Of a stretch of 64,000 bases of DNA, positions 1-64,000 are shown in pieces (position 1 is the stretch's first letter; every line of letters starts with the position of its first letter). The stretch covers positions 124,001 through 188,000 of the forward strand of contig NZ_QPIE01000006.1 in NCBI RefSeq assembly GCF_003336205.1, read 5' to 3'. The notes under the pieces were generated by a model that saw only the letters and a list, made by a program, of their open reading frames with translations, was not told the DNA's origin and made no database searches. A program made the translations under genes and the position numbers. This stretch comes from Chryseobacterium lacus. GTDB taxonomy: Bacteria; Bacteroidota; Bacteroidia; Flavobacteriales; Weeksellaceae.

Positions 1-1
1 G

Positions 2-1771
2 CTGAGTACAGAAGCCAATGAAGCCAACCATATCAAACGAGATACACCAGTAATGTGTGTTATTGGAAATCCACCATACAGCGGAGAAAGTGCAAATAAA
101 GGAGAATGGATTATGAAGTTGATGGAAGATTACAAAAAAGAGCCAGGCGGTAAAGAAAAACTAAAAGAGCGAAATTCAAAATTCATCAATGACGATTATG
201 TAAAGTTTTTGCGATATGGTCAGCATTTTATAGAGAAAAACGGAAGTGGAATTTTAGCATACATCAACCCACACGGATTTTTAGATAATCCAACTTTTCG
301 TGGTATGCGTTGGCACTTGCTAAAAACGTACGATAAAATTTACACGATTGATTTACACGGAAACGCTAAGAAAAAAGAAATAGCCCCAGATGGTTCGGCA
401 GATGTGAATGTTTTTGATATTGAACAAGGCGTTTCAATCAATTTTTTCATAAAAACAGGCAAGAAAAAACCAAACGAATTAGGCAAAGTTTATCATTTTG
501 ACCTTTATGGCAAAAGAGATTTAAAATATGATTTTCTAATCGAAAACAATCTGAAATCAACACCTTATGATGAAGTTACTCTAACTGCTCCTGAATATTT
601 TTTTATGCCTAAAGATTTTGAAGATAAAATCGAATATGACAAAGGCTTTCAATTAACGGACTTATTTATAGAATCATCATTAGGTGTTTTATCAAAAAAT
701 GATACGGTGACTATCGAATTTGAAAAATCATCTTTAAATAGGATAATTGAGAACTTTAGAAATTTAGAAGAATCTGAATTGCGAAAAATTTACAACCTAA
801 AAAGCGATAGTAGAGATTGGATTCTGTCAAAAGCAAAGGAAGATTTAACTGAAAATTTCAGTGATAATAATTTCAAAATGATTACTTATCGCCCGTTTGA
901 TAATAGATGGACATATTTCACAGGTAAGCCAAAAGGTTTTTTTGCATATAGTCAAAACCGCATTATGAAAAATATGCGAGATGGTAAAAACTTTGCATTG
1001 ATATCAGGCAGACAAGGTCAAGCAGTTGGAAGTATGCAATGGAATTTATCTTTTATCACTAATACGATTTCAGACCAAAACATTTATTATCGTGGCGGTG
1101 GAAGTGTTTTCCCACTTTACCTCTATCCAGAAACCAACGGTCAACAGCCTATTTACCAATCATCAGAAAGGAAACCAAATCTTAACCAAGAAATTGTACA
1201 GCTAATAGCCGAGAAATTAAGTTTATCCTTTACCGACGAAAAAGAAACCACTGAAAACACTTTTGCCCCAATTGATATTTTAGATTACATCTATGCGGTT
1301 TTGCATTCGCCAACATATCGTGAAAAATACAAAGAGTTTCTAAAAATTGATTTTCCGAGAGTGCCATATCCAAAAGACAAAGACAGTTTTTGGCAATTGG
1401 TAAAATTGGGCGGAGAAATACGACAATTACATTTGTTAGAATCTCCGAAAGTGGAAGATTTTATTACCACCTATCCAAAAGGTGGCGATAATGTAATTAC
1501 AACTAAAGTTGCTAAAAAAGATTGGGAACTGTTTGATAAAGAAAAAGGACTTGGCAGAATCTGGATCAATGAGGAACAGTATTTTGACAACATCCCGCTC
1601 ACTGCCTGGGAATTTTATATTGGCGGCTACCAACCCGCTCAAAAATGGCTCAAGGATCGTCAAGGAAGAACTTTGGAGTTTGAGGATATTCTGCACTATC
1701 AAAAAATTATTGTGGCACTTAGTGAAACTGATCGATTGATGAAGGAGATTGATAAAATTAAGTTTGAATAA
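2..1771 (+). CDS. Type ISP-like restriction/modification enzyme, C-terminal part (5' truncated by window edge)
   Basis: The frame is open from base 2 with no start, so only the C-terminal ~590 residues are visible. About 20 codons in lies GNPPYSG, the N6-adenine methyltransferase catalytic motif IV ([DNS]PP[YFW]). The following stretch (FIEKNGSGILAYINPHGFLD, then IYTIDLHGNAKKKE) matches the methylase core of large single-chain type ISP/IIG enzymes, which carry nuclease, translocase and methylase upstream and a target-recognition domain downstream. The remaining ~400 residues would be that specificity domain. The AT-rich base composition and the position beside decayed sequence suggest an acquired defence gene. 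The class is confident; the subtype is inferred because the nuclease/helicase half lies outside the window. Confidence 0.85.
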   Translation: MSTEANEANHIKRDTPVMCVIGNPPYSGESANKGEWIMKLMEDYKKEPGGKEKLKERNSKFINDDYVKFLRYGQHFIEKNGSGILAYINPHGFLDNPTFRGMRWHLLKTYDKIYTIDLHGNAKKKEIAPDGSADVNVFDIEQGVSINFFIKTGKKKPNELGKVYHFDLYGKRDLKYDFLIENNLKSTPYDEVTLTAPEYFFMPKDFEDKIEYDKGFQLTDLFIESSLGVLSKNDTVTIEFEKSSLNRIIENFRNLEESELRKIYNLKSDSRDWILSKAKEDLTENFSDNNFKMITYRPFDNRWTYFTGKPKGFFAYSQNRIMKNMRDGKNFALISGRQGQAVGSMQWNLSFITNTISDQNIYYRGGGSVFPLYLYPETNGQQPIYQSSERKPNLNQEIVQLIAEKLSLSFTDEKETTENTFAPIDILDYIYAVLHSPTYREKYKEFLKIDFPRVPYPKDKDSFWQLVKLGGEIRQLHLLESPKVEDFITTYPKGGDNVITTKVAKKDWELFDKEKGLGRIWINEEQYFDNIPLTAWEFYIGGYQPAQKWLKDRQGRTLEFEDILHYQKIIVALSETDRLMKEIDKIKFE

Positions 1772-1901
1772 CTATTATGGAAAAATCACCAACATACATT
1801 ATTTACGATGTGACTATAGAGCCGTAAGTTTAGATAAAACAATCAAAGGATTAAACGAAACTGTCAGTTACCTACATTTCTGTCAAATGATGCAACAACA
1901 G
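1772..1901. other. Gap between convergent genes, with a 16-codon remnant-like ORF
   Basis: A 16-codon ORF starts at 1777 (MEKSPTYIIYDVTIEP, then stop) a few bases after the restriction/modification stop. It may be a truncated downstream partner gene or chance. No clear terminator hairpin was found here. Confidence 0.3.
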
Positions 1902-3167
1902 TTACTTAAATTCAATATACACATAGTCGATCTGCTTTTCTGTTTCCTTCAAAAATATTCCATAATCAAACTGCAATACCGCGCGAAGCTGGGAAAGATT
2001 TCTATTGGGAAGCTCGAGATTAAACCGCTCTTCTATGGATGGATCACTTTCAAAACGTATTTTGTAACTGTTGCTCAATAGAGATGCCACTTCTTTCAGG
2101 CTTACATTTTTGAAAGTTATTTTATCCGAAGTAACGGTGGATGAACTGGGCATTTCTCTATGATCCTGCACAGCGTGTTTCATCAGAATCGGTTTGGATT
2201 TTATGGAAAACATCTGCACCTTCTGACGCCTGTGTTTTATGGTCTTTCCAAAAGAGTATAGTTGCGCCAAATGACTCATAATGAGAGAATCCCTGTTGAT
2301 ATTCTCAGCTGAACGTCGGATATAGCTTACATTTATTTGTTGCATCAGTTGCGATTCATTATTTGTTGATATCAGATCCACATCTTTGTACGTCAAGGTC
2401 GATATGACATTTTGAAGATCTACACCCGAAATATGGAGAGAATCCTGTTGGTAATCGTGAATGATGGTTTCACCAGCACGTGAAACACCTTCTATTTTTA
2501 AAGAAAACCGATCATTGTCGATGCCGAGTTTTTGCTGCATAACCATTTCCGTGGACCATATCGCGATGGAAACAAATATGGCATTATGCAGCGCATGATT
2601 AAAATAACCCAGCATAAAATTGTACCTGACTCTCAGGTATCCGGAAAAAAGCCCGGCAATAAACTGTGGCAGAATCAATAAAGGTAAAAAATATAATGCA
2701 CTGTTTTCATCTTCATAATTTAAAATATGTGCCAAAGCGAAAGCAGCTGCAGAAAGATAAAATATGACGCCATATCTTCGATTCCAAAAATGATATACTG
2801 ATGACTTTGTTTTTGGAAAAACCGCTACAAAAAGCTGAAGAATATAATTTCTTCTCCAACGCAGAAACAGCCGGAAAATAAGTTCCTCAAAGAAAGGAAT
2901 CACGATGACGGCTAACAAATATACCATCCATACCGGGGCGAACTGTAGAAATTGCCCAACCCGATGATTGTTGGTCTTTACCCATCCCAAATCATTTAAA
3001 AGAGCAATAATCCCGGACAGGAGCAGCATGACAGGAATATCAATCATCAAAACAGAAAACAAGGCGCGACTTTGCTGTTTCGCAGATTGATCAGTATCCT
3101 GCTGATCGGCGGGCTTTTTCAGAAAGTTCAACAAGGATTTTGCCGTAGATAGCAGCGAATAGATCAT
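1902..3167 (-). CDS. CPBP-family intramembrane metalloprotease with C-terminal STN/DUF4974-like domain
   Basis: The first ~220 residues form several membrane segments carrying the CPBP (CAAX protease/bacteriocin-processing) signature: EELIFRLFLRWRR near residue 90, a histidine in FALAHILNYED, and NHALHNAIF near residue 190, the expected Glu-Glu-xxx-Arg, His and second His motifs. Residues ~345-421 (ITFKNVSLKEVASLL, then FESDPSIEERFNLELP) resemble the STN/DUF4974 fold found in secretins, TonB receptors and FecR-type anti-sigma factors. That domain normally lies in the periplasm, so this is an unusual fusion. CPBP proteins typically run 200-300 residues; the extra length here is the appended part. 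The ATG is preceded by a T-rich stretch and no strong ribosome-binding site. Substrate unknown. Confidence 0.85.
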   Translation of the reverse strand: MIYSLLSTAKSLLNFLKKPADQQDTDQSAKQQSRALFSVLMIDIPVMLLLSGIIALLNDLGWVKTNNHRVGQFLQFAPVWMVYLLAVIVIPFFEELIFRLFLRWRRNYILQLFVAVFPKTKSSVYHFWNRRYGVIFYLSAAAFALAHILNYEDENSALYFLPLLILPQFIAGLFSGYLRVRYNFMLGYFNHALHNAIFVSIAIWSTEMVMQQKLGIDNDRFSLKIEGVSRAGETIIHDYQQDSLHISGVDLQNVISTLTYKDVDLISTNNESQLMQQINVSYIRRSAENINRDSLIMSHLAQLYSFGKTIKHRRQKVQMFSIKSKPILMKHAVQDHREMPSSSTVTSDKITFKNVSLKEVASLLSNSYKIRFESDPSIEERFNLELPNRNLSQLRAVLQFDYGIFLKETEKQIDYVYIEFK

Positions 3168-3400
3168 GGTTTTTTTTTTGAAATCAGTTTAAAGTCTATT
3201 GAATTCCGAACAATTTACATTTTTTTAGAAAAGATCTGGTTCTGTTTTCGCCGATTTAACACTCAGCACCATCTCCTGATAAATAAAATATTTCTGTGAT
3301 TTTTATCGTAGAACATAGCTAGTGCCGAGATTCACCCTATGACATTAGGTTTTTCTTTTTAGATCTTTTGCTATTTCCTTAGCCACTTTTGCAATCCTGC

Positions 3401-3571
3401 CTAGCTCTTTAAATTTTCATACTGCGTTTCATTAAAAACCTGACCAGCTTTTCTGAAAACCTGACCAGCCTTTTGAAAAACCTGACCAGCTTTTTGCACT
3501 TTCGTACTACGTTTTATAATAAACCTGACCAGCGTTTTGAAATAGCTGACCAGCTTTTTTAATTTGATCAA
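3401..3571 (-). other. Degenerate 56-codon ORF across the repeat block (possible decayed gene)
   Basis: Read on the minus strand from a TTG at 3571, the repeat block is open for 56 codons and encodes three heptapeptide copies (KAGQVFQ, KAGQVFR, KAGQVFN) before NETQYENLKS and a stop. The first repeat copies fall in a different frame (KTLVRF), because two spacings are 43 rather than 42 bp. A one-base shift at the end would continue into a second open stretch, KELGRIAKVAKEIAKDLKRK, ending at 3345. This pattern suggests an old repeat-containing gene broken by indels, but non-coding repeats giving accidental frames are equally possible. Confidence 0.3.
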
Positions 3572-3590
3572 TATGATTTAGAAAAAACCT
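3439..3590. repeat. Short direct repeats with 21-bp phasing (core CCTGACCAGC)
   Basis: The core CCTGACCAGC starts at 3439, 3460, 3481 and 3524. A one-mismatch copy is at 3545 and a degenerate one at 3588. Spacings are 21, 21, 43, 21 and 43, i.e. one or two 21-bp units. Each core is followed by a T-run and mostly by GAAAA. A larger unit is also duplicated: the stretch beginning near 3419 recurs 84 bp (4 x 21) later near 3503. Unlike CRISPR, there are no unique spacers of constant length. Confidence 0.8.
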
Positions 3591-3639
3591 CCCGTCTTTT
3601 GGAAAAACTACAGGAGTGTTTGGAAAAAAGATCAAGCAT

Positions 3640-4022
3640 TTATTTGTTGACCTTCTTTAAAGTTACCGTTTTCATCACCTCTTTGAGATTCGGAGAAGGT
3701 GAAAAAATAATTTTCACTTTACTGACATGATTGGCGGTGAGGAGTTCCGGAGTATCTTCTCCGCTTCCGCCCAAAGAAGGCCGAAAGTTGCCCAAATCTC
3801 CAAACTTCACGGTGTATCCGTTTTTGAGATACTTGATGAGCATGTTCTGCAGACCGTAAAGCACTGCACGCATATCCACACTGTTCAGTGTTGAGGAGTT
3901 ACTGAGTTCTTCAGCGATGGTTTTGAAATCGATTTCCCCTGTTTTTTCAGCTGTGGATAATATTTCATGGGCGCATCCTTGTCCCGGGGATTATTGCGCT
4001 GAACCGGTTTAAATTGAATCAT
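3640..4022 (-). pseudogene. HU-like DNA-binding protein (HU-HIG, PF18291-like), frameshifted
   Basis: From the ATG at 4022 the frame reads MIQFKPVQRNNPRDKDAPMK and reaches QLKK, then runs to an early stop. Adding one base in the run of six T residues (plus strand, 3942-3947) restores a continuous 127-residue protein through TGEIDFKTIAEELSNSSTLN into DMRAVLYGLQNMLIKYLKNG, GNFRPSLGG and the C-terminal beta-arm region. This is the architecture of the Bacteroidota HU-like proteins that bind and bend DNA. As the sequence stands, the intact reading frame from an internal ATG (3879) lacks the N-terminal third, including helix 1. The defect is a homopolymer indel, so either true decay or a sequencing error is possible. 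Confidence 0.75.
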
Positions 4023-4196
4023 TGTTTTCGTTTTTAAAATTACACGTCACCGTAACAGATCAGCATACCTCAGTACCAATACGCATCGTTGCAGGTGCCG
4101 GCTTCTGGCGTTTCTTTATATTTTCATGATTGTGAAAATGCCATCGTCTATCAAAAATAGCATTTATTTACTTACAAAATGCTTTCTGAACCAAAT

Positions 4197-4228
4197 AAAA
4201 AAAACCACCCCGACGATTATCGGGGTGG
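4197..4228 (-). terminator. Rho-independent terminator for the T9SS protein gene
   Basis: A perfect 9-bp stem (CCACCCCGA / TCGGGGTGG) with a 6-nt loop occupies 4205-4228. On the minus strand it is followed by eight T residues (plus-strand A-run 4197-4204). It lies about 65 bp past the stop of the large minus-strand gene. Confidence 0.9.
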
Positions 4229-4293
4229 CATTAAATAAATTTAAAAATTATTTATAGAAACCAATAAAGGGATTTCTATCTGTTAATCAAAAA

Positions 4294-7200
4294 TTACTTT
4301 TTGATCAATTTCACCGTTTTGGTGTTTCCGTCTGCATATCTCAGGTTCAGGAGATACAGTCCGGATTTCAGTTCAGCGAGGTTAATCTGTGCACCAGGAT
4401 TGGCGATGGTTTTCACCATTCTTCCTGAAGCATCCGTTACCGTAACGGATTTCAGATTCTTGGCATCCGAAATATTGATCACATCTGTGAATGGGTTTGG
4501 ATACACCTGAATCTCTTTTATGCTTTCGGTTTCGGAAGTTCCCAAGGTGCAGTCATAGGTAGCGGTCACCACTGTACGTGCGCTTTCACAAGCAGTGGAG
4601 AAGATCCAGTTGTAAATGTAATACCAATAGTTGGAACCGGATGTAAAATTGTTTCCTGTGATATTGATATTACTTGATGTGTAAGGATATGCTGCCCCTG
4701 AGGTGTTCCTGTTCAGATTAATACCCACACCCTGACCGATACGGTAACCTGTACCAACGGCTAGCGGATAATTAAGTACTACTGTTTGCGGTGTAACACC
4801 ATCATTAACGGTCACTGTATACGGTACTGAAATCAGTGTCGTTCCGCTGCTGTCTCTTATTTCAATCGCAGATGCAGTGCCGATCGCTACTGAAGATACG
4901 GGGTAAACATCAATGCTTACCAGCGTTGTAGGCGAAATGACATCAAAAATCTGATAATAAGTAGAAATGGCATAGTTGGTTGCACTTATTGTACCTAATG
5001 CGGATGGACTTGCGGGACCCACATTTCCACTGCTTCCTGTTGACGCAGAAACATAATAATTGGTAGTAGCAGTTAGCACTGGTGTAGTGTAGCTCGTCCC
5101 GGTTGCCAATGCGGTTGTGGAAGTAGCATCGGCATACCATCTTACCGTAGCTCCCACATCTGCTGTTGCGCTCAGTGTTGCCGAACTGTTACATACATAG
5201 GCACCAGTAGTTCCGGTAATAGACGGGGGCTGACATTCCGTTGTAAAATCTACCGCTATTGCTGACCATGCACTCTGATCCGAAGCAGCACAGTGTGACC
5301 TTACCCAAACATAATATTTGGTCTGAGGCTGCAATCCCGAAATCGGAGTGCTAAGCGCTGCCACATTGGTTGCCAGTGGTACAGTAGCGGCTGTTGGCGG
5401 AGTATTGGATGTGCTGTAATACACATCATATCCCATCGCCGGAGGCGTTACTGAAGCATCCCAGCCAACTGTCGCAGTATTATAACCAATATTAGAAATC
5501 TGAATATTCGAAGGTGCTACACAGCTTGGTGGCGGCACTACATTCAACGTCACATCCACAAAATTACCGCTGGTGAGAGATCCGCAGGCGTCAGCCGGAA
5601 TTCCCGAGTACGCTGCACCAATTCTCATTTTGTACATTCCCAGAGGTACTCCGCTCGGAATTGTAAAAGTCCCGTTGTAGCTCGCTACTTTTGTAGTAGT
5701 TGCCAGCATTACTTCGTTCGGATCATTAAAATCAAGATCATTGTTCCAGTCTACCCAAATGTAATAATGATATGTCAGCGTTCCCGAACCATCCAGGAAG
5801 ATATCAAATGTCTGTGTAGAATATCCGGAAAATACCGTGGCACTGTTCACATACGATTGGTGTGATGTTGCGGTGTAATTGAGTTCCGTAACAGCACCCG
5901 TAGTAGTAGCTTCAGCTAAATAATAGGTAGTAGAGGTACCTGTTTGAGTAGGGATACAATATCCTGTAATACCTTCTGCTACGGCACTCCACTCACTTTT
6001 GTCTGTTGCTGAACATACCGATCTTACCCAAACATAATATTGCGTTTCCGCAATAAGTCCGGTGTTAATCGTTACGGATGTTGTGGTACTGGTTCCTGTA
6101 GCAGGTGTTGCTGCAGTTGGCGGTGTATTGTTGGTAGAAATGTAATATTCATAACTCTGAACCGGAGTCGGAGATCCCACTGGAGCCGTCCATGCCAAAT
6201 CCAGGGAGACTACCGGAGTTATCGTTGCTCCTGTCACCATGAGATTGGTAGGCTTCAGACAAGTCGGTGTTTCTATCACATATACTTCGTCTAATAACAA
6301 ATCATCATGGAAATATGGATTGGTTCCCGTATTTTTATCAACGGTAAACCTCAGCTGTATCGTAGTACCCGAATACGCAGCACCCAACGAAATTCCTTCT
6401 TCGCGCCATGCAGGATCGTTAGAAGTACTGGTGAAAATCGTAGCCCAAGCTGTTCCGTTGAAAACATCAACAGTAAGCCTGTTGTCGTCGTGGGTTGGCG
6501 CTCCTCCTGAAGTAGTGCTTGAATGATTTTTAAACCATTCAAAACGAACAAATGGATTGGCAACTCCTGTTAAGTCGATAAGAGGTGAAAGCAACTGTAC
6601 CTGATGTTCGCCGTCATAAGGACTGCTGGCATCTACCCAGGCAAACTCTCCGGCTGCCTTACCATTATTGGCAGGTGTGGCACCATAACCGGGAGCACCG
6701 CTGAACTTCCAGAAGGCATTGGTACTCGTTGACGTAGTGGTAGGATTCTGATTGGTCCAACAAGGTGGCAAATCTCCACTGTTAAATGACTGATAAAACG
6801 GTGCCGTCAGCGTTGCACAAGCAGTTGTAAATTCTATTCCTCCAATCCAGTCGCTCATGTCACTCGATGAACATACAGAGCGAACCCAAACATAATATGT
6901 AGTAGCAGGCTGTATTCCGGTAGAAATCGTTGTGTTTGGAGTCATCAAACCTGTTATCTGCGGTACAGTAGTCGCATCAGGTGTCATATTGCTAGTGCTG
7001 TAATAAACATCATAACCATTAGCCGGAGATGATGAAGATGCCAACCACGATAACGATACTGAATGTGCAGTAGTTGCACCTACCATCAGCGTCGCAGGTG
7101 GCAGACATGTTGGAAGAGGTTCCCAATATACATCATCCCAATAATAGGCTTTTCCATCTGACGGGCTTTTAATGGCTATCCTTGCATTAGCAGGAATCCA

Positions 7201-9354
7201 CGATGGAATGACTATCGAATAATCGCCATTACTGTAACTGTCATTTACAATATCAAGGGTCTGTAAATTCACAAAAGAATTCCAGTCGGTTACATCTGTA
7301 ACATAACCTACTTCCAGTGCGCCCGGTGCTGAAGTGGTTCTCGCTTTAAATTTCAACCAGTGGGTTCCGGCATTTACGTTACTGAACTCCGGTAAAACTA
7401 CAATGACTGAGGCATTAGCTGTAGTAGTATATTGATACAGATTCCGAGAACCTATCGCACCTGTGCTGGATATGGTCTGCGTACCGGCGGTCATTCCCGT
7501 TGGTGGAAGGATTCGCTCCCAGCAATTGGGCACTATGGATCCATTGGAATAGGATTCAAAATCCTCAAACAGAGTGACCATCGGCGCACACGCAGTAGTA
7601 ACACTTCCTACAGAAAGCCAGTGGCTGACATCCGGCGCTGTACAACTGCTTCTCACCCAGACAAAATATTCCGTATTAGGCGTAAGTCCTGTAATGGTAC
7701 CGGAAGTTCCTGTTGCTGTTACAGAGTTAGTTGCATCTAGCACAGTTGTCGCATCAGGTGCGGTATTGGTAGTGCTGTAATATAAAACATAAGAGGTGGC
7801 TGGATTTCCGAAAGCAGGTGCGCTCCAGTTCATTGCAACAGTATCAGAGGTTATTGTGCCAAAAGCAGGTGATTCCGGCGGGTAGCATGATGGCATCGGT
7901 TCCACAAAAACATCGTCAATATAGATCGCACTTGCTGACCCGTCAGTGGCGTTGTTGAATGCCAGATAGGTTGCAGTACCTGCCGGGAAGTTCACATCAT
8001 ACACAGTATGGGTAGTGGTAAGGATAATAGTTTGCAATACCGTGAAAGTCGCCGGATCTGTAGGGTCGGTCATTGTACCTACTTGCAGTTCCTTGTTTGC
8101 CGCAGTGGCTTTTGCAGAGAATCTTACCCGATTTGTTCCGCTACTTAAAGTTGGCGTTTCAGGAGAAATCAACATCACATGTCCTGTTGTAGTAGAAGTT
8201 CGGTACAGGTAATAGGCATTAGGGGAAGATACCACATTCGCAGCACTTGATGAAACATATCCGTATCCGGCAGAACCCGGTGTTTCATAATAAGTCCAAC
8301 AGTGAGGAGCATTATTATTTGAAGAACTTCCCAGAAAACTAATATCAAAGTTTTGTGAATAAGGAATTGCAAAAGGAGCACATAATGTATTAAAATTATA
8401 CGGCCCTTTCCATATACTATCCCCGTTAGTGCCGCCACAGTTGGCTCTTACGTAAAATTCATACTGCGTGCTGGAAGACAGTGCCGGCGAAGCGGATGGA
8501 GTGGTCGTAGTCGTCCACGTGGTGGGAATTCCTGTTCCTTTAGGCTGTATCGCATACTGCCATGAGGTTTGTGTACCTCCTGCCGTCCAGGTGATGGTAG
8601 CACCAGTTTGGGTAATTCCAGATATATCTACATTTACAGGAGCAGGGCACGTCACTACCACATCAAAGCCGATGTACGGCCTTCTCAGGTTAGATGTGCT
8701 TAAGGATATTGGTAATGTTCCTGTCGTATTGTTGCTGTACTTGCTGCCGTTGTCAGCTGCGAAGGTGCAGATAGAGTTATACTCATACGACCAGGTGATT
8801 GCATTGCTTGCAGTTGGATTGGTATATTCTACAAATAATGCCAGATTCTGATTTCCTGAGTAAGCAAATGATCCCGTGAAAGGAAACTCTTTCCAGCCTC
8901 CCGTCGTTCCAATAAGAGGTGCTGGATTTCCGTCAAACAGTAAAGTAGCTCCTGCTGAGGCAGTTGCCCAGTCCAGAGCACCGCTTCCCCAATCAGCCTG
9001 AGCTACCTCTTTCAGCCAGATTTTTAGACTTGGGGTTCCCAGCATTCCGCCGGCATTTCCCTCTCCGGTGTGAAAATACACACTGGTCAATACCTGGTCA
9101 GCCAGAGCTCCCAATTGTGAAGCGGGATAAATGGTAGCCAGTCTGTTGGTGGCATTCGCACTGGCCGTGGAATACATCGGGCCGTATGTGCTGCTCTGTG
9201 TAACAGACGGTAATCCGGAACAATAATCTATCGTCCATACTTGCGCATTCATTTTTGCTGAACTTAATCCCAAAAGGAAAAAAGCCAGAAGAATACCTTT
9301 CAGATAGGTTCGTCGAACATTGTACGACAACCCTTTTTCATAAATTTTCTTCAT
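4294..9354 (-). CDS. T9SS-exported multidomain surface protein (FN3, cleaved-adhesin-like, GEVED and Ig-like modules)
   Basis: This 1686-residue protein begins with a signal peptide (hydrophobic stretch near residues 19-37, ending SSAKMNAQ). It ends with a type A T9SS sorting domain: VYPNPF near residue 1616, then GRMVKTI and a final TVKLIKK. Five fibronectin III modules, each closing with a YYVWVRS-like strand, lie near residues 237-325, 490-585, 750-845, 1025-1125 and 1278-1365. Between them are cleaved-adhesin/MAM-like beta-sandwiches (near 326-487, 590-745, 848-1020), a GEVED domain (near 1128-1270, WVDWNNDLDFND) and an Ig-like domain (near 1370-1440). It is probably displayed on or released from the cell surface for adhesion or substrate binding. 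No catalytic domain is recognisable. It is monocistronic, with its own promoter and terminator. Confidence 0.92.
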   Translation of the reverse strand: MKKIYEKGLSYNVRRTYLKGILLAFFLLGLSSAKMNAQVWTIDYCSGLPSVTQSSTYGPMYSTASANATNRLATIYPASQLGALADQVLTSVYFHTGEGNAGGMLGTPSLKIWLKEVAQADWGSGALDWATASAGATLLFDGNPAPLIGTTGGWKEFPFTGSFAYSGNQNLALFVEYTNPTASNAITWSYEYNSICTFAADNGSKYSNNTTGTLPISLSTSNLRRPYIGFDVVVTCPAPVNVDISGITQTGATITWTAGGTQTSWQYAIQPKGTGIPTTWTTTTTPSASPALSSSTQYEFYVRANCGGTNGDSIWKGPYNFNTLCAPFAIPYSQNFDISFLGSSSNNNAPHCWTYYETPGSAGYGYVSSSAANVVSSPNAYYLYRTSTTTGHVMLISPETPTLSSGTNRVRFSAKATAANKELQVGTMTDPTDPATFTVLQTIILTTTHTVYDVNFPAGTATYLAFNNATDGSASAIYIDDVFVEPMPSCYPPESPAFGTITSDTVAMNWSAPAFGNPATSYVLYYSTTNTAPDATTVLDATNSVTATGTSGTITGLTPNTEYFVWVRSSCTAPDVSHWLSVGSVTTACAPMVTLFEDFESYSNGSIVPNCWERILPPTGMTAGTQTISSTGAIGSRNLYQYTTTANASVIVVLPEFSNVNAGTHWLKFKARTTSAPGALEVGYVTDVTDWNSFVNLQTLDIVNDSYSNGDYSIVIPSWIPANARIAIKSPSDGKAYYWDDVYWEPLPTCLPPATLMVGATTAHSVSLSWLASSSSPANGYDVYYSTSNMTPDATTVPQITGLMTPNTTISTGIQPATTYYVWVRSVCSSSDMSDWIGGIEFTTACATLTAPFYQSFNSGDLPPCWTNQNPTTTSTSTNAFWKFSGAPGYGATPANNGKAAGEFAWVDASSPYDGEHQVQLLSPLIDLTGVANPFVRFEWFKNHSSTTSGGAPTHDDNRLTVDVFNGTAWATIFTSTSNDPAWREEGISLGAAYSGTTIQLRFTVDKNTGTNPYFHDDLLLDEVYVIETPTCLKPTNLMVTGATITPVVSLDLAWTAPVGSPTPVQSYEYYISTNNTPPTAATPATGTSTTTSVTINTGLIAETQYYVWVRSVCSATDKSEWSAVAEGITGYCIPTQTGTSTTYYLAEATTTGAVTELNYTATSHQSYVNSATVFSGYSTQTFDIFLDGSGTLTYHYYIWVDWNNDLDFNDPNEVMLATTTKVASYNGTFTIPSGVPLGMYKMRIGAAYSGIPADACGSLTSGNFVDVTLNVVPPPSCVAPSNIQISNIGYNTATVGWDASVTPPAMGYDVYYSTSNTPPTAATVPLATNVAALSTPISGLQPQTKYYVWVRSHCAASDQSAWSAIAVDFTTECQPPSITGTTGAYVCNSSATLSATADVGATVRWYADATSTTALATGTSYTTPVLTATTNYYVSASTGSSGNVGPASPSALGTISATNYAISTYYQIFDVISPTTLVSIDVYPVSSVAIGTASAIEIRDSSGTTLISVPYTVTVNDGVTPQTVVLNYPLAVGTGYRIGQGVGINLNRNTSGAAYPYTSSNINITGNNFTSGSNYWYYIYNWIFSTACESARTVVTATYDCTLGTSETESIKEIQVYPNPFTDVINISDAKNLKSVTVTDASGRMVKTIANPGAQINLAELKSGLYLLNLRYADGNTKTVKLIKK

Positions 9355-9382
9355 AATAAAAGTGTTAATTGTTGATGAGCCC

Positions 9383-9390
9383 CAAATATA
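9383..9390 (-). promoter_or_regulatory. -7 element TATATTTG for the T9SS protein gene
   Basis: Exact match to the Bacteroidota -7 consensus TAnnTTTG, 29 bp upstream of the ATG at 9354. No convincing -33 TTTG was found at the usual spacing. Confidence 0.55.
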
Positions 9391-9465
9391 GGAAAAATAA
9401 TTTTTAACATAAAAACGAGTGCAAAATTATGGATTAACATATTTATTAGGCATAAAATTGTATTA

Positions 9466-9492
9466 TGTTTAATAATTAAACAAACGTTTAAT
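9466..9492. promoter_or_regulatory. Palindrome cluster of GTTTAAT half-sites (candidate operator)
   Basis: TGTTTAATAATTAAACA (9466-9482) is a perfect 17-bp palindrome, and a third half-site GTTTAAT follows at 9486-9492. Three alternating GTTTAAT/ATTAAAC half-sites in 27 bp are more ordered than the surrounding AT-rich DNA. They lie 76 bp upstream of the T9SS gene's -7 box and about 237 bp before tex. Confidence 0.4.
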
Positions 9493-9728
9493 ATAAAATG
9501 ATTTTAACTTTTTTATTAATCCCCTCCCCAATATATTAAATCGAAATGCTGTTGAACGACTTGTCAACACCACTTAAGGACTAACCATTTTATGTAAAAG
9601 AATTTTTTCTGATTAAACCACCCATAAGTATACAATCGAAAATCGATTAAGGAATATGCAAAGACAAAAAAAATATTCGCCATAAAATTTTAATAAAGTG
9701 CGTATTTTAGCGGATTTAAAAAGATTTC

Positions 9729-11855
9729 ATGACCCAGATCACCTATATTCAAAATGTGTTGCCCATTTCTGAAAAGAATATACAGGCGACCCTACAGCTG
9801 CTTGAGGAAGATAACACGGTGCCTTTTATTGCGCGCTACCGGAAAGATGTTACTGGAAACATGGACGAAATTCAGATAGAACAGATCGCCAAGCTGAATC
9901 AGCAATTCGCAGAAATAATAAAACGAAAAGAAAGCATCTTAAAATCCATTGCCGAGCAGGATGCAATCACGCCTGGACTGACCGAAAAAATTGAAGCAAG
10001 TTTTATCCTGCAGGAATTGGAAGATCTGTATCTGCCTTTTAAGAAAGGAAGAAAAACCCGCGCTGACGCTGCCCGGGAAAAAGGACTGGAGCCGCTTGCC
10101 AAAATCATCATGAGCCAGAAAACGCAGGAGCTCTCCACATTGGTTCCACGGTATATTAACGATAAGGTGACTACTGAAGAAGAAACACTTCAGGGTGCAA
10201 GAGATATTATCGCCGAATGGATTAATGAAAATTTATATGTACGAAAAGGCCTGAGAAGGCTATTTAACCAAACTGCCAACATCAGCTCAAAAGTGGTTAA
10301 AGCAAAAAAGGAAGATGAAGCTGCCCGGAAATTCTCCCAGTATTTTGATTGGGAAGAAAACCTGAGCCGCATTCCTTCTCACCGGTTGCTGGCCATGCTT
10401 CGAGCTGAAAGCGAGGGGTATGTTAAAACCAATATTAACATTGACAAAGAAGAAGCCATCAATTTTATTGAAAAGTCGGTAATTAAATCTCAAAATGAAT
10501 GTTCTCACCAGATTGCACTAGCCATAAAAGACAGTTACAAAAGGCTTCTGGAACCTGCAATAGCCAATGAAACGCTTCAGGAAGCCAAAACAAAAGCCGA
10601 CGAAAAAGCCATCTCTATTTTTTCTGAAAACCTTCGGCAACTCCTGTTGGCACCACCTTTGGGCGAAAAACGTATTCTCGCCATCGATCCCGGTTACCGC
10701 AGCGGCTGTAAAGTGGTTTGTCTGGATGAAAATGGAAATTTGCTGCACAATGAAACTATTTATCCGCATGCACCTCAGCACGAAACCGGCATGGCGATGA
10801 AAAAAATCCGTTCGATGGTGAGCGCTTATAAAATTCAGGCGATTTCCATTGGTAACGGTACCGCAAGCCGCGAGACTGAATTTTTTATCAGGAAAATTGC
10901 TTTTGATACGCCGCCTCAGGTTTTTGTGGTTTCCGAGGCCGGAGCTTCTGTGTATTCCGCAAGCAAAACAGCGCGGGAAGAATTTCCGGAATATGACGTA
11001 ACCGTTCGTGGCGCTATTTCTATAGGTCGCCGTCTTGCCGATCCGTTGGCAGAACTCGTGAAAATAGATCCGAAATCCATCGGTGTCGGACAATATCAAC
11101 ACGATGTGGATCAAACATTATTGAAAAACGAACTGGATTCCACCGTGATGAAATGTGTAAATTTAGTCGGAATTAATCTCAATACTGCGAGCAAATCTTT
11201 GCTTAGTTACGTTTCAGGCATTGGAGAAAAAATGGCCGAGAACATTGTGAATTACCGTATAGAAAACGGTGCATTCGAAAACCGACAGGACTTGAAAAAA
11301 GTTCCGCGTTTAGGTGAAAAAGCCTTTCAGCAAGCAGCTGCTTTTGTGAGAATTATTCAGGGGAACAATCCACTCGACAATTCGGCGGTACACCCGGAAG
11401 CGTATCCTGTAGCCCGGAAAATCGCCAAAGATCTCGGACTCCATATCACCGATCTCATCGGGAACAAGGAAGCGATCAGCAAAATTCAGCCGGAAAAATA
11501 TGTTACCGAGACCATCGGAATACTCACCATTCGCGACCTTCTGAAAGAACTTGAAAAGCCAGGATTAGATCCGCGAAAAACAGCGAAGATTTTTGAATTT
11601 GACCCATCGGTAAAAAGCCTGAAAGACCTGAAACCCGGAATGGTTCTTCCCGGAATTGTAAACAACATCACTGCATTCGGCTGTTTTGTGGATATCGGCA
11701 TCAAAGAAAGCGGACTTGTTCATGTTTCGCAGCTCAAAAAAGGATTTGTTTCCGATGTGAATGAAGTGGTGAAACTGCACCAACATGTACAAGTTCGTGT
11801 AGTAGAAATAGATGAAGCCCGAAAAAGAATTCAGCTGAGCATGGTGCTGGATTGA
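9729..11855 (+). CDS. tex: Tex-family RNA-binding transcription accessory protein
   Basis: This 708-residue protein has the full Tex order: a helical N-terminal region (FIARYRKDVTGNMDE near residue 33), a YqgF-like RNase H fold (ILAIDPGYRSGCKVV near residue 317), a helix-hairpin-helix region (LNTASKSLLSYVSGIGEKMA near residue 485) and a C-terminal S1 domain (GMVLPGIVNNITAFGCFVDI). Tex proteins bind nucleic acid and are linked to transcription and RNA metabolism, structurally like eukaryotic Spt6. Length is slightly below the usual 750-780 but all domains are present. It is monocistronic and convergent with the following minus-strand pair. Confidence 0.95.
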   Translation: MTQITYIQNVLPISEKNIQATLQLLEEDNTVPFIARYRKDVTGNMDEIQIEQIAKLNQQFAEIIKRKESILKSIAEQDAITPGLTEKIEASFILQELEDLYLPFKKGRKTRADAAREKGLEPLAKIIMSQKTQELSTLVPRYINDKVTTEEETLQGARDIIAEWINENLYVRKGLRRLFNQTANISSKVVKAKKEDEAARKFSQYFDWEENLSRIPSHRLLAMLRAESEGYVKTNINIDKEEAINFIEKSVIKSQNECSHQIALAIKDSYKRLLEPAIANETLQEAKTKADEKAISIFSENLRQLLLAPPLGEKRILAIDPGYRSGCKVVCLDENGNLLHNETIYPHAPQHETGMAMKKIRSMVSAYKIQAISIGNGTASRETEFFIRKIAFDTPPQVFVVSEAGASVYSASKTAREEFPEYDVTVRGAISIGRRLADPLAELVKIDPKSIGVGQYQHDVDQTLLKNELDSTVMKCVNLVGINLNTASKSLLSYVSGIGEKMAENIVNYRIENGAFENRQDLKKVPRLGEKAFQQAAAFVRIIQGNNPLDNSAVHPEAYPVARKIAKDLGLHITDLIGNKEAISKIQPEKYVTETIGILTIRDLLKELEKPGLDPRKTAKIFEFDPSVKSLKDLKPGMVLPGIVNNITAFGCFVDIGIKESGLVHVSQLKKGFVSDVNEVVKLHQHVQVRVVEIDEARKRIQLSMVLD

Positions 11856-11943
11856 GTCGCAAAAAGGCACGCCTGATGCGATTTATGATTTAATTCCATC
11901 CTAATTTATTTCATTTTTTAACTCTGATTAATCTCAAAAAAGT

Positions 11944-11979
11944 AAAAAAATTCCCAAACTTCGAAAAGTCCGGGAATTT
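11944..11979 (-). terminator. Terminator after the zinc-ribbon-family gene
   Basis: Hairpin AAATTCCC (11948-11955) with GGGAATTT (11972-11979), plus an inner ACTT/AAGT pairing. On the minus strand it runs into a T-tract (plus A-run 11944-11950). It sits about 20 bp beyond the minus-strand stop and may also stop tex transcripts. Confidence 0.75.
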
Positions 11980-11998
11980 ATATGTAATAAGACAGGAT

Positions 11999-12778
11999 TT
12001 AGAACTTGATGATTTCTTTCATTCTTTCCATTTCTTCATTCACCAAATCATCGTCTACCAGGATTTTCCCGCTGTGCTCGTCGATAATAATCTTTTTCCG
12101 CTGTGCGATTTCCATCTGCTTCTGGGGTGGCACCATGAAGAATGAACCTTTAGGCGCACCTCTTTCCAGGCCTACTACTGCCAACCCGTTTGCTGAGTTG
12201 TCGCGGATTCTCTGATAAGATTTTAATAATCTTTCATCAATTTTAGATGCAAATTCCTTGGATTTTTCCAGCAGATATTCTTCTTCTTTCTGAGTTTCTG
12301 CAACCAGTCCTTCCAGCTCTTCTTTTTTGAAAACAAGATGCTGCTTCAGCTCTTCAATCTTAGCAACAAGCTCATTGTACATTTCGGTTTTATGTTCAAT
12401 TTTAGCACTATATTCCTTGATTCTTTTTTCTGAAAGCTGAATTTCAAGATCCTGATATTCAATTTCTTTTCCTAACGCTTCGAATTCCTTATTGTTTCTG
12501 ACGTTATCCTGCTGGCCTTTATATTTTTCAATCAGGGATTTTGCATGATTAATGACTTCATTTTTAGTATTGATTTCATTATTCTGCTCTTTGATTTCTG
12601 CATCAAATTTTTCCGCTCTCTTTTCCAATCCTTCAATTTCGATCTCCAGATCCTCCACTTCTATCGGCAGTTCGCCACGAGTATTCCGGATCTCATCCAG
12701 CCTGGAATCGATAATCTGAAGGTCATAAAGTGCTCTCAGTTTTTCCTCCACTGAGATTTCAATTGTTTTCTTAGCCAT
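11999..12778 (-). CDS. C4-zinc-ribbon-family coiled-coil protein lacking its cysteines
   Basis: Residues ~10-200 are a long charged antiparallel coiled coil. The C-terminal ~55 residues align with the zinc ribbon of the family usually found beside Nif3 genes (family pattern GACGGC...PPQ...CEHCG...LVD). Here the same positions read GAPKGSFFMVPPQKQ and DEHSGKILVDD, so all four metal ligands are replaced while the surrounding residues are kept. The fold is probably retained without zinc. The ATG at 12778 follows the Nif3-like stop by 3 bp, so the pair is translationally linked. Molecular function is not established; in the family it is thought to act in nucleic-acid or translation-related processes. 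Confidence 0.88.
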   Translation of the reverse strand: MAKKTIEISVEEKLRALYDLQIIDSRLDEIRNTRGELPIEVEDLEIEIEGLEKRAEKFDAEIKEQNNEINTKNEVINHAKSLIEKYKGQQDNVRNNKEFEALGKEIEYQDLEIQLSEKRIKEYSAKIEHKTEMYNELVAKIEELKQHLVFKKEELEGLVAETQKEEEYLLEKSKEFASKIDERLLKSYQRIRDNSANGLAVVGLERGAPKGSFFMVPPQKQMEIAQRKKIIIDEHSGKILVDDDLVNEEMERMKEIIKF

Positions 12779-12781
12779 ATT

Positions 12782-13879
12782 TTATAAAAAATAATTTACA
12801 GGATTCGTATTTTCCTGAGATTTAGAGATTGCAAATTTAGGGAATTTTTCCGACAATAACTCAAATAATTGTTGAGTAACAAACTGTTCCGATTCAAAAT
12901 GCCCGATATCACAGATCATCATTTTGCCTTCTGACTGGAAAAAATCGTGGTATTTCACATCGCCCGTCAGGTAAGCATCACATTTGTTGGCTCTTGCAGC
13001 TTTTATTCCGCCAGCACCGCTTCCTCCAAGCACTCCCACCCTTTGAATGCTGCCTTTTCCCGATTCTGAATGCCGGATTACTTTCAGGCCAAAACGCTCT
13101 TTCACCATTTGCAGAAATTCTTTTTCCGACATCGGTCTTTCAAGGTCGCCATAACATCCTAAACCCATATAAGAATGTTCATTTTCCAGAGTAAACACCT
13201 GATATGCCACTTCCTCGTAAGGATGCGCCTCCATCATCGCGCGCAGAACTGCAGGTTTTTTAAAATCTTCGAAAATAAAATAGAGCATTTGTTCGTCTGT
13301 ATTTTCCCGGACGAATTCTTTTCCTTCAAAAGGATCGGAACCGGGAAGTGGCCGAAAAGTACCGCTTCCGGGAACGGAGAAACTGCACTCGTCATAAAAT
13401 CCGATATTTCCAGCTCCTGCTTTGAAAACCGCTTGCCGAACCTGTTCCGAATATTCCGGCGGAACATACACCGCGAGTTGCTTGAGTATATTTTTCTTCG
13501 GCATTAATATTTTTCTGTTTTGAAGGCCAAGTTCTTCGGCAATGCGATAATTCACTCCAAAATAATCATTATCCCAAACTGTATGAATGGCATACAAAGC
13601 GATTCTATTTTCAATAGCTTTCATTACCGCCCGTTCCACATAATTGTTGCCGGTAATGGATTTGAGGCCGGAAAAAATAATAGGATGAAAAGCGACAAGA
13701 AGATTCAGGCCTTTCTCAATGGCTTCGTCCACGACGGATTCCAACGCATCATGACAAACCAAAATTCCGGTAATATCACGTTCGGGATTGCCACACAACA
13801 GTCCCACATTGTCAAAATCTTCCGCCTGTCCGCGCGGAAGACGTTCTTCTATCACAGAAATAATATGGCTGAGTTTCAT
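12782..13879 (-). CDS. Nif3-like dinuclear metal centre hexameric protein (GTP cyclohydrolase 1 type 2 family)
   Basis: This 365-residue protein starts MKLSHIISVIEERLP, has the metal-ligand blocks VGLLCG, VAFHPIIFSG and AIHTVWDN, a middle PII-like insert (EEVAYQVFTLEN near residue 225) and the C-terminal block GGSGAGGIKAARANKCDAYLTGD followed by CDIGHFESE, where the remaining ligands sit. The insert identifies the long Nif3 form (YqfO-like). These proteins form hexamers with a di-metal site; the physiological reaction is unsettled. First gene of a two-gene operon with the zinc-ribbon-family protein. Confidence 0.93.
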   Translation of the reverse strand: MKLSHIISVIEERLPRGQAEDFDNVGLLCGNPERDITGILVCHDALESVVDEAIEKGLNLLVAFHPIIFSGLKSITGNNYVERAVMKAIENRIALYAIHTVWDNDYFGVNYRIAEELGLQNRKILMPKKNILKQLAVYVPPEYSEQVRQAVFKAGAGNIGFYDECSFSVPGSGTFRPLPGSDPFEGKEFVRENTDEQMLYFIFEDFKKPAVLRAMMEAHPYEEVAYQVFTLENEHSYMGLGCYGDLERPMSEKEFLQMVKERFGLKVIRHSESGKGSIQRVGVLGGSGAGGIKAARANKCDAYLTGDVKYHDFFQSEGKMMICDIGHFESEQFVTQQLFELLSEKFPKFAISKSQENTNPVNYFL

Positions 13880-13938
13880 TTTTAAATTTTGAGCAAATTA
13901 CTAATTTTTTGATTAATTTAGCCGTCTTATGTAAGCTG

Positions 13939-14775
13939 ATGGCGAGAAGAGAACACAATCTTATTCCCGAAAATTCGCCCTGGAAACGGAAACTTTTCAG
14001 GATCATTTATTTTGCAGATACTCCCGCAGGAAGAATCTTCGACCTTTCACTTTTGGTGCTGATTATATTGAGTACCGTGCTGGTCATGATGGAAAGCATG
14101 CCAAGGGTTGATCTTCGCTATCATTTCTTTTTAGTATATATTGAATGGATCATCACCATTCTTTTCACGATCGAGTATTTCATCCGGATTATCATTGTTA
14201 AAAACAAAAAGGATTATATTTTCAGTTTTATGGGCATTATTGATTTCATGTCCATTCTTCCTTTTTTCATCAGCCTTTTCTTCCCGTTCACGAAATTCCT
14301 GAGTATCATCCGGCTACTGAGAATTCTGAGGGTTTTCCGCATTCTGAACCTGATGGATTATATGAATGACGGGCATTATATTGTTCAGGCTTTGCGCAAC
14401 AGTTCCCGGAAAATTTATATTTTCCTGTTGTTTATTATGATTCTGGTAACCATTTTGGGGTCAGTGATGTACGTTGTGGAAGGCGGAGAAAATGGTTTTG
14501 TTGATATTCCTACCTGTATTTATTGGGCGGTAGTTACTATTACCACAGTAGGATATGGAGATATTTCTCCGGTAACGGGGTTGGGAAAATTTATTTCAAT
14601 GATTCTCATGCTTTGCGGTTACAGCATTATCGCTGTTCCGACAGGAATTGTTACCTCGCAAATGAAACGCGGCATGACGAAAACAAGGGTTTGCAAACGC
14701 TGCGGAAACAGTGAAAATGACGACGATGCCCGCTTCTGCAAAACCTGCGGTGAAACCATCAATCTTATTCCCTAA
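13939..14775 (+). CDS. Voltage-gated-type K+ channel with C-terminal zinc ribbon
   Basis: Six membrane segments are followed by the selectivity filter TTVGYGDISP near residue 205. An S4-like helix (IIRLLRILRVFRILNL) carries arginines at every third or fourth position, placing it in the voltage-gated ion channel family. The C-terminal tail ends in a small treble-cysteine module, CKRCGNSENDDDARFCKTCG, i.e. CxxC-x13-CxxC, a zinc ribbon. I chose ATG at 13939 (MARREHN); a TTG 30 bp upstream is also in frame. Such channels set membrane potential or K+ efflux; the zinc ribbon may mediate assembly or protein contact. Transcribed divergently from the Nif3-like gene, 59 bp apart. Confidence 0.9.
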   Translation: MARREHNLIPENSPWKRKLFRIIYFADTPAGRIFDLSLLVLIILSTVLVMMESMPRVDLRYHFFLVYIEWIITILFTIEYFIRIIIVKNKKDYIFSFMGIIDFMSILPFFISLFFPFTKFLSIIRLLRILRVFRILNLMDYMNDGHYIVQALRNSSRKIYIFLLFIMILVTILGSVMYVVEGGENGFVDIPTCIYWAVVTITTVGYGDISPVTGLGKFISMILMLCGYSIIAVPTGIVTSQMKRGMTKTRVCKRCGNSENDDDARFCKTCGETINLIP

Positions 14776-14798
14776 CCATCTTTATCAGCATAAAAAAA

Positions 14799-14820
14799 CC
14801 GCATTGCTTATACAATACGG
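14799..14820. terminator. Terminator-like hairpin after the K+ channel
   Basis: 8-bp stem with one mismatch on the plus strand (a G-U wobble on the minus strand) and a 6-nt loop. The U-tract is on the minus-strand side (plus A-run 14792-14798), so it fits minus-strand read-through from the efflux operon better than the channel gene. Confidence 0.5.
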
Positions 14821-15101
14821 CATAATGCGTTTCTCAGCATTTGTGTTTTCATGACTTGTTTTTCTTAGGTTCCTAATTCATTGATTTACAAATGAAAAGG
14901 TTATTAGTTTTCACTTGTAAAAGTAGAACAACTTTTTGGGATAAAAAACAGGAAAAATCCTCTTTTTTAATTGAAAAAAATTCATTATATGCGACCTGAA
15001 GTTAAAAGTTGACTTTCACATTCAGCTTTTCTGTTGAATCAACTTTATTATATCATTCAATAACCGTCTTATCCTCTTGACTTCATCGGAATCCAGTTAA
15101 C

Positions 15102-15125
15102 AAAAAAGCTGCAATATATTGCAGC
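15102..15125 (-). terminator. Terminator of the RND efflux operon
   Basis: Self-complementary stem GCTGCAA/TTGCAGC with loop TATA (15108-15125), followed on the minus strand by six T residues (plus 15102-15107), nine bases past the permease stop. Confidence 0.85.
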
Positions 15126-15133
15126 CCGTTAAT

Positions 15134-18100
15134 TTAAAATTCAACTTCATTCTCCGGATGGATGTGCTTGTAATCTGCCACCATTTGTTCTTCGTAATTG
15201 ATTTTATCATGTTTTGAAAACCGGTTTTCCAGCCTTACCACGATATAATACACTACAGGAACAATAATTAGCGTCAGAAATAATGAAGACAGCAATCCAC
15301 CAATAATCACGATGGCAAGACCGTTGTTCATTTCAGCGGCAGCTCCGCTCGCCAAGGCAATCGGCAACATCCCGAAAACCATCGCAATGGTGGTCATCAG
15401 AATCGGGCGGAGTCTTGCTTTATTGGCCTGAACCAAAGCTCTTTCTACCGGTTCTCCGTGATCCATCCTGTGATTGGCAAAATCAACAAGAAGGATAGCA
15501 TTCTTGGCAACAAGCCCGATCAACATAATGATTCCTAAAATAGTAAAAATATTCAAACTCTGATTGGTCAACGCCAATGCCCATAATGCGCCAATAAACG
15601 ACAACGGAATGGAAAAGAGTACGATAAAGGGTTTTACAAAATCATTGTAAAGGACTACCATAATCATATATACCAACATAATCGCTGCCATCAAAGCTAC
15701 TCCCAGCGTTCCGAATCCTTCGCTCTGGTTTTCCATATTTCCTCCCCAAATCCAATTGACACCGGCAGGCTTTTTCACATTCTGCATTTTGGCTTCCCAT
15801 TCCGAGGCGATGGCTCCGGTAGTTTTACCGACAACCTGCGCCTGTACCGTAACGGAAGGCGACCGGTCGTATCTTTCCAAAAGAGCAGGACCGGATCCGA
15901 AACTGATGTCGGCAAACTGTGACAACTGTACTTTCTGTCCGTCGGCATTAATGAAAGCAATATTTCTTACATCATTAATACTCGTACGGTTGGCTTCATC
16001 CAGAATAATATTTATATCATATTCCGTGCTGCCAGTCCGGAATTTATTGTCGGTATTTCCACTGAAGGCGGTTCTCAGGGTTTGCCCTACTGTTGCAACA
16101 TTCAGTCCCAAAGATGTCATTTTATCGCGGTCTACACTTACAGAAATTTCGGGATTTCCTTCTTCCACACTCAGTTTAATTTCGGAAGCACCGTCGATCG
16201 TTCTCAATTGTTTCTCAGCTTCCTGAGCGTAAGCCATGGCGTCTTCCAATGTTGAACCCGTTACGGTCATTTGCAGAGGCGCCATTTCAGCTCCCATAAA
16301 TCCTACAGGAACGGTAGTCACCTTAGCACCGACCAACTCTTTTTCCAACTCACGTTTCAATCGGGCTGCATACACTTTGGTATCGTCTTTTCTCTCGCTT
16401 TTATCTACGAGTTCGATGTTGATTTCAGATTTATAATTGGTAGACTGCATTGCGCCCATACCACCACTCACCTGTCCTACCGACGTAATCATGCTGACCA
16501 CTTCGGGTTTCTGAGACAGAAATTTTTCTGCTCTTTGCGTCATGAAATTGGTTTCTTCCAATGACGTATCTTTTGGCATTTCAATTTGTACGAGGAATTC
16601 TCCTTTGTCCGTTCCCGGGAAAAAATCGGTACCGATATAGCCGAAAACCAACAGCGTAATAGAACTCACAAATAACAATAAGGTGATTCCGAAAGTTTTC
16701 AGTTTATGATGAAGACTCCATTTCAGAATATTTTCGATTTTATGGGTAAACCAGTTAAGTCCTTCTTCAAATTTTTCGATAATTTTTCCGAAAAGAGATT
16801 TATTGCTGATGAGTTCCAGTTTCCCGTATCTTGAAAACAGCCACGGTACCACGGTAAACGATATTAAAAGTGAAAGCAAGGTGGCGATGACGACCGTGAC
16901 ACAAAACTGTTTAATAATATTCGATACCAAACCAGTACTCAACGCAATAGGAAGGAATACCACGACAATTACTAGCGTGATGGCCGTCACGGTAAACCCA
17001 ATTTCTTTGGAACCGTCATACGCAGCGCGTACTTTATTTTTACCCATTTCCATGTGACGGTGGATGTTCTCAATAACTACAATAGCATCATCCACCAGAA
17101 TTCCTACCACAAGTGAAAGTCCCAATAAACTCATCAGGTTCAGGCTATAATCCAAAAGATAGAGTCCGATAAATGTCGCAATAAGAGAGGTTGGAATCGC
17201 CACCATTACGATAAGTGCATTTCTGAAACTATGCAGGAAAAAAAGCATCACAAAAGCTACCAAACCGATAGCAATCAAAAGGTCTTTAATAACGGAGTTG
17301 GCTGCTTCCAGGGTAAATACGGACGTATCGCTCGCCAAATCCACTTTGATATTTTGGGCTTTATATTGGTTTTCTATATCTGCAATTTTTGCCTGTACCA
17401 GTTCGCTCACTTCCACAGCATTCGCTTCTGTCTGCTTCTGAACCTGGAGCATGATGGTATTCTGTTGATCAATTCGGGCGATTTTATCTGCCTGTTTCTG
17501 CGTATCCTGAACTTCAGCAATATCCGAAAGCCTGATGTTCTGTCCGTTTTTAGAAGAAATGGTCAGGTTTCTCAACTCATCTACAGAATTAATTTTACCT
17601 GCGAGACGAATGAGGGTACTGTTTTCTCTGGTTTTAAGATTTCCTGTAGGGAAGTCAAGATTGGAAAGAGAAATCACCTGTTGCACCTGAGGAATGGTAA
17701 GTCCATATCCTTCCAGTTTTTCTTGATTTAAGTTGACTCGAATTTCGCGCTCCTGTCCGCCAATAATATTCACCTGGGCAACACCGGGAATTCTGGAAAG
17801 TTCCGGCTGAATTCTCTGGTCAATGAGGTCATACAGTTCGTTTTCGGTAAGGTTGGCTGTAAGTCCCATGCTCATAATAGGCATATCAGAAAGGGAAAAC
17901 TGTGACAGCGAGGGTTCATCTATATCTTCGGGCAGATCTGAACGGATGGCGTTAATTTTCCTTTGGGCCTCATTAAGTGCATAATCTACATCGGCATCTG
18001 CCCGGAATTCAATAATGACGACGGACAAACTTTCGTAAGATTTTGACTGGATTTTTTTAACGCCTTCCAATGAAGAAACCGCATCTTCCATTTTCCGGGA

Positions 18101-18289
18101 AACGGTATTTTCTACTTCCGCAGGTGAAGCTCCGGGATACACCGTGGCGACGGTTACTACTTTTACTTCAAATTTAGGAATCAATTCATAACTCAGCTGC
18201 GTGTAGCTGAATAAGCCTCCGATGATGAGCAATGCGAGCATTACAATCACCAGACTGGGCCTTTTTATCGATACTTCTGCTAATTTCAT
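15134..18289 (-). CDS. RND efflux transporter permease (AcrB/HAE1 family)
   Basis: At 1051 residues this is the full length of a hydrophobe/amphiphile RND pump. It has the N-terminal helix, two porter-domain repeats, and 12 membrane helices in two sets. Family blocks include GASPAEVENTVSRKMEDAVS near residue 54, GLSLVVGILVDDAIVVIENI in TM4 (the DD pair is the proton-relay site) and GIIMLIGLVAKNAILLVDFA in TM10. It forms the inner-membrane trimer of a tripartite pump with the adaptor and TolC-like genes that precede it. The start follows the adaptor stop by 21 bp. Substrate unknown; drugs, bile-like compounds or solvents are typical. Confidence 0.95.
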   Translation of the reverse strand: MKLAEVSIKRPSLVIVMLALLIIGGLFSYTQLSYELIPKFEVKVVTVATVYPGASPAEVENTVSRKMEDAVSSLEGVKKIQSKSYESLSVVIIEFRADADVDYALNEAQRKINAIRSDLPEDIDEPSLSQFSLSDMPIMSMGLTANLTENELYDLIDQRIQPELSRIPGVAQVNIIGGQEREIRVNLNQEKLEGYGLTIPQVQQVISLSNLDFPTGNLKTRENSTLIRLAGKINSVDELRNLTISSKNGQNIRLSDIAEVQDTQKQADKIARIDQQNTIMLQVQKQTEANAVEVSELVQAKIADIENQYKAQNIKVDLASDTSVFTLEAANSVIKDLLIAIGLVAFVMLFFLHSFRNALIVMVAIPTSLIATFIGLYLLDYSLNLMSLLGLSLVVGILVDDAIVVIENIHRHMEMGKNKVRAAYDGSKEIGFTVTAITLVIVVVFLPIALSTGLVSNIIKQFCVTVVIATLLSLLISFTVVPWLFSRYGKLELISNKSLFGKIIEKFEEGLNWFTHKIENILKWSLHHKLKTFGITLLLFVSSITLLVFGYIGTDFFPGTDKGEFLVQIEMPKDTSLEETNFMTQRAEKFLSQKPEVVSMITSVGQVSGGMGAMQSTNYKSEINIELVDKSERKDDTKVYAARLKRELEKELVGAKVTTVPVGFMGAEMAPLQMTVTGSTLEDAMAYAQEAEKQLRTIDGASEIKLSVEEGNPEISVSVDRDKMTSLGLNVATVGQTLRTAFSGNTDNKFRTGSTEYDINIILDEANRTSINDVRNIAFINADGQKVQLSQFADISFGSGPALLERYDRSPSVTVQAQVVGKTTGAIASEWEAKMQNVKKPAGVNWIWGGNMENQSEGFGTLGVALMAAIMLVYMIMVVLYNDFVKPFIVLFSIPLSFIGALWALALTNQSLNIFTILGIIMLIGLVAKNAILLVDFANHRMDHGEPVERALVQANKARLRPILMTTIAMVFGMLPIALASGAAAEMNNGLAIVIIGGLLSSLFLTLIIVPVVYYIVVRLENRFSKHDKINYEEQMVADYKHIHPENEVEF

Positions 18290-18310
18290 TCTTTTTTCTT
18301 TTACCTTTTA

Positions 18311-19366
18311 TTATTGAAGTACCTTCACTTTTGTTTTGTCGGTCAGGTTGATCTGTCCGCTGATGACGACCTGATCACCTTCTTTCAGTCCACCAACAAC
18401 TTCCACTTTGTCTCCGAAATTGGTTCCGGTCTGTATTTTGGTGAGATAAGCGGTATTGTCTTTTACAACAAACACCTGATTATCACTCACACTCCCTACG
18501 AAAGCATCTCTCGGAATGGTTAGCGTTCTGTGCGAACCTTTTCTGGTGAAAAGCGCAGTACCGTACATTCCTGCTTTCAGTTTGTTAAAGTTATTTTGAA
18601 CCGTAATTTCAACAGGGAATTTTAAAGCTCCTGAAGCAGACGGTGCGATGAAAGTAATTCTTCCATCTAAGGTTCCTTCAACAACATCCGGCTTTACTTT
18701 TACCAGATCTCCGAGAGCCAGTTGACCAATCAGAGCCTGATCTACATCTACTTTTAATTTTACTGAAGAAATATCCACGATTTCAACGATGGGCATTCCC
18801 GGGCTCAAAACAGTTCCCACTTCTACGAATTTCTGATTGACAATACCGCTTACTTTTGAAACGACATTGGTATCGCCGGAAGTGAGTTGTGCAGATTGCA
18901 TTTGCGCTCTTGCATTTTTCACCTGCAGCCTTGCCTGATCCAACTGAAGTGCTGTAACTCCTCCGGTTTTATACGCTTGTTCATATCGGTTCAGCGTCAT
19001 TTGAGCATTGTCCAAATTAGCCTGTGCACTTCCTACATTCACATTCACTTTATCTCCGGAAAGTCTTCCAATACTTTGTCCTGCCCTTACATAACTTCCT
19101 TCCTTCACATAAAGAGCGATGAGCTGACCTCCCATTTCAGCAGAAATTTGCGCCTGAAGTTTCGGCAGAAAAGTTCCGTTTACCGAAAATTCCCCGCTGA
19201 TATCTTCAGCAACTACGGTGGCTGCACGAACGGCTACATCAATATTTTTTTCCGCTACAATGGCTACTTTTTCTTCGTTGCTTTTTTTATTATTTTGAAG
19301 GATTAGGAAAAAGGCGGCGCCAATTCCTAAAACTGCCAGGATGGTAATGATGGTGTTCTTTTTCAT
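18311..19366 (-). CDS. RND efflux periplasmic adaptor subunit (membrane fusion protein)
   Basis: This 351-residue protein has an N-terminal membrane anchor (ITILAVLGIGAAFFLIL) and the MFP order: a biotinyl-lipoyl half (LYVKEGSYVRAGQSIGRL), a short alpha-hairpin near residues 110-160, the second lipoyl half (VSGIVNQKFVEVGTVLSPG), then beta-barrel and membrane-proximal domains ending GLKEGDQVVISGQINLTD. No lipobox cysteine is present, so it is anchored by the uncleaved helix. It bridges the permease and the outer-membrane channel. Only 4 bp separate it from the TolC-like gene, consistent with one transcript. Confidence 0.93.
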   Translation of the reverse strand: MKKNTIITILAVLGIGAAFFLILQNNKKSNEEKVAIVAEKNIDVAVRAATVVAEDISGEFSVNGTFLPKLQAQISAEMGGQLIALYVKEGSYVRAGQSIGRLSGDKVNVNVGSAQANLDNAQMTLNRYEQAYKTGGVTALQLDQARLQVKNARAQMQSAQLTSGDTNVVSKVSGIVNQKFVEVGTVLSPGMPIVEIVDISSVKLKVDVDQALIGQLALGDLVKVKPDVVEGTLDGRITFIAPSASGALKFPVEITVQNNFNKLKAGMYGTALFTRKGSHRTLTIPRDAFVGSVSDNQVFVVKDNTAYLTKIQTGTNFGDKVEVVGGLKEGDQVVISGQINLTDKTKVKVLQ

Positions 19367-19370
19367 TTTT

Positions 19371-20708
19371 TTAATTGTTTTCGTTTAATGTTCTGAGTTT
19401 TCCCTGAGATTTCAGCAGATTGATTTCTGCCAACTTATAATCCAGTTTGGCTTTGGTAAGATTGTTTTTTGCTTCGGTAAGGTCACGTTCAGCATCCAGA
19501 ATGTCGTTCAATGTTGCCAATCCGTGCTGATAATTGCTTCGGGTATTGGCCAATACCTGTTCTGCGAGATCTACATTCCCTTCCTGCGTGGTAATCATGG
19601 TCATGTTATTGTCCAGTTGCACGAGGGCATTTTTGTGGGATAAATCCAATCCGAGATAGGTTTCGCGAAGATCAGCTTCTGCTTTTTCAATTTCAATCTG
19701 ATTGAGTTCCACTCTGGATTTTGTGGCAAAACCATTAAAAATAGGAATTCTAATATTCAAACCGATGGAAGCTAAATCCGACCAGAAAACGCCATTCTCT
19801 CTACCATTCCACCAGGGCATATTTTCTCCCTGTCCCAGAAAACCATAATTAGCGGAAAGCGCTGCTGTAGGATAATATTCCGCAATCGTCGCTTTTTTCT
19901 GCCATTGTAAAAGTTCCAGCTGTTTGTCCATGAGTTTTATTTCCGTCCGGTCATCAAAATTCACTGTACGGTCTGGAAGTACGGCAGGATCAAAAGTCTG
20001 TTCCGGCAATTCTATTTCCTGATTCATAGGCATTCCGATCATAAACTTTAATGTATTTTCAGCCAAATCGAGTGTATTTTCCAATTGATGCACGCCGGAA
20101 TTCACATTATTCCGAGCCACAACAGTACGGTCCAGATCTATTTTCCGAGCCAAACCCGCATCATATAGACCTTCGATAATTTTGATTGTCTGGGTGGTGA
20201 TGGCGAGATTGTTTTTCGCATTGTCCAACATTTGCTCTGCCTGATACACCTGAAAATAAGCATTTGCTACTTTTTCAATAATCTGTTCTTCGGTGAGCGC
20301 AGCATTCAGAATATAAAATTCCTTGGTAGAACGTGCAGCTTTCAGCCCTGTAAATACCGACTGATTGAAAAGCACCTGTGTAAGTTGCACCATATTGCTG
20401 GAAGTCCATTTCTGGCCGAAAGCTACTTTTACCTGCTGACCCGGTGCACCAAACATTTCGCCTGGAAGTACGGTTTCCTGCAACAGCGGATTGTAGGAAG
20501 TATTGCTGTTGAAACTGAGATTAGGAAGAGCATTTGATCGAACTTCGGCGATCTGAGCGTCACCTTTGCGGATGTCGAGCCTCGCTTTTTCTGCTTCAGC
20601 CTTGTGTTCTAACGCATGAGAAATCGCTTCAGAAAGAGTAAGCCTCTGCACCTGCTGCGCAGATACCAGCGCACCCCAGAAGATGAAACCAAAGATTAAT
20701 TTTTTCAT
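19371..20708 (-). CDS. TolC-family outer membrane efflux channel
   Basis: This 445-residue protein has a signal peptide ending SAQQVQRLTLSEAIS and two repeats of the long helical-hairpin/beta-strand unit typical of the outer membrane efflux protein family (LARKIDLDRTVVARNNVNSG near residue 185 and GLATLNDILDAERDLTEAKN near residue 400). Trimers form a barrel plus periplasmic tunnel that receives the adaptor. Its start overlaps the TetR stop (ATGA, 20705-20708), showing translational coupling to the regulator. Confidence 0.94.
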   Translation of the reverse strand: MKKLIFGFIFWGALVSAQQVQRLTLSEAISHALEHKAEAEKARLDIRKGDAQIAEVRSNALPNLSFNSNTSYNPLLQETVLPGEMFGAPGQQVKVAFGQKWTSSNMVQLTQVLFNQSVFTGLKAARSTKEFYILNAALTEEQIIEKVANAYFQVYQAEQMLDNAKNNLAITTQTIKIIEGLYDAGLARKIDLDRTVVARNNVNSGVHQLENTLDLAENTLKFMIGMPMNQEIELPEQTFDPAVLPDRTVNFDDRTEIKLMDKQLELLQWQKKATIAEYYPTAALSANYGFLGQGENMPWWNGRENGVFWSDLASIGLNIRIPIFNGFATKSRVELNQIEIEKAEADLRETYLGLDLSHKNALVQLDNNMTMITTQEGNVDLAEQVLANTRSNYQHGLATLNDILDAERDLTEAKNNLTKAKLDYKLAEINLLKSQGKLRTLNENN

Positions 20709-21307
20709 TTATTTAATTTGTTATACTGTTTTATATATTTTTTTCCTTCTTCTGTTGTAATGGCATTCATATAGAATAAGACCACTTCTTCATGAAACTG
20801 ATTCCGGTCGAAGATCTCATTATCGATAAAAGGAGAATTGTCATATGACATGATGAGTGAGAAGAATAACTGTGCATACGCCGTTTCATTGAAATCTGTA
20901 CGATAGTAACCTTGTTCTCTTCCTTTTTTTATATTGCGGAGGAGTACGTCTGTAAACCGGTCAGAAAATTCACTGATGTGTTTGTTAAAAATAGCCGGAT
21001 AATACCGCACCAACTGTCGGATAAATAAAGATTTATTGGACTTTACTGCTTCTTCAATTTGCTGATCACGACAGAACATCCTTTCCACCGCATTTTCTAC
21101 GGTATCATCCAGCATATTGAGTTGTTCGATGACATCATTCAGTTTAAAAGCCAACACATCCTCCAACAATGCTTCCTTATTTTTATAATGCTGGTAAAGC
21201 GTTTTTTTGGACATACCAAACTCTTTTGCAATATCATCCATTGTGAGGGTTTTAGCTCCATTTTCAATAAAAAGCATCACTACTTTTTCTAAAAAATTCT
21301 TGTCCAT
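20705..21307 (-). CDS. TetR/AcrR-family repressor of the efflux operon
   Basis: This 200-residue protein has the N-terminal TetR HTH: TMDDIAKEFGMSKKTLYQHY with KNKEALLEDVL after it, near residues 22-52. The helical C-terminal domain would bind the inducer. It is the first gene of the operon, overlapping the TolC-like gene by 4 bp, so it most likely represses its own promoter and the pump. A 29-bp inverted repeat covering the spacer of the promoter supports autoregulation. Confidence 0.94.
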   Translation of the reverse strand: MDKNFLEKVVMLFIENGAKTLTMDDIAKEFGMSKKTLYQHYKNKEALLEDVLAFKLNDVIEQLNMLDDTVENAVERMFCRDQQIEEAVKSNKSLFIRQLVRYYPAIFNKHISEFSDRFTDVLLRNIKKGREQGYYRTDFNETAYAQLFFSLIMSYDNSPFIDNEIFDRNQFHEEVVLFYMNAITTEEGKKYIKQYNKLNK

Positions 21308-21326
21308 GTATCAAAATTTATGGCTG

Positions 21327-21334
21327 CAAATATA
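21327..21334 (-). promoter_or_regulatory. -7 element TATATTTG of the efflux operon
   Basis: Exact TAnnTTTG match 20 bp upstream of the TetR ATG. A weak -33-like TTGG lies at 21353-21356, 18 bp further upstream and inside the inverted repeat. Confidence 0.6.
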
Positions 21335-21338
21335 CGAA

Positions 21339-21367
21339 AGGAAACTTATAAACCAATAAAGTTTCCT
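21339..21367. promoter_or_regulatory. Candidate TetR operator (AGGAAACTT-N11-AAGTTTCCT)
   Basis: Perfect 9-bp half-sites separated by 11 bp, centred at 21353. It begins 5 bp upstream of the -7 box and covers the -33 region, the position where a bound TetR dimer would block transcription. Confidence 0.75.
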
Positions 21368-21467
21368 AGTTTTTTTCTATATATTTTTATAATGGAAAAT
21401 CGGAAGAGAAAAAAGCAAAGCCCAACTTTAGGTCACATAGGTTACAAATCCTCTGTTGAAGTTTAAT

Positions 21468-21475
21468 TAAATTTG
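21468..21475 (+). promoter_or_regulatory. -7 element TAAATTTG for the thioredoxin-like gene
   Basis: Exact TAnnTTTG match, leaving a leader of roughly 68 nt before ATG 21550. Confidence 0.5.
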
Positions 21476-21549
21476 CAGTGCCAATGAACTAAAACACATC
21501 ATCAGACAAATCTTTAAATATCATTCTTCAATTCAATTTCAATTTTAAC

Positions 21550-22140
21550 ATGGATAAAATAAAAAAATGGCTAAGGAACAATTGGGGAACAGCGATTATG
21601 TTTCTCTTTTTCCTTTTGCTGCTCGTAAGCCCCAATTTCAAAACGTGGGTGATGCGACAAATTATTTCCACCGGCATTATGAACGCCAAAGTAGAGAAGA
21701 AAGAAGTGATTTCAAGCTCAAAAACCCCAGCAGAAAATTTCATGGTGATGGACAATTCCGGAAATACCATCAATACTTCTGACCTGAAAGGTAAAGTGGT
21801 ATTTATGAACTTCTGGGCATCCTGGTGTCCGCCTTGTCGGGCAGAATTCCCTTCTATCCAGAAGTTCTATGAACGTTACAAAGATAATCCTGGCGTGATA
21901 TTTCTCACGGTGAATCTTGATGAAGACCCTGGTTTGGGCGAAGCGTATCTTAAAAAAGAACAGTTTACGGTTCCGTTTTTAGTTCCGGCCGGCAATATTC
22001 CGTCAGCTTATTTCAGCGGATCTTTGCCTACAACCGTCGTACTTGACAAGAATGGTGGAATTCGTTTGCAACACGCCGGAATGGCAGACTACAGCAAAGC
22101 TTCATTCTATAAAGAAATCGATGCGCTATTAGATGAATAA
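21550..22140 (+). CDS. TlpA/ResA-like membrane-anchored thioredoxin
   Basis: This 196-residue protein has an N-terminal signal-anchor (AIMFLFFLLLLVSP, residues ~16-29) and a thioredoxin-like domain with active site WASWCPPCRAEFPS near residue 90 and the cis-proline region SLPTTVVLDKNG. TlpA/ResA proteins reduce disulfides outside the cytoplasmic membrane, often for cytochrome c maturation or secreted-protein folding. No cytochrome genes are nearby, so the partner is unknown. It is monocistronic and divergent from the efflux operon, 243 bp apart. Confidence 0.9.
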   Translation: MDKIKKWLRNNWGTAIMFLFFLLLLVSPNFKTWVMRQIISTGIMNAKVEKKEVISSSKTPAENFMVMDNSGNTINTSDLKGKVVFMNFWASWCPPCRAEFPSIQKFYERYKDNPGVIFLTVNLDEDPGLGEAYLKKEQFTVPFLVPAGNIPSAYFSGSLPTTVVLDKNGGIRLQHAGMADYSKASFYKEIDALLDE

Positions 22141-22295
22141 ATACAAAACTTTATTTTGAACATTTAACTCCAAATCGCTATGAAGAAATCAATAATCTAG
22201 AAATAAACTACAGTTTACATTGTCAATGAACTGCGGGGAATTTTCAGCATCGCTATGGATTGAAAATGAGTTGAGAATAATCCGGTAGCGTTAAT

Positions 22296-23246
22296 TTAAT
22301 TCTGATTTGATGCTTCTTCTTCGGCTTCTTCCATGAGTTTCAGATACGTGTGGTATCTCGACTCCTGAATTTCGCCGGTCTCCAATTGAGCCATGACGGC
22401 ACATTGAGGCTCATTGATATGTAGGCAATTGTAAAACCTACACTGTTCGCGAGCTTTGAATATTTCCGGGAAGAAATGCTGAACTTCTTCTTTTTCGATA
22501 TCAATCATGGCAAATTCTCGAACTCCCGGTGTATCGATCACGCTTCCTCCAAAATTCCAGAAGTGCATTTGTGCGAAAGTGGTGGTATGTTTTCCTTTCA
22601 GATGGGTTTCTGAAATCTCCGAAGTTTTAAGATTCAGTTCCGGTTGAAAAGCATTCACCAAAGTGGATTTTCCTGCTCCAGAATGTCCGAAGAAAACTGA
22701 TACCTTATCTTTCACTGCGTCCTGAAGCAGTTCCAAATTCTGTTGGGAATAGGCAGAAACCTGCAGCGTTTTATATCCAATATTTTCATAAATTTCCTGT
22801 ATTTCCTCAATAACCGCTATCTCTTCAGAAACCAGTAAATCCATTTTGCTGAAAAGAATGAGCGTTTCAATATTATAGGCTTCACAACAAGCTAGGAAAC
22901 GATCCAGAAAACCAAGCGACGTTTCTGGATGTTTCAGCGTAAAAATAAAACAGGCAACATCAATATTAGAAGCGATAATGTGTGCTTCTTTGGAAAGATT
23001 AACGGATTTTCTGATCAAATAATTCTTTCGGGGTTCAATCTTAGTAATCCATGCGATATCATCCTGTTCAAGTTGAAAACTCACGCGGTCGCCCACGGCA
23101 AGCGGATTGGTAAGCCTTGTTTTCAGAAGCTTGAACTTTCCGCGGATGCGCGCTTCGAAGACCATTTTCGTTTCCTGCTCCAGAACCTGATACCAGCTTC
23201 CTGTCGATTTAATAACCAGTCCGTGCAATGTGCCCATGAGTTCCAT
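22296..23246 (-). CDS. rsgA: Ribosome small-subunit-dependent GTPase A
   Basis: This 316-residue protein begins with an OB-fold, then a circularly permuted GTPase with G4 SKMDL near residue 135, the P-loop GHSGAGKSTLVNAF near residue 187 and G3 DTPGVREF, then a C-terminal zinc knuckle EQCRFYNCLHINEPQCAV (C-x4-C-x-H-x5-C). It assists late 30S maturation. Its ATG overlaps the upstream stop by one base (TAATG), so translation is coupled to the DAHP synthase gene. Confidence 0.96.
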   Translation of the reverse strand: MELMGTLHGLVIKSTGSWYQVLEQETKMVFEARIRGKFKLLKTRLTNPLAVGDRVSFQLEQDDIAWITKIEPRKNYLIRKSVNLSKEAHIIASNIDVACFIFTLKHPETSLGFLDRFLACCEAYNIETLILFSKMDLLVSEEIAVIEEIQEIYENIGYKTLQVSAYSQQNLELLQDAVKDKVSVFFGHSGAGKSTLVNAFQPELNLKTSEISETHLKGKHTTTFAQMHFWNFGGSVIDTPGVREFAMIDIEKEEVQHFFPEIFKAREQCRFYNCLHINEPQCAVMAQLETGEIQESRYHTYLKLMEEAEEEASNQN

Positions 23247-24328
23247 TATTTTTTATCATTCATAATTTTATTCTGAATTTCCACCGACTGTTCATGAATG
23301 GATTTGAAAAGTTTTTCGATAAACTCTTTCGACATTTGCGTTTCTTCAGCTTTTCTCGCGGCATATTCGGTGATAACTTTCCAGCGATCCGGTTGAAAAA
23401 CCGCCGCATTATGTGCTTTCTTCAGACTGCCAATGTGCTCGGACACCTTCATCCTTTGGGAAAGCAGTTCAATCAGCTGAAAATCAATATCCGAAATCAG
23501 GGTTCTGAACCGATCCATATCTTCATCAAAAGCTGAAATTTCTGTATCTCTCACTTTCAGCTTTTCGATCATTCCGGCCAATACTTCGGGCGTCACTTGT
23601 TGTTTCGCATCACTCCAAGCCGCATCAGGATTGCAGTGCGTCTCTACCATTACGCCCTGATAGCCAATATTTAACGCTTCCTGCGCTACTGAAAACAATC
23701 CGGTTCGGTTTCCACAAATGTGCGAAGGATCCACGAGCATCGGAATTTCAGGAAACTGGTTTTTAAAATCGAGGGCAATCTGCCAGTTCGGAACATTCCG
23801 ATATTTTGTTTTCTGATAGGTAGAAAAACCACGGTGAATAACGCCCAGATTTCTAATTCCCGCACCCGACAATCTTTCCAGCGCACCAATCCACAAGGCA
23901 AGATCCGGATTAACGGGGTTTTTCACCAGAACAATTTTATCAGTTCCTTTCAGGGCATCGGCAATTTCCTGTACTGCGAAAGGATTTACGGTTGTCCGGG
24001 CACCAATCCAGAGTATATCAATATCTGCATCCAATACCGCTTTCACGTGGTGCGCATTCGCCACTTCGGTAGCGGTTTGAAATCCGAATTCCTCTTTTAC
24101 TTTCTGCAGCCATTTCAGTCCGATAATGCCGACTCCTTCAAAACCGTTGGGCTTCGTTCGGGGTTTCCAGATTCCGGCACGAAATACCGGTATTTCAACT
24201 CCCGTTTCTTTCATTCGTCCGGCGGTTTCCAGCATCTGAAGTTCACTTTCAGCACTACACGGTCCGGCAATAATCATGGGTGTGGGATAGGTTTTGAACC
24301 ATTCGTTTTTTAACTCGGCAAGCTCCAT
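23246..24328 (-). CDS. Bifunctional DAHP synthase / chorismate mutase
   Basis: Residues ~15-260 form a DAHP synthase of the AroA-beta/KDO8P-synthase-like class: MIIAGPCSAESELQM, FRAGIWKPRTKPNGFEG, VLVKNPVNPD, IHRGFSTYQ, MLVDPSHICGNRTG and MVETHCNPDAAWSDAKQQ carry the metal and phosphate ligands. Residues ~265-360 are an AroQ-type chorismate mutase helical domain (FRTLISDIDFQLIELLSQRM). The protein links the first shikimate step and the Phe/Tyr branch point, and the mutase domain commonly mediates feedback control. Middle gene of the dnaX-aroG-rsgA operon, 9 bp after dnaX. Confidence 0.95.
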   Translation of the reverse strand: MELAELKNEWFKTYPTPMIIAGPCSAESELQMLETAGRMKETGVEIPVFRAGIWKPRTKPNGFEGVGIIGLKWLQKVKEEFGFQTATEVANAHHVKAVLDADIDILWIGARTTVNPFAVQEIADALKGTDKIVLVKNPVNPDLALWIGALERLSGAGIRNLGVIHRGFSTYQKTKYRNVPNWQIALDFKNQFPEIPMLVDPSHICGNRTGLFSVAQEALNIGYQGVMVETHCNPDAAWSDAKQQVTPEVLAGMIEKLKVRDTEISAFDEDMDRFRTLISDIDFQLIELLSQRMKVSEHIGSLKKAHNAAVFQPDRWKVITEYAARKAEETQMSKEFIEKLFKSIHEQSVEIQNKIMNDKK

Positions 24329-24337
24329 TTATTTCGC

Positions 24338-24844
24338 TTAATTAAGATCAAATTTAAACAAATCATCCAGATCCGTCAGCAGAGGATTGATCTGAACATA
24401 TTTTTCAAAAAGCGTGCGTTTAGTCATCACTTCTTTTTTAAGATTGACACTGTCCATAACATATTCAATACCAAAACGGTAATTATTGACTTTATGCCTG
24501 AAGTGGGTGAAGAAATCGTGGCTTACCTTGTCAAATTCAGATTTGGCGGTATCGGAAGGATAGGCAATCCGGACAATTGTTTCATCCACTTTTCTCAACC
24601 GGAATCCGGAAATGGCATTGTAAATCACCACATCTTTCTGTTGAATTTCCTGAAGAAAAACAGCCCATGCTGTCTGTAAATCCGTTTCCGTAAAATGTTG
24701 ATTCGGGAGCTGTTCTTCATCCTGAGGAAGCTGAACTTCTTCGGCGACTTTGGTAGTTTCCTGAAGCTTTTGCTGAATGCTGTACCGGGAAGGTTTTATC
24801 TCTTTATTTTTCGCCAAAGGCTGCTCCGACTTCTTTATCACCAC
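24338..24844 (-). CDS. dnaX: DnaX tau-specific C-terminal region, in the -1 frame
   Basis: This frame has no independent start of quality (GTG at 24844) and continues upstream without a stop into the A10 tract where the N-terminal dnaX frame ends. Reading -1 from the tract gives a continuous protein of about 556 residues (24338-26007). The sequence contains a helical domain (TETDLQTAWAVFLQEIQQKD) like the tau C-terminus of Bacteroidota DnaX, which contacts DnaB and the polymerase core. It is therefore part of dnaX, not a separate gene. The shift could be programmed (ribosomal or transcriptional slippage) or an indel artefact. Confidence 0.8.
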   Translation of the reverse strand: MVIKKSEQPLAKNKEIKPSRYSIQQKLQETTKVAEEVQLPQDEEQLPNQHFTETDLQTAWAVFLQEIQQKDVVIYNAISGFRLRKVDETIVRIAYPSDTAKSEFDKVSHDFFTHFRHKVNNYRFGIEYVMDSVNLKKEVMTKRTLFEKYVQINPLLTDLDDLFKFDLN

Positions 24845-24921
24845 TTCTGGTAGCGGTATTTTCTCCTCTTTCTTAGGCGGAATCAGGGTTTCTGCGGCTG
24901 CTTTAAGAAGCGGTGCGAGAA

Positions 24922-26007
24922 TCAGGAACTTTTTTTTTTATCTCCGTTACCGATGGCAGTGAGACTAGCCAACTGCATGAGGGCAATTTCGACAGTAAGT
25001 CTTGGGTTTTTAGAATTTTTATAGTTGATGTCCGCATGATTGCAAATTTCAATAGCATCGATCAGTTGCTGAGGAACCCACTTTTTGCTTTGCTCACCAA
25101 AACGCAACCGGGTTTTCTCCCCTACTTCTATCAGGTTGAGGGTAGCAGGATTCTGCGCCATCATCAAATCCCGGAAATGGCTTCCCATTCCGGCGATGAA
25201 AATATGCGGATCGAATCCTTTTTTTACAATTTCATTGAAAGCTGAAAGAATTTCAGGAATTTTATTTTCATGAGCAAGATCGGCAATGTTGAGATACTGA
25301 TCATAATCCAGCACATTCAGCACTTCTGCTGCTTTCTGAAGGGTAATATTTTTTTGGGTAAAAGTCGCCAGCCTGTCAAAAAGTGAAAGGGCATCCCGAA
25401 GGGCACCATCCGCTTTCTGAGCAATGAGATACAGCGCATCGTCTTCATACTGCACCTTTTCCCGTTCCGCGATTTTCTTCAGATGCTCCTGAATATCTTC
25501 GATGGTGATTCTTTTAAAATCATAAATCTGACACCGGGAAAGGATGGTAGGAATTATTTTATGCTTCTCTGTTGTGGCCAGAATAAAAATTGCATGTGCA
25601 GGAGGTTCTTCCAAGGTTTTCAAAAAAGCATTAAAAGCAGCTTGACTCAGCATGTGTACCTCATCAATAATATACACCTTAAATCTCCCTACCTGCGGTG
25701 CAAAGCGTACCTGATCTGTAAGATCGCGAATATGTTCAACACCGTTATTGGATGCCGCATCCAGCTCATAAATATTGTAGGCAAAACCGTCCTCAGAAGT
25801 TGAGCCGTCTTTTTCATTAATTTTGCGTGCGAGAATTCTGGCACAGGTCGTTTTTCCGACTCCTCTTGGTCCGCAAAACAATAATGCCTGCGCCAACTGG
25901 TTTTCTTCAATAGCATGTTCCAGTGTATCCGTAATATGCTGCTGCCCTACAACAGTTTCGAACTCCTGCGGGCGGTATTTTCGGGCTGAAACGATGAAGT
26001 TTTCCAT
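24922..26007 (-). CDS. dnaX: DNA polymerase III gamma/tau subunit, N-terminal (gamma-like) reading frame
   Basis: This is the 361-residue AAA+ clamp-loader core: Walker A GPRGVGKTT near residue 45, DAASNNGVEHIRDLTDQV, Walker B VYIIDEVHMLS, ATTEKHKIIPTILSRC with the SRC arginine finger, and the domain III helices up to LMQLASLTAIG. It ends abruptly as GNGDKKKSS just after ten A residues, which matches the length of gamma forms elsewhere. The zinc-binding cysteine cluster usually between Walker A and DAASN is missing, replaced by NEKDGSTSEDG. An exact -7 box (TATTTTTG, 26012-26019) sits right before the ATG, implying a very short leader or leaderless mRNA. First gene of the dnaX-aroG-rsgA operon. 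Confidence 0.93.
   Translation of the reverse strand: MENFIVSARKYRPQEFETVVGQQHITDTLEHAIEENQLAQALLFCGPRGVGKTTCARILARKINEKDGSTSEDGFAYNIYELDAASNNGVEHIRDLTDQVRFAPQVGRFKVYIIDEVHMLSQAAFNAFLKTLEEPPAHAIFILATTEKHKIIPTILSRCQIYDFKRITIEDIQEHLKKIAEREKVQYEDDALYLIAQKADGALRDALSLFDRLATFTQKNITLQKAAEVLNVLDYDQYLNIADLAHENKIPEILSAFNEIVKKGFDPHIFIAGMGSHFRDLMMAQNPATLNLIEVGEKTRLRFGEQSKKWVPQQLIDAIEICNHADINYKNSKNPRLTVEIALMQLASLTAIGNGDKKKSS
24930..24939 (-). other. A10 slippery tract joining the two dnaX frames
   Basis: Ten consecutive A residues on the coding strand (GAT-A10-GTTCC). The zero frame meets UGA two codons after the run; a -1 shift (or net +1 A in the mRNA) opens the tau C-terminal frame, reading KKKKFLILAPLLK onward. 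Thermus thermophilus dnaX uses a similar A-run, and E. coli dnaX uses A-AAA-AAG. Confidence 0.7.
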
Positions 26008-26011
26008 TTGT

Positions 26012-26019
26012 CAAAAATA
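26012..26019 (-). promoter_or_regulatory. -7 element TATTTTTG for dnaX
   Basis: Exact TAnnTTTG match ending 5 bp before the dnaX ATG at 26007. Confidence 0.45.
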
Positions 26020-26087
26020 AGGGAAATTTTGTGGAAATCAAAACGGGATTCTTCCATTCAACGGAATGAATAATCTGTCGTTTCCAA

Positions 26088-26768
26088 TTATTTTTTGTTT
26101 TTAGCGGCTCTTTTGGCATTAATGAATTCCCATACCATCGGCAGAAGAGAAATCCCGATGATTCCGAAAATAACGGTTTCAAAATTCTCTTTTACGATGG
26201 GAATGTTTCCGAAGAAATAACCCAGCAGCGTAAGACTGAATACCCAGATTAACGCTCCGATCACGTTGTAACGGATAAAAACCGAATAATTCATCGAACC
26301 AATTCCGGCTACGAATGGGGCAAACGTTCTTACAATAGGGACAAAACGTGCTATAATAATGGTTTTCGGGCCGTTTTTCTCGTAGAAATCTTGAGTTTGT
26401 TCAATGTATTTTCTATTGACCAAAGGTTTTTCGCGAAACTTCAGGTTCAGGATTTTCAAACCGACATTTTTCCCCAAATAATAATTGAGTGTATCCCCGA
26501 GAATGGCGGCAACCGACAATAAAAACAGGACGAGCCAGAGATTGAGACTGGCCGATTCGCCATCTGCACTGATCACTCCCGCGCAAAAGGCTCCCGCAGC
26601 AAAAAGCAGGGAATCTCCGGGAAGAAAAGGCATGATCACCAGACCGGTTTCCACAAAGACAATGAGGAATAAAATAAGATAAATCCACACGCCGTAATCC
26701 AGAATCATGGTGTGCAGATGTTGATCCAGGTTAAGAAAAAAGTCGAGAACGGTTTGAATAAATTCCAT
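26088..26768 (-). CDS. DedA-family (VTT domain) membrane protein
   Basis: This 226-residue protein has several membrane segments. It has the DedA signature region: FVETGLVIMPFLPGDSLLFA near residue 40, GDTLNYYLGKNVG near residue 101, the re-entrant FYEKNGPKTIIIARFVPIVR near residue 128 with the conserved RFxPxxR, and FAPFVAGIGSM. DedA proteins act in membrane lipid (undecaprenyl phosphate or phospholipid) movement and envelope homeostasis. It is monocistronic, with an exact -7 box at 26800-26807. Confidence 0.94.
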   Translation of the reverse strand: MEFIQTVLDFFLNLDQHLHTMILDYGVWIYLILFLIVFVETGLVIMPFLPGDSLLFAAGAFCAGVISADGESASLNLWLVLFLLSVAAILGDTLNYYLGKNVGLKILNLKFREKPLVNRKYIEQTQDFYEKNGPKTIIIARFVPIVRTFAPFVAGIGSMNYSVFIRYNVIGALIWVFSLTLLGYFFGNIPIVKENFETVIFGIIGISLLPMVWEFINAKRAAKNKK

Positions 26769-26799
26769 AAAAGTCCGGTTGGTTAAAAAAAATAATGCG

Positions 26800-26807
26800 C
26801 AAAAATA
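26800..26807 (-). promoter_or_regulatory. -7 element TATTTTTG for the DedA gene
   Basis: Exact TAnnTTTG match 32 bp upstream of the ATG at 26768. Confidence 0.5.
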
Positions 26808-26935
26808 CAGATTAAAAATTGGAAATATGAGGATAAATTTGAGATTGTCTTCATTGTTTTGGGTGTGTTTTCTTTAAGATAAATTAAAATTAGTTTATTT
26901 TTGAAAGGGAAAACAATTAATAATTTTAAAAAAGA

Positions 26936-26970
26936 AAAGGAGAAGTGATACCAATAATCGCTTCTCCTTT
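26936..26970 (-). terminator. Terminator of tRNA-Arg(CCG)
   Basis: 14-bp stem (one G-U) with a 7-nt loop, beginning 3 bp beyond the tRNA 3' end on the minus strand and followed there by a T-rich tract. This is the strongest hairpin in the area. Confidence 0.85.
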
Positions 26971-26972
26971 TG

Positions 26973-27044
26973 TAGGCCCATGAGGAATCGAACCTCAACC
27001 TAAAGAACCGGAATCTTTAATTCTATCCATTAAACTATGGGCCC
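26973..27044 (-). tRNA. tRNA-Arg (anticodon CCG)
   Basis: Cloverleaf on the minus strand: acceptor GGGCCCA/UGGGCCU (one G-U at the end), anticodon stem AAAGA/UCUUU with loop UUCCGGU (anticodon CCG), and T arm with GGTTCGATTCC. CCA is not encoded. An exact -7 box lies 13 bp upstream and a strong terminator follows. Confidence 0.93.
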
Positions 27045-27056
27045 GTCTTGCGGTGG

Positions 27057-27064
27057 CAAAAATA
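27057..27064 (-). promoter_or_regulatory. -7 element TATTTTTG for tRNA-Arg(CCG)
   Basis: Exact TAnnTTTG match 13 bp upstream of the tRNA 5' end. Confidence 0.6.
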
Positions 27065-27079
27065 GGGAATTAAAATAAA

Positions 27080-27105
27080 TTTCCACCTCTAATATGAGAT
27101 GGAAA
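27080..27105 (-). terminator. Hairpin terminator after the alpha-2-macroglobulin gene
   Basis: 10-bp stem TTTCCACCTC/GAGATGGAAA (one mismatch, G-U on the minus strand) with loop TAATAT, 12 bp past the minus-strand stop and followed there by a T-rich stretch. Confidence 0.65.
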
Positions 27106-27117
27106 ATTATTTTTTTG

Positions 27118-30100
27118 TTATTCGCTGATGGTTACTCTTGTTCCCATCGTGTGTGCATTCATTTGCGGTGCGTAGTAATTTTGCAACGTTGTGATTCCGT
27201 TGCTGAAGGTTCCAGAAGCGTTGCAGATGTAATCGTATTCGAAAACGTATCTTCCTTTCGGCATGTATTCGATATAAAAATTGGTGGAAGCATCCTTGGT
27301 GGACTGATAATACCCCAAACCGTTATTCCACTGGTATCCGGATATCACGTTCAGCGGCTCAAAACCTGCGGCGCGCATATCTTTCAAATGAATGAATTCC
27401 ATATTTCTGTCGGTATTCAAAATCATTCTCACCGTCACTTTATCGCCCACTTTCAAAGGGGAATTTGGTGTTATTTTGATTAATTCCTCACCGTTTTCTG
27501 TTTTTACTTTTTTATACAGTTCTTTGGTGATGGAAATGTAAGATTCGGAAGATTTTATTTTATCCAGATCTTCATAATACTGCCAGAATACACCACCCTG
27601 AACTATTCCCGGCCCGGGTTTGGTGACTGTAACCGTGGCTAAGGAAGGATCAATTCTATTTTCCTTTATACTTTTCTTCACATATCCCGTTGCCTGAGCA
27701 TCCGCACTCGCTAATGGCTTTCCACCCCAAACAATGGTGGTTTTATCCGATTCCGCCGTAGTCCAGGATTTCCCGGAATTGAGAATCGTAAAAATCACTT
27801 CTGCCGTGCTGCGCGAACTTCCCCAAGAGTTGACTTCCTTTTGAGTAATGAGCCATATTTTCATTTCTTCAATAAAATTCTCATCATTGGGCCGGAGTTT
27901 TTGAAACGTTTCCAGTGCACCCGCATGATTGACAGTTTTGGAAGCATACCAACCCCAATCGTTCAGGTTTTGTTTCCAATAAACACCTTGCGTTTCAGTT
28001 TGCGTAGAAGTTTCCTTCAAATACGTCAGTAATTTATTGGAAAGGTTCGTGAGTTGATAATCATGGAATAATTTAGCTGCACGATGAAGCCCGAAGAAAG
28101 TGAAATCTTTTATTTCGGCTTTCGGTGCTTTCTGAATCACGAGGTTTTTCAAAGTTGCTCCTTTATTTTTCAGCGGATATTGATTTTCCCAATAATGGCG
28201 CGTATCCAGATAATCCAGAACGAAATTGTTCCATACATTTTCGCGTTTTACATCCCAATATTTATTCACCTCATTGTCTACATAAGTAATCAGTTTTGAA
28301 ATCAGTTCTTTCTGATCAGCACTCTGATATTCAGTCACATTTCCTTTCAGCCAATCATTGATTCGTCCTAGATTTTTCAAAATATACAATGAAGTATAGT
28401 AGGAACTCGGATAGCCGGAATGCCATGAAAACCCGCCATCAGGATTCTGGAGGTTCTTCAATTCTGCCCAATCATTTTGAATGGAATTTCGCATGCTATT
28501 TGCATCAAAAAGACGCGCCAGTTTTTCCATCTGTTCCGTTTCATTTTTACTTTCCAAAACCCAAGGCGTTTCTTCCAACAGCAATTGTTTCAGCTCCTGA
28601 TTTTTCTCCAGATTAGAAGTTAATAACCCTTTATTCTGATATTCCTCAAACACTGTTTTCAGTTTCGGATTCGCCTTAAAGATTTCTGAAGCCAGAACAT
28701 CGGCAAACCACTTATTGAACACCACATCTGCAGAATTATTCGCATCGCTTTTGAGTGCGGGCAGTGCAAACATAATTTCCCAAATCGGATTGGTGGTCAG
28801 TTCCAGTGTATTGGCGACGTTGGTAGCAGTTTTGGAAGTATTTTTAGCCAGATTTTCCAATATAAAAGTTTTGGTCTGGCCTTCTTTCACAAAAACCGGA
28901 ACCGCGTCGATGACCAGCATTCTGTTGGGCAGAACAGCAATTGCTTTCTGTTCGCCATCGCTGTAATTACCGGCTTTCGCAACAATTTTCAGAATAATTG
29001 AAGACACATCGTTCGGTACTTTTAATTTCCAACTTAGCACAGAATTTCCACTTTCTTCTAATTTAAATTCACGCGAATTATTACGAATAAGCCCAAATTT
29101 TTCAGAAATATCTTCATTGGTGAACGCATCGAGTATTTGCAGCTGCGCTGTTCCGGAAAGTTTTTCATTAATCAAACTCGACAGTTTCGACTGCAGATTC
29201 AGTTCATCACCTTCGCGCAGGAATCTGGGATAATTCGGTGTTACAGAAAATTCTTTCTGGGTGATGACTTCTTTTTCCAAAGTGGCTGCACGGGCATCTT
29301 TGGTGTGGGCAAGAAACATCATTTTCCATTTCGTTAAAGCTTCCGGCGAGGTAAACTCAAAGGTGACATTTCCGTCTTTATCCGTTAAAAGATTCGGATA
29401 GAAAAAAGCGGTTTCGTTCAGATTTTGGCGAACCTGGATTTTTTCTAATGCTTCTTCTTCTGGCAAAATATCCATCAAAGCAGCAGATACTTCCATAGCT
29501 CCAGTAACACTTTCTTTCCGCTGTACACCATAACTGACAATGACTACTTCTTCTAAATTTTTAGTCTGTGAACTTGTGGCGGCAGAATCTGACATAGCAG
29601 ATTCATAATAAACCCGATTAACCATTCTTACACCATAAATCCCACCATCAAACCAATTGAATTCAGGGACACTCACGTAATTCGATTGCAGATAAGGAAC
29701 TCTTTTTGAGAAATATTCCTGAGCCAATGCGGTACGGACATTATATCCAACAAAGCGGTACGGCCTGTTCCAAAGAGTTTGCCAGGAGTACTGATTTTTC
29801 GCGAACTGATCCAGGGACATGTCATACATATTCGCCAAAACCTCCGCATTGATTTTTTCGTTATCGTTTCCGAGGATTTTCACCGTCCATTTCTCTTTGG
29901 AATTCGGCTGCAGTTTATCCCGGAATGTGACGGTTTCGATGCGCAAATCTTTTTTCTCATTTTTAATTTTCAGATCTACGCTTTTAGTCTGCACCTCATT
30001 GAAGGCCACCATCTGAAACTGAAGATTCAGATTCGTAATACTTTCATCATTTGGAACTGGAATTTCATAGACCAGAACGCCGTTTTTCAATCGGTGCTGC

Positions 30101-33012
30101 TCGGTTTTGGTTTCGCCGTTGCCGGTTTGGAAAAACACAGTTACCCCCGCATCTGGAACTGCCGAATACACATAAATACGGGCTTTAGTTCCGCGTTTTA
30201 CTTCTTCTTTCGGCGCGATGACTTCAAGGAAGGGTTTCTGAAAATCTTTTAAAAATCTTTTGTCCCACACCTGAAAATGCTGAACCGATTTGATGGTATC
30301 TTTTCCTTCAATGTTGAATAATTCAAGCTGATACGTTCCGGCATCAAGTTTCCCCAAATCAAGTTTTTCAACTACCCCGTCTTCTCGTGCCTCGAAGCCA
30401 CCCCTTCTGGAAGAAGTGGAATTTTCCAGCCGATTTACTATTATTTTCTCTACTTTCCAGTTAGCTATTTCGTCATTTTTATCAAAACGGTCGTGCGGAA
30501 ATTTCTGAATAAATTCGGCTTTGGAAAGCTGAGGAAGATCCTGAATCTTAGATTTAAAATTATCTCTAAAAATACGGCCAGGTTCCTGAAGTTTTGACAG
30601 TTTTACATGATACGGCTTGTTCAGATTCTGTTCATTGTAGTTTTTGGTTTCCACTTTTACCTTCGCATTATCATCGGTGAAAATATTTCCGAGATTTTCC
30701 GCCTGAATGTAATGAGAGACAGAAGCCACTTTCACGTTTTCCGTCGCACTCTGTGTTTCTCCGTTGATGTCCGTAATACTGGCTTCAATTTCATAATTAT
30801 CAATCTGAATTCCATCCAAAGTTTCGTCTTTTTTCAGCTCAATCCTGATGGCAAATTCTCCTTTTTCGTCGGTTTGCACTGAACCTAAAATTGAATTTTC
30901 ATTGTCATTTCCCTGCGGATACCACCAGAAATATCTCCAGCGAATATTGCGTTTTTTGATTTCATAATTCACCACAGCATTGCTCAGCGGAACTCCCGAA
31001 AACATCATCGCTTTTCCTTTCAATTCGATGGTTTCGCCGTATTTGTATTCGTCTTTTATGGGCTCGAAAGTCACTTCAAATTTCGGCCGTTTGTATTCTT
31101 CCACACTGAAGTTCTTGTGTCCACTGATATTGACCGCTGCTACAGTTCCTTTTATTTCGATATGAAAATTTCCATTCAGTTTGCCTTTGGGAAGCACAAA
31201 ATTTCCGTTTACAGACCCAAAATCATTGGTAGTTAAGGTTTGTTTTGAAATTTCTTCACCATTGGCATCTTTTAAAATAACGTTCAAAAGTACTTTTTCG
31301 GCCACTTTTTCTTTCATTTCTTTTCCATTGAAAGCAGTAGCAATCGCTTTAAAATAAACGGTTTGTCCGGGACGATAAATCGCCCTGTCGAGAAAAATCT
31401 GAGCCGTCGCACGATCTTTTATATCATTCGCCGATCCGTTTCTGTTGCCGGAATGATTCACCAACTGATAATTGTTGCCGGAAGATTTCAGCAAATAACG
31501 CCGGTAATAATTTTTATTTACAGATTTTGGAAACACAAATTTTCCTTGCGAATCGGTTTTTACTGAAGCCTTTACTAATGCTTTTCCCTGAACATGTTCA
31601 TAAAAATCAATATTGGCGTTGGGAATTTCCGCACCATTTTCACGCTTCACCAGTTTTTCAATGTCATCGTTTATATTGAAATCATTTTTCTGAAAATCTA
31701 TGATTCTGTTTTCGGATGCGATGAAATAAAAACTGTCCTGAATTTTGTCCTCTACCACGTATTCTACCAGATAAATTCCGGAAGGAAGCGGTTTGATTTC
31801 GTAGGAAGTTTTGTAACTGCGATAGTCTTTTTTGTTCTGAAGTTCAAAATTTTCTTTTCGTACCAACGTTTTTCTCACCGACTCAAATTTATGCCTGTAA
31901 GAATCATAAACGTAATTCATGAATCCTTGCACATCTTCGGTTTGATATATATTCAGTGAAAACCGGTCTACATTTTTATGTTCTGCGACGATATGAATGG
32001 GTTTCTGGCTTTGGGTTTCTTTTTCGTAATGAAATATCAATGAAGGATTAACAATACTATTTTCACGATTGATAACATTGTTTAGAAATTTAGATTTGGG
32101 GTAGGTTTTCTTCACTGTTTCTATGAGTGAAAGTGCTTCGTTGTGTTTGTTTTTCTGAATGAGTTCTTCCGCAATATCATCGGCAATCATTATTTTATAA
32201 TCACCTTCCTCAGAAGATCTGAACAGGTTTTGCAGTTGATCCAAACGATTTTTGCAATTGGTAAATTCGCAATGATAATTGATTTTCTGATGCTGAAAAT
32301 ACAGTTGAGAATTCCCGGAATTATGGGCAATGAGTTCATCAAAAAGAGTAATGATTTTCTCATGATTCACCTGAAGCTCATTGGGCGTGAAGAGTTGCTG
32401 GTTGCGCAGAAACTGTATTTGCTGACTGGAACTCCAATCGAACAGCGTAGGAAAATACTCCAGATTTTCAGTATTTTGAAAAATCTCTTTGTATTTCTGC
32501 ATTTTAATTTGTTTCAGAGCTGCTTTTTCCTGGTTCAGTTCAGCATAATTTTTTGAAAGAAAGTTTTTAAAATCCAGTTTACTCCAGGATTCTATTTGTG
32601 AGAAATCCTGATTGTTAAGATTGGCGCGTTGGTTAATCTGCCAGGAATTGTTGTTGTAATATTTATCGAAAAATTCTCCCAAAAGAACTTTATACAATAG
32701 TTTTTCATTAATCTTTAATTCCTTTTCTATGGTCTGAAGTTTCGCAAAAAATCGCGAAGCCGAATCATTCTGAGTGTCGTCTTCCGTTTGATTTACAATA
32801 CTGAATTCTGCTTTCAGCGAGCGAATAAGCTGTACCGTATTTTTATCTTTCAACGCCTGATTCTGGATTTCCTGGATTAGTGGCAGATTGCTCTTGTACA
32901 AACCACGTTCGTAGTTTTTCTCAATTTTTTTCCACTGAGTTTCGTAGTAGTTTTGTGCGCTCATGGTGATAGAAATTCCTATAAGAAGGAACATAAAAAG
33001 GATTTTTTTCAT
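27118..33012 (-). CDS. Alpha-2-macroglobulin family protein with a SusC-like linker motif
   Basis: This 1964-residue protein has a signal peptide (FMFLLIGISITMSAQ). It has MG/MG2-type repeats from ~residue 540 (DRAIYRPGQTVYFKAI) and the A2M core (ALTKWKMMFLAHTKDA, FSVTPNYPRFLREGDELNLQ) near residue 1230. An alpha-toroid domain (NPDGGFSWHSGYPSSYYTSL) lies near 1520, with a receptor-binding-like C-terminus. The thioester CGEQ motif is absent, so covalent protease trapping is not expected. Around residue 1155 lies EEVVIVSYGVQRKESVTGA, which closely resembles the motif preceding the plug of SusC/RagA TonB-dependent proteins. Bacterial A2Ms are thought to guard the periplasm or envelope against proteases. 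Monocistronic, divergent from the UbiA-like gene. Confidence 0.93.
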   Translation of the reverse strand: MKKILFMFLLIGISITMSAQNYYETQWKKIEKNYERGLYKSNLPLIQEIQNQALKDKNTVQLIRSLKAEFSIVNQTEDDTQNDSASRFFAKLQTIEKELKINEKLLYKVLLGEFFDKYYNNNSWQINQRANLNNQDFSQIESWSKLDFKNFLSKNYAELNQEKAALKQIKMQKYKEIFQNTENLEYFPTLFDWSSSQQIQFLRNQQLFTPNELQVNHEKIITLFDELIAHNSGNSQLYFQHQKINYHCEFTNCKNRLDQLQNLFRSSEEGDYKIMIADDIAEELIQKNKHNEALSLIETVKKTYPKSKFLNNVINRENSIVNPSLIFHYEKETQSQKPIHIVAEHKNVDRFSLNIYQTEDVQGFMNYVYDSYRHKFESVRKTLVRKENFELQNKKDYRSYKTSYEIKPLPSGIYLVEYVVEDKIQDSFYFIASENRIIDFQKNDFNINDDIEKLVKRENGAEIPNANIDFYEHVQGKALVKASVKTDSQGKFVFPKSVNKNYYRRYLLKSSGNNYQLVNHSGNRNGSANDIKDRATAQIFLDRAIYRPGQTVYFKAIATAFNGKEMKEKVAEKVLLNVILKDANGEEISKQTLTTNDFGSVNGNFVLPKGKLNGNFHIEIKGTVAAVNISGHKNFSVEEYKRPKFEVTFEPIKDEYKYGETIELKGKAMMFSGVPLSNAVVNYEIKKRNIRWRYFWWYPQGNDNENSILGSVQTDEKGEFAIRIELKKDETLDGIQIDNYEIEASITDINGETQSATENVKVASVSHYIQAENLGNIFTDDNAKVKVETKNYNEQNLNKPYHVKLSKLQEPGRIFRDNFKSKIQDLPQLSKAEFIQKFPHDRFDKNDEIANWKVEKIIVNRLENSTSSRRGGFEAREDGVVEKLDLGKLDAGTYQLELFNIEGKDTIKSVQHFQVWDKRFLKDFQKPFLEVIAPKEEVKRGTKARIYVYSAVPDAGVTVFFQTGNGETKTEQHRLKNGVLVYEIPVPNDESITNLNLQFQMVAFNEVQTKSVDLKIKNEKKDLRIETVTFRDKLQPNSKEKWTVKILGNDNEKINAEVLANMYDMSLDQFAKNQYSWQTLWNRPYRFVGYNVRTALAQEYFSKRVPYLQSNYVSVPEFNWFDGGIYGVRMVNRVYYESAMSDSAATSSQTKNLEEVVIVSYGVQRKESVTGAMEVSAALMDILPEEEALEKIQVRQNLNETAFFYPNLLTDKDGNVTFEFTSPEALTKWKMMFLAHTKDARAATLEKEVITQKEFSVTPNYPRFLREGDELNLQSKLSSLINEKLSGTAQLQILDAFTNEDISEKFGLIRNNSREFKLEESGNSVLSWKLKVPNDVSSIILKIVAKAGNYSDGEQKAIAVLPNRMLVIDAVPVFVKEGQTKTFILENLAKNTSKTATNVANTLELTTNPIWEIMFALPALKSDANNSADVVFNKWFADVLASEIFKANPKLKTVFEEYQNKGLLTSNLEKNQELKQLLLEETPWVLESKNETEQMEKLARLFDANSMRNSIQNDWAELKNLQNPDGGFSWHSGYPSSYYTSLYILKNLGRINDWLKGNVTEYQSADQKELISKLITYVDNEVNKYWDVKRENVWNNFVLDYLDTRHYWENQYPLKNKGATLKNLVIQKAPKAEIKDFTFFGLHRAAKLFHDYQLTNLSNKLLTYLKETSTQTETQGVYWKQNLNDWGWYASKTVNHAGALETFQKLRPNDENFIEEMKIWLITQKEVNSWGSSRSTAEVIFTILNSGKSWTTAESDKTTIVWGGKPLASADAQATGYVKKSIKENRIDPSLATVTVTKPGPGIVQGGVFWQYYEDLDKIKSSESYISITKELYKKVKTENGEELIKITPNSPLKVGDKVTVRMILNTDRNMEFIHLKDMRAAGFEPLNVISGYQWNNGLGYYQSTKDASTNFYIEYMPKGRYVFEYDYICNASGTFSNGITTLQNYYAPQMNAHTMGTRVTISE

Positions 33013-33031
33013 ATATCTGTTTTTACTCAGC

Positions 33032-33039
33032 CAAATTTC
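33032..33039 (-). promoter_or_regulatory. Near-consensus -7 element for the alpha-2-macroglobulin gene
   Basis: GAAATTTG on the minus strand matches TAnnTTTG at 7 of 8 scored positions, 20 bp upstream of the ATG. It faces the plus-strand -7 box at 33047. Confidence 0.4.
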
Positions 33040-33046
33040 GAATCAT

Positions 33047-33054
33047 TACTTTTG
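33047..33054 (+). promoter_or_regulatory. -7 element TACTTTTG for the UbiA-like gene
   Basis: Exact TAnnTTTG match 38 bp before ATG 33092; it supports that start over an in-frame ATG at 32963 lying inside the divergent gene. Confidence 0.55.
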
Positions 33055-33091
33055 TCTGTCCGTTGGATACCTAAATCAGGATACCGTTAAA

Positions 33092-33850
33092 ATGCAGCTC
33101 CTAAATTTACTAAAAAAATACATTGTAAACAGCCAGATTTTTGTTGCTTTTTGCGGCACTTCACTGGCTGTATTTTTCATGCTGGAACAAAATCTTGTTC
33201 GGTTTCCTACGATATTTCTCATTTTCATCACGTATTGGAGCGGATACCTTTACACGAAATATCAATATTCCCGCAACTTCAAAAAGATTTTACTTTTCAA
33301 TATCTTTTGCGGAATCATTTCAGCCCTATTAATTTTCCTGAATCACAACGAAATCCGGCTTCTGAAATGGCTTACCATCGTGATACTCGGTTTGCTGTAC
33401 AATTCTGCATTTTTGGAAAAATTTATCCGCAAAATTCCTTTACTGAAGGTTTTTTATGTTGGTTTCACTTGGGCTTTAATCAATTCCTGGCTCATTTTAC
33501 CGGAATTTAATTTCGTGATTTTCTTCATTTCGTGGCTGTTTGTCACCGCTCTTATTTTACCTTTTGATATCAGGGATATGCACGATGACAAGATCATTAC
33601 TTTCCCGAAAATCATCGGCATTCAGAACACCAAATATCTTGCCTATTTTTTAATATTCGCAGCTGCGACAACAGCGATATTCTATCTGAAAACATCATTT
33701 GCTGTAGCTTTTTTTCTTACACAACTGGTCAGTTTTTCTCTTATTTATTTTTCCAAAAACACGAATGACGATCTTTATTTTTCCTTTTGGGTAGAACTAT
33801 GCAGCGCACTTCCTTTGTTTTTCCTCGCTTTAGCTTGGCTTATAAATTGA
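33092..33850 (+). CDS. UbiA prenyltransferase-like membrane protein
   Basis: This 252-residue polytopic protein has about eight hydrophobic segments. An aspartate-rich loop, PFDIRDMHDDKIITFPKIIG near residue 165, matches the second DxxDxxxD-type motif of UbiA-superfamily prenyltransferases. The first motif (NDxxDxxxD) is not recognisable, so activity is doubtful or divergent. I chose ATG 33092 because it follows the -7 box and an upstream in-frame ATG (32963) would overlap the divergent alpha-2-macroglobulin gene. The next gene begins 24 bp later, suggesting co-transcription. Substrate unknown. Confidence 0.75.
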   Translation: MQLLNLLKKYIVNSQIFVAFCGTSLAVFFMLEQNLVRFPTIFLIFITYWSGYLYTKYQYSRNFKKILLFNIFCGIISALLIFLNHNEIRLLKWLTIVILGLLYNSAFLEKFIRKIPLLKVFYVGFTWALINSWLILPEFNFVIFFISWLFVTALILPFDIRDMHDDKIITFPKIIGIQNTKYLAYFLIFAAATTAIFYLKTSFAVAFFLTQLVSFSLIYFSKNTNDDLYFSFWVELCSALPLFFLALAWLIN

Positions 33851-33874
33851 TAATAAAATCGGCGAAACAATACA

Positions 33875-35665
33875 TTGAAAACTACAATCTTTTTTATCGT
33901 TACCCTGTTATTCAGCAGCAGTTTACTTCTCCGGGCGCAGGAGAAAAAGGATTCTTTGTATTATAAAATTGAAGAGTTTTCAGACAAAAGAAAGTTCACG
34001 AAATTCGTCCATCGTTTTATTTTCCGTCGCGAAGCGGACTCTGTATCTGTAGAATCTTGGGAAAAAATTCCGGCTCAGGAAATGCTCGATGGAAAAACCA
34101 TCCGCAATATTACTGTTCAAACCGTGGATCCTTTTGGGTACAGTAAAAACGAAGAAAGGAAGGATGCGAAATGGTACGACCGGGTTGCCGACCGAATTCA
34201 TATTGATTCCAAACCTTCCACCATCAAAAATTATTTGCTTTTCCAAAAAGGAGAACTGTATAATGCCCAAAAGATTTATGAATCGGAGCGTATTCTGCGA
34301 AGTATGCCTTTTATCAACAGGGTGAACATAAGTATTGAGGAAAATGATGATGCTGAGACTGTTGACATTCTCGTAAAAGTACTGGACTCCTGGAGCCTGA
34401 AACCCAGCATGAGTTACTCCAACGGTGAAACAGGCTTCGGCCTCACAGAACAGAATCTTCTGGGATTGGGCCATGAAATAGACCTCGGTTACACTTATAA
34501 TTCCAGAGATAAACAAAATCATTTGTACGGAAAGTATACCGCTTACAATCTTTACCGAAGCTTCATCAACGCTAATATTTCAGGTGAAAAAGATTTTTTT
34601 GACAACGAACGCATCAGCCTGAGTGCTACACGGGATTTCTTTTCGCCGCTCACAAGATGGGCCGGCGGTTTTCAGTTTGAATATTTCAAAAGAAGAGTGT
34701 TGCTTCCCAACTTTACAGAAGTTTTTCCGGAAGTTCAGATCAAAGTGTACCGGCAGGATTTATGGGGAGGTTATCAGTTTCCGGTGTTCATAAGTGACGG
34801 AAAAATTTCAAGAAACATTGCCATATTAGGCCGGATTCAGAATTATCAGTACAAAGACCGGCCGGAACAGGATCAGCTGGGCTTCTTCCGCACGTCGAAC
34901 AGTTTTTTAGCATCAGCGATGTATAATGAAAGGAAATTTTCGGTTCAGAAAAACATTTTCCAGTACGATCTTCCTGAGGATATTCCTTACGGAAAATCGT
35001 TCGGATTTACAGCGGGTGCGCTTAACAGAGGCAACAAATCCATTCCGTATGCAGGAATTTCAGCATCACTCGGGAGCTTCATCAACTGGGGATATTTCAA
35101 TGTGAAAACAGAATTTGGAAGATTTTTCAACGGAGAAACCCAACGGGATGCATTCCGGTTGGAAGGGACTTATTTTACGCCGCTTCAAAACTGGAAATTT
35201 GCACAGGTTCGCCACTTTTTTTCGCCAACATGGGCAATTGGGACTCCAAGATATCATTATTCTTATCATGACCGCATCAATCTTTCTTCACCATTCGAGT
35301 TTCCTGCATACAGCGGCGATTATATTGGGACTGAAAAACTGGTTCTGCGCTATCAGTTGCAGATGTTCATCAACAAAACCTGGAAAAATTTTCATTTCAG
35401 TCCTTATGCTGCTGCGGCGTTCGGATGGCTTTCCCAAAACGGAAATTCCCTGTTCAAAAGCGGTACCCACAGCAAATTCGGAATTGGGGTTCTGATCAAT
35501 AATCCGTATTTGGTCTTCAACAGAATTCAGGTTTCCCTGATGTATTATCCGAAAGTTCCGATGGGAAATGATTCCGTTTTTGAATTTAACGGATACCGGA
35601 ACGACAATTTTCCGATGCAGTCTTTCGCTACGGATGTTCCACATTTTGTCAATTTCGGGAACTGA
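33875..35665 (+). CDS. POTRA-containing outer-membrane beta-barrel protein (Omp85/BamA-like)
   Basis: This 596-residue protein has a signal peptide (TTIFFIVTLLFSSSLLLRAQ), a POTRA-like unit near residues 105-175 (FQKGELYNAQKIYESERILR, then VDILVKVLDSWSL) and a C-terminal beta-barrel of alternating strands (YSNGETGFGLTEQNLLGLGH onward). The order resembles Omp85-superfamily proteins that insert or export outer-membrane proteins, but with a single POTRA. The start codon is TTG at 33875; there is no in-frame ATG near the signal peptide. Likely co-transcribed with the UbiA-like gene. Client unknown. Confidence 0.85.
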   Translation: MKTTIFFIVTLLFSSSLLLRAQEKKDSLYYKIEEFSDKRKFTKFVHRFIFRREADSVSVESWEKIPAQEMLDGKTIRNITVQTVDPFGYSKNEERKDAKWYDRVADRIHIDSKPSTIKNYLLFQKGELYNAQKIYESERILRSMPFINRVNISIEENDDAETVDILVKVLDSWSLKPSMSYSNGETGFGLTEQNLLGLGHEIDLGYTYNSRDKQNHLYGKYTAYNLYRSFINANISGEKDFFDNERISLSATRDFFSPLTRWAGGFQFEYFKRRVLLPNFTEVFPEVQIKVYRQDLWGGYQFPVFISDGKISRNIAILGRIQNYQYKDRPEQDQLGFFRTSNSFLASAMYNERKFSVQKNIFQYDLPEDIPYGKSFGFTAGALNRGNKSIPYAGISASLGSFINWGYFNVKTEFGRFFNGETQRDAFRLEGTYFTPLQNWKFAQVRHFFSPTWAIGTPRYHYSYHDRINLSSPFEFPAYSGDYIGTEKLVLRYQLQMFINKTWKNFHFSPYAAAAFGWLSQNGNSLFKSGTHSKFGIGVLINNPYLVFNRIQVSLMYYPKVPMGNDSVFEFNGYRNDNFPMQSFATDVPHFVNFGN

Positions 35666-35798
35666 AATTTTCCGGATGGAAAGCTTTATCTTTACCGAAA
35701 TTTTTGAAGAGAAAAATCAGGAGAAAAACTTCATTATTTCATGCATTATTGCAGCTCTGGAATTTTAATTAAAACCTGATAATCCTCAATACAGAAGC

Positions 35799-36878
35799 AT
35801 GATTGTCAACAAAATATCCCTTATTCATTTTAAAAATCATTCGGAAAAATCATTTGAATTTTCTCCCCAGATCAACTGTTTCGTTGGGAACAACGGCGCG
35901 GGGAAAACCAATGTTCTGGATGCGATCCATTATCTCTCGGTAGGAAAAAGTTTTTTGGGAAACACGGATGTCAGTAATATTCTTTTCGGGGAAGATTTTT
36001 TTTCTATCGAATCAGAAATTCATGACGGAGAAAAAGAAAACATCATCCGGATTCAACAGCCGAAAGATCATAAAAAGACCATTAAAAAAAACAACAAAAC
36101 GTATGAGCGAATTGCGGATCATGTCGGATTTTTGCCCAGCGTGATCATTTCGCCTTATGATTCGAACCTGATTTCCGATTCCGGGGAAAGCCGCCGGAAA
36201 TTTCTGGATTCTATGATTTCGCAAACGGATGCGGAGTATCTTTTTAGTATTATTCAATATCAAAAAGTGCTGAAACAGAGAAATGCACTGTTGAAATATT
36301 TTCAGAAAAACAGAACCTTCGATGCCGATTCTCTGGAGATTTATGATGAACCGATGATGCGTTTCGCCGACATTATTTTTGAGAAAAGAAAAACTTTTGT
36401 TGCTCATCTCACGCCTGTTGTTCAGGAGTTTTACCGGATTATTTCAGGAGCTCAGGAAACCGTTGCCGTGGAGTATGATTCAGATTTGCGGGAAACTCCA
36501 ATGCCGGAACTTCTGAAAAACAACCTGAGCAAAGACCGGCAACTTTCTTATACTTCAGCAGGAATTCACAAGGATGATCTTCTGTTTACCATGAATGGCA
36601 GGCTGATAAAAAAAACCGGTTCACAAGGACAGCAAAAATCATTTTTAATTTCCCTGAAATTGGCGCAGATTAAGAGAATAAAAGAACTTACAGGTAAAAA
36701 CCCTATTCTTCTGCTCGATGATATTTTTGATAAACTGGATGACGACCGAGTTTCGCAGCTGATTCAGCTGATGAATCAGGAGAATTTCGGACAAATGTTC
36801 ATTACTGACACGCATCGGGAACGTACGGAAAATGTGGTCAAAAGAATTAACGAAAAAAGCAAGATTTTCGAAATATAA
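35799..36878 (+). CDS. recF: DNA replication/repair protein RecF
   Basis: This 359-residue SMC-like ATPase has Walker A FVGNNGAGKTN near residue 29, the RecF block SGESRRKFLDSMIS near residue 125, signature SQGQQKSFLISLKLAQ near residue 280 and Walker B PILLLDDIFDKLDDDR. RecF loads RecA at single-strand gaps with RecO/RecR. It stands alone here, without dnaA, dnaN or gyrB. It follows the outer-membrane gene by 133 bp; a DUF721 gene of replication-associated type lies 1.1 kb downstream. Confidence 0.96.
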   Translation: MIVNKISLIHFKNHSEKSFEFSPQINCFVGNNGAGKTNVLDAIHYLSVGKSFLGNTDVSNILFGEDFFSIESEIHDGEKENIIRIQQPKDHKKTIKKNNKTYERIADHVGFLPSVIISPYDSNLISDSGESRRKFLDSMISQTDAEYLFSIIQYQKVLKQRNALLKYFQKNRTFDADSLEIYDEPMMRFADIIFEKRKTFVAHLTPVVQEFYRIISGAQETVAVEYDSDLRETPMPELLKNNLSKDRQLSYTSAGIHKDDLLFTMNGRLIKKTGSQGQQKSFLISLKLAQIKRIKELTGKNPILLLDDIFDKLDDDRVSQLIQLMNQENFGQMFITDTHRERTENVVKRINEKSKIFEI

Positions 36879-36900
36879 AACCTGAAATAAGAGTTTTAGC

Positions 36901-37356
36901 TTACTTCTTCAAATTCGATTCATAAATGTTGACCCAATCTTGCACCGTCATTTTTTTCATCAGTTCTCCTATTAATTCGAAGGGAATATCTTCCGTTTTT
37001 TTGAATCGGATGCAGCTTTTTCCCATGTCCAGTTTTCGTTTGCTGTGTTTGGGATACTCTTCGGTGAACCATTTCATGACTTCGGGATCAGAATAAATTC
37101 CCATGTGATAAAGATTTACAGAGTTTTTTTGTGAAGCAATCCCTGCGAAAGGCAATGGTTCTTCAGGCTTGCAGTGGTATCCGGAAGGATACAGTGAATG
37201 CGGTACTACATAGCCCAAACCGCCATAACTGATGGCTGCTTCAAATCCTTCAGGAAGATTTTCGATAATGGTTTCGTGCAATTTATTGAAGGCTTCTGCC
37301 CTTTCTTCCGGCACATTGGCCAGAATTTCTTTTACAGTAGTTCCGTTTGCTTTCAT
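36901..37356 (-). CDS. DUF1801 domain protein
   Basis: This 151-residue protein has the DUF1801 fold: EAAISYGGLGYVVPHSLYPS, CKPEEPLPFAGIASQKNSVN and a YHMGIYSDPEVMKWF stretch, then GKSCIRFKKTEDIPFELIGE. Function is not established for the family. It begins 2 bp after the end of the neighbouring DUF1801 gene, so the two are an operon and probably arose as distant paralogues. It is convergent with recF, 22 bp apart. Confidence 0.88.
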   Translation of the reverse strand: MKANGTTVKEILANVPEERAEAFNKLHETIIENLPEGFEAAISYGGLGYVVPHSLYPSGYHCKPEEPLPFAGIASQKNSVNLYHMGIYSDPEVMKWFTEEYPKHSKRKLDMGKSCIRFKKTEDIPFELIGELMKKMTVQDWVNIYESNLKK

Positions 37357-37357
37357 T

Positions 37358-37702
37358 TTATGGTTTTTTTTTTGTAAGTATTTTAATCCATTCGGCTAAC
37401 AATTTTGGGTTGATATCCGAAGTACTTTTTAATTTAATATGACGCATTGTTTTCCCGGTTCCTTGCAAAATTCCGTCCGGATCGCTCAGTAGTTCCACAC
37501 CATTATAAAACCCGAAATTCAAATGGTTTTTATTCACCTGAAAATAAGAAAAATCTTTGTCTGATTTAAAAATGGGCCGTCTCCATTTGAATTCTTCCCT
37601 GACGTTTCGACCGTTTTCATGAATTAATTTCCGAAGAATCTCCATGATTTCTTTTTGATTTTGCGGAGCGTTATTGATATATTCTGTTACCTGTTCGTTC
37701 AT
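37358..37702 (-). CDS. DUF1801 domain protein (short form)
   Basis: This 114-residue protein contains REEFKWRRPIFKSDKDFSYF, NHLNFGFYNGVELLSDPDG and GTGKTMRHIKLKS, which match the compact DUF1801 subgroup. Function unknown. It lies between the truncated AlkD-like ORF and the second DUF1801 gene, all on the minus strand and spaced 1-10 bp, so one transcript is likely. Confidence 0.88.
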   Translation of the reverse strand: MNEQVTEYINNAPQNQKEIMEILRKLIHENGRNVREEFKWRRPIFKSDKDFSYFQVNKNHLNFGFYNGVELLSDPDGILQGTGKTMRHIKLKSTSDINPKLLAEWIKILTKKKP

Positions 37703-37711
37703 TTCATCTAT

Positions 37712-37873
37712 TTATCTGTCAACTTCCGCTACCTTTCCTGAAAACCAGAGTTCCAAGGCTAAAGCATGATCTCTATTGATTTCTTTGGCTATTTTTCTTA
37801 AATTGCCCAGCTTGGTTTGCGTCGTTTGAACCTGATTCAGAATCGTTTTTGCTTTTGAAAACATTTCCATCAT
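37712..37873 (-). pseudogene. N-terminal remnant of an AlkD-like DNA alkylation repair gene
   Basis: A 53-codon ORF reads MMEMFSKAKTILNQVQ, then TKLGNLRKIAKEINRDHALA and LELWFSGKV before a stop. This resembles the first HEAT-like helices of AlkD-family glycosylases, where LGxLRxxAKEI and LALELWxSG are typical; the full protein is about 230 residues. The sequence jumps straight to the DUF1801 gene 9 bp later, so the rest appears deleted. It could alternatively be a small functional peptide. Confidence 0.55.
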
Positions 37874-37989
37874 AATACAAATTTAACAAAGTTTGAGAGA
37901 TCTTCCGATTGTTATCATTTTCTGATATAAAATTCTCAACTTTGTATTTCGAGGAAAGATTTTCGAATTCAAAAAAAAGAAAAATATAA

Positions 37990-38280
37990 ATGAAAAAAAA
38001 GCGGGAATTTCAGTCTTCTGAACTTGTGAAAGTATTTGCCAAAATCCATGGTTTTGAGGATAAACTGCTGGCTTTTGAAGTGAAAGATTATTTGGAAACG
38101 TATCTCGACAGCAGTCTTTTTGAGGAAATCATCAGCGTCAATATTCACCGGAAAGTTCTTGAAATAAAGATTGCTTCTCCTTTGTTAAAAAACGATTTCA
38201 GGCTGCGCAAAACATTTTTTCTGAATAAATTTCAGCAGGAATTTGGCGAAAATCACATTGCTGATCTTCAGATTTTATAA
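37990..38280 (+). CDS. DUF721 (DciA-like) protein
   Basis: This 96-residue protein has the DUF721 pattern: SSELVKVFAKIHGFEDKLLA with a central SLFEEIISVNIHRKVLEIKI strand pair and a C-terminal FRLRKTFFLNKFQQEFGENH. DUF721/DciA proteins are linked to replicative helicase loading in bacteria lacking DnaC; Bacteroidota versions are short. The ATG follows an A-rich stretch. Its location 1.1 kb from recF fits a replication role, but the assignment to DciA function is inferred. Confidence 0.8.
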   Translation: MKKKREFQSSELVKVFAKIHGFEDKLLAFEVKDYLETYLDSSLFEEIISVNIHRKVLEIKIASPLLKNDFRLRKTFFLNKFQQEFGENHIADLQIL

Positions 38281-38285
38281 AAATT

Positions 38286-38930
38286 TTAGGGCAAACGAAC
38301 ATTATTCATCTGTCTCATGATCCAGGTGTGTCTTTTTCTAAGATAGGACGACGGATTATTGGGATCATATTTTTTTGGGTTCGGAAGAATGGCGGCAATC
38401 CACGCTGCTTCACTTTTGGTGAGATTCTTAGCATTTTTCCCGAAATAATAGTGTGATGCCGCTTCCACACCGAATACGCCCTGTCCCATTTCAATAGAAT
38501 TCAGATACCTTTCCAGGATGACTTCTTTGCCCCAAATCAGTTCGATAATAAAAGTATAAACGGTTTCCAGTCCTTTCCGGAACCAGCTTCGGCCTTGCCA
38601 CAAAAAGACATTTTTAGCAGTTTGCTGGGAAATAGTGCTCCCTCCTTTTATTTTTTTTCCTTTTTCGTTGTCGCGGTATGCTTTTTCAATCGCCTGATAA
38701 TCAAAACCATTATGCGTAAAAAACTTTTGATCTTCGGCAGCGATTACTGCTTTTTTCACATGAGAATTCATTTCATCATAATCCACATAATCCCGCTCGA
38801 GCTTGCCATAATTCAAAATTCCTGAGATTTGGGTAATGGTAATAGGAGGATTGAAAAATTTTCCCCACAGAATAAAAGCGATATTGGCGAGGATGAGGAT
38901 GAAAATAATTTTCCTGATTTTTTTAAACAT
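38286..38930 (-). CDS. mtgA: Monofunctional biosynthetic peptidoglycan transglycosylase
   Basis: This 214-residue protein has an N-terminal membrane anchor and a GT51 domain: VIAAEDQKFFTHNGFDY (catalytic glutamate in EDxxFxxHxG), KGGSTISQQTAKNVFLW, RKGLETVYTFIIELIWGKE and ERYLNSIEMGQGVFGVEAAS. It polymerises lipid II into glycan strands without a transpeptidase domain. It is convergent with the DUF721 gene (5 bp apart) and follows the binding-protein gene by 37 bp. Confidence 0.96.
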   Translation of the reverse strand: MFKKIRKIIFILILANIAFILWGKFFNPPITITQISGILNYGKLERDYVDYDEMNSHVKKAVIAAEDQKFFTHNGFDYQAIEKAYRDNEKGKKIKGGSTISQQTAKNVFLWQGRSWFRKGLETVYTFIIELIWGKEVILERYLNSIEMGQGVFGVEAASHYYFGKNAKNLTKSEAAWIAAILPNPKKYDPNNPSSYLRKRHTWIMRQMNNVRLP

Positions 38931-38967
38931 ACCGACGATTACAAGTTTTGAGTTGCAAAAGTATCTT

Positions 38968-40011
38968 TTATTTCAGTTCTTTCAAATAGGTTAAAGAATA
39001 ATTCGGAAGAAGATGTGGGTGAAAAATCCTGATATAATCCTTCAGGATCAGATCTGCCCGAACGACGCCACTTTCAAAATAATCGTTTGATTTTCCCTGT
39101 TCCCGGGCTGTTACCGCATAAATTTTCCCATTTTGAAAGACCTTCATTTTGGCATAATTCGGATTGATGGACAATAGCGAATTTTTGTTGCGGTGATTTC
39201 CTGCGTTCATCCAAAAGCGGGCATTTTCAGCTTTTACAAACACCTCTTCAAAACTCATGGGAATGGCTTTTTCTTCCAGATTTCCTTTCAGAATATATGC
39301 TGCTCCTGCATCTTCAAGCAACTTTGCGAATGCAGTTTTTCCACCGGGCATAAACCATTGTCCGCCGTACATTTCATTGGAAATTACCACAGGTTTTGTT
39401 TCATTTTTCACAAGGCTTTTCAGCGAATCATAAGATTTTTTTATTTCCTGAAATTTAGCTCCAGACTTTTCCTCTTTTCCGAAAAGCCTGCCGAAAACCA
39501 GAAGATATTTCGATTTTCCCAAAGGATCGTTCTCCAGATATTCATCGAGGAAGATGATTTCTATTCCGTTTTTTTTCAGGAGTTCATACGTATTTCCGAA
39601 CGTCGAAATATAGTTGGTGAACACAGCATCCGGCTTCAGTGCCAATATTTTTTCCACATCGTATTTCTGTTCATTTCCCACATCGGCGATATTTCCGTTT
39701 TTAATTCCATTTTTAATTTTTTCAGAATAAATATACTCCGGACTCGAAACGCCAATAATGTTGTCTTCCAAACCCAATTCTGTGAAATATCCTATCAAAC
39801 TTGCATTCAGGAGTACCACTTTTTTATAAGGAAGCTTTGAATGGGGAATCTCATAATTAAATTTTCCTGATTTTAGTTTTAAGATTTCTCCATCTTCCTG
39901 GTACTGAACTCTTCCTGAGATATTTTGCCCGGAGATGGTAAGTTGCTGTGATTCTTTTTTACATGAAATTAAAAATAAAATGGCAAGAAGCGTGAATAAA
40001 GTGGTTTTCAT
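38968..40011 (-). CDS. ABC transporter substrate-binding lipoprotein (BtuF/FhuD-like)
   Basis: This 347-residue protein has a lipoprotein signal with lipobox ILFLISCKKE (Cys 17) and a periplasmic-binding-protein class III fold: KKVVLLNASLIGYFTELGLE, then VEKILALKPDAVFTNYISTF and IIFLDEYLENDPLGKSKYL. This class binds vitamin B12 or ferric siderophores. No permease or ATPase gene is adjacent, so the transporter must be encoded elsewhere. It precedes mtgA on the same strand. Confidence 0.88.
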   Translation of the reverse strand: MKTTLFTLLAILFLISCKKESQQLTISGQNISGRVQYQEDGEILKLKSGKFNYEIPHSKLPYKKVVLLNASLIGYFTELGLEDNIIGVSSPEYIYSEKIKNGIKNGNIADVGNEQKYDVEKILALKPDAVFTNYISTFGNTYELLKKNGIEIIFLDEYLENDPLGKSKYLLVFGRLFGKEEKSGAKFQEIKKSYDSLKSLVKNETKPVVISNEMYGGQWFMPGGKTAFAKLLEDAGAAYILKGNLEEKAIPMSFEEVFVKAENARFWMNAGNHRNKNSLLSINPNYAKMKVFQNGKIYAVTAREQGKSNDYFESGVVRADLILKDYIRIFHPHLLPNYSLTYLKELK

Positions 40012-40035
40012 GTTTCAAAGAAACCAAAAAAGTGT

Positions 40036-40043
40036 TATATTTG
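40036..40043 (+). promoter_or_regulatory. -7 element TATATTTG for tRNA-Arg(ACG)
   Basis: Exact TAnnTTTG match 17 bp before the tRNA 5' end. Confidence 0.65.
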
Positions 40044-40060
40044 CAAACCGTAAAATGAAT

Positions 40061-40134
40061 GGACGCGTAGCTCAATTGGATAGAGCGTCAGATTACGGCT
40101 CTGAAGGTTGAGGGTTCGACTCCTTCCGCGTTCA
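40061..40134 (+). tRNA. tRNA-Arg (anticodon ACG)
   Basis: Complete cloverleaf: acceptor GGACGCG/CGCGUUC with discriminator A, D arm AGCTCAATTGGATAGAGC, anticodon stem UCAGA/UCUGA with loop UUACGGC (anticodon ACG), and T loop GGTTCGACTCC. CCA is not encoded. A terminator follows at 40142. Confidence 0.96.
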
Positions 40135-40141
40135 CTATTCG

Positions 40142-40168
40142 AAAACCACCTGATTTGGGTGGTTTTTT
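40142..40168 (+). terminator. Terminator of tRNA-Arg(ACG)
   Basis: 9-bp stem AAAACCACC/GGTGGTTTT with a 7-nt loop and a trailing T-run, 8 bp past the tRNA 3' end. Confidence 0.88.
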
Positions 40169-40445
40169 CTTTGAGATAAAGTTACAGTAAGTTGATGTTT
40201 ATGATCAATATATGTGTAGAAATAATTCATCGATTTCATATTATAGAAAGCAGAATCACACTAAATCATATCTCTTCCTTTAAATTTTACAAAACAACGC
40301 AGCACACAATAATGCATGGTTTTTTCCGTATATAAAATGGTTAATAGCCTGCTTTCTGAAAAATATTTTTTATTTTTGTTGCGGTTATCACCTGAATATG
40401 AAGATTAAAAAGAAACGAGACGCCCTCCTTTCGCAAAAAACCATT
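40169..40445. other. Intergenic region with leader of a secreted-protein gene
   Basis: AT-rich; no RNA gene seen. It holds an exact -7 box (40371-40378) and an in-frame upstream ATG at 40398 that I do not choose as start. Confidence 0.4.
40371..40378 (+). promoter_or_regulatory. -7 element TATTTTTG for the secreted protein at 40446
   Basis: Exact TAnnTTTG match, about 60 bp upstream of ATG 40446. Confidence 0.5.
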
Positions 40446-40988
40446 ATGAGAAAAATCCATTTATTGCTTGCCTTATTCCTTTTTACTTTTTCTTTTGCGC
40501 AAATTAAAGTGCTGAAAAATGAAAATCTGGTGGAAGTAGGGAAAGAAAACGCGATTGCGCTTTATAAAAAACAAAATAAATACGTTTTTAATTATCAGGA
40601 TATTAATAACAGCAACCTGAATACGTACCGGTCTTTTTATTTTCATGATTTGAACAAAGACTTCGACCAACTTTATAAAATGATTTCTGACGGTTTTATT
40701 GATATGCCACAAAGTGAAATACAGTTAGAACTTCCGAATGACATTATCGGATTAAACTTCGCGAAAAACTACGGCCAAACCACGGTTCAGTTTGTTCATT
40801 ACATTAATAAAAGTAAAAAGCATATCGGGAAAAGCCAATTTCTCACGAAGAATCAGGTAGATAAAGTATTCGGGAAAAACCGTATGAAAAACCGATCGTC
40901 CGTTGCTGCTTCCAAAGCGAGAACGACGATTCAGCCTTATGAAAAAACCGATTCCGCAACAGAAAAGAGTGCAACAAAGAAAAAATAA
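40446..40988 (+). CDS. Small secreted protein of unknown function
   Basis: This 180-residue product starts with a standard signal peptide (MRKIHLLLALFLFTFSFAQ), so I prefer ATG 40446 over the in-frame ATG at 40398, which would put 16 charged residues in front of it. The mature part contains VEVGKENAIALYKKQNKYVF, then a mostly polar region and a lysine-rich tail. No known domain is recognised. It lies upstream of the gldA-like gene (81 bp) and may be co-transcribed. Confidence 0.75.
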   Translation: MRKIHLLLALFLFTFSFAQIKVLKNENLVEVGKENAIALYKKQNKYVFNYQDINNSNLNTYRSFYFHDLNKDFDQLYKMISDGFIDMPQSEIQLELPNDIIGLNFAKNYGQTTVQFVHYINKSKKHIGKSQFLTKNQVDKVFGKNRMKNRSSVAASKARTTIQPYEKTDSATEKSATKKK

Positions 40989-41069
40989 ATTTTGCAGAGA
41001 AAATACTTTAAAACTCGTTCTTCCTGAATGAGTTTTTATCTTTTAACCTGCGATAAATCATTCTACAAT

Positions 41070-41765
41070 ATGTCTTTAGAAGTCATTCATTTAACGAAAA
41101 AATTTGGCGAGCAAACGGCGCTGAACGACATTAATATTTCGATAAAAAAGAACGAAATCATCGGATTGCTAGGTCCGAACGGCGCAGGAAAATCAACGCT
41201 GATGAAATCCATTGTGGGTGTTCTAAAAATCGACGAGGGTGAAATTCATTTCAACGGAAAAAACATCACCCAAAACGAAACAGAAACCAAGAAAAATATC
41301 GGCTTTTTGCCGGAAAATAATCCGCTTTATCTGGAAATGTATGTGAAAGAATACCTTCAGTTTATAGCGAATATTCATAAAATTCCGGCTTCCAGAGTGG
41401 ATGAAGTGATAGAACTTGTAGGGATTACGCCGGAAAAATCAAAGAAAATAGGACAATTGTCAAAAGGATACAAACAGCGTGTCGGTTTGGCACAAGCCAT
41501 TCTTCATCAGCCGGATTTACTTATTCTGGATGAGCCAACGAATGGTTTGGATCCTAATCAGATTCTCGAAATCAGAAATGTGATCCGGGAAATCGGCCAG
41601 GAAAAAACCGTGATTTTATCCACGCACATTATGCAGGAAGTGGAGGCGCTTTGCTCGCGGGTGATTCTGATACATCAGGGAACTATTCTTCAGGATTCCC
41701 CCATTGATGCTTTTAAAGGAAAATATGAAAGTCTGGAGGAAGCTTTTGCCAGCTATACTTCATAA
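41070..41765 (+). CDS. ABC transporter ATP-binding subunit, GldA-like
   Basis: This 231-residue ATPase has Walker A GLLGPNGAGKSTLMK, Q-loop region NIGFLPENNPLYLEMYVKEY, signature LSKGYKQRVGLAQAIL, Walker B LLILDEPTNGLD and switch His in ILSTHIMQEVEA. The GFLPENNPLY motif and overall pattern match the gliding-motility ATPase GldA. It is shorter than typical GldA proteins (about 300 residues), missing the C-terminal extension. I chose ATG 41070; ATG 41028 adds a weak extension. No gldF/gldG permease genes are adjacent. Confidence 0.85.
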   Translation: MSLEVIHLTKKFGEQTALNDINISIKKNEIIGLLGPNGAGKSTLMKSIVGVLKIDEGEIHFNGKNITQNETETKKNIGFLPENNPLYLEMYVKEYLQFIANIHKIPASRVDEVIELVGITPEKSKKIGQLSKGYKQRVGLAQAILHQPDLLILDEPTNGLDPNQILEIRNVIREIGQEKTVILSTHIMQEVEALCSRVILIHQGTILQDSPIDAFKGKYESLEEAFASYTS

Positions 41766-41789
41766 CTTCATCAGAAATATAAAACGATA

Positions 41790-41817
41790 AAAGCCATCCC
41801 TTTTCGGAGATGGCTTT
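41790..41817 (+). terminator. Terminator after the gldA-like gene
   Basis: 9-bp stem AAAGCCATC/GATGGCTTT with a 10-nt loop, followed by a T-rich tract on the plus strand; it separates convergent genes. Confidence 0.75.
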
Positions 41818-41853
41818 ATTATTATTTTGATCTGAAGATCAGTTTATTAAATC

Positions 41854-43062
41854 TTAGTTTCCTGCATCAGCTACATCAAAATTCTGAAGACCGGTCCACC
41901 CTTTCGCCCAAGCCGGCAAAGCGGTTCCACTTCCGGCTCCGGTCGCAGTATTATCTACACCGATATTTGCGATGGTGAAGTCAGCAATAGCATCTTTGGT
42001 TTTGAAATTCGTTCCCACATTTACGAAACGAACCTGATTTACTTTAAGAGGAGCAGTTTTGAACCAGTCGTAAGTTCTGGTGGTTTCAAAATCCATTCCT
42101 ACGTTATAGTTTGCAATTACTACGTTCTCGAAAACACCGTGAGATCCTGCTCTTACTTTCATTCCCTGCGATTCGGATCCTTTCAGGTTTCCGACAAGCG
42201 TCATGTTTTTGATGGTTGGGTTTGAAACTCCGTTTCCGTTGGTGGTATTCGGATCTGTATCTTGGGTATCTGCTTCTACACCTCTGTTTCCAGGCTCTGT
42301 AGAATTTGCATACGCTGCTTTTCTTGCTGCATAAATATTGGTTGCAGATCCTTGCCATCCTTCAGTCCAGTCGATGTGATCATCTCCTACTCCGATCACC
42401 ACAAGATTGGAAGCATTCACATTTCCTCCGAAAAATTCGATACCGTCATCAGCACCATCCACAACGAAAATATTGGCAATTGTAGTTCCGGAACCCACAC
42501 CGAACAGAGAAAGTCCGTTGAATTCTTTCTCGGGATTGTATTTGAAACCACTTCCTCTGATAACTACATAATTCAGAACTCCTGAATTATCTGTTTTATT
42601 GGTTCCTCCATACACCATCTCTCCAAGTTCTGAAGTAGAAGTACCTGATGCGCTTCTGTTGGTAGGCGCATTTCCTAAAATGACGATTCCTCCCCAATAT
42701 CCCGGCGTGTTCTGAACTCCTTCAAAAACAACGGGTTTGTCGGCAGTTCCGTTGGCAAAAATCTTTCCTCCTCTATCTACAATAAGATAAGTAGATCCTT
42801 GTGTTGCTACAATTTTTGTTCCTGCAGGAATAATGAGAGTTGCCCCATTTTCCACTAAAAGTTTTCCGTTTAGAGAATAGGTTTTTGTAGCATCCAAAGT
42901 AACGGTACTTCCCGATTTGATGGTTCCGCTAAAATTCGCAGGATCTATTGCGCCGTTATCTACTATTGACGTGTCGTCATCTTTACTACAAGACACTGCG
43001 ATAGTGGATGCGGAAGCGACTAAAGTTAAACAGAAAGCTGCTCTTAAAAAATTCTTTTTCAT
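41854..43062 (-). CDS. Lipoprotein with parallel beta-helix-like repeats, partner of a TonB-dependent receptor
   Basis: This 402-residue protein has a lipobox (STIAVSC near residue 25) and a long series of short strands with Gly/Asn turns (KLLVENGATLIIPAGTKIVA, GGKIFANGTADKPVVFEGV, GIEFFGGNVNASNLVVIGVG) typical of right-handed beta-helices. No catalytic residues are obvious. It begins 21 bp past the TonB-dependent receptor stop, so the two form an operon. A surface capture role with the receptor is inferred. Confidence 0.8.
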   Translation of the reverse strand: MKKNFLRAAFCLTLVASASTIAVSCSKDDDTSIVDNGAIDPANFSGTIKSGSTVTLDATKTYSLNGKLLVENGATLIIPAGTKIVATQGSTYLIVDRGGKIFANGTADKPVVFEGVQNTPGYWGGIVILGNAPTNRSASGTSTSELGEMVYGGTNKTDNSGVLNYVVIRGSGFKYNPEKEFNGLSLFGVGSGTTIANIFVVDGADDGIEFFGGNVNASNLVVIGVGDDHIDWTEGWQGSATNIYAARKAAYANSTEPGNRGVEADTQDTDPNTTNGNGVSNPTIKNMTLVGNLKGSESQGMKVRAGSHGVFENVVIANYNVGMDFETTRTYDWFKTAPLKVNQVRFVNVGTNFKTKDAIADFTIANIGVDNTATGAGSGTALPAWAKGWTGLQNFDVADAGN

Positions 43063-43083
43063 AACATTAATATTTGATTGTTT

Positions 43084-45552
43084 TTAAAATTTGTATGATA
43101 AACTGATGCCTAATTCACGGCCTTTTGTATAATTTATGTGGGTATATCCGGCGCCTTTTATTACTTGTTCTATTTTATTTTCAGAATTCACCAGATTTCT
43201 TGCGGTAATTCCTACTCCGATACGGTCAAACTCAAATTTGAGATTGGCATCCAGAAGATGAACAGGGTTTTCATAAAAATTACCGATCATGTTGGTTCCC
43301 AGTGCGAAAAGACTTTTCCCCACATAGGAATAAGTGACTACAAAATCCATCGACGCTTTTCCTGTTCCTAATTTTTGATGATAACCCAAGTTTACATTTG
43401 CGAGGAAGTCTGCTACACCCTGCACTTTATCGTTGGACTGTCCGTTGAACTGAATCACTTTCCCGTTATTTTCAGCGATAAATTCTTCTTCAGATTTCAA
43501 TTCCTGGTCAGAATGCATATAAGTAGCGTTCAAAAAAGTATAGAATTTTGAGTGATCCCATTCGTAAAGATCTTTTCTCAATTCCATTTCAGCTCCGATT
43601 ACATATCCCCAATTGGCGATATTGAAATACGTCATATCACTGGAAGCTGCTGTGGAATAAGTAGTTCTGGCAATCGGATCTAGGAGATATTTCCCGAATG
43701 CTGTAAGTGAAACCACTTCGCCCGGTTTGGCAAACCATTCCCATTTCAGATCTATATTATAGTTGTCGGAAGGCCTTAGATTCGGATTTCCATAAACGTT
43801 GGTGGTAACATCATAATAAGAAATCGGCACCAATTCTTTTGGTTGTGGTAATGTATAGGTTTTGGAAGCTGATAACCTGATGTTTTGTCTGTCAGTTAAG
43901 CTGTATTTTGCATTCAGTGCGGGTAAAAATTTATTGTACGTTTGCTTTTTCTGCCCTATCCCAAGGATGGAATCATCCCAGTTGCTGTTCAGGTTTACAT
44001 AATCGAAACGACCGCCTGCTTGCACTACCAATCTGTCTGAAAACTGATAATCCAAATTCACGAAACCGCTTTGTACATTCTGTTCCAAGCTATAATTGAA
44101 CGGAAGATATCTCGAATTATCCGGCCTGAACGTGTTGTAAATAATAATGCCGTTGTTGGCGGGATTGATAACGCCGTCCACATTATTGTGATCCACCGTG
44201 GTTTGCATTGTAAAATTGAGTCCGATGGTGGTATTGTCAAACGTTCTGTCTTTGTATAAACCGTTGTATCCGAAATTAACTTTCAGGTTATCGAAACTCT
44301 TGGTTAATGTTAAAAATCCATTCAGCGTTTTGTCATTCAATTCATCAAAATAGCGGTGATTATTGATGGTACTTCCGGTTATGAAAATATTATTGGTTTG
44401 ATCGATCGTATTCTGAAGCCTGTCAGGACGCTGGCTGTCCATTATATTATATCCCACACCCCAATCTGCACTCCATGTATCTTTGAATTTATGATTACCA
44501 TAAAGTTGATTAATCAAAGTGGAGGTTATCTTATTATCGCCTCTGTTAATGTACACATTTCCGCCAATTTCACGCATATAACCATTGAAAAATCGTGCGT
44601 CTTGTTCGGAGGTATGAATGAAATTGGAAGTAAAACCGATCCTGTTTCTGCCGTTGAATTTATAAGCAAGATTCAGCAATGCAGTATTATTTGTACTGTA
44701 AGTAAATCGTTCCACATCCAGTCTTTTCATGGCATCACCTGTGGAATCATACCAGCCTTCCTGTCCTTGGCTGTACACATAACTGTTATCAAATCCTGCA
44801 TACCCAAACATCGATAATTTTCCGAAAGAAACTCCACCTTCGATATCCATGCTGGAATTGAAGGGATTATCCGCATTTTTGAAATTCCAGTTGGTGCTGA
44901 ACGGATAATTTGTGTAAGGATTTCCTTTATCAAAAGAAGCTTTTTTGTAGCCGAAAAATCCCGGTCCACCGTCCTGTAGTTTAAAATTTCCTTTGTCAAA
45001 AGTCTGAAGATTCACAGCACTTCCGATTCCTAATTTCAAATAAGGGCGGCCGATGTGTTCTTTAGAAACGATATTGATATTGGCTCCGCCGAAATCACCG
45101 GATAATCGCGGATGATATACTTTGTCCAAAGCAATGTATTCAATAATAGAAGTTTTGAAGATCTCCAGATTGATATTCTTCAGCTCCGGATTGTCGGATG
45201 GAATCACGAGTCCGTTCATGGTTGTTCCGTTGTACCGGTCGCCCAGTCCGCGAATAATAATCTGGCCACTTCCTTCCTGTTTCTGTGTTCCCGTTGCTTT
45301 GGTCACCGCAGTGGCAGCATTGCTTATTCCTTGTTTTTCCAATTGTGCAGAGCCCACTCTTTCTATTACCTCCACAGATTTCCGCTGCAGGTTGATGATG
45401 TTGTTCTCCGTACCTTTTCGCGTATTTCCCTGTATTACTACAGCTTCTATCCGGCTTTCATTCGGCATCGTATCACTTCCTGTCTGCGCGTATACTACCG
45501 GAACTGCACCTATTAGAAACAATGCTCCGATACTTAGTTTACTTACTCTCAT
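43084..45552 (-). CDS. TonB-dependent outer membrane receptor
   Basis: This 822-residue protein has a signal peptide (IGALFLIGAVPVVYAQ), a TonB-box-like MPNESRIEAVVIQGN, a plug domain (GSGQIIIRGLGDRYNGTTMN near residue 95) and a C-terminal barrel with many amphipathic strands ending RELGISLSYKF (terminal Phe). No carboxypeptidase-like N-terminal domain is present. The plug is of the siderophore/oligosaccharide general type; substrate unknown. It is the first gene of an operon with the beta-helix lipoprotein and is divergent from an OmpR-type response regulator, 191 bp apart. Confidence 0.93.
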   Translation of the reverse strand: MRVSKLSIGALFLIGAVPVVYAQTGSDTMPNESRIEAVVIQGNTRKGTENNIINLQRKSVEVIERVGSAQLEKQGISNAATAVTKATGTQKQEGSGQIIIRGLGDRYNGTTMNGLVIPSDNPELKNINLEIFKTSIIEYIALDKVYHPRLSGDFGGANINIVSKEHIGRPYLKLGIGSAVNLQTFDKGNFKLQDGGPGFFGYKKASFDKGNPYTNYPFSTNWNFKNADNPFNSSMDIEGGVSFGKLSMFGYAGFDNSYVYSQGQEGWYDSTGDAMKRLDVERFTYSTNNTALLNLAYKFNGRNRIGFTSNFIHTSEQDARFFNGYMREIGGNVYINRGDNKITSTLINQLYGNHKFKDTWSADWGVGYNIMDSQRPDRLQNTIDQTNNIFITGSTINNHRYFDELNDKTLNGFLTLTKSFDNLKVNFGYNGLYKDRTFDNTTIGLNFTMQTTVDHNNVDGVINPANNGIIIYNTFRPDNSRYLPFNYSLEQNVQSGFVNLDYQFSDRLVVQAGGRFDYVNLNSNWDDSILGIGQKKQTYNKFLPALNAKYSLTDRQNIRLSASKTYTLPQPKELVPISYYDVTTNVYGNPNLRPSDNYNIDLKWEWFAKPGEVVSLTAFGKYLLDPIARTTYSTAASSDMTYFNIANWGYVIGAEMELRKDLYEWDHSKFYTFLNATYMHSDQELKSEEEFIAENNGKVIQFNGQSNDKVQGVADFLANVNLGYHQKLGTGKASMDFVVTYSYVGKSLFALGTNMIGNFYENPVHLLDANLKFEFDRIGVGITARNLVNSENKIEQVIKGAGYTHINYTKGRELGISLSYKF

Positions 45553-45582
45553 TTCCTTTTCTTACTTTAATTTCTCTTGATG

Positions 45583-45590
45583 CAAAGGTG
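45583..45590 (-). promoter_or_regulatory. Near-consensus -7 element for the TonB receptor operon
   Basis: CACCTTTG on the minus strand matches TAnnTTTG except the first base, 31 bp upstream of ATG 45552. Confidence 0.4.
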
Positions 45591-45622
45591 GAAAGAATAG
45601 GTGCGAAGGGTGTTGACAAGGC

Positions 45623-45690
45623 ATTAATTATTCTTTAATAAATCTTAAACAGAAATGTAGCAGTATTAATTAATTGTAAACTTTAATAAA
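45623..45690. promoter_or_regulatory. Direct repeats ATTAATTA/CTTTAATAAA between divergent operons
   Basis: CTTTAATAAA occurs at 45633-45642 and 45681-45690 (48 bp apart), each preceded by ATTAATTA (45623-45630 and 45665-45672). The repeats lie between the receptor operon and the response regulator, where OmpR/PhoB-type regulators often bind tandem sites. Confidence 0.35.
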
Positions 45691-45717
45691 AAGTAATTCG
45701 AGTAGGGATAAAAGTGG

Positions 45718-45725
45718 TAATTTTG
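45718..45725 (+). promoter_or_regulatory. -7 element TAATTTTG for the response regulator
   Basis: Exact TAnnTTTG match 18 bp before ATG 45744. Confidence 0.55.
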
Positions 45726-45743
45726 AAAGGATAAAAAGAAGAA

Positions 45744-46421
45744 ATGAGTTCAAAGAAAATTCTATTGATAGATGATGAGCAGGATATTTTGGAAATCCTA
45801 TCTTATAATTTAGAAAAAGAAGGATATGAAGTACACACCGCTAATAATGGAAACGACGGAATTGCACTGGCTAAAAAACTGATTCCCGATATGATTCTTT
45901 TGGACGTGATGATGCCTGAAAAGGATGGTATAGAAACCTGCCAGGAGTTACGACAGATCAAAGAACTGCATAAAACCCTCATTGTATTTTTGTCTGCCCG
46001 TAGCGAGGAATTTTCACAACTCGCAGGTTATCAGGCCGGAGCTAATGATTACATCATAAAAGTAATCAAACCAAAAGTGCTCATTTCAAAAGTAAACGCC
46101 CTGCTTCAACTTACATCGCAGGTGAATGAAAGAAGCAAACAAATTGAAATCGGCGATCTGATGATCGACAAAGATAATTTCAAAGTTTCAAAAAAAGGAC
46201 AGCTTTTTCTGCTTCCGAAAAAAGAATTCGACTTATTGTATCTTTTGGCTTCTAACACCGATAAAGTCTTTAAACGCGAAGAAATTCTGGAAAAAGTGTG
46301 GGGAAACGACGTGGTTGTAGGAGAAAGAACCATTGATGTCCACATCCGCAGGCTTCGGGAAAAATTAGGCGTTGATACTATTCAAACCCTTAAAGGAATC
46401 GGATACAAATTGGTGGTGTAA
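45744..46421 (+). CDS. OmpR/PhoB-family response regulator
   Basis: This 225-residue protein has a receiver domain with phospho-acceptor in ILLDVMMPEKDG (near residue 52), the acidic pair IDDEQD and KVIKPKVL, then a winged-helix domain ending GERTIDVHIRRLREKL and TLKGIGYKLVV. The pattern GNDVVVGERTIDVHIRRLRE is shared with PhoB/OmpR regulators. It is followed 32 bp later by its histidine kinase; both are divergent from the TonB receptor operon, the likely target. In Flavobacteriia such arrangements are often phosphate-linked, which is an inference here. Confidence 0.93.
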   Translation: MSSKKILLIDDEQDILEILSYNLEKEGYEVHTANNGNDGIALAKKLIPDMILLDVMMPEKDGIETCQELRQIKELHKTLIVFLSARSEEFSQLAGYQAGANDYIIKVIKPKVLISKVNALLQLTSQVNERSKQIEIGDLMIDKDNFKVSKKGQLFLLPKKEFDLLYLLASNTDKVFKREEILEKVWGNDVVVGERTIDVHIRRLREKLGVDTIQTLKGIGYKLVV

Positions 46422-46453
46422 ATTTTTTCATAACTTTATCAAAAGTTACCATT

Positions 46454-47485
46454 TTGAAATTCCATCAGCTTACCTTTTACGCTTCCCTGTTTCTCACTGG
46501 CGTGATGATGCTGGTTGCCTTTGTTTTTGATTTTTCCAAAACAAGCATTCTAAACATGAAAACCGGAATGGCTGCAACATTTCTTGCCAGTATTCTGCTG
46601 ATGATTGTAATCAATTATTTCGTCCTCGATTTCCTTTTTAATTTTTACGGAAAAAAACAAATCAGCCGCATCCGCACCATTCTTCCCCAAGAGATGATGG
46701 GACAGGAAGAAGGAATGAACTTCACCCAATTGGGCGAAAGAGTATCTGAAATGTCCCAAAAAACAGCGACAGAACTGGATACGATGAAGGAAATGGAAAC
46801 TTACAGAAAAGAATATATCGGGAATATTTCACACGAACTGAAAACGCCGCTTTTCACCATTCAAGGATATGTAGAAACCCTAATGGACGGCGCTGTGGAA
46901 AATCTCGCTGTTCGGGATAAATATCTTTCCCGAATCGACACTTCGGTAGAAAGGCTGCTGGATATCGTGAAAGACCTTGACATGATCAACCAGTTTGAAT
47001 CCGGAGAAATTGACCTGAACATCACCGAATTTGACATCAATATCCTCGTTCGTGAAATGATTGACCTTCTGGATCTGGAAGCTCAGAAAACCAACGCTAA
47101 AATGCAACTTCAGGCAGCACAACAACAAATCTTTGTAAAAGCCGACCGACAGCGTATTTCTCAGGTTCTTGTCAATCTTATTTCCAACGCCATTCATTAC
47201 GCTAACAGGGATAATGCACTGATTCAGGTGATCACTAAACCCCTGAACCATAAGGTTTTAATAGAAATAAAAGACAACGGCATGGGAATAAAACCCGAAG
47301 CACTTCCCAGAATTTTCGAACGTTTTTATCGTGTAGAATCGTCCAGAAACCGAAGAGACGGAGGATCAGGATTGGGATTGGCCATTGTAAAGCATATCCT
47401 GGAAGCACACCACGAAAACATCGAAGTACACAGCGTATATCTGGAAGGCACCACGTTCAGTTTTACGTTGGAAAAAGGCGAATAG
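46454..47485 (+). CDS. Sensor histidine kinase (PhoR-like)
   Basis: This 343-residue protein has two N-terminal membrane segments with almost no periplasmic loop. A linker leads to the HisKA domain GNISHELKTPLFTIQGYVET near residue 127. The ATPase follows: N box LVNLISNAIHYA, G1 DNGMGIKPEALPRIFERFYR and G2 GGSGLGLAIVKHI. The lack of a sensory loop suggests it senses through membrane or partner proteins, as PhoR does. The start is TTG at 46454; the next in-frame ATG would remove the first membrane segment. Confidence 0.92.
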   Translation: MKFHQLTFYASLFLTGVMMLVAFVFDFSKTSILNMKTGMAATFLASILLMIVINYFVLDFLFNFYGKKQISRIRTILPQEMMGQEEGMNFTQLGERVSEMSQKTATELDTMKEMETYRKEYIGNISHELKTPLFTIQGYVETLMDGAVENLAVRDKYLSRIDTSVERLLDIVKDLDMINQFESGEIDLNITEFDINILVREMIDLLDLEAQKTNAKMQLQAAQQQIFVKADRQRISQVLVNLISNAIHYANRDNALIQVITKPLNHKVLIEIKDNGMGIKPEALPRIFERFYRVESSRNRRDGGSGLGLAIVKHILEAHHENIEVHSVYLEGTTFSFTLEKGE

Positions 47486-47555
47486 TGGCCGAAAATGTAA
47501 TAAAATATTTCTTGAAAAAAAAATCAAAAACTTTTAGCTCCCAATACAAATATTC

Positions 47556-47563
47556 TATATTTG
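47556..47563 (+). promoter_or_regulatory. -7 element TATATTTG for the PRiA4-like gene
   Basis: Exact TAnnTTTG match with TTTTAG about 20 bp upstream as a -33-like element; leader about 37 nt. Confidence 0.55.
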
Positions 47564-47606
47564 TAACCGAAAATACATTACTAAAAGCAATACAAATAAA
47601 GAAAAA

Positions 47607-48188
47607 ATGGTTTATAAGATCCGTGTAATTTTAGACGCCAAAGACAATATTTTCCGCGATATTGAAGTAAAAGAAAAACAAACATTGTGGAATCTTCACC
47701 TGGGAATCAAAAGTGCCTTCAGCCTGATGGGAGAAGAGCTCTCTGCATTCAATCTGTTGGAGCAGGACGGTTCCATCATCAAATCTGTTCCGCTGGAAGA
47801 TATGAGTGATGAAGAAGACGGCGAAATCATGTCTGATATTTACATCCGCGAAGCTTTCCCCCAGAAAGGAGATCGCGCACAATTCCAATACGGATTTCTG
47901 GATCTTTGGGAATTCTTTTGTGAACTGATAGAAATAACGGATGAAAAACCTGCAGTTAACTATCCTATCACTGTTTTCAGATTCGGAAGTATGCCGATGA
48001 AAGCACCAAGCAAAAGCGGAGGAGCCGGAAAAAACAAAAAATCAGCAATGCCCTTAATGGATGATGATGATTTCGGTTTTGAAGATGATTTTGGCAGTTC
48101 AGACTTTTCGGATGACGATGACGGTTTCGATGATGATGAAGATGAAGGATACGAAGACGACAATTTCGAAATGGACGACGAAGATTAA
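47607..48188 (+). CDS. Plasmid pRiA4b ORF-3-like protein with acidic tail
   Basis: This 193-residue protein starts VYKIRVILDAKDNIFRDIEV and has the PRiA4_ORF3 pattern (TLWNLHLGIKSAFSLMGEEL, DRAQFQYGFLDLWEFFCELI). The last ~45 residues are almost entirely Asp/Glu interrupted by Gly and Phe, an extremely acidic tail. Function is unknown; such tails often bind basic proteins or divalent ions. Followed by a terminator and a GreA-like gene. Confidence 0.85.
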   Translation: MVYKIRVILDAKDNIFRDIEVKEKQTLWNLHLGIKSAFSLMGEELSAFNLLEQDGSIIKSVPLEDMSDEEDGEIMSDIYIREAFPQKGDRAQFQYGFLDLWEFFCELIEITDEKPAVNYPITVFRFGSMPMKAPSKSGGAGKNKKSAMPLMDDDDFGFEDDFGSSDFSDDDDGFDDDEDEGYEDDNFEMDDED

Positions 48189-48204
48189 AATAGTATTACC
48201 ATAC

Positions 48205-48230
48205 AAAACCCTGAGCAGTCGGGGTTTTTT
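48205..48230 (+). terminator. Terminator after the PRiA4-like gene
   Basis: Stem AAAACCC/GGGTTTT (extended by an inner GA/TC pair) followed by T residues, 16 bp past the stop codon. Confidence 0.75.
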
Positions 48231-48245
48231 AATATCAAAATTCTG

Positions 48246-48686
48246 ATGGATAAACAGGAAATTCTGCTGTCAGCACAAAAAATCATTTCGGAGAAAATAC
48301 AGCAGCTGCACCATCTGATTGCCGAAACTCGGCAATCCAACGTCGAAACCAAAAGTGCAATGGGTGACAAGTACGAAACCGGTGCGGAAATGTTGCAGCA
48401 GGAAATTAACCATTTAAATCATCAGCTTTCTGAAAATATGAAACTTCAGGATTCTCTTCAAAGACTTAACAATAAAGCCAGTATCACCGCAGATTTGGGC
48501 GCATTGGTAGAAACCAACAACGGAATTTTTTATATTTCGGCTGCCGCCGGAACACTCAGTTTTCAAAACAGAAAAATCATGTGCGTCTCTCCCGAATCTC
48601 CTATTGCCAAAGTCATGAACGGCCTCGTTACAGGACAAACTTTCACCTTGAACGGAACTTCACAAACAATTATGGGAATTTGGTAA
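48246..48686 (+). CDS. GreA/GreB-like transcription elongation factor domain protein
   Basis: This 146-residue protein has an N-terminal coiled coil with the Gre-type tip GDKYETGAEMLQQEINHLNH (residues ~40-60) and a C-terminal FKBP-like fold (LGALVETNNGIFYISAAAG, SPESPIAKVMNGLVTGQTFT). Gre proteins rescue backtracked RNA polymerase; this short Bacteroidota form may instead act elsewhere. It starts 57 bp after the PRiA4-like gene and 56 bp before thyA. Confidence 0.78.
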   Translation: MDKQEILLSAQKIISEKIQQLHHLIAETRQSNVETKSAMGDKYETGAEMLQQEINHLNHQLSENMKLQDSLQRLNNKASITADLGALVETNNGIFYISAAAGTLSFQNRKIMCVSPESPIAKVMNGLVTGQTFTLNGTSQTIMGIW

Positions 48687-48742
48687 ATAATCAGTATTTT
48701 GCCGAGATTAATTTTCATTAACCCACTTTCATTATTTAAAAA

Positions 48743-49537
48743 ATGCAGAATTATTTAGAGCTTTTACAACATATTCTCGATAACGGCAATGAGAAAACCG
48801 ACCGAACCGGAACCGGAACCAAAAGTATTTTCGGATATCAGTTGCGATATGATGTATCGCAAGGTTTTCCTTTGGTGACAACCAAAAAAGTTCATGTAAA
48901 ATCCATTATTCATGAGTTACTCTGGTTTTTGAAAGGAGACACCAATGTCAAATATCTCCAAGATCACGATGTCAAAATATGGAATGAGTGGGCCGATGAA
49001 AACGGAAATCTTGGTCCTGTGTACGGTGCGCAATGGCGAAGCTGGAAAGGTGCAGACGGAAATGTAATCGATCAAATTTCGGAAGTCATCACTCAGATTA
49101 AAGAAAATCCGGATTCCCGCCGATTGATCGTTTCCGCATGGAATGTCGCCGAAGTTCCAAACATGGCTTTGGCGCCCTGTCATGCGATGTTCCAGTTTTA
49201 TGTTGCCGAGGGAAAACTTTCGCTTCAGCTGTACCAAAGAAGTGCCGATGTTTTTCTGGGAGTACCGTTTAATATTGCAAGTTATGCCCTTCTGCTGATG
49301 ATGGTAGCGCAGGTTTGCGAACTGGAAGTGGGAGATTATATCCACAGTTTTGGCGATGTTCATATTTATAACAATCATCTAGAGCAAGTGAAAAAACAAC
49401 TTTCCAGAACGCCAAAAGCCTTACCCGTAATGAAACTGAATCCTGAAATCAAAAATATTTTTGACTTTAAATATGAAGATTTCACTCTGGAAAATTATGA
49501 CCCACATCCGGGGATAAAAGCTCCGGTAGCAGTGTAA
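48743..49537 (+). CDS. thyA: Thymidylate synthase
   Basis: This 264-residue enzyme has the complete ThyA pattern: [20 protein letters not shown] near residue 21, [14 protein letters not shown], the RRLIVSAWN block near residue 126, catalytic Cys146 in [13 protein letters not shown], then [14 protein letters not shown] and GDVHIYNNH. It methylates dUMP to dTMP using methylene-tetrahydrofolate. No dihydrofolate reductase gene is adjacent, though thyA-folA pairs are common. Confidence 0.97.
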
Positions 49538-49603
49538 TGGGTCAAAATCACCATTCTTGTAACATATCCTTCACTATTGCTACCCATTTAATAAATATTT
49601 GGC

Positions 49604-50917
49604 ATGAAAAAATTGTTATTCCTGTTCAGTTGCTTGGCTCTTTCAATGGCATTCAGCCAGAATTTTAATCAGGAAAAAATGAACGAATTCATGAATGTTC
49701 TGGAGCAACATCAGAAGTTCATGGGAAGTATGGCCATTACTCAAAACGGCAAAATGGTTTATGAGCGTGCCGTCGGTTTTGCAGATGCAGAAAATCAAAA
49801 GAAAAACACCACAGATACGCGATTCAGAATCGGTTCTATTACCAAAACCTTCACTGCAACTTTGGTGATGAAAGCTGTTGAAGAAAATAAATTAAACCTC
49901 AGCGATCGGCTTTCCCTATTTTATCCTGAAATAAAAAACGCAGAAAAAATCACCATTGAGCAGTTGCTGAATCACCGGAGCGGAATTTACAACATTACGG
50001 ATTTGCCCGATTATCTGAGCTGGAACCAAAATGCGATGACGAATCAGGAAATGGTTGCTAAAATAAAGAGCAGCGGCACCGATTTCGAACCTGGCACCAA
50101 ATTCAGCTACAGCAATTCAGGCTATATTTTGCTGGGCTATATTCTGGAAAAAGTGTACAAAAAATCTTACGCAGAAATTCTCGAGCAAAAAATCACCAAA
50201 CCTTTAGGATTAAAAAACACCTATTACGGAGGGAAAATTAATCTACAGAAAATGGAAGCTTTTTCCTACACTCTGGAAACTCCGCTCATGAAATCCGAGG
50301 AAACAGATCTTTCTATTCCCGCTGCTGCAGGTGCGATGATTTCGACGAGCGCAGATCTTTTAAAATTCATCCAGGATTTATTTAACCATAAAATTATTTC
50401 CGAAAAAAGCCTGTCGCAGATGATCACAATGACAGATAATTATGGATTCGGGATTTTCAGGGTTCCGTTTTACAATACTTCCGGATTCGGGCACAATGGC
50501 GGAATTGATGCTTTTACCTCAGCACTTTATTATTTTCCTGAACTGAAAACCGGCTACGTCATGCTTTCTAACGGAACTGCTTTTGACAACAATCAAATTA
50601 CCATCGCAGCGATGAGTCTTGCCACCTGTAAGAATATTGAAATCCCTAATTTTACAGCTGCAAATGTGGATCCTGCGACCTTACAGAAATATGCCGGAAC
50701 CTATTCCTCAACACAGTTTCCCATCAAAATTGAAGTAAGAGAGAAAAATGGACAAATTTTCGCGCAGGCAACAGGACAGGGAGAATTTCCGTTGCAAGCA
50801 AAGTCTGAAAACACTTTTACCTTCGACACTGCCGGAATACAACTCGATTTTGATTCAGATAAAAAAACCATGAAACTTCTTCAAGGAGGTATGGAAATCC
50901 TTTTCACTAAAGAATAA
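49604..50917 (+). CDS. Serine hydrolase, beta-lactamase class C family
   Basis: This 437-residue protein has a signal peptide (LLFLFSCLALSMAFSQ) and the serine beta-lactamase/DD-peptidase fold: SITK nucleophile motif (IGSITKTFTATLVMK near residue 75), YSNSGYILLGYILEKV and a C-terminal HNGGIDAFTSALYYFPE region that replaces the KTG triad. A C-terminal ~90-residue extension (YAGTYSSTQFPIKIEVRE) is the DUF3471-type domain common in these proteins. Probably periplasmic; the substrate is unknown and beta-lactamase activity is not implied. Confidence 0.9.
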   Translation: MKKLLFLFSCLALSMAFSQNFNQEKMNEFMNVLEQHQKFMGSMAITQNGKMVYERAVGFADAENQKKNTTDTRFRIGSITKTFTATLVMKAVEENKLNLSDRLSLFYPEIKNAEKITIEQLLNHRSGIYNITDLPDYLSWNQNAMTNQEMVAKIKSSGTDFEPGTKFSYSNSGYILLGYILEKVYKKSYAEILEQKITKPLGLKNTYYGGKINLQKMEAFSYTLETPLMKSEETDLSIPAAAGAMISTSADLLKFIQDLFNHKIISEKSLSQMITMTDNYGFGIFRVPFYNTSGFGHNGGIDAFTSALYYFPELKTGYVMLSNGTAFDNNQITIAAMSLATCKNIEIPNFTAANVDPATLQKYAGTYSSTQFPIKIEVREKNGQIFAQATGQGEFPLQAKSENTFTFDTAGIQLDFDSDKKTMKLLQGGMEILFTKE

Positions 50918-50964
50918 TTGAACTAAATAGTCGGCTCCACAAACCACAATATTAACAGTAACTT

Positions 50965-53475
50965 ATGAAGAAAATTTTTCTAAACACCTTTCTCTTTAGT
51001 GCAATACTCTGTTCAGGAACCTTTTCCGCGCAAACCGAAACTTCCGGAAGAGAACCTGTTTACAGAGCGACTCATACCCAAACTACTGAACTGAAACATA
51101 CCAAACTGAAGGTGAAATTCGATTACGAAAAGGAACAAATGATTGGCGAAGCCTGGATTTCAGCAACACCTTATTTTTATCCTTCAGATTCGTTGGTTCT
51201 AAATGCGAAAGCAATGCTGATCCATGAAGTAGCTGTAGACAAAAATGGATCACGATCTCCACTGAAGTACAGTTATCAGAACGATATTCTACATATTAAT
51301 CTCGATAAAACCTATCAGAAAAATCAGGAATATACTGTATTCATCAAATATACAGCACGCCCAAACGAAGTGAAACAAAAAGGAAGTGCCGCCATTACAG
51401 ATGCCAAAGGCCTGTATTTCATTAATGCTCAGGGAAAAGATCCCGATAAACCGACACAAATCTGGACTCAGGGAGAAACGGAATCCAGTTCGGTATGGTT
51501 TCCTACTATCGATAAACCCAATATGAAAACCACACAGGAAATTTATATGACGGTACCCGACAAATACGTCACGCTTTCCAACGGTTATCTGAAATCTTCA
51601 GTGAAGGAATCCGGTGGATTAAGAACTGATTATTGGGTAATGGACAAAAAACACGCACCGTATCTTTTCTTCATGGGCGTTGGCGATTATGCTATTGTAA
51701 AAGACAAATGGAGAAATATCCCTGTCGATTATTATGTGGAAAAAGAATATGAACCTTTTGCCAGACAAATTTTCGGGAACACGCCGGAAATGATGGAATT
51801 CTTTTCGAAAAAACTTAAATACGATTATCCCTGGAACAAATATGCTCAAATAACAGCCCGCGATTACGTAAGCGGTGCGATGGAAAATACGACAGCCGTC
51901 CTTCATTCGGATGCAGCACAACAGAAACCAGAAGATTTGATCGATGAAAACCGATGGGAAGATGTTATCACGCATGAACTGTTTCATCACTGGTTTGGCG
52001 ATTTAGTTACCACGGAAAGCTGGAGTCAACTTTCTATGAACGAATCTTTTGCGAATTATTCGGAATATTTGTGGAACGAACATAAATATGGAAGAGATTT
52101 CGCAGATTACGGACTCATGATCGCGATACAGGGTTATCTGATGGATCCGGCGAATATTTCAAAAGATCTGATCCGTTTTAATTATCATGCCCGTGAAGAT
52201 ATGTTCGATGCGGTTTCCTACAATAAAGGCGGCGCAATTCTTCATATGCTTCGGCATTATGTGGGCGATGAAGCCTTTTGGGAAGGGATGAATCATTATT
52301 TAAAAACGAATGAATACGGTACCGGAGAAGCGCATCAATTTCGTCTTTCGCTGGAAAAAATCACTGGAAAAGACCTGAATTGGTTTTTCAACCAATGGTT
52401 TTTCGGGAGCGGACATCCGAAACTCAGCTTTACATCGAGTTTTGATCCTGTCAAAAAAGAACTTACGGTTTCTGTTAATCAAACTCAATCAGAATATTTT
52501 CAGTTTCCGTTGGCTATTGATATTTTTGAAAATGGAAAAGCTGTCAGAAAAAATGTTTGGATTAATGCACGTTCCAAAAATGATTTTAGATTTCCTGTTT
52601 CCAAAAATGCAGATCTCATTAATCTAAATGCTGATGGAATTCTTTTGGCGGAAATTTCTGAAAATAAAACTCCGGAGCAATATTTATTGCAATACAACGG
52701 TTCTGAAAATTTCTTAAGTCGTTATCGCGCTTTAGAAGGGGCGGAAAAAACGCCGGATCATGATGCTGCAGCGAAAACTTTAGCTGCTGCATTGAAAGAT
52801 AAAAACTTCCGGATCCGAATGAAAGCACTGAATGTTTTGGATCTTTCAAAAGCCAGTCATGCCAAAGCAACATTATCGGAAGTTGAAAAACTGGCTGAAT
52901 CTGATCCCAAAACGCTGGTGCAATCCGCAGCTATTGCTGCACTTCGTAAAACTGGCAATCAAAAATATTTGGCGTTGTATGAAAAGAAATTCAACACGCC
53001 TTCCAGTGCGGTGAAAGCGACTTCATTGGCAGGAATTATTTCCTTGGATCCCGCAAAAATCAAGGATTTTGCAGCGCAGGTTGATCTCGAGAAAGCATCG
53101 GAAGAAGTGATCGCCACTTTACTTCCTGCGATCGTTCAAAATAAAATTGAAAAACAAATGCACGCCATCGGAAGCACGGTCGCTTTTTATCCTTTTATTA
53201 AATTTCAGGATCCGCAACTTGGTGCAACAGCCGAAGAAGGCTTTCATTGGATTATGGATTCAGACAATACCAAAGCAACTGAAAGCGTCACCAAAATTCT
53301 GATTCAGGCCAAGCGACAATTAGGCGAAAATCCACAAGCCAGAATGATGATTCTGAATATGCTGAAAGACGGGCTTTCCCGAAAAATGCAAACCCTGAAA
53401 TCCAATCCGGGAAGCACATCACTGCATCAGCAGGTGGAACTGATCAATAAGGCCATAGCCGCTTATCAACAATAA
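50965..53475 (+). CDS. M1-family aminopeptidase
   Basis: This 836-residue protein has a signal peptide (FLNTFLFSAILCSGTFSAQT) and the M1 core: substrate motif GAMENTTAVLHSDAA, zinc site HELFHHWFGDLVTT near residue 336 with the third ligand in NESFANYSEYLW, and a C-terminal HEAT-like helical region. It trims N-terminal residues from peptides, here probably in the periplasm or on the surface. It follows the serine hydrolase by 48 bp and ends in a terminator. Confidence 0.95.
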   Translation: MKKIFLNTFLFSAILCSGTFSAQTETSGREPVYRATHTQTTELKHTKLKVKFDYEKEQMIGEAWISATPYFYPSDSLVLNAKAMLIHEVAVDKNGSRSPLKYSYQNDILHINLDKTYQKNQEYTVFIKYTARPNEVKQKGSAAITDAKGLYFINAQGKDPDKPTQIWTQGETESSSVWFPTIDKPNMKTTQEIYMTVPDKYVTLSNGYLKSSVKESGGLRTDYWVMDKKHAPYLFFMGVGDYAIVKDKWRNIPVDYYVEKEYEPFARQIFGNTPEMMEFFSKKLKYDYPWNKYAQITARDYVSGAMENTTAVLHSDAAQQKPEDLIDENRWEDVITHELFHHWFGDLVTTESWSQLSMNESFANYSEYLWNEHKYGRDFADYGLMIAIQGYLMDPANISKDLIRFNYHAREDMFDAVSYNKGGAILHMLRHYVGDEAFWEGMNHYLKTNEYGTGEAHQFRLSLEKITGKDLNWFFNQWFFGSGHPKLSFTSSFDPVKKELTVSVNQTQSEYFQFPLAIDIFENGKAVRKNVWINARSKNDFRFPVSKNADLINLNADGILLAEISENKTPEQYLLQYNGSENFLSRYRALEGAEKTPDHDAAAKTLAAALKDKNFRIRMKALNVLDLSKASHAKATLSEVEKLAESDPKTLVQSAAIAALRKTGNQKYLALYEKKFNTPSSAVKATSLAGIISLDPAKIKDFAAQVDLEKASEEVIATLLPAIVQNKIEKQMHAIGSTVAFYPFIKFQDPQLGATAEEGFHWIMDSDNTKATESVTKILIQAKRQLGENPQARMMILNMLKDGLSRKMQTLKSNPGSTSLHQQVELINKAIAAYQQ

Positions 53476-53487
53476 ATAAAAAATATT

Positions 53488-53519
53488 AAAAGAGGTTTTC
53501 TGAAGGAAAGCCTTTTTTT
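53488..53519 (+). terminator. Terminator after the M1 aminopeptidase
   Basis: Long imperfect hairpin (AAAAGAGGTTTTC / GGAAAGCCTTTT, one bulge) with loop TGAA and a trailing T7 run, 13 bp past the stop. Confidence 0.75.
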
Positions 53520-53589
53520 ATTGAATCTAGAACAGAAACATGGAAAAGGTATAACAATTTGTAAATCCAATTCTGTTATTTTCGCAAAT

Positions 53590-55827
53590 ATGAAAAATTT
53601 TCTGGAAAACAACCAACTCAAACCGGAAACGCTTATCGAACTTTTCGGACAAGCTCCCGTAGCACTCGCTGTACTGAAGGGAAAAGACATGATTGTAGAA
53701 GCCTCCAACAGTTTAATGTTGAAATATATGGGCGTGAATGCAGAAGTGATCGGTCGTCCAATTTATGAAGTCCAGCCTCTTTTTAACAGTCCGAAATTCA
53801 GGAAAATTTTGCTGAACGTATATGAAAACGGCGTGATCCATACGGGTCATGAGAAGAGAATGACCCTCATAAAAAACGGTGCAGAACTGACCTCGTATTA
53901 TGATTTCACCTATTCTCCGTTGAAAAATACAATGGGTGAAATTACCGGAATTATTACCATTGCAAATGATGTTACAAAACAAGTTCTGGCAAAACAAGAA
54001 AATGAAAAAATAGAAGCGCGTTTCCGTAACCTTATTATGGAAGCAGAAATTCCCACGATTTTCTTTAAAGGAAAAGAGCTTATTATCGACATTATCAACG
54101 AAAAAGCAAAAGAATACTGGAAAGAAAAACACGATTTGACCGGGTTACCGCTTCGGGAAGCGCTGCCGGAACTTTTTGCACAACCTTTTGCTGAGATTCT
54201 GAAAAATGTGTACCGCACCGGAAAAATTTATAAAGAAGATGCAGCCAAAATAATGATACCGCAAGGTGATGAATTTCAGGCCGTTTATATGAATCTCAGT
54301 TTCAAACCAATATACGACAGCAACGGAGAAATTTTCGGGGTTCTGAATATGAGTCTGGATGTGACAGAACAAATTAATGCAAAAAAATTAATTGAAAAAA
54401 ATGAAGAACGGTTGCGACAATTTATTGCGGCTTTCCCTTTGGCAATGAGCGTTTTGAGAGGACCAGAATTCACAATTGAAATGAGCAATCGCGGAGTTTC
54501 TGAATTATGGGGGAAAAATAACCGACGAATTGGTAAAACATTGATAGAAGCATATCCGGAACTTGAAAATCATTTTATAATCGGTTATTTGAAACAGGCA
54601 TATGAAACCGGAAGGCAAATTCAGATCAAAGAAATTGAAGTAAAACTCCCCCATTTTGAGAAACCTCGGTATATGAATTACATTTTCACACCTATAGATT
54701 TAGGGGAAAGCGAAAACACTATTGTTTCAGTAGGTTACGACATAACTGAGGAAATACAACTCAAAAGAAAACTACAGGAAAGTGAACTCCGTTTTAAGAA
54801 TTTGGCAGATACCATCCCCCAGATTGTATGGACAGCAAAACCTGATGGCGAGGTAGATTATTTCAATGAACGATGGTATGAATTGTCTGGCCTGCCAAAA
54901 GATGAAATTCATATAAAAAACTGGAAAGAGATTGTGCATAAAGACGATCTCAAAAATTTAGAAGAAACCTGGAAAAGAAATATGGAAACCGGCGAGTTGC
55001 ACGAAGTAGAATACCGACTGGAAAAGAAAGATAATCCAGGAACCTATCATTGGTATCTGCATCGAGGCATTCCCATCAAATCTGATGATGGTAAAATTTC
55101 AAAATGGATCGGCTCTACTACAGACATTCATGAATTTAAAACTTTTCTAAAACAAAAAGATGATTTTCTTGCCATCACAAGCCACGAACTGAAAACTCCG
55201 CTTACCAGCATCAAACTCTACGCACAAGCATTGGAACGAATGCTGAAACAGGAAGGGTATGAAAAAGGAGCAGAATATGCAGGCAAAATGGGAATTCAAA
55301 TCAACAGACTGAATCAGTTAATTACTGATCTTCTGGATGTTACGAAGATCCAAAATGGACAATTGCCTCTCAATAAAACTGTATTCGATTTTGATGACTT
55401 GGTTTCAGAAGTAGCTGAAGAAGCAAAAATATCCAATGGGAATCACAAAATTATTTCAAAACTCGGTTCCACAGGACTCGTGGAAGGCGACCGGGAACGC
55501 ATCCAACAAGTAATGCAGAATTTCATTTCCAATGCCATCAAATATTCACCAAACAAAGAAAAAATAGTGATTTACAGCCATACTGATGAGGAAGGAAACG
55601 CGTGTTTTTCCGTGGAAGATTTCGGTATTGGTATTCCCGATAACAAACTCGAAAAAATATTTGAACAATTTTATCGGGTGAACGGAGACTCCAGCAATAC
55701 TTTTGAAGGAATGGGGCTTGGTTTATACATTTCATCCCAAATTATTCAAAGAAGTGAAGGCACAATAAAAGTACAAAGCGAATTAGGCAAAGGCTCAAAA
55801 TTCAGTTTTTGTTTGCCGGGGAAATAA
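53590..55827 (+). CDS. Multi-PAS sensor histidine kinase
   Basis: This 745-residue protein has four PAS domains in tandem (near residues 10-130, 150-265, 285-395 and 410-525; each ends with a PAC-type strand such as EITGIITIANDVT), then HisKA with ITSHELKTPLTSIKLYAQAL near residue 535 and a HATPase domain (QNFISNAIKYSPN, DFGIGIPDNKLEKIFEQFYR, GMGLGLYISSQII). No membrane segment is present, so it is cytoplasmic. No response regulator is adjacent. I chose ATG 53590; a TTG 69 bp upstream is in frame, but the leader there is repeat-free non-coding-like sequence. Confidence 0.92.
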   Translation: MKNFLENNQLKPETLIELFGQAPVALAVLKGKDMIVEASNSLMLKYMGVNAEVIGRPIYEVQPLFNSPKFRKILLNVYENGVIHTGHEKRMTLIKNGAELTSYYDFTYSPLKNTMGEITGIITIANDVTKQVLAKQENEKIEARFRNLIMEAEIPTIFFKGKELIIDIINEKAKEYWKEKHDLTGLPLREALPELFAQPFAEILKNVYRTGKIYKEDAAKIMIPQGDEFQAVYMNLSFKPIYDSNGEIFGVLNMSLDVTEQINAKKLIEKNEERLRQFIAAFPLAMSVLRGPEFTIEMSNRGVSELWGKNNRRIGKTLIEAYPELENHFIIGYLKQAYETGRQIQIKEIEVKLPHFEKPRYMNYIFTPIDLGESENTIVSVGYDITEEIQLKRKLQESELRFKNLADTIPQIVWTAKPDGEVDYFNERWYELSGLPKDEIHIKNWKEIVHKDDLKNLEETWKRNMETGELHEVEYRLEKKDNPGTYHWYLHRGIPIKSDDGKISKWIGSTTDIHEFKTFLKQKDDFLAITSHELKTPLTSIKLYAQALERMLKQEGYEKGAEYAGKMGIQINRLNQLITDLLDVTKIQNGQLPLNKTVFDFDDLVSEVAEEAKISNGNHKIISKLGSTGLVEGDRERIQQVMQNFISNAIKYSPNKEKIVIYSHTDEEGNACFSVEDFGIGIPDNKLEKIFEQFYRVNGDSSNTFEGMGLGLYISSQIIQRSEGTIKVQSELGKGSKFSFCLPGK

Positions 55828-55853
55828 CAATTCTTTCCTTACCATTAAACTAA

Positions 55854-55875
55854 AAACCGCCGAAGTTGGCGGTTT
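55854..55875. terminator. Bidirectional terminator between convergent genes
   Basis: 8-bp stem AAACCGCC/GGCGGTTT with a 6-nt loop, flanked by T-rich tracts in both directions, 27 bp after the histidine kinase and 5 bp before the DUF6705 stop. Confidence 0.85.
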
Positions 55876-55879
55876 AAAT

Positions 55880-56452
55880 TTATTGTTTAGTAAAAATCAA
55901 ATCTTTGGTTACTGGTAAATAAACTGTAAGGTCAGGATTACCCGGACAATCACCATCTCTTAGAACTCTACTGTTGGGCTTGTAATCCCAAGAAATTTGA
56001 GTTGGATTAAGTTTCTTTAAAATTATATCACCCCAACCAACACGACAATTAGTACCACTATACAAGAAGACAACAGAGTTTTTATATGGTAATGTCCAAT
56101 AGCTATACAATTCAATATGAGGAAGACTGAGATTATAGGTATCTTGTAAAATTATTCCAGTACTAATATTCTTTACAATATATTTTATAATTAAAGCATC
56201 CATATAATACGTTTTTTTTGTGCTTTTTTCTAATTTATTTTCTTGTTTTGTAATGTAAAGTGTTATTTCTTTACCCTGATAAGCAGTTTTATATGTACCA
56301 ATATAAGGAGTTAGTTCATTATTCAAATCTTTTAAATAAGCACCTTGTGGAATTTCATCTATGTCAGTATTAATAGGTAAAGTTTGCGCTCTGCATGAAA
56401 GGAAGCTCAATAAGAGTCCTAATATAAAAAACGGCGTGTATAATGTTTTCAT
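55880..56452 (-). CDS. DUF6705 family secreted protein
   Basis: This 190-residue protein has a signal peptide with a possible lipobox (LLLSFLSCRAQ) and the DUF6705 pattern: TYKTAYQGKEITLYITKQEN, YYMDALIIKYIVKN and GWGDIILKKLNPTQISWDYK. The family is common and often multi-copy in Chryseobacterium-like genomes; function unknown. It lies 21 bp after the JAMM-type lipoprotein gene, so the two are co-transcribed. Confidence 0.85.
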   Translation of the reverse strand: MKTLYTPFFILGLLLSFLSCRAQTLPINTDIDEIPQGAYLKDLNNELTPYIGTYKTAYQGKEITLYITKQENKLEKSTKKTYYMDALIIKYIVKNISTGIILQDTYNLSLPHIELYSYWTLPYKNSVVFLYSGTNCRVGWGDIILKKLNPTQISWDYKPNSRVLRDGDCPGNPDLTVYLPVTKDLIFTKQ

Positions 56453-56473
56453 AATTAATTATTAATTTGTATT

Positions 56474-58048
56474 TTAAGGACATGATGTTGCTATTGGGTT
56501 GCCGTTGGCATCTAAGGTAATGTTATCTACGTTACCATTTTCGTCAATTCTATGTACGATCATATTAGCTGGAGCTATATCCATCAAACCAAAGGTACTG
56601 AATAAAAGTTTTTCGACTCCTTTATGGTTAAGATTCTGGCCGATATTATCCACATAATTTGCATTTCCCTCTAAAGCTCTCGCCTTTTTTTGATAATCTT
56701 TTTCTAATCTGTCGAAATCATAGTTTTTCTGAGAAATAGTCCCTGCATATTGCAATGTACCATTAAACCGAATCAGATAATTAAAATACCTGAAACCTCC
56801 AACACAAGCACATGCTTCTTTTGCTACAAACCCTTCAAAAGGAGTTGTAATAGGAGTACTGGCAGGAGAAGATACAATCGTAGTAAATAAGGCACTAATA
56901 TCTGGTGGAGACAGCATCTTAATTCCCTCTGGAGTATGATTATGATAATAACCGGTATTTCCGGGCAACAAACTCTGGAGCTTTATGTGATGAGCTCCAC
57001 CTTGTACTATATTTGTTGGGTTGCCATTCGCATCTACTGCAAAACCAATTTCGCCAGCTTCATCATTTGTTTTCATTGATTTTTCTTTCAGGGCTTCAAG
57101 CCTTTCCTGTACTGTCGGATCTTGCAACATTTGTTTCGTTTTCTCACACGGTGTCCTGCGGTCCAGAGGAGGCAAATTCGGAAGTGTAGGAATTCCTATG
57201 ATACATCCTCCATCATCACCTATTCCCGTGGAAGGTTGTGTAGGCTCGGTTGGAATTTCTATACATTCTACAGGAGTGTGTGGTGGACAAGTTTCACATG
57301 GTGGATCGAGACTTCCGCCTCCACCCCCGCCTCCGCTTCCAGGTGGATCAGAGGGAGCTATGGTTTCATCTTCCTCTTCTAAACAGCTATATTTAGTAAT
57401 TGTATAAACACTGGGAGGGATTTCAGCAATACAGCTGCCCCAATCTTGCCAATTAGATTGATCGTGTTGATGTTGGCTGCAGGAAACCCAAATTGTCTCG
57501 GTCGTCCAGCCACAACTCATTCTTGCAAGCTGATTGTTTCCGTTAAAAGTGCCAGAAGCAAGTTCACTAACAGTTGAATTATTAGCATAGGAATATATTC
57601 CATTTCTAATGTTATTCTTTTCTTGCTGGGTTAAATTATAGGTAACAATAAATTCTTTATACGTTCCGTCGGGAAGTGGGGTAAGCAGCAAATTCTCCAT
57701 AGGATCATTTGGAGAAGGATTAGTTCTTTCTATCGCGAAAGTATAGGTATGATAATTCGGTCCGTTTTCAATGTAGATTACCTGCTCGGTATCAATACTA
57801 ATACTGTCCCCGAAACTCACCATTTTGCCAAATATGTTTTTCGGCATTGTTTTTTTGATATTTTCTTTGGCTGCTTTCAGCTGAGGAAGTAATTTTTGCT
57901 TGTGCACACTTTCATTCAAAGAAATGATTCGTGATACCAACTCACTTTTTGCTCCTTCTTCCTGATAATGCAAATCCTGTAAGTGATCGTTTCTGCAGGC
58001 TGCCAGCACCAAAAGAATAAGCAGAAAGCTTAACAATTTGAGTTTCAT
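56474..58048 (-). CDS. Lipoprotein with JAB/MPN (JAMM-like) metalloprotease domain
   Basis: This 524-residue protein has a lipobox (LILLVLAACRND, Cys 18). After a structured N-terminal half and a Pro/Gly-rich linker (near residues 225-290), the C-terminal half carries a JAMM-type pattern: a glutamate in EAGEIGFAVDANG near residue 330, then YYHNHTPEGIKMLSPPDIS near residue 368 (HxH...SxxD). This is the zinc-binding signature of JAB/MPN domains (isopeptidase/metalloprotease), here outside the cytoplasm, which is unusual for the fold. The neighbouring DUF6705 gene and the divergent XRE regulator may form a unit. Confidence 0.75.
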   Translation of the reverse strand: MKLKLLSFLLILLVLAACRNDHLQDLHYQEEGAKSELVSRIISLNESVHKQKLLPQLKAAKENIKKTMPKNIFGKMVSFGDSISIDTEQVIYIENGPNYHTYTFAIERTNPSPNDPMENLLLTPLPDGTYKEFIVTYNLTQQEKNNIRNGIYSYANNSTVSELASGTFNGNNQLARMSCGWTTETIWVSCSQHQHDQSNWQDWGSCIAEIPPSVYTITKYSCLEEEDETIAPSDPPGSGGGGGGGSLDPPCETCPPHTPVECIEIPTEPTQPSTGIGDDGGCIIGIPTLPNLPPLDRRTPCEKTKQMLQDPTVQERLEALKEKSMKTNDEAGEIGFAVDANGNPTNIVQGGAHHIKLQSLLPGNTGYYHNHTPEGIKMLSPPDISALFTTIVSSPASTPITTPFEGFVAKEACACVGGFRYFNYLIRFNGTLQYAGTISQKNYDFDRLEKDYQKKARALEGNANYVDNIGQNLNHKGVEKLLFSTFGLMDIAPANMIVHRIDENGNVDNITLDANGNPIATSCP

Positions 58049-58084
58049 ACGTTAATAAGTTTTTTAGTTACAATTAATTTTCTC

Positions 58085-58092
58085 CGAAATTA
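58085..58092 (-). promoter_or_regulatory. Near-consensus -7 element for the JAMM lipoprotein operon
   Basis: TAATTTCG on the minus strand matches TAnnTTTG with one mismatch, 37 bp before ATG 58048. Confidence 0.35.
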
Positions 58093-58127
58093 GAATAAGT
58101 TTCCTACCAATGTCATTACAATTTTAT

Positions 58128-58135
58128 TATTTTTG
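58128..58135 (+). promoter_or_regulatory. -7 element TATTTTTG for the XRE gene
   Basis: Exact TAnnTTTG match 17 bp before ATG 58152. Confidence 0.55.
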
Positions 58136-58151
58136 ATTAAAATTTTAATAA

Positions 58152-58526
58152 ATGAGTATTGGTCATAAAGTGAGGAGACATCGTGAGATAAAAGGATGGT
58201 CACAAGAAGATCTCGCAATAAGATTAGATGTAACGCAAGGAACTATTTCTAATATTGAATCTGATAAAAGCATTCCTAATTCTTTGCTTTTGAACAAGAT
58301 CGCTAAAGAACTGGAAGTAGATATTAATGATTTACTTAATGATAGTCAAAACATTATTTTTTCCAATAATGAATTTAAGGATTCTAGTTTTGGTATTCAA
58401 CAATATTGTCACATAACAAATATGCAATCTCCCGAGTTAATTGAAAATATCCTAAAAAACCAACAAAACATTACCCAGCTTATTGAATCTCAGAATAGGC
58501 TGATTGAGAAACTCATCAACAAATAA
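58152..58526 (+). CDS. XRE-family HTH regulator with coiled-coil tail
   Basis: This 124-residue protein has a Cro/C1-type HTH at residues ~4-62 (VRRHREIKGWSQEDLAIRLD, TQGTISNIESDKSIPNS) and a C-terminal helix of alternating hydrophobic residues (ENILKNQQNITQLIESQNRL) likely to form a dimer coiled coil. No signal-binding domain is visible. It is divergent from the JAMM lipoprotein operon with only 103 bp between starts, so regulation of that operon is plausible. Such short XRE proteins are also common next to mobile genes. Confidence 0.88.
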   Translation: MSIGHKVRRHREIKGWSQEDLAIRLDVTQGTISNIESDKSIPNSLLLNKIAKELEVDINDLLNDSQNIIFSNNEFKDSSFGIQQYCHITNMQSPELIENILKNQQNITQLIESQNRLIEKLINK

Positions 58527-58548
58527 ATCCAAAAAAACATCATAAAAG

Positions 58549-58581
58549 AAAGACCGTTTCAATTACGATGAAACGGTCTTT
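58549..58581. terminator. Bidirectional terminator between XRE gene and lpdA
   Basis: 13-bp perfect stem AAAGACCGTTTCA/TGAAACGGTCTTT with a 7-nt loop, serving the two convergent genes. Confidence 0.9.
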
Positions 58582-58604
58582 TTACTGTCAAATTTTGATG
58601 AAAA

Positions 58605-59996
58605 TTAAATGTGAATCACTTCGCCATAAGCTGCGGCTACGGCTTCCATGATGGCTTCCGAAACTGTAGGATGCGGGTGAATTGATTTGATGATTTCATG
58701 TCCTGTTGTTTCCAGTTTTCTGGCGACGACAGCTTCGGCGATCAGATCTGTAACACCTTCGCCAATCATGTGACAACCAAGCCATTCGCCATATTTGGCG
58801 TCAAAAATCACTTTAATAAATCCGTCCGTATTTCCGTTAGCGGTAGCTTTTCCGGATGCAGAAAGCGGGAACTTTCCAACTTTTATTTCAAAACCCTGAT
58901 CTTTTGCCTGCTTCTCGGTAAGCCCTACTGAAGCAACTTCCGGGTGACAGTAGGTACATCCTGGAATATTTCCGTAATCAATTTTTTCGATGTGAATTCC
59001 TTTAATTTTTTCCACACAGGTAATTCCTTCTGCAGAAGCAACGTGTGCCAACGCCTGAGTAGGAATGATATCTCCGATGGCATAATAACCCGGCACTGAA
59101 GTTTCATACCAATCATTTACCAAAACTTTTCCCTTATCAGTCTGAATCCCCACATCTTCCAAGCCGATATTTTCAATATTTGCAGAAATTCCCACTGCTG
59201 AAAGTAAAATATCTGCTTCTAAAGTGATCTCGCCGCCTGAAGTTTTTACGGTAGCTTTCACGCCGTTTCCGGAGGTATCCACACTTTCCACAGACGCATT
59301 GGTCATGATCTCAATTCCTGATTTTTTCAAAGATTTTTCAAGATGTTTTGAGATTTCCTCATCTTCTACAGGCACGATATTCGGCATAAATTCTACCACC
59401 GTTACCTTAGTTCCCATCGTATTATAAAAATCAGCAAATTCAATTCCTATCGCACCGGATCCTACTACAATCATGGATTTTGGCTGTTCCGGAAGTGCTA
59501 AAGCCTGGCGATAACCGATCACCTTTTTTCCATCCTGTGGAAGGTTGGGCAATTCTCTGGAACGGGCTCCGGTTGCAATGATAATATGTTGAGCTGCATA
59601 TTCGGAAGTTTTTCCTTCTGCATCTTTAACTTCAATCTTTTTTCCGGGCTTCACTTTGGCACTTCCCATAATGACATCAATCTTGTTTTTCTTCATCAGA
59701 AACTGGATTCCGCCACTCATTTTTGACGCTACACCTCGGCTTCTCTGGATGACTTTAGAAAAATCAAATCCGGGATTTTCCACTTTGTTCAGTCCGTAAT
59801 CTTCTGCATGATTCAGATAATGAAATACATGAGCAGATTTCAGCAAGGCTTTCGTAGGGATGCAACCCCAGTTCAAACAGATTCCTCCTAAATTTTCTTT
59901 TTCAACAATGGCAGTTTTGAATCCTAACTGTGAAGCTCTGATTGCAGTAACATATCCTCCGGGACCACTCCCGACAACAATAATATCGTAGTTCAT
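58605..59996 (-). CDS. lpdA: Dihydrolipoyl dehydrogenase (E3)
   Basis: This 463-residue flavoprotein has FAD-binding GSGPGGYVTAIRASQLG at the N-terminus, redox site GGICLNWGCIPTKALLKSAH (Cys 41 and 46), NAD-binding VVGSGAIGIEFADFYNTMGT near residue 178, and the C-terminal dimer site HPHPTVSEAIMEA that supplies the catalytic His-Glu pair. It regenerates lipoamide for 2-oxoacid dehydrogenases. The fused E1 gene on the same strand 0.6 kb upstream suggests they act together, but a separate promoter (exact -7 boxes at 60013-60020 and 60021-60028) implies independent control. Confidence 0.96.
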   Translation of the reverse strand: MNYDIIVVGSGPGGYVTAIRASQLGFKTAIVEKENLGGICLNWGCIPTKALLKSAHVFHYLNHAEDYGLNKVENPGFDFSKVIQRSRGVASKMSGGIQFLMKKNKIDVIMGSAKVKPGKKIEVKDAEGKTSEYAAQHIIIATGARSRELPNLPQDGKKVIGYRQALALPEQPKSMIVVGSGAIGIEFADFYNTMGTKVTVVEFMPNIVPVEDEEISKHLEKSLKKSGIEIMTNASVESVDTSGNGVKATVKTSGGEITLEADILLSAVGISANIENIGLEDVGIQTDKGKVLVNDWYETSVPGYYAIGDIIPTQALAHVASAEGITCVEKIKGIHIEKIDYGNIPGCTYCHPEVASVGLTEKQAKDQGFEIKVGKFPLSASGKATANGNTDGFIKVIFDAKYGEWLGCHMIGEGVTDLIAEAVVARKLETTGHEIIKSIHPHPTVSEAIMEAVAAAYGEVIHI

Positions 59997-60012
59997 TTTC
60001 CTAAAATTTAAA

Positions 60013-60028
60013 CAAAATTACAAAAATA
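60013..60028 (-). promoter_or_regulatory. Two adjacent -7 elements (TATTTTTG, TAATTTTG) for lpdA
   Basis: Minus-strand TATTTTTG (60021-60028) and TAATTTTG (60013-60020) both match TAnnTTTG exactly, 17-25 bp upstream of ATG 59996. Confidence 0.5.
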
Positions 60029-60139
60029 AATCTTAGTGAAAATTAACAAATCATCAAATGTAAAAACCAGACTCTATTAGCAATATGTTAATACAACGTG
60101 AACAACATAGTTGATTTTTTTATATTCAAAAAAAATATA

Positions 60140-60147
60140 TAGATTTG
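60140..60147 (+). promoter_or_regulatory. -7 element TAGATTTG for the 87-aa gene
   Basis: Exact TAnnTTTG match 176 bp before ATG 60324, implying an unusually long leader. Confidence 0.45.
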
Positions 60148-60323
60148 CAATACAATTTCGTATTAATTATTAAGAATAATTCTTTTAGAAAGATAAATTT
60201 AATTATTAATGAGATTCCTGATTTCATAATGTAAATTCATTCATTTGGAATCATAAATAACACAAATGTAAAAACAGATCTGTAATGCATACCCTGCAAT
60301 TCGGATAAAAAAGTTAAGTTATC

Positions 60324-60587
60324 ATGAAATACACTTTGTTGAAACGAAGAAAAAGTGTGAACGTAAAAAGCAATTCGGAGTTTGTCACCTGGATGAGGAA
60401 AAATGACATTGAACCCTGGCATACGAATGAAGAGTTTATGAAAGGCTACGCTCACAGAAAAATGACGTTCGAGAATATTGACATTCCGTACGAAAACCCT
60501 TCCCTATTTGTAGAGGCACTCGTAAAAAATAATCTCCTGAAAATAGAGAAAAGGATGCAAAACTTCTGGAGTTTCCTGAAGAAATGA
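60324..60587 (+). CDS. Small hypothetical protein (87 aa)
   Basis: This basic protein begins MKYTLLKRRKSVNVKSNSEF and continues VTWMRKNDIEPWHTNEEFMK, then FENIDIPYENPSLFVEALVK. It has no signal peptide or membrane segment and no recognised domain. It has its own promoter-like box and is followed by a hairpin, both supporting a real gene. It sits alone between lpdA and the fused E1 gene. Function unknown. Confidence 0.6.
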   Translation: MKYTLLKRRKSVNVKSNSEFVTWMRKNDIEPWHTNEEFMKGYAHRKMTFENIDIPYENPSLFVEALVKNNLLKIEKRMQNFWSFLKK

Positions 60588-60594
60588 GATTCAT

Positions 60595-60622
60595 AAAAAA
60601 ACTGCCGAAAGTCAGCAGTTTT
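60595..60622 (-). terminator. Terminator of the fused E1 gene (also serves the 87-aa gene)
   Basis: Stem AAAACTGC/GCAGTTTT (60598-60622) with a T-run on the minus-strand side, 7 bp past the E1 stop. Confidence 0.75.
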
Positions 60623-60629
60623 AGTAATT

Positions 60630-63059
60630 CTATAGAGCGGGAAATTTCTTCGGATTAATTTCGGTGAACAGTCCGTAAATTTTTTCCACCATATCATCCA
60701 CAGACGGTTTACTGAAATAATCGCCATCGCTTGCATAAGGCGGCCGGTGATTTTCTGCCGTAAGCGTAAGCGGATCGCTATCCAGATATCGGAATCCTTT
60801 TTGCTTTTCCAGAATCTGCTGCAGGATAAATGCCGAGGTTCCGCCTTCCACATCTTCATCAATGACCACAAGACGATTGGTCTTCTTCACACTTTCTGAA
60901 ATTTCATGAGTTAAATCAAAAGGAATAAGTGACTGAACATCAATAACCTCTGCAGAAATTCCGAGTTTTTCTAATTCCGAAGCTGCTTCCATCACCAATC
61001 TCCAGGTGGAACCATACGTTAGCAAAGTAACATCCTTTCCTTCTTTCGTAGTTTCAATTTTCCCTACAGGAACGGTAAATTCTCCCAAATTATCCGGTTG
61101 TTTTTCCTTCAAACGATATCCGTTCAGGCATTCTACAATGAGTGCTGGTTCGTCGCTCTGCAACATCGTATTGTAAAAACCGGCAGCTTTTGTAAGATTT
61201 CTTGGAACCAGAATATTAATTCCTTTTGAGAGATTTATAATTCCTGCCATCGGCGACCCTGAATGCCAAATTCCTTCCAGACGATGTCCTCGGGTTCGGA
61301 TAATGAGCGGCGCTTTTTGTCCGCCACGGGTGCGATATTGTACGGTAGCAAGATCATCACTCATACCCTGTAAACAATAAAGAATATAATCCAAATACTG
61401 AATTTCAGCAATAGGCCTTAATCCTCGCATTGCCATTCCGATTCCTTGCCCAAGAATGGTGGCTTCACGAATTCCGGTATCTGCAATCCGCATTTCTCCG
61501 TATTTTTCCTGCATTCCTTCCAAGCCTTGGTTCACATCGCCAATATTTCCTGTATCCTCACCAAAGATCAGGGTTTCAGGATATTTTTCAAAAATTTTAT
61601 CAAAATTATTACGCACTACCACTCTGCCGTCCACTTCTTCAGAACTTTCACTAAAGACTGGTTTTACTTCTTTTACATGGGTAGCTTTCCACTGGGATTG
61701 CGAATATAAATGAGAGGAATAATTGTCTTTTTCAACAGCGAAGAGTTCATCATACTTCTTTTGAAGCTGAGTTCTTTCAGCAGAAACTGAACCACGGGTT
61801 AACAGTAAAGCCTTTCTGGCAAGATGGAAAATATCTCTTTTCGCAACAGAAATCAATGCTTTAAACTTGATTACTTCAGCAGAAATTTCATTGTTTTCAT
61901 AGGTAAGTTTTTCTACCAAAGGCAATATTTGATCTTTTAGTGCAACAATTGGTCTTTGATAATCTTCCCAGGCTTTTTTCTGACCCTCTTTTACTGTCTT
62001 CTTTGCTTCAGCATCTATCGCATTTAATTCCTCTAAAGTGGCCAAAATTTCTTCCTGACCTTCTATTTCTACAGAATAGCTCAGAATCCATTCACGGAAT
62101 TTAAGCAAACCATCGTATTCACTTTCCCAGGTGAGCCTTTCTTCATTTTTATACCGTTCGTGTGATCCGGAAGTGGAATGTCCTTGAGGCTGCGTCACTT
62201 CCACAACATGAACTACTACCGGAATACTTTCTGTTCTCGCAAAATGTTCCGCTTTTGCATAGGCATCTAATAAGGCAGGATAATCCCAGGCTTTTACCTG
62301 GATAATTTCGCAACCTTGATTTTCTCCTTCTTTTCTCTGAAAACCGGAGAGCATTTCTGAAATATCAGCTTTAGCGCGCTGATTATGAGTAGGAACAGAA
62401 ATTCCATAGCCATCGTCCCAAATGGAGACAATCATGGGAACCTGTAATGCGCACGCTGCGTTCAGGGTTTCCCAAAAGTGGCCTTCAGCAGTAGAGGCAT
62501 CGCCAATAGTTCCAAAAGCAACTTCGTTTCCGTTGTTGGAAAATTTTTCGGAACCATCAAATTTTATCTGTTTGAAAACTTTAGAAGCCTGAGCCAGGCC
62601 AAGCAACCTTGGCATTTGTCCACCGGTTGGGGAAATATCAGAAGAAATATTTTTAAGTTTTGTTAAATCTTTCCAACTCCCGTCTTCATTCAATGTTCTG
62701 GAAGCAAAATGCCCGTTCATTTGTCTTCCTGCTGAAGCTGGTTCACGGGTTATATCTGTATCTGCATACAGTTGTGCATAAAAACTTTCTATGGTTAAAA
62801 CGTTTACTGCCAATGCAAAAGTCTGGTCTCGGTAATATCCTGAACGCCAATCACCATCCCGGAATACTTTGGCCATCGCCAATTGCGGAAGTTCCTTTCC
62901 GTCTCCGAAAATTCCGAATTTAGCTTTTCCGGTCAACACTTCCCTTCTTCCTAGCAGGGACATCTCTCGGGAAATGCGTCCCAATCGATAATCCTGAAGC
63001 ACGGATTTTTTAAAATCTTCGAAGGAAATCTGCTGTGTATCTATATAGGTAGTCTGCAT
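60630..63059 (-). CDS. 2-oxoacid dehydrogenase E1, fused alpha and beta subunits
   Basis: This 809-residue protein joins an alpha-type TPP domain (GDASTAEGHFWETLNAACAL near residue 185, the GDG-like TPP/Mg motif) to a beta-type transketolase domain starting near residue 475 (LIFGEDTGNIGDVNQGLEGM), followed by IRTRGHRLEGIWHSGSPMAG and the C-terminal DEDVEGGTSAFILQQIL. In most bacteria these are separate genes; fusion is known in Bacteroidota. The likely substrate is branched-chain 2-oxoacids (2-oxoisovalerate), inferred from the alpha/beta type. E2 is not nearby; E3 (lpdA) is the next minus-strand gene. Confidence 0.92.
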   Translation of the reverse strand: MQTTYIDTQQISFEDFKKSVLQDYRLGRISREMSLLGRREVLTGKAKFGIFGDGKELPQLAMAKVFRDGDWRSGYYRDQTFALAVNVLTIESFYAQLYADTDITREPASAGRQMNGHFASRTLNEDGSWKDLTKLKNISSDISPTGGQMPRLLGLAQASKVFKQIKFDGSEKFSNNGNEVAFGTIGDASTAEGHFWETLNAACALQVPMIVSIWDDGYGISVPTHNQRAKADISEMLSGFQRKEGENQGCEIIQVKAWDYPALLDAYAKAEHFARTESIPVVVHVVEVTQPQGHSTSGSHERYKNEERLTWESEYDGLLKFREWILSYSVEIEGQEEILATLEELNAIDAEAKKTVKEGQKKAWEDYQRPIVALKDQILPLVEKLTYENNEISAEVIKFKALISVAKRDIFHLARKALLLTRGSVSAERTQLQKKYDELFAVEKDNYSSHLYSQSQWKATHVKEVKPVFSESSEEVDGRVVVRNNFDKIFEKYPETLIFGEDTGNIGDVNQGLEGMQEKYGEMRIADTGIREATILGQGIGMAMRGLRPIAEIQYLDYILYCLQGMSDDLATVQYRTRGGQKAPLIIRTRGHRLEGIWHSGSPMAGIINLSKGINILVPRNLTKAAGFYNTMLQSDEPALIVECLNGYRLKEKQPDNLGEFTVPVGKIETTKEGKDVTLLTYGSTWRLVMEAASELEKLGISAEVIDVQSLIPFDLTHEISESVKKTNRLVVIDEDVEGGTSAFILQQILEKQKGFRYLDSDPLTLTAENHRPPYASDGDYFSKPSVDDMVEKIYGLFTEINPKKFPAL

Positions 63060-63078
63060 TTTGAATGATTATATTCAG

Positions 63079-63086
63079 CAAAGATA
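63079..63086 (-). promoter_or_regulatory. -7 element TATCTTTG for the fused E1 gene
   Basis: Exact TAnnTTTG match 20 bp upstream of ATG 63059. Confidence 0.55.
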
Positions 63087-63107
63087 TGAAAATTGTACTT
63101 TTGGTAT

Positions 63108-63144
63108 AAAAAAGAATCTTCCGGTGTTTCACAACAGCGGAAGA
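63108..63144 (-). terminator. Terminator of the 65-aa lipopeptide gene
   Basis: Stem TCTTCCG/CGGAAGA (63117-63144) with a 14-nt loop and a T-rich run on the minus strand (plus A-rich 63108-63116), 45 bp past the stop. Confidence 0.7.
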
Positions 63145-63189
63145 AAAAAAACACAAATGATGAAAAAAAATTTATTTAATAATATTAAT

Positions 63190-63387
63190 TTATTTTCTTG
63201 GTGGAGGAAGTGGATCGCCTGGTAAAATACTTAAATCTCTACCTTGTGCAGAATCCCGAGCCATTGCTGAGTTTTCCATTACTTCCAGATTTGCAGTATC
63301 CTCAGGGCTAATCATATCGTCATGCGTTCTACAAGATACAGTTCCTAATAAGGTAAGTACACATGCTGTTATAATAAGTTTTTTCAT
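63190..63387 (-). CDS. Small lipoprotein/lipopeptide (65 aa)
   Basis: It begins MKKLIITACVLTLLGTVSCR, a lipobox with Cys 19, leaving a mature part of about 47 residues: acidic first (MISPEDTANLEVMENSAMAR) and then SILPGDPLPPPRK at the C-terminus, rich in proline and ending in basic residues. No domain is recognised; the form (lipidated, short, Pro-rich end) recurs in Weeksellaceae genomes as far as I recall. It has its own promoter (TTTG-N21-TACATTTG) and terminator, and is divergent from a signal-peptide-bearing regulator candidate. Confidence 0.8.
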   Translation of the reverse strand: MKKLIITACVLTLLGTVSCRTHDDMISPEDTANLEVMENSAMARDSAQGRDLSILPGDPLPPPRK

Positions 63388-63432
63388 AATAATTATTTTT
63401 AGTTGGTTTAAATTCTGTTGTTATTACTGAGG

Positions 63433-63465
63433 CAAATGTAGGAGCATTTGGCTATACCAATCAAA
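63433..63465 (-). promoter_or_regulatory. Promoter of the lipopeptide gene (-33 TTTG, -7 TACATTTG)
   Basis: Exact -7 match at 63433-63440 and TTTG at 63462-63465, with 21 bp between them, close to the Bacteroidota consensus. It is the best-formed promoter in the window; leader about 40 nt. Confidence 0.7.
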
Positions 63466-63601
63466 TATTCGCACCGGTGGTTTATAAAAAATAACAGGGA
63501 AATTAGCAATTTGGGGGAAGGTTTTTTAGAAAAAATAGGCGTAAATTCGCAAAAGCTGTGTTCAGAAACCGGTAAAAAATAAAAATAAAGAACTTAAATA
63601 A

Positions 63602-64000
63602 ATGATTTTCAGGAAATTAATCTTATCCCTGCTGTTAGCACTCCCCTGTTATCTTTTATACGGTCAAAATAATTATTCTAAAGAATTGACCTACGAACAA
63701 ATTGAAAAAAAAATAGATCAATCCCATGACAATGATGCTGAGATCTGGAAAATGATCCGGATTTACATTGCAAAAGCCAAGGCGGAAAAAAATCCAGAAG
63801 CACTTTTATTCGCTTATAGATATGCTACTGCTTTTTCAAAATCTCCTGAAAACTTAAAATATGCTGACAGCGCGCTTGTTATTGGAAAGAGTTCCAATGA
63901 TAAAAGGCTTCTCGCCAATGCTTATCTTAACCGAGGTATTGTTTTTATGACTAATGTCAAGTATGAAAAAGCTTTGGCGGATATTCTCATTTCTCACAAT
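63602..64000 (+). CDS. Probable TPR-containing membrane regulator (AraC-type), N-terminal part only
   Basis: The frame runs from ATG 63602 to the window edge (133 codons) and is therefore 3' truncated. It has a signal peptide (MIFRKLILSLLLALPCYLLYGQ) and a helical region with TPR-like periodicity (NPEALLFAYRYATAFSKSPE, NDKRLLANAYLNRGIVFMTN). In Flavobacteriia this N-terminus usually precedes more TPR repeats, a membrane helix and an AraC-type HTH, but that part is outside the window. It is divergent from the 65-aa lipopeptide gene, 214 bp apart. Confidence 0.7.
   Translation, partial: MIFRKLILSLLLALPCYLLYGQNNYSKELTYEQIEKKIDQSHDNDAEIWKMIRIYIAKAKAEKNPEALLFAYRYATAFSKSPENLKYADSALVIGKSSNDKRLLANAYLNRGIVFMTNVKYEKALADILISHN

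Follow-up and report, generated by a model that had tools for sequence, protein, structure and literature searches.

The window analysed here is a stretch of 64,000 nucleotides from Chryseobacterium lacus, and its right-hand end holds two divergently oriented genes, one for a tiny lipopeptide and one for a regulator that continues beyond the window edge. The following features were located in this region:

63117 to 63144, minus strand: terminator-like hairpin 3' of the lipopeptide gene (fold MFE -13.7 kcal/mol, z -2.67)
63190 to 63387, minus strand: gene for a lipopeptide of 65 aa (ORF with a sister-species orthologue, kept in all of the closest orthologous loci)
63433 to 63440, minus strand: -7 element of the lipopeptide promoter, TACATTTG, retained in the aligned intergenic regions of 29 orthologues
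63462 to 63465, minus strand: -33 element TTTG of the same promoter, conserved across orthologues
63466 to 63507, no strand assigned: two tandem operator-like half-sites with a 21-bp period, abutting the -33 box (from lag-21 autocorrelation)
63602 to 64000, plus strand: 5' part of the TPR-TM-AraC regulator gene (from the extended ORF, Pfam and hydropathy), which runs on to L001:4420 outside the window

The lipopeptide consists of a signal peptide (residues 1-18) with the lipobox GTVSC and a mature part of 47 residues, CRTHDDMISPEDTANLEVMENSAMARDSAQGRDLSILPGDPLPPPRK, which begins with the acidic start CRTHDD and ends in the proline-rich C-tail PGDPLPPPRK. Because a sister species of the genus carries an orthologue of 67 aa that is 78% identical and in frame, we regard this short ORF as a real gene. 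The flanking genes on either side of the pair match between the two species as well, and the sequence of the hairpin recurs in the sister locus (L008). Downstream of the hairpin lies an unrelated dehydrogenase gene. Pfam contains zero families matching the lipopeptide and NCBIfam gave sub-threshold matches only. A generic terminator and sigma-70 scan, whose models do not cover Bacteroidota promoters, listed neither the hairpin nor any lipopeptide promoter; the -7 element is of the Bacteroidota type, judged by the Bacteroidota consensus. The first-pass annotation had described a short lipoprotein with a lipobox and with its own promoter and terminator, and the ORF, its orthologue, the conserved promoter elements and the hairpin fold together confirm that description.

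When the ORF is extended beyond the window edge, the right-hand gene encodes a protein of 605 aa. Its start, a signal peptide followed by TPR-like helices, had been read as that of a TPR-AraC membrane regulator; the extended ORF has both, and past position 64,000 it also carries the expected membrane helix and C-terminal AraC HTH. The HTH_18 domain at residues 511-591 scores 45.2 bits against a Pfam cut-off of 33.6, and TPR_2 reaches 27.8 bits, barely over its cut-off. Hydropathy gives hydrophobic segments at 1-19 and at 380-398, the latter being the transmembrane segment, and predicts an exported TPR domain, a single membrane helix and a cytoplasmic AraC HTH. The same layout is widespread: exactly one internal hydrophobic segment, usually ~190 residues from the C-terminus, and no other except the N-terminal one, was found in 121 of 123 TPR-AraC proteins. 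Among the PDB matches of the TPR profile is RapJ (4gyo, E 1.3e-5), the Rap matches being weak, and the HTH profile matched ToxT, MarA and YesN. RapJ is a peptide-regulated TPR protein. A phmmer search of the PDB with the single regulator protein returned zero matches, and an AlphaFold model of the TPR-AraC protein of the sister species (L008), made with no alignment, was too poor for fold searches (pLDDT 47). The window's own genome contains exactly one such regulator.

The lipopeptide gene nearly always lies beside such a regulator gene. We searched the regulator over 320 genomes of the family and inspected the 30 best loci. A divergent lipoprotein of 64-86 aa was present in 30/30 of these closest orthologous loci, with a start-to-start gap of 168-252 bp (mostly ~185). 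Inherited pdhA synteny alone is ruled out as the cause, as at L018 and L034 the outer neighbour is a gene other than pdhA and the pairing is still present, and distant paralogues have other neighbours. The next 40 loci, picked via the regulator search alone, hold 41 regulator genes that are mostly 27-37% identical; 28 of them have an intact lipopeptide and 3 more a degenerate one (Cys lost at L079 and L097, broken at L082), the remainder having no lipopeptide, or a nearby 66-aa membrane peptide or GG-type peptide. Searching the family from the other side, with a profile built from 29 orthologous lipopeptides (A2), we found that 31 of 32 inspected weak matches (E in the 1e-9 to 1e-4 range) adjoin a TPR-AraC gene. 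The match at L120 is unrelated, a 166-aa lipoprotein without a TPR-AraC neighbour. An automated rule, a short divergent lipoprotein within 450 bp, picked out 104 of 140 TPR-AraC genes and 2 of 188 other genes; since those 140 take in lipopeptide-selected and repeated loci, the unbiased figures are 30/30, 28/41 plus 3, and 31/32. The linkage between lipopeptide homologues and TPR-HTH genes that had been anticipated thus lies far above chance. An exhaustive count in seven genomes gave 22 full-length TPR-AraC genes, of which 17 have a lipopeptide and another 2 a GG-type peptide. As some TPR-AraC genes stand without a lipopeptide (L075, L088, L196, L188 and L206) or beside a GG-type or 66-aa membrane peptide, the lipopeptide partner is not obligatory for the fold.

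Within the lipopeptide family the mature start CRQxD(D/E) is near-universal: among 92 sequences R stands at +2 in 96%, Q at +3 in 57%, and D/E at +5 in 85% and at +6 in 74%. The middle region is variable. PP occurs inside the last 20 residues of 87/92, and two main kinds of tail can be distinguished, PP-(P)-K/R-K at the extreme end and a DPPxKDGxxW-like form, with PPPKK, DPPVKDGxxW and NPPKNGTHW as examples of the diversified proline-rich tail. The DPPxKDGxxW-like motif occurs 2-3 times in five of the 92. One genome (G096) has five pairs with five distinct tails. We also noted repeated tail units (e.g. TNPPKNGTHYK) divergent to the TPR-AraC gene at L100, L106, L107, L110, L127 and L137, an arrangement that resembles a multi-copy peptide precursor. 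At L139:2227-3348 there are three tandem lipopeptide-like genes, two of them without the lipobox Cys (SFRE for SCRE). At L130-L135, 2-3 tandem TPR-AraC genes share one divergent lipopeptide, and several of these genomes have a second short lipopeptide after the first.

How closely the lipopeptide follows its neighbour was assessed by rank-correlated distances in the 92 pairs (Mantel-type). Tail and TPR domain correlate with r=0.64, the partial value given the HTH being 0.38, as against 0.13 for tail and HTH given the TPR domain. The N-mature segment (0.11 with TPR vs 0.14 with HTH) and the signal peptide (0.06 vs 0.14) have no TPR preference. All of these values are inflated by shared ancestry, for which a Mantel-type correlation corrects incompletely. 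In these sequence comparisons the lipopeptide tail is the only segment whose distances follow those of the TPR domain once the HTH is accounted for, and it is the contrast among segments within one gene that is informative.

Further evidence comes from the shared intergenic region. The orthologues retain TTTG-N19-21-TAcaTTTG on the lipopeptide strand, and across 30 of them self-similarity peaks at lag 21 bp, a value reached by 0/5000 column permutations. Lags of 21 and 22 are in excess (z about 9) in 42 non-redundant paralogue intergenic regions too, for example in the repeat ATTTTTTATGAAAATACC / ATTTTTTATGATAATACC at L070. In the window the proximal half-site reads TATAAACCACCGGTGCGAATA on the minus strand, and the distal half is weak. 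The half-sites of AraC-family activators classically lie next to the -35 region with a spacing of 21 bp. Because the candidate half-sites stand at the -33 box with this same spacing, the regulator likely activates the lipopeptide promoter. The earlier suggestion that the peptide is a partner of the regulator gains support from these AraC-spaced repeats upstream of the lipopeptide promoter and from the apparent coevolution of tail and TPR domain.

We therefore favour, with a probability of about 0.6, the reading that the pair forms one envelope module, in which the TPR-AraC protein, a one-component regulator, drives expression of its cognate lipopeptide and the tail of the latter binds the periplasmic TPR domain. 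A helix across the inner membrane would connect the exported, periplasmic TPR domain to a cytoplasmic AraC HTH. The regulator would bind the pair of tandem half-sites, spaced by 21 bp, that adjoins the -33 box of the divergent promoter on its upstream side; it would thereby control the lipopeptide gene and, in many paralogues, also the operon that this gene heads. Once exported and lipidated, the lipopeptide would present its diversified proline-rich tail, tethered or released, to the TPR domain of the cognate regulator, and recognition of the tail would feed back on transcription. Two findings count against such an interaction. Several TPR-AraC genes have no lipopeptide beside them, and the CRQxD(D/E) start resembles surface-export signals; a surface-facing tail is out of reach of a periplasmic TPR domain unless it is released or exported late. 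If the acidic start were a functional surface-export signal, versions in which the tail is released, or in which the lipopeptide reports on export, would be favoured.

In the first of these versions the tail is cut off and serves as a diffusible or vesicle-borne intercellular pheromone that periplasmic TPR domains detect. In some precursors the tail unit is present 2-3 times, like in multi-copy pheromone precursors, the tails are clade-specific, some paralogous pairs adjoin radical-SAM peptide clusters, and in another clade a GG-type peptide is the partner. However, the tail is single in most lipopeptides and often C-terminal, the repeats could simply add avidity, and no dedicated protease or transporter is conserved next to the pair. 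We consider a released signal rather unlikely.

NlpE and RcsF act as export sentinels for CpxA and Rcs, and the lipopeptide might likewise be a decoy carried by the lipoprotein or surface-export route: upon failed export its tail would touch the TPR domain near the inner membrane and the regulator would respond. In many paralogous loci the operon encodes outer-membrane proteins or secreted peptides, and the CRQxD(D/E) start resembles the Capnocytophaga surface-export signals C-X-K-(D/E)2 and Q-A-(D/E)2 (PMC5080379). Surface-exposed lipoproteins (LES) are marked by an acidic pair that follows a basic or polar residue near the Cys. Yet the reported optimum is C-X-K-(D/E)2 (PMC5080379), and the acidic pair of the lipopeptides at +5/+6 is off that position. 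Moreover, a general monitor would need no tail diversity, whereas one genome holds five pairs with five different tails. We regard a sentinel role as improbable.

The lipopeptide might also be a mere regulated output, an envelope lipoprotein under a TPR-AraC protein that senses something else. The divergent neighbour of an AraC gene is often under its control, and the operator-like repeats do lie at the lipopeptide promoter, but this reading leaves unexplained both why the correspondence with the TPR domain that goes beyond the HTH is confined to the tail and absent from the signal peptide and the N-mature part, and why the lipopeptide stays constant while the downstream genes vary; we give it little credence. 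Finally, a chance neighbour or spurious small ORF, which the shortness of the frame and the absence of a matching database family might suggest, is refuted by the 30/30 orthologues and the 2/188 controls.

The proposed module of lipopeptide and membrane regulator has likenesses to several known systems. RRNPP systems are defined by a small exported propeptide (10-100 aa) adjacent to its receptor, a cytosolic receptor of 250-500 aa with peptide-binding TPRs, and re-import of the peptide (PMC10075063). As in Rap, NprR, PlcR, PrgX and Rgg, a small exported propeptide gene with a diversified peptide end adjoins a TPR regulator, and the window lipopeptide, with 65 aa, a lipoprotein signal and an adjacent, divergent gene, falls within the propeptide definition. 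RRNPP receptors are cytosolic, whereas the 605-aa receptor of the window has a signal peptide, a TM helix and a C-terminal AraC HTH and is predicted to be membrane-bound with its TPRs outside the cytoplasm; further differences are that the peptide is a lipoprotein, that the hosts are Gram-negative Bacteroidota and that the genes are divergent. The predicted topology argues against re-import of the peptide and binding in the cytoplasm. The likeness to RRNPP-type sensing, across the envelope, that the first-pass annotation had drawn stands only as an analogy, and the pair may work in a similar way, but membership fails on receptor length, predicted location and topology, and HTH type. NlpE-CpxA, RcsF-Rcs and ToxR/ToxS-type systems share an envelope lipoprotein or small partner that signals to an inner-membrane regulator; they differ from the window system, which joins the TPR sensor and the AraC HTH in one chain and has a dedicated divergent lipopeptide with a diversified tail for each regulator. 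With AraC/XylS proteins (AraC, ToxT, MarA, YesN) the regulator shares the HTH_18 domain and putative tandem direct half-sites ~21 bp apart by the target promoter, although it is membrane-anchored and carries a TPR sensor instead of a cupin or receiver. Two families of short lipoproteins were rejected. DAG-RiPPs, or Dyb lipidated RiPPs (ChrH-type), are likewise short Bacteroidota peptides on the lipoprotein pathway, but they end in CPxCGxG and need an MNIO enzyme (PMC12636315), whereas none of the 92 lipopeptides carries CPxCGxG and no modifying enzyme adjoins the window pair. The PG1828 family lipoprotein (NF050142) has a similar short lipoprotein signal and start and weakly matches 24 of 29 orthologous lipopeptides, but the window protein reaches 17.8 bits against a cut-off of 50 and its tail lies outside the match.

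In paralogous loci the lipopeptide often heads an operon whose remaining genes vary. At L077, L098 and L105 it is followed by a small GG-type precursor peptide and a radical SAM/SPASM maturase (uncharacterised peptide clusters), and at L080, L084 and L148 the operon includes outer-membrane barrels. Other operons contain MauE, a 58-aa CPxSG protein and a DUF6520 protein, the MauE gene being found at 17 loci. A small protein CPxSGxWE...MPxYCGKKVxWKL, without a Pfam or NCBIfam match, recurs beside MauE (L096, L114, L121, L125, L128 and others). The lipopeptide is replaced by a divergent GG-type peptide of 56-63 aa at L102, L108, L193 and L218, with a prolyl-oligopeptidase-like gene after it at L102, L108 and L218, and in the TPR-AraC clade of L089, L090, L092 and L094 the divergent neighbour is a 66-aa membrane peptide (MKNKL...). 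At L007:7518-8902 (plus strand) a secreted peptidase-like gene is split into two overlapping ORFs, possibly by a frameshift or assembly error.

At this level of similarity, regulators were found in Weeksellaceae-like genomes and, within a second family, in Flavobacterium-like ones. In the latter the divergent partner is usually a lipoprotein of 229-246 aa with a conserved (R)KDxDW stretch, which is perhaps related to the KDxxW tails; such lipoproteins, with no Pfam match, were seen at L159-L163, L165-L167, L172-L174 and L207-L210. In view of these longer partners, the combination of a TPR-AraC gene and a divergent lipoprotein may predate the form with a short lipopeptide.

In conclusion, a tiny lipopeptide nearly always stands back-to-back with a membrane-spanning regulator in Chryseobacterium-like bacteria, and the divergence of its variable tail goes along with that of the TPR domain, a domain of peptide-binding type; together this suggests an undescribed family of envelope signalling pairs. 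We found no account of the lipopeptide/TPR-AraC pair in the literature searched, in which subscription journals were scarce, and to our knowledge few peptide-sensing systems are known in Bacteroidota. More tentatively, it might be possible that the pairs constitute a Gram-negative peptide-signalling code, in which each TPR-AraC protein reads the tail of its own lipopeptide across the envelope and the duplicated pairs of one genome, with their differing tails, are orthogonal channels for the induction of peptide-antibiotic, outer-membrane and redox operons. If indeed the tail is the ligand, Bacteroidota would possess a widespread family of regulators that respond to peptides; one genome could hold several separate pairs, and the ligand of each regulator could be predicted from the neighbouring gene. 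The cognate pairs, diversified in their tails, would lend themselves directly to use as orthogonal sensors, and as several pairs head radical-SAM peptide clusters, they could guide the switching on of silent peptide natural products in Chryseobacterium.
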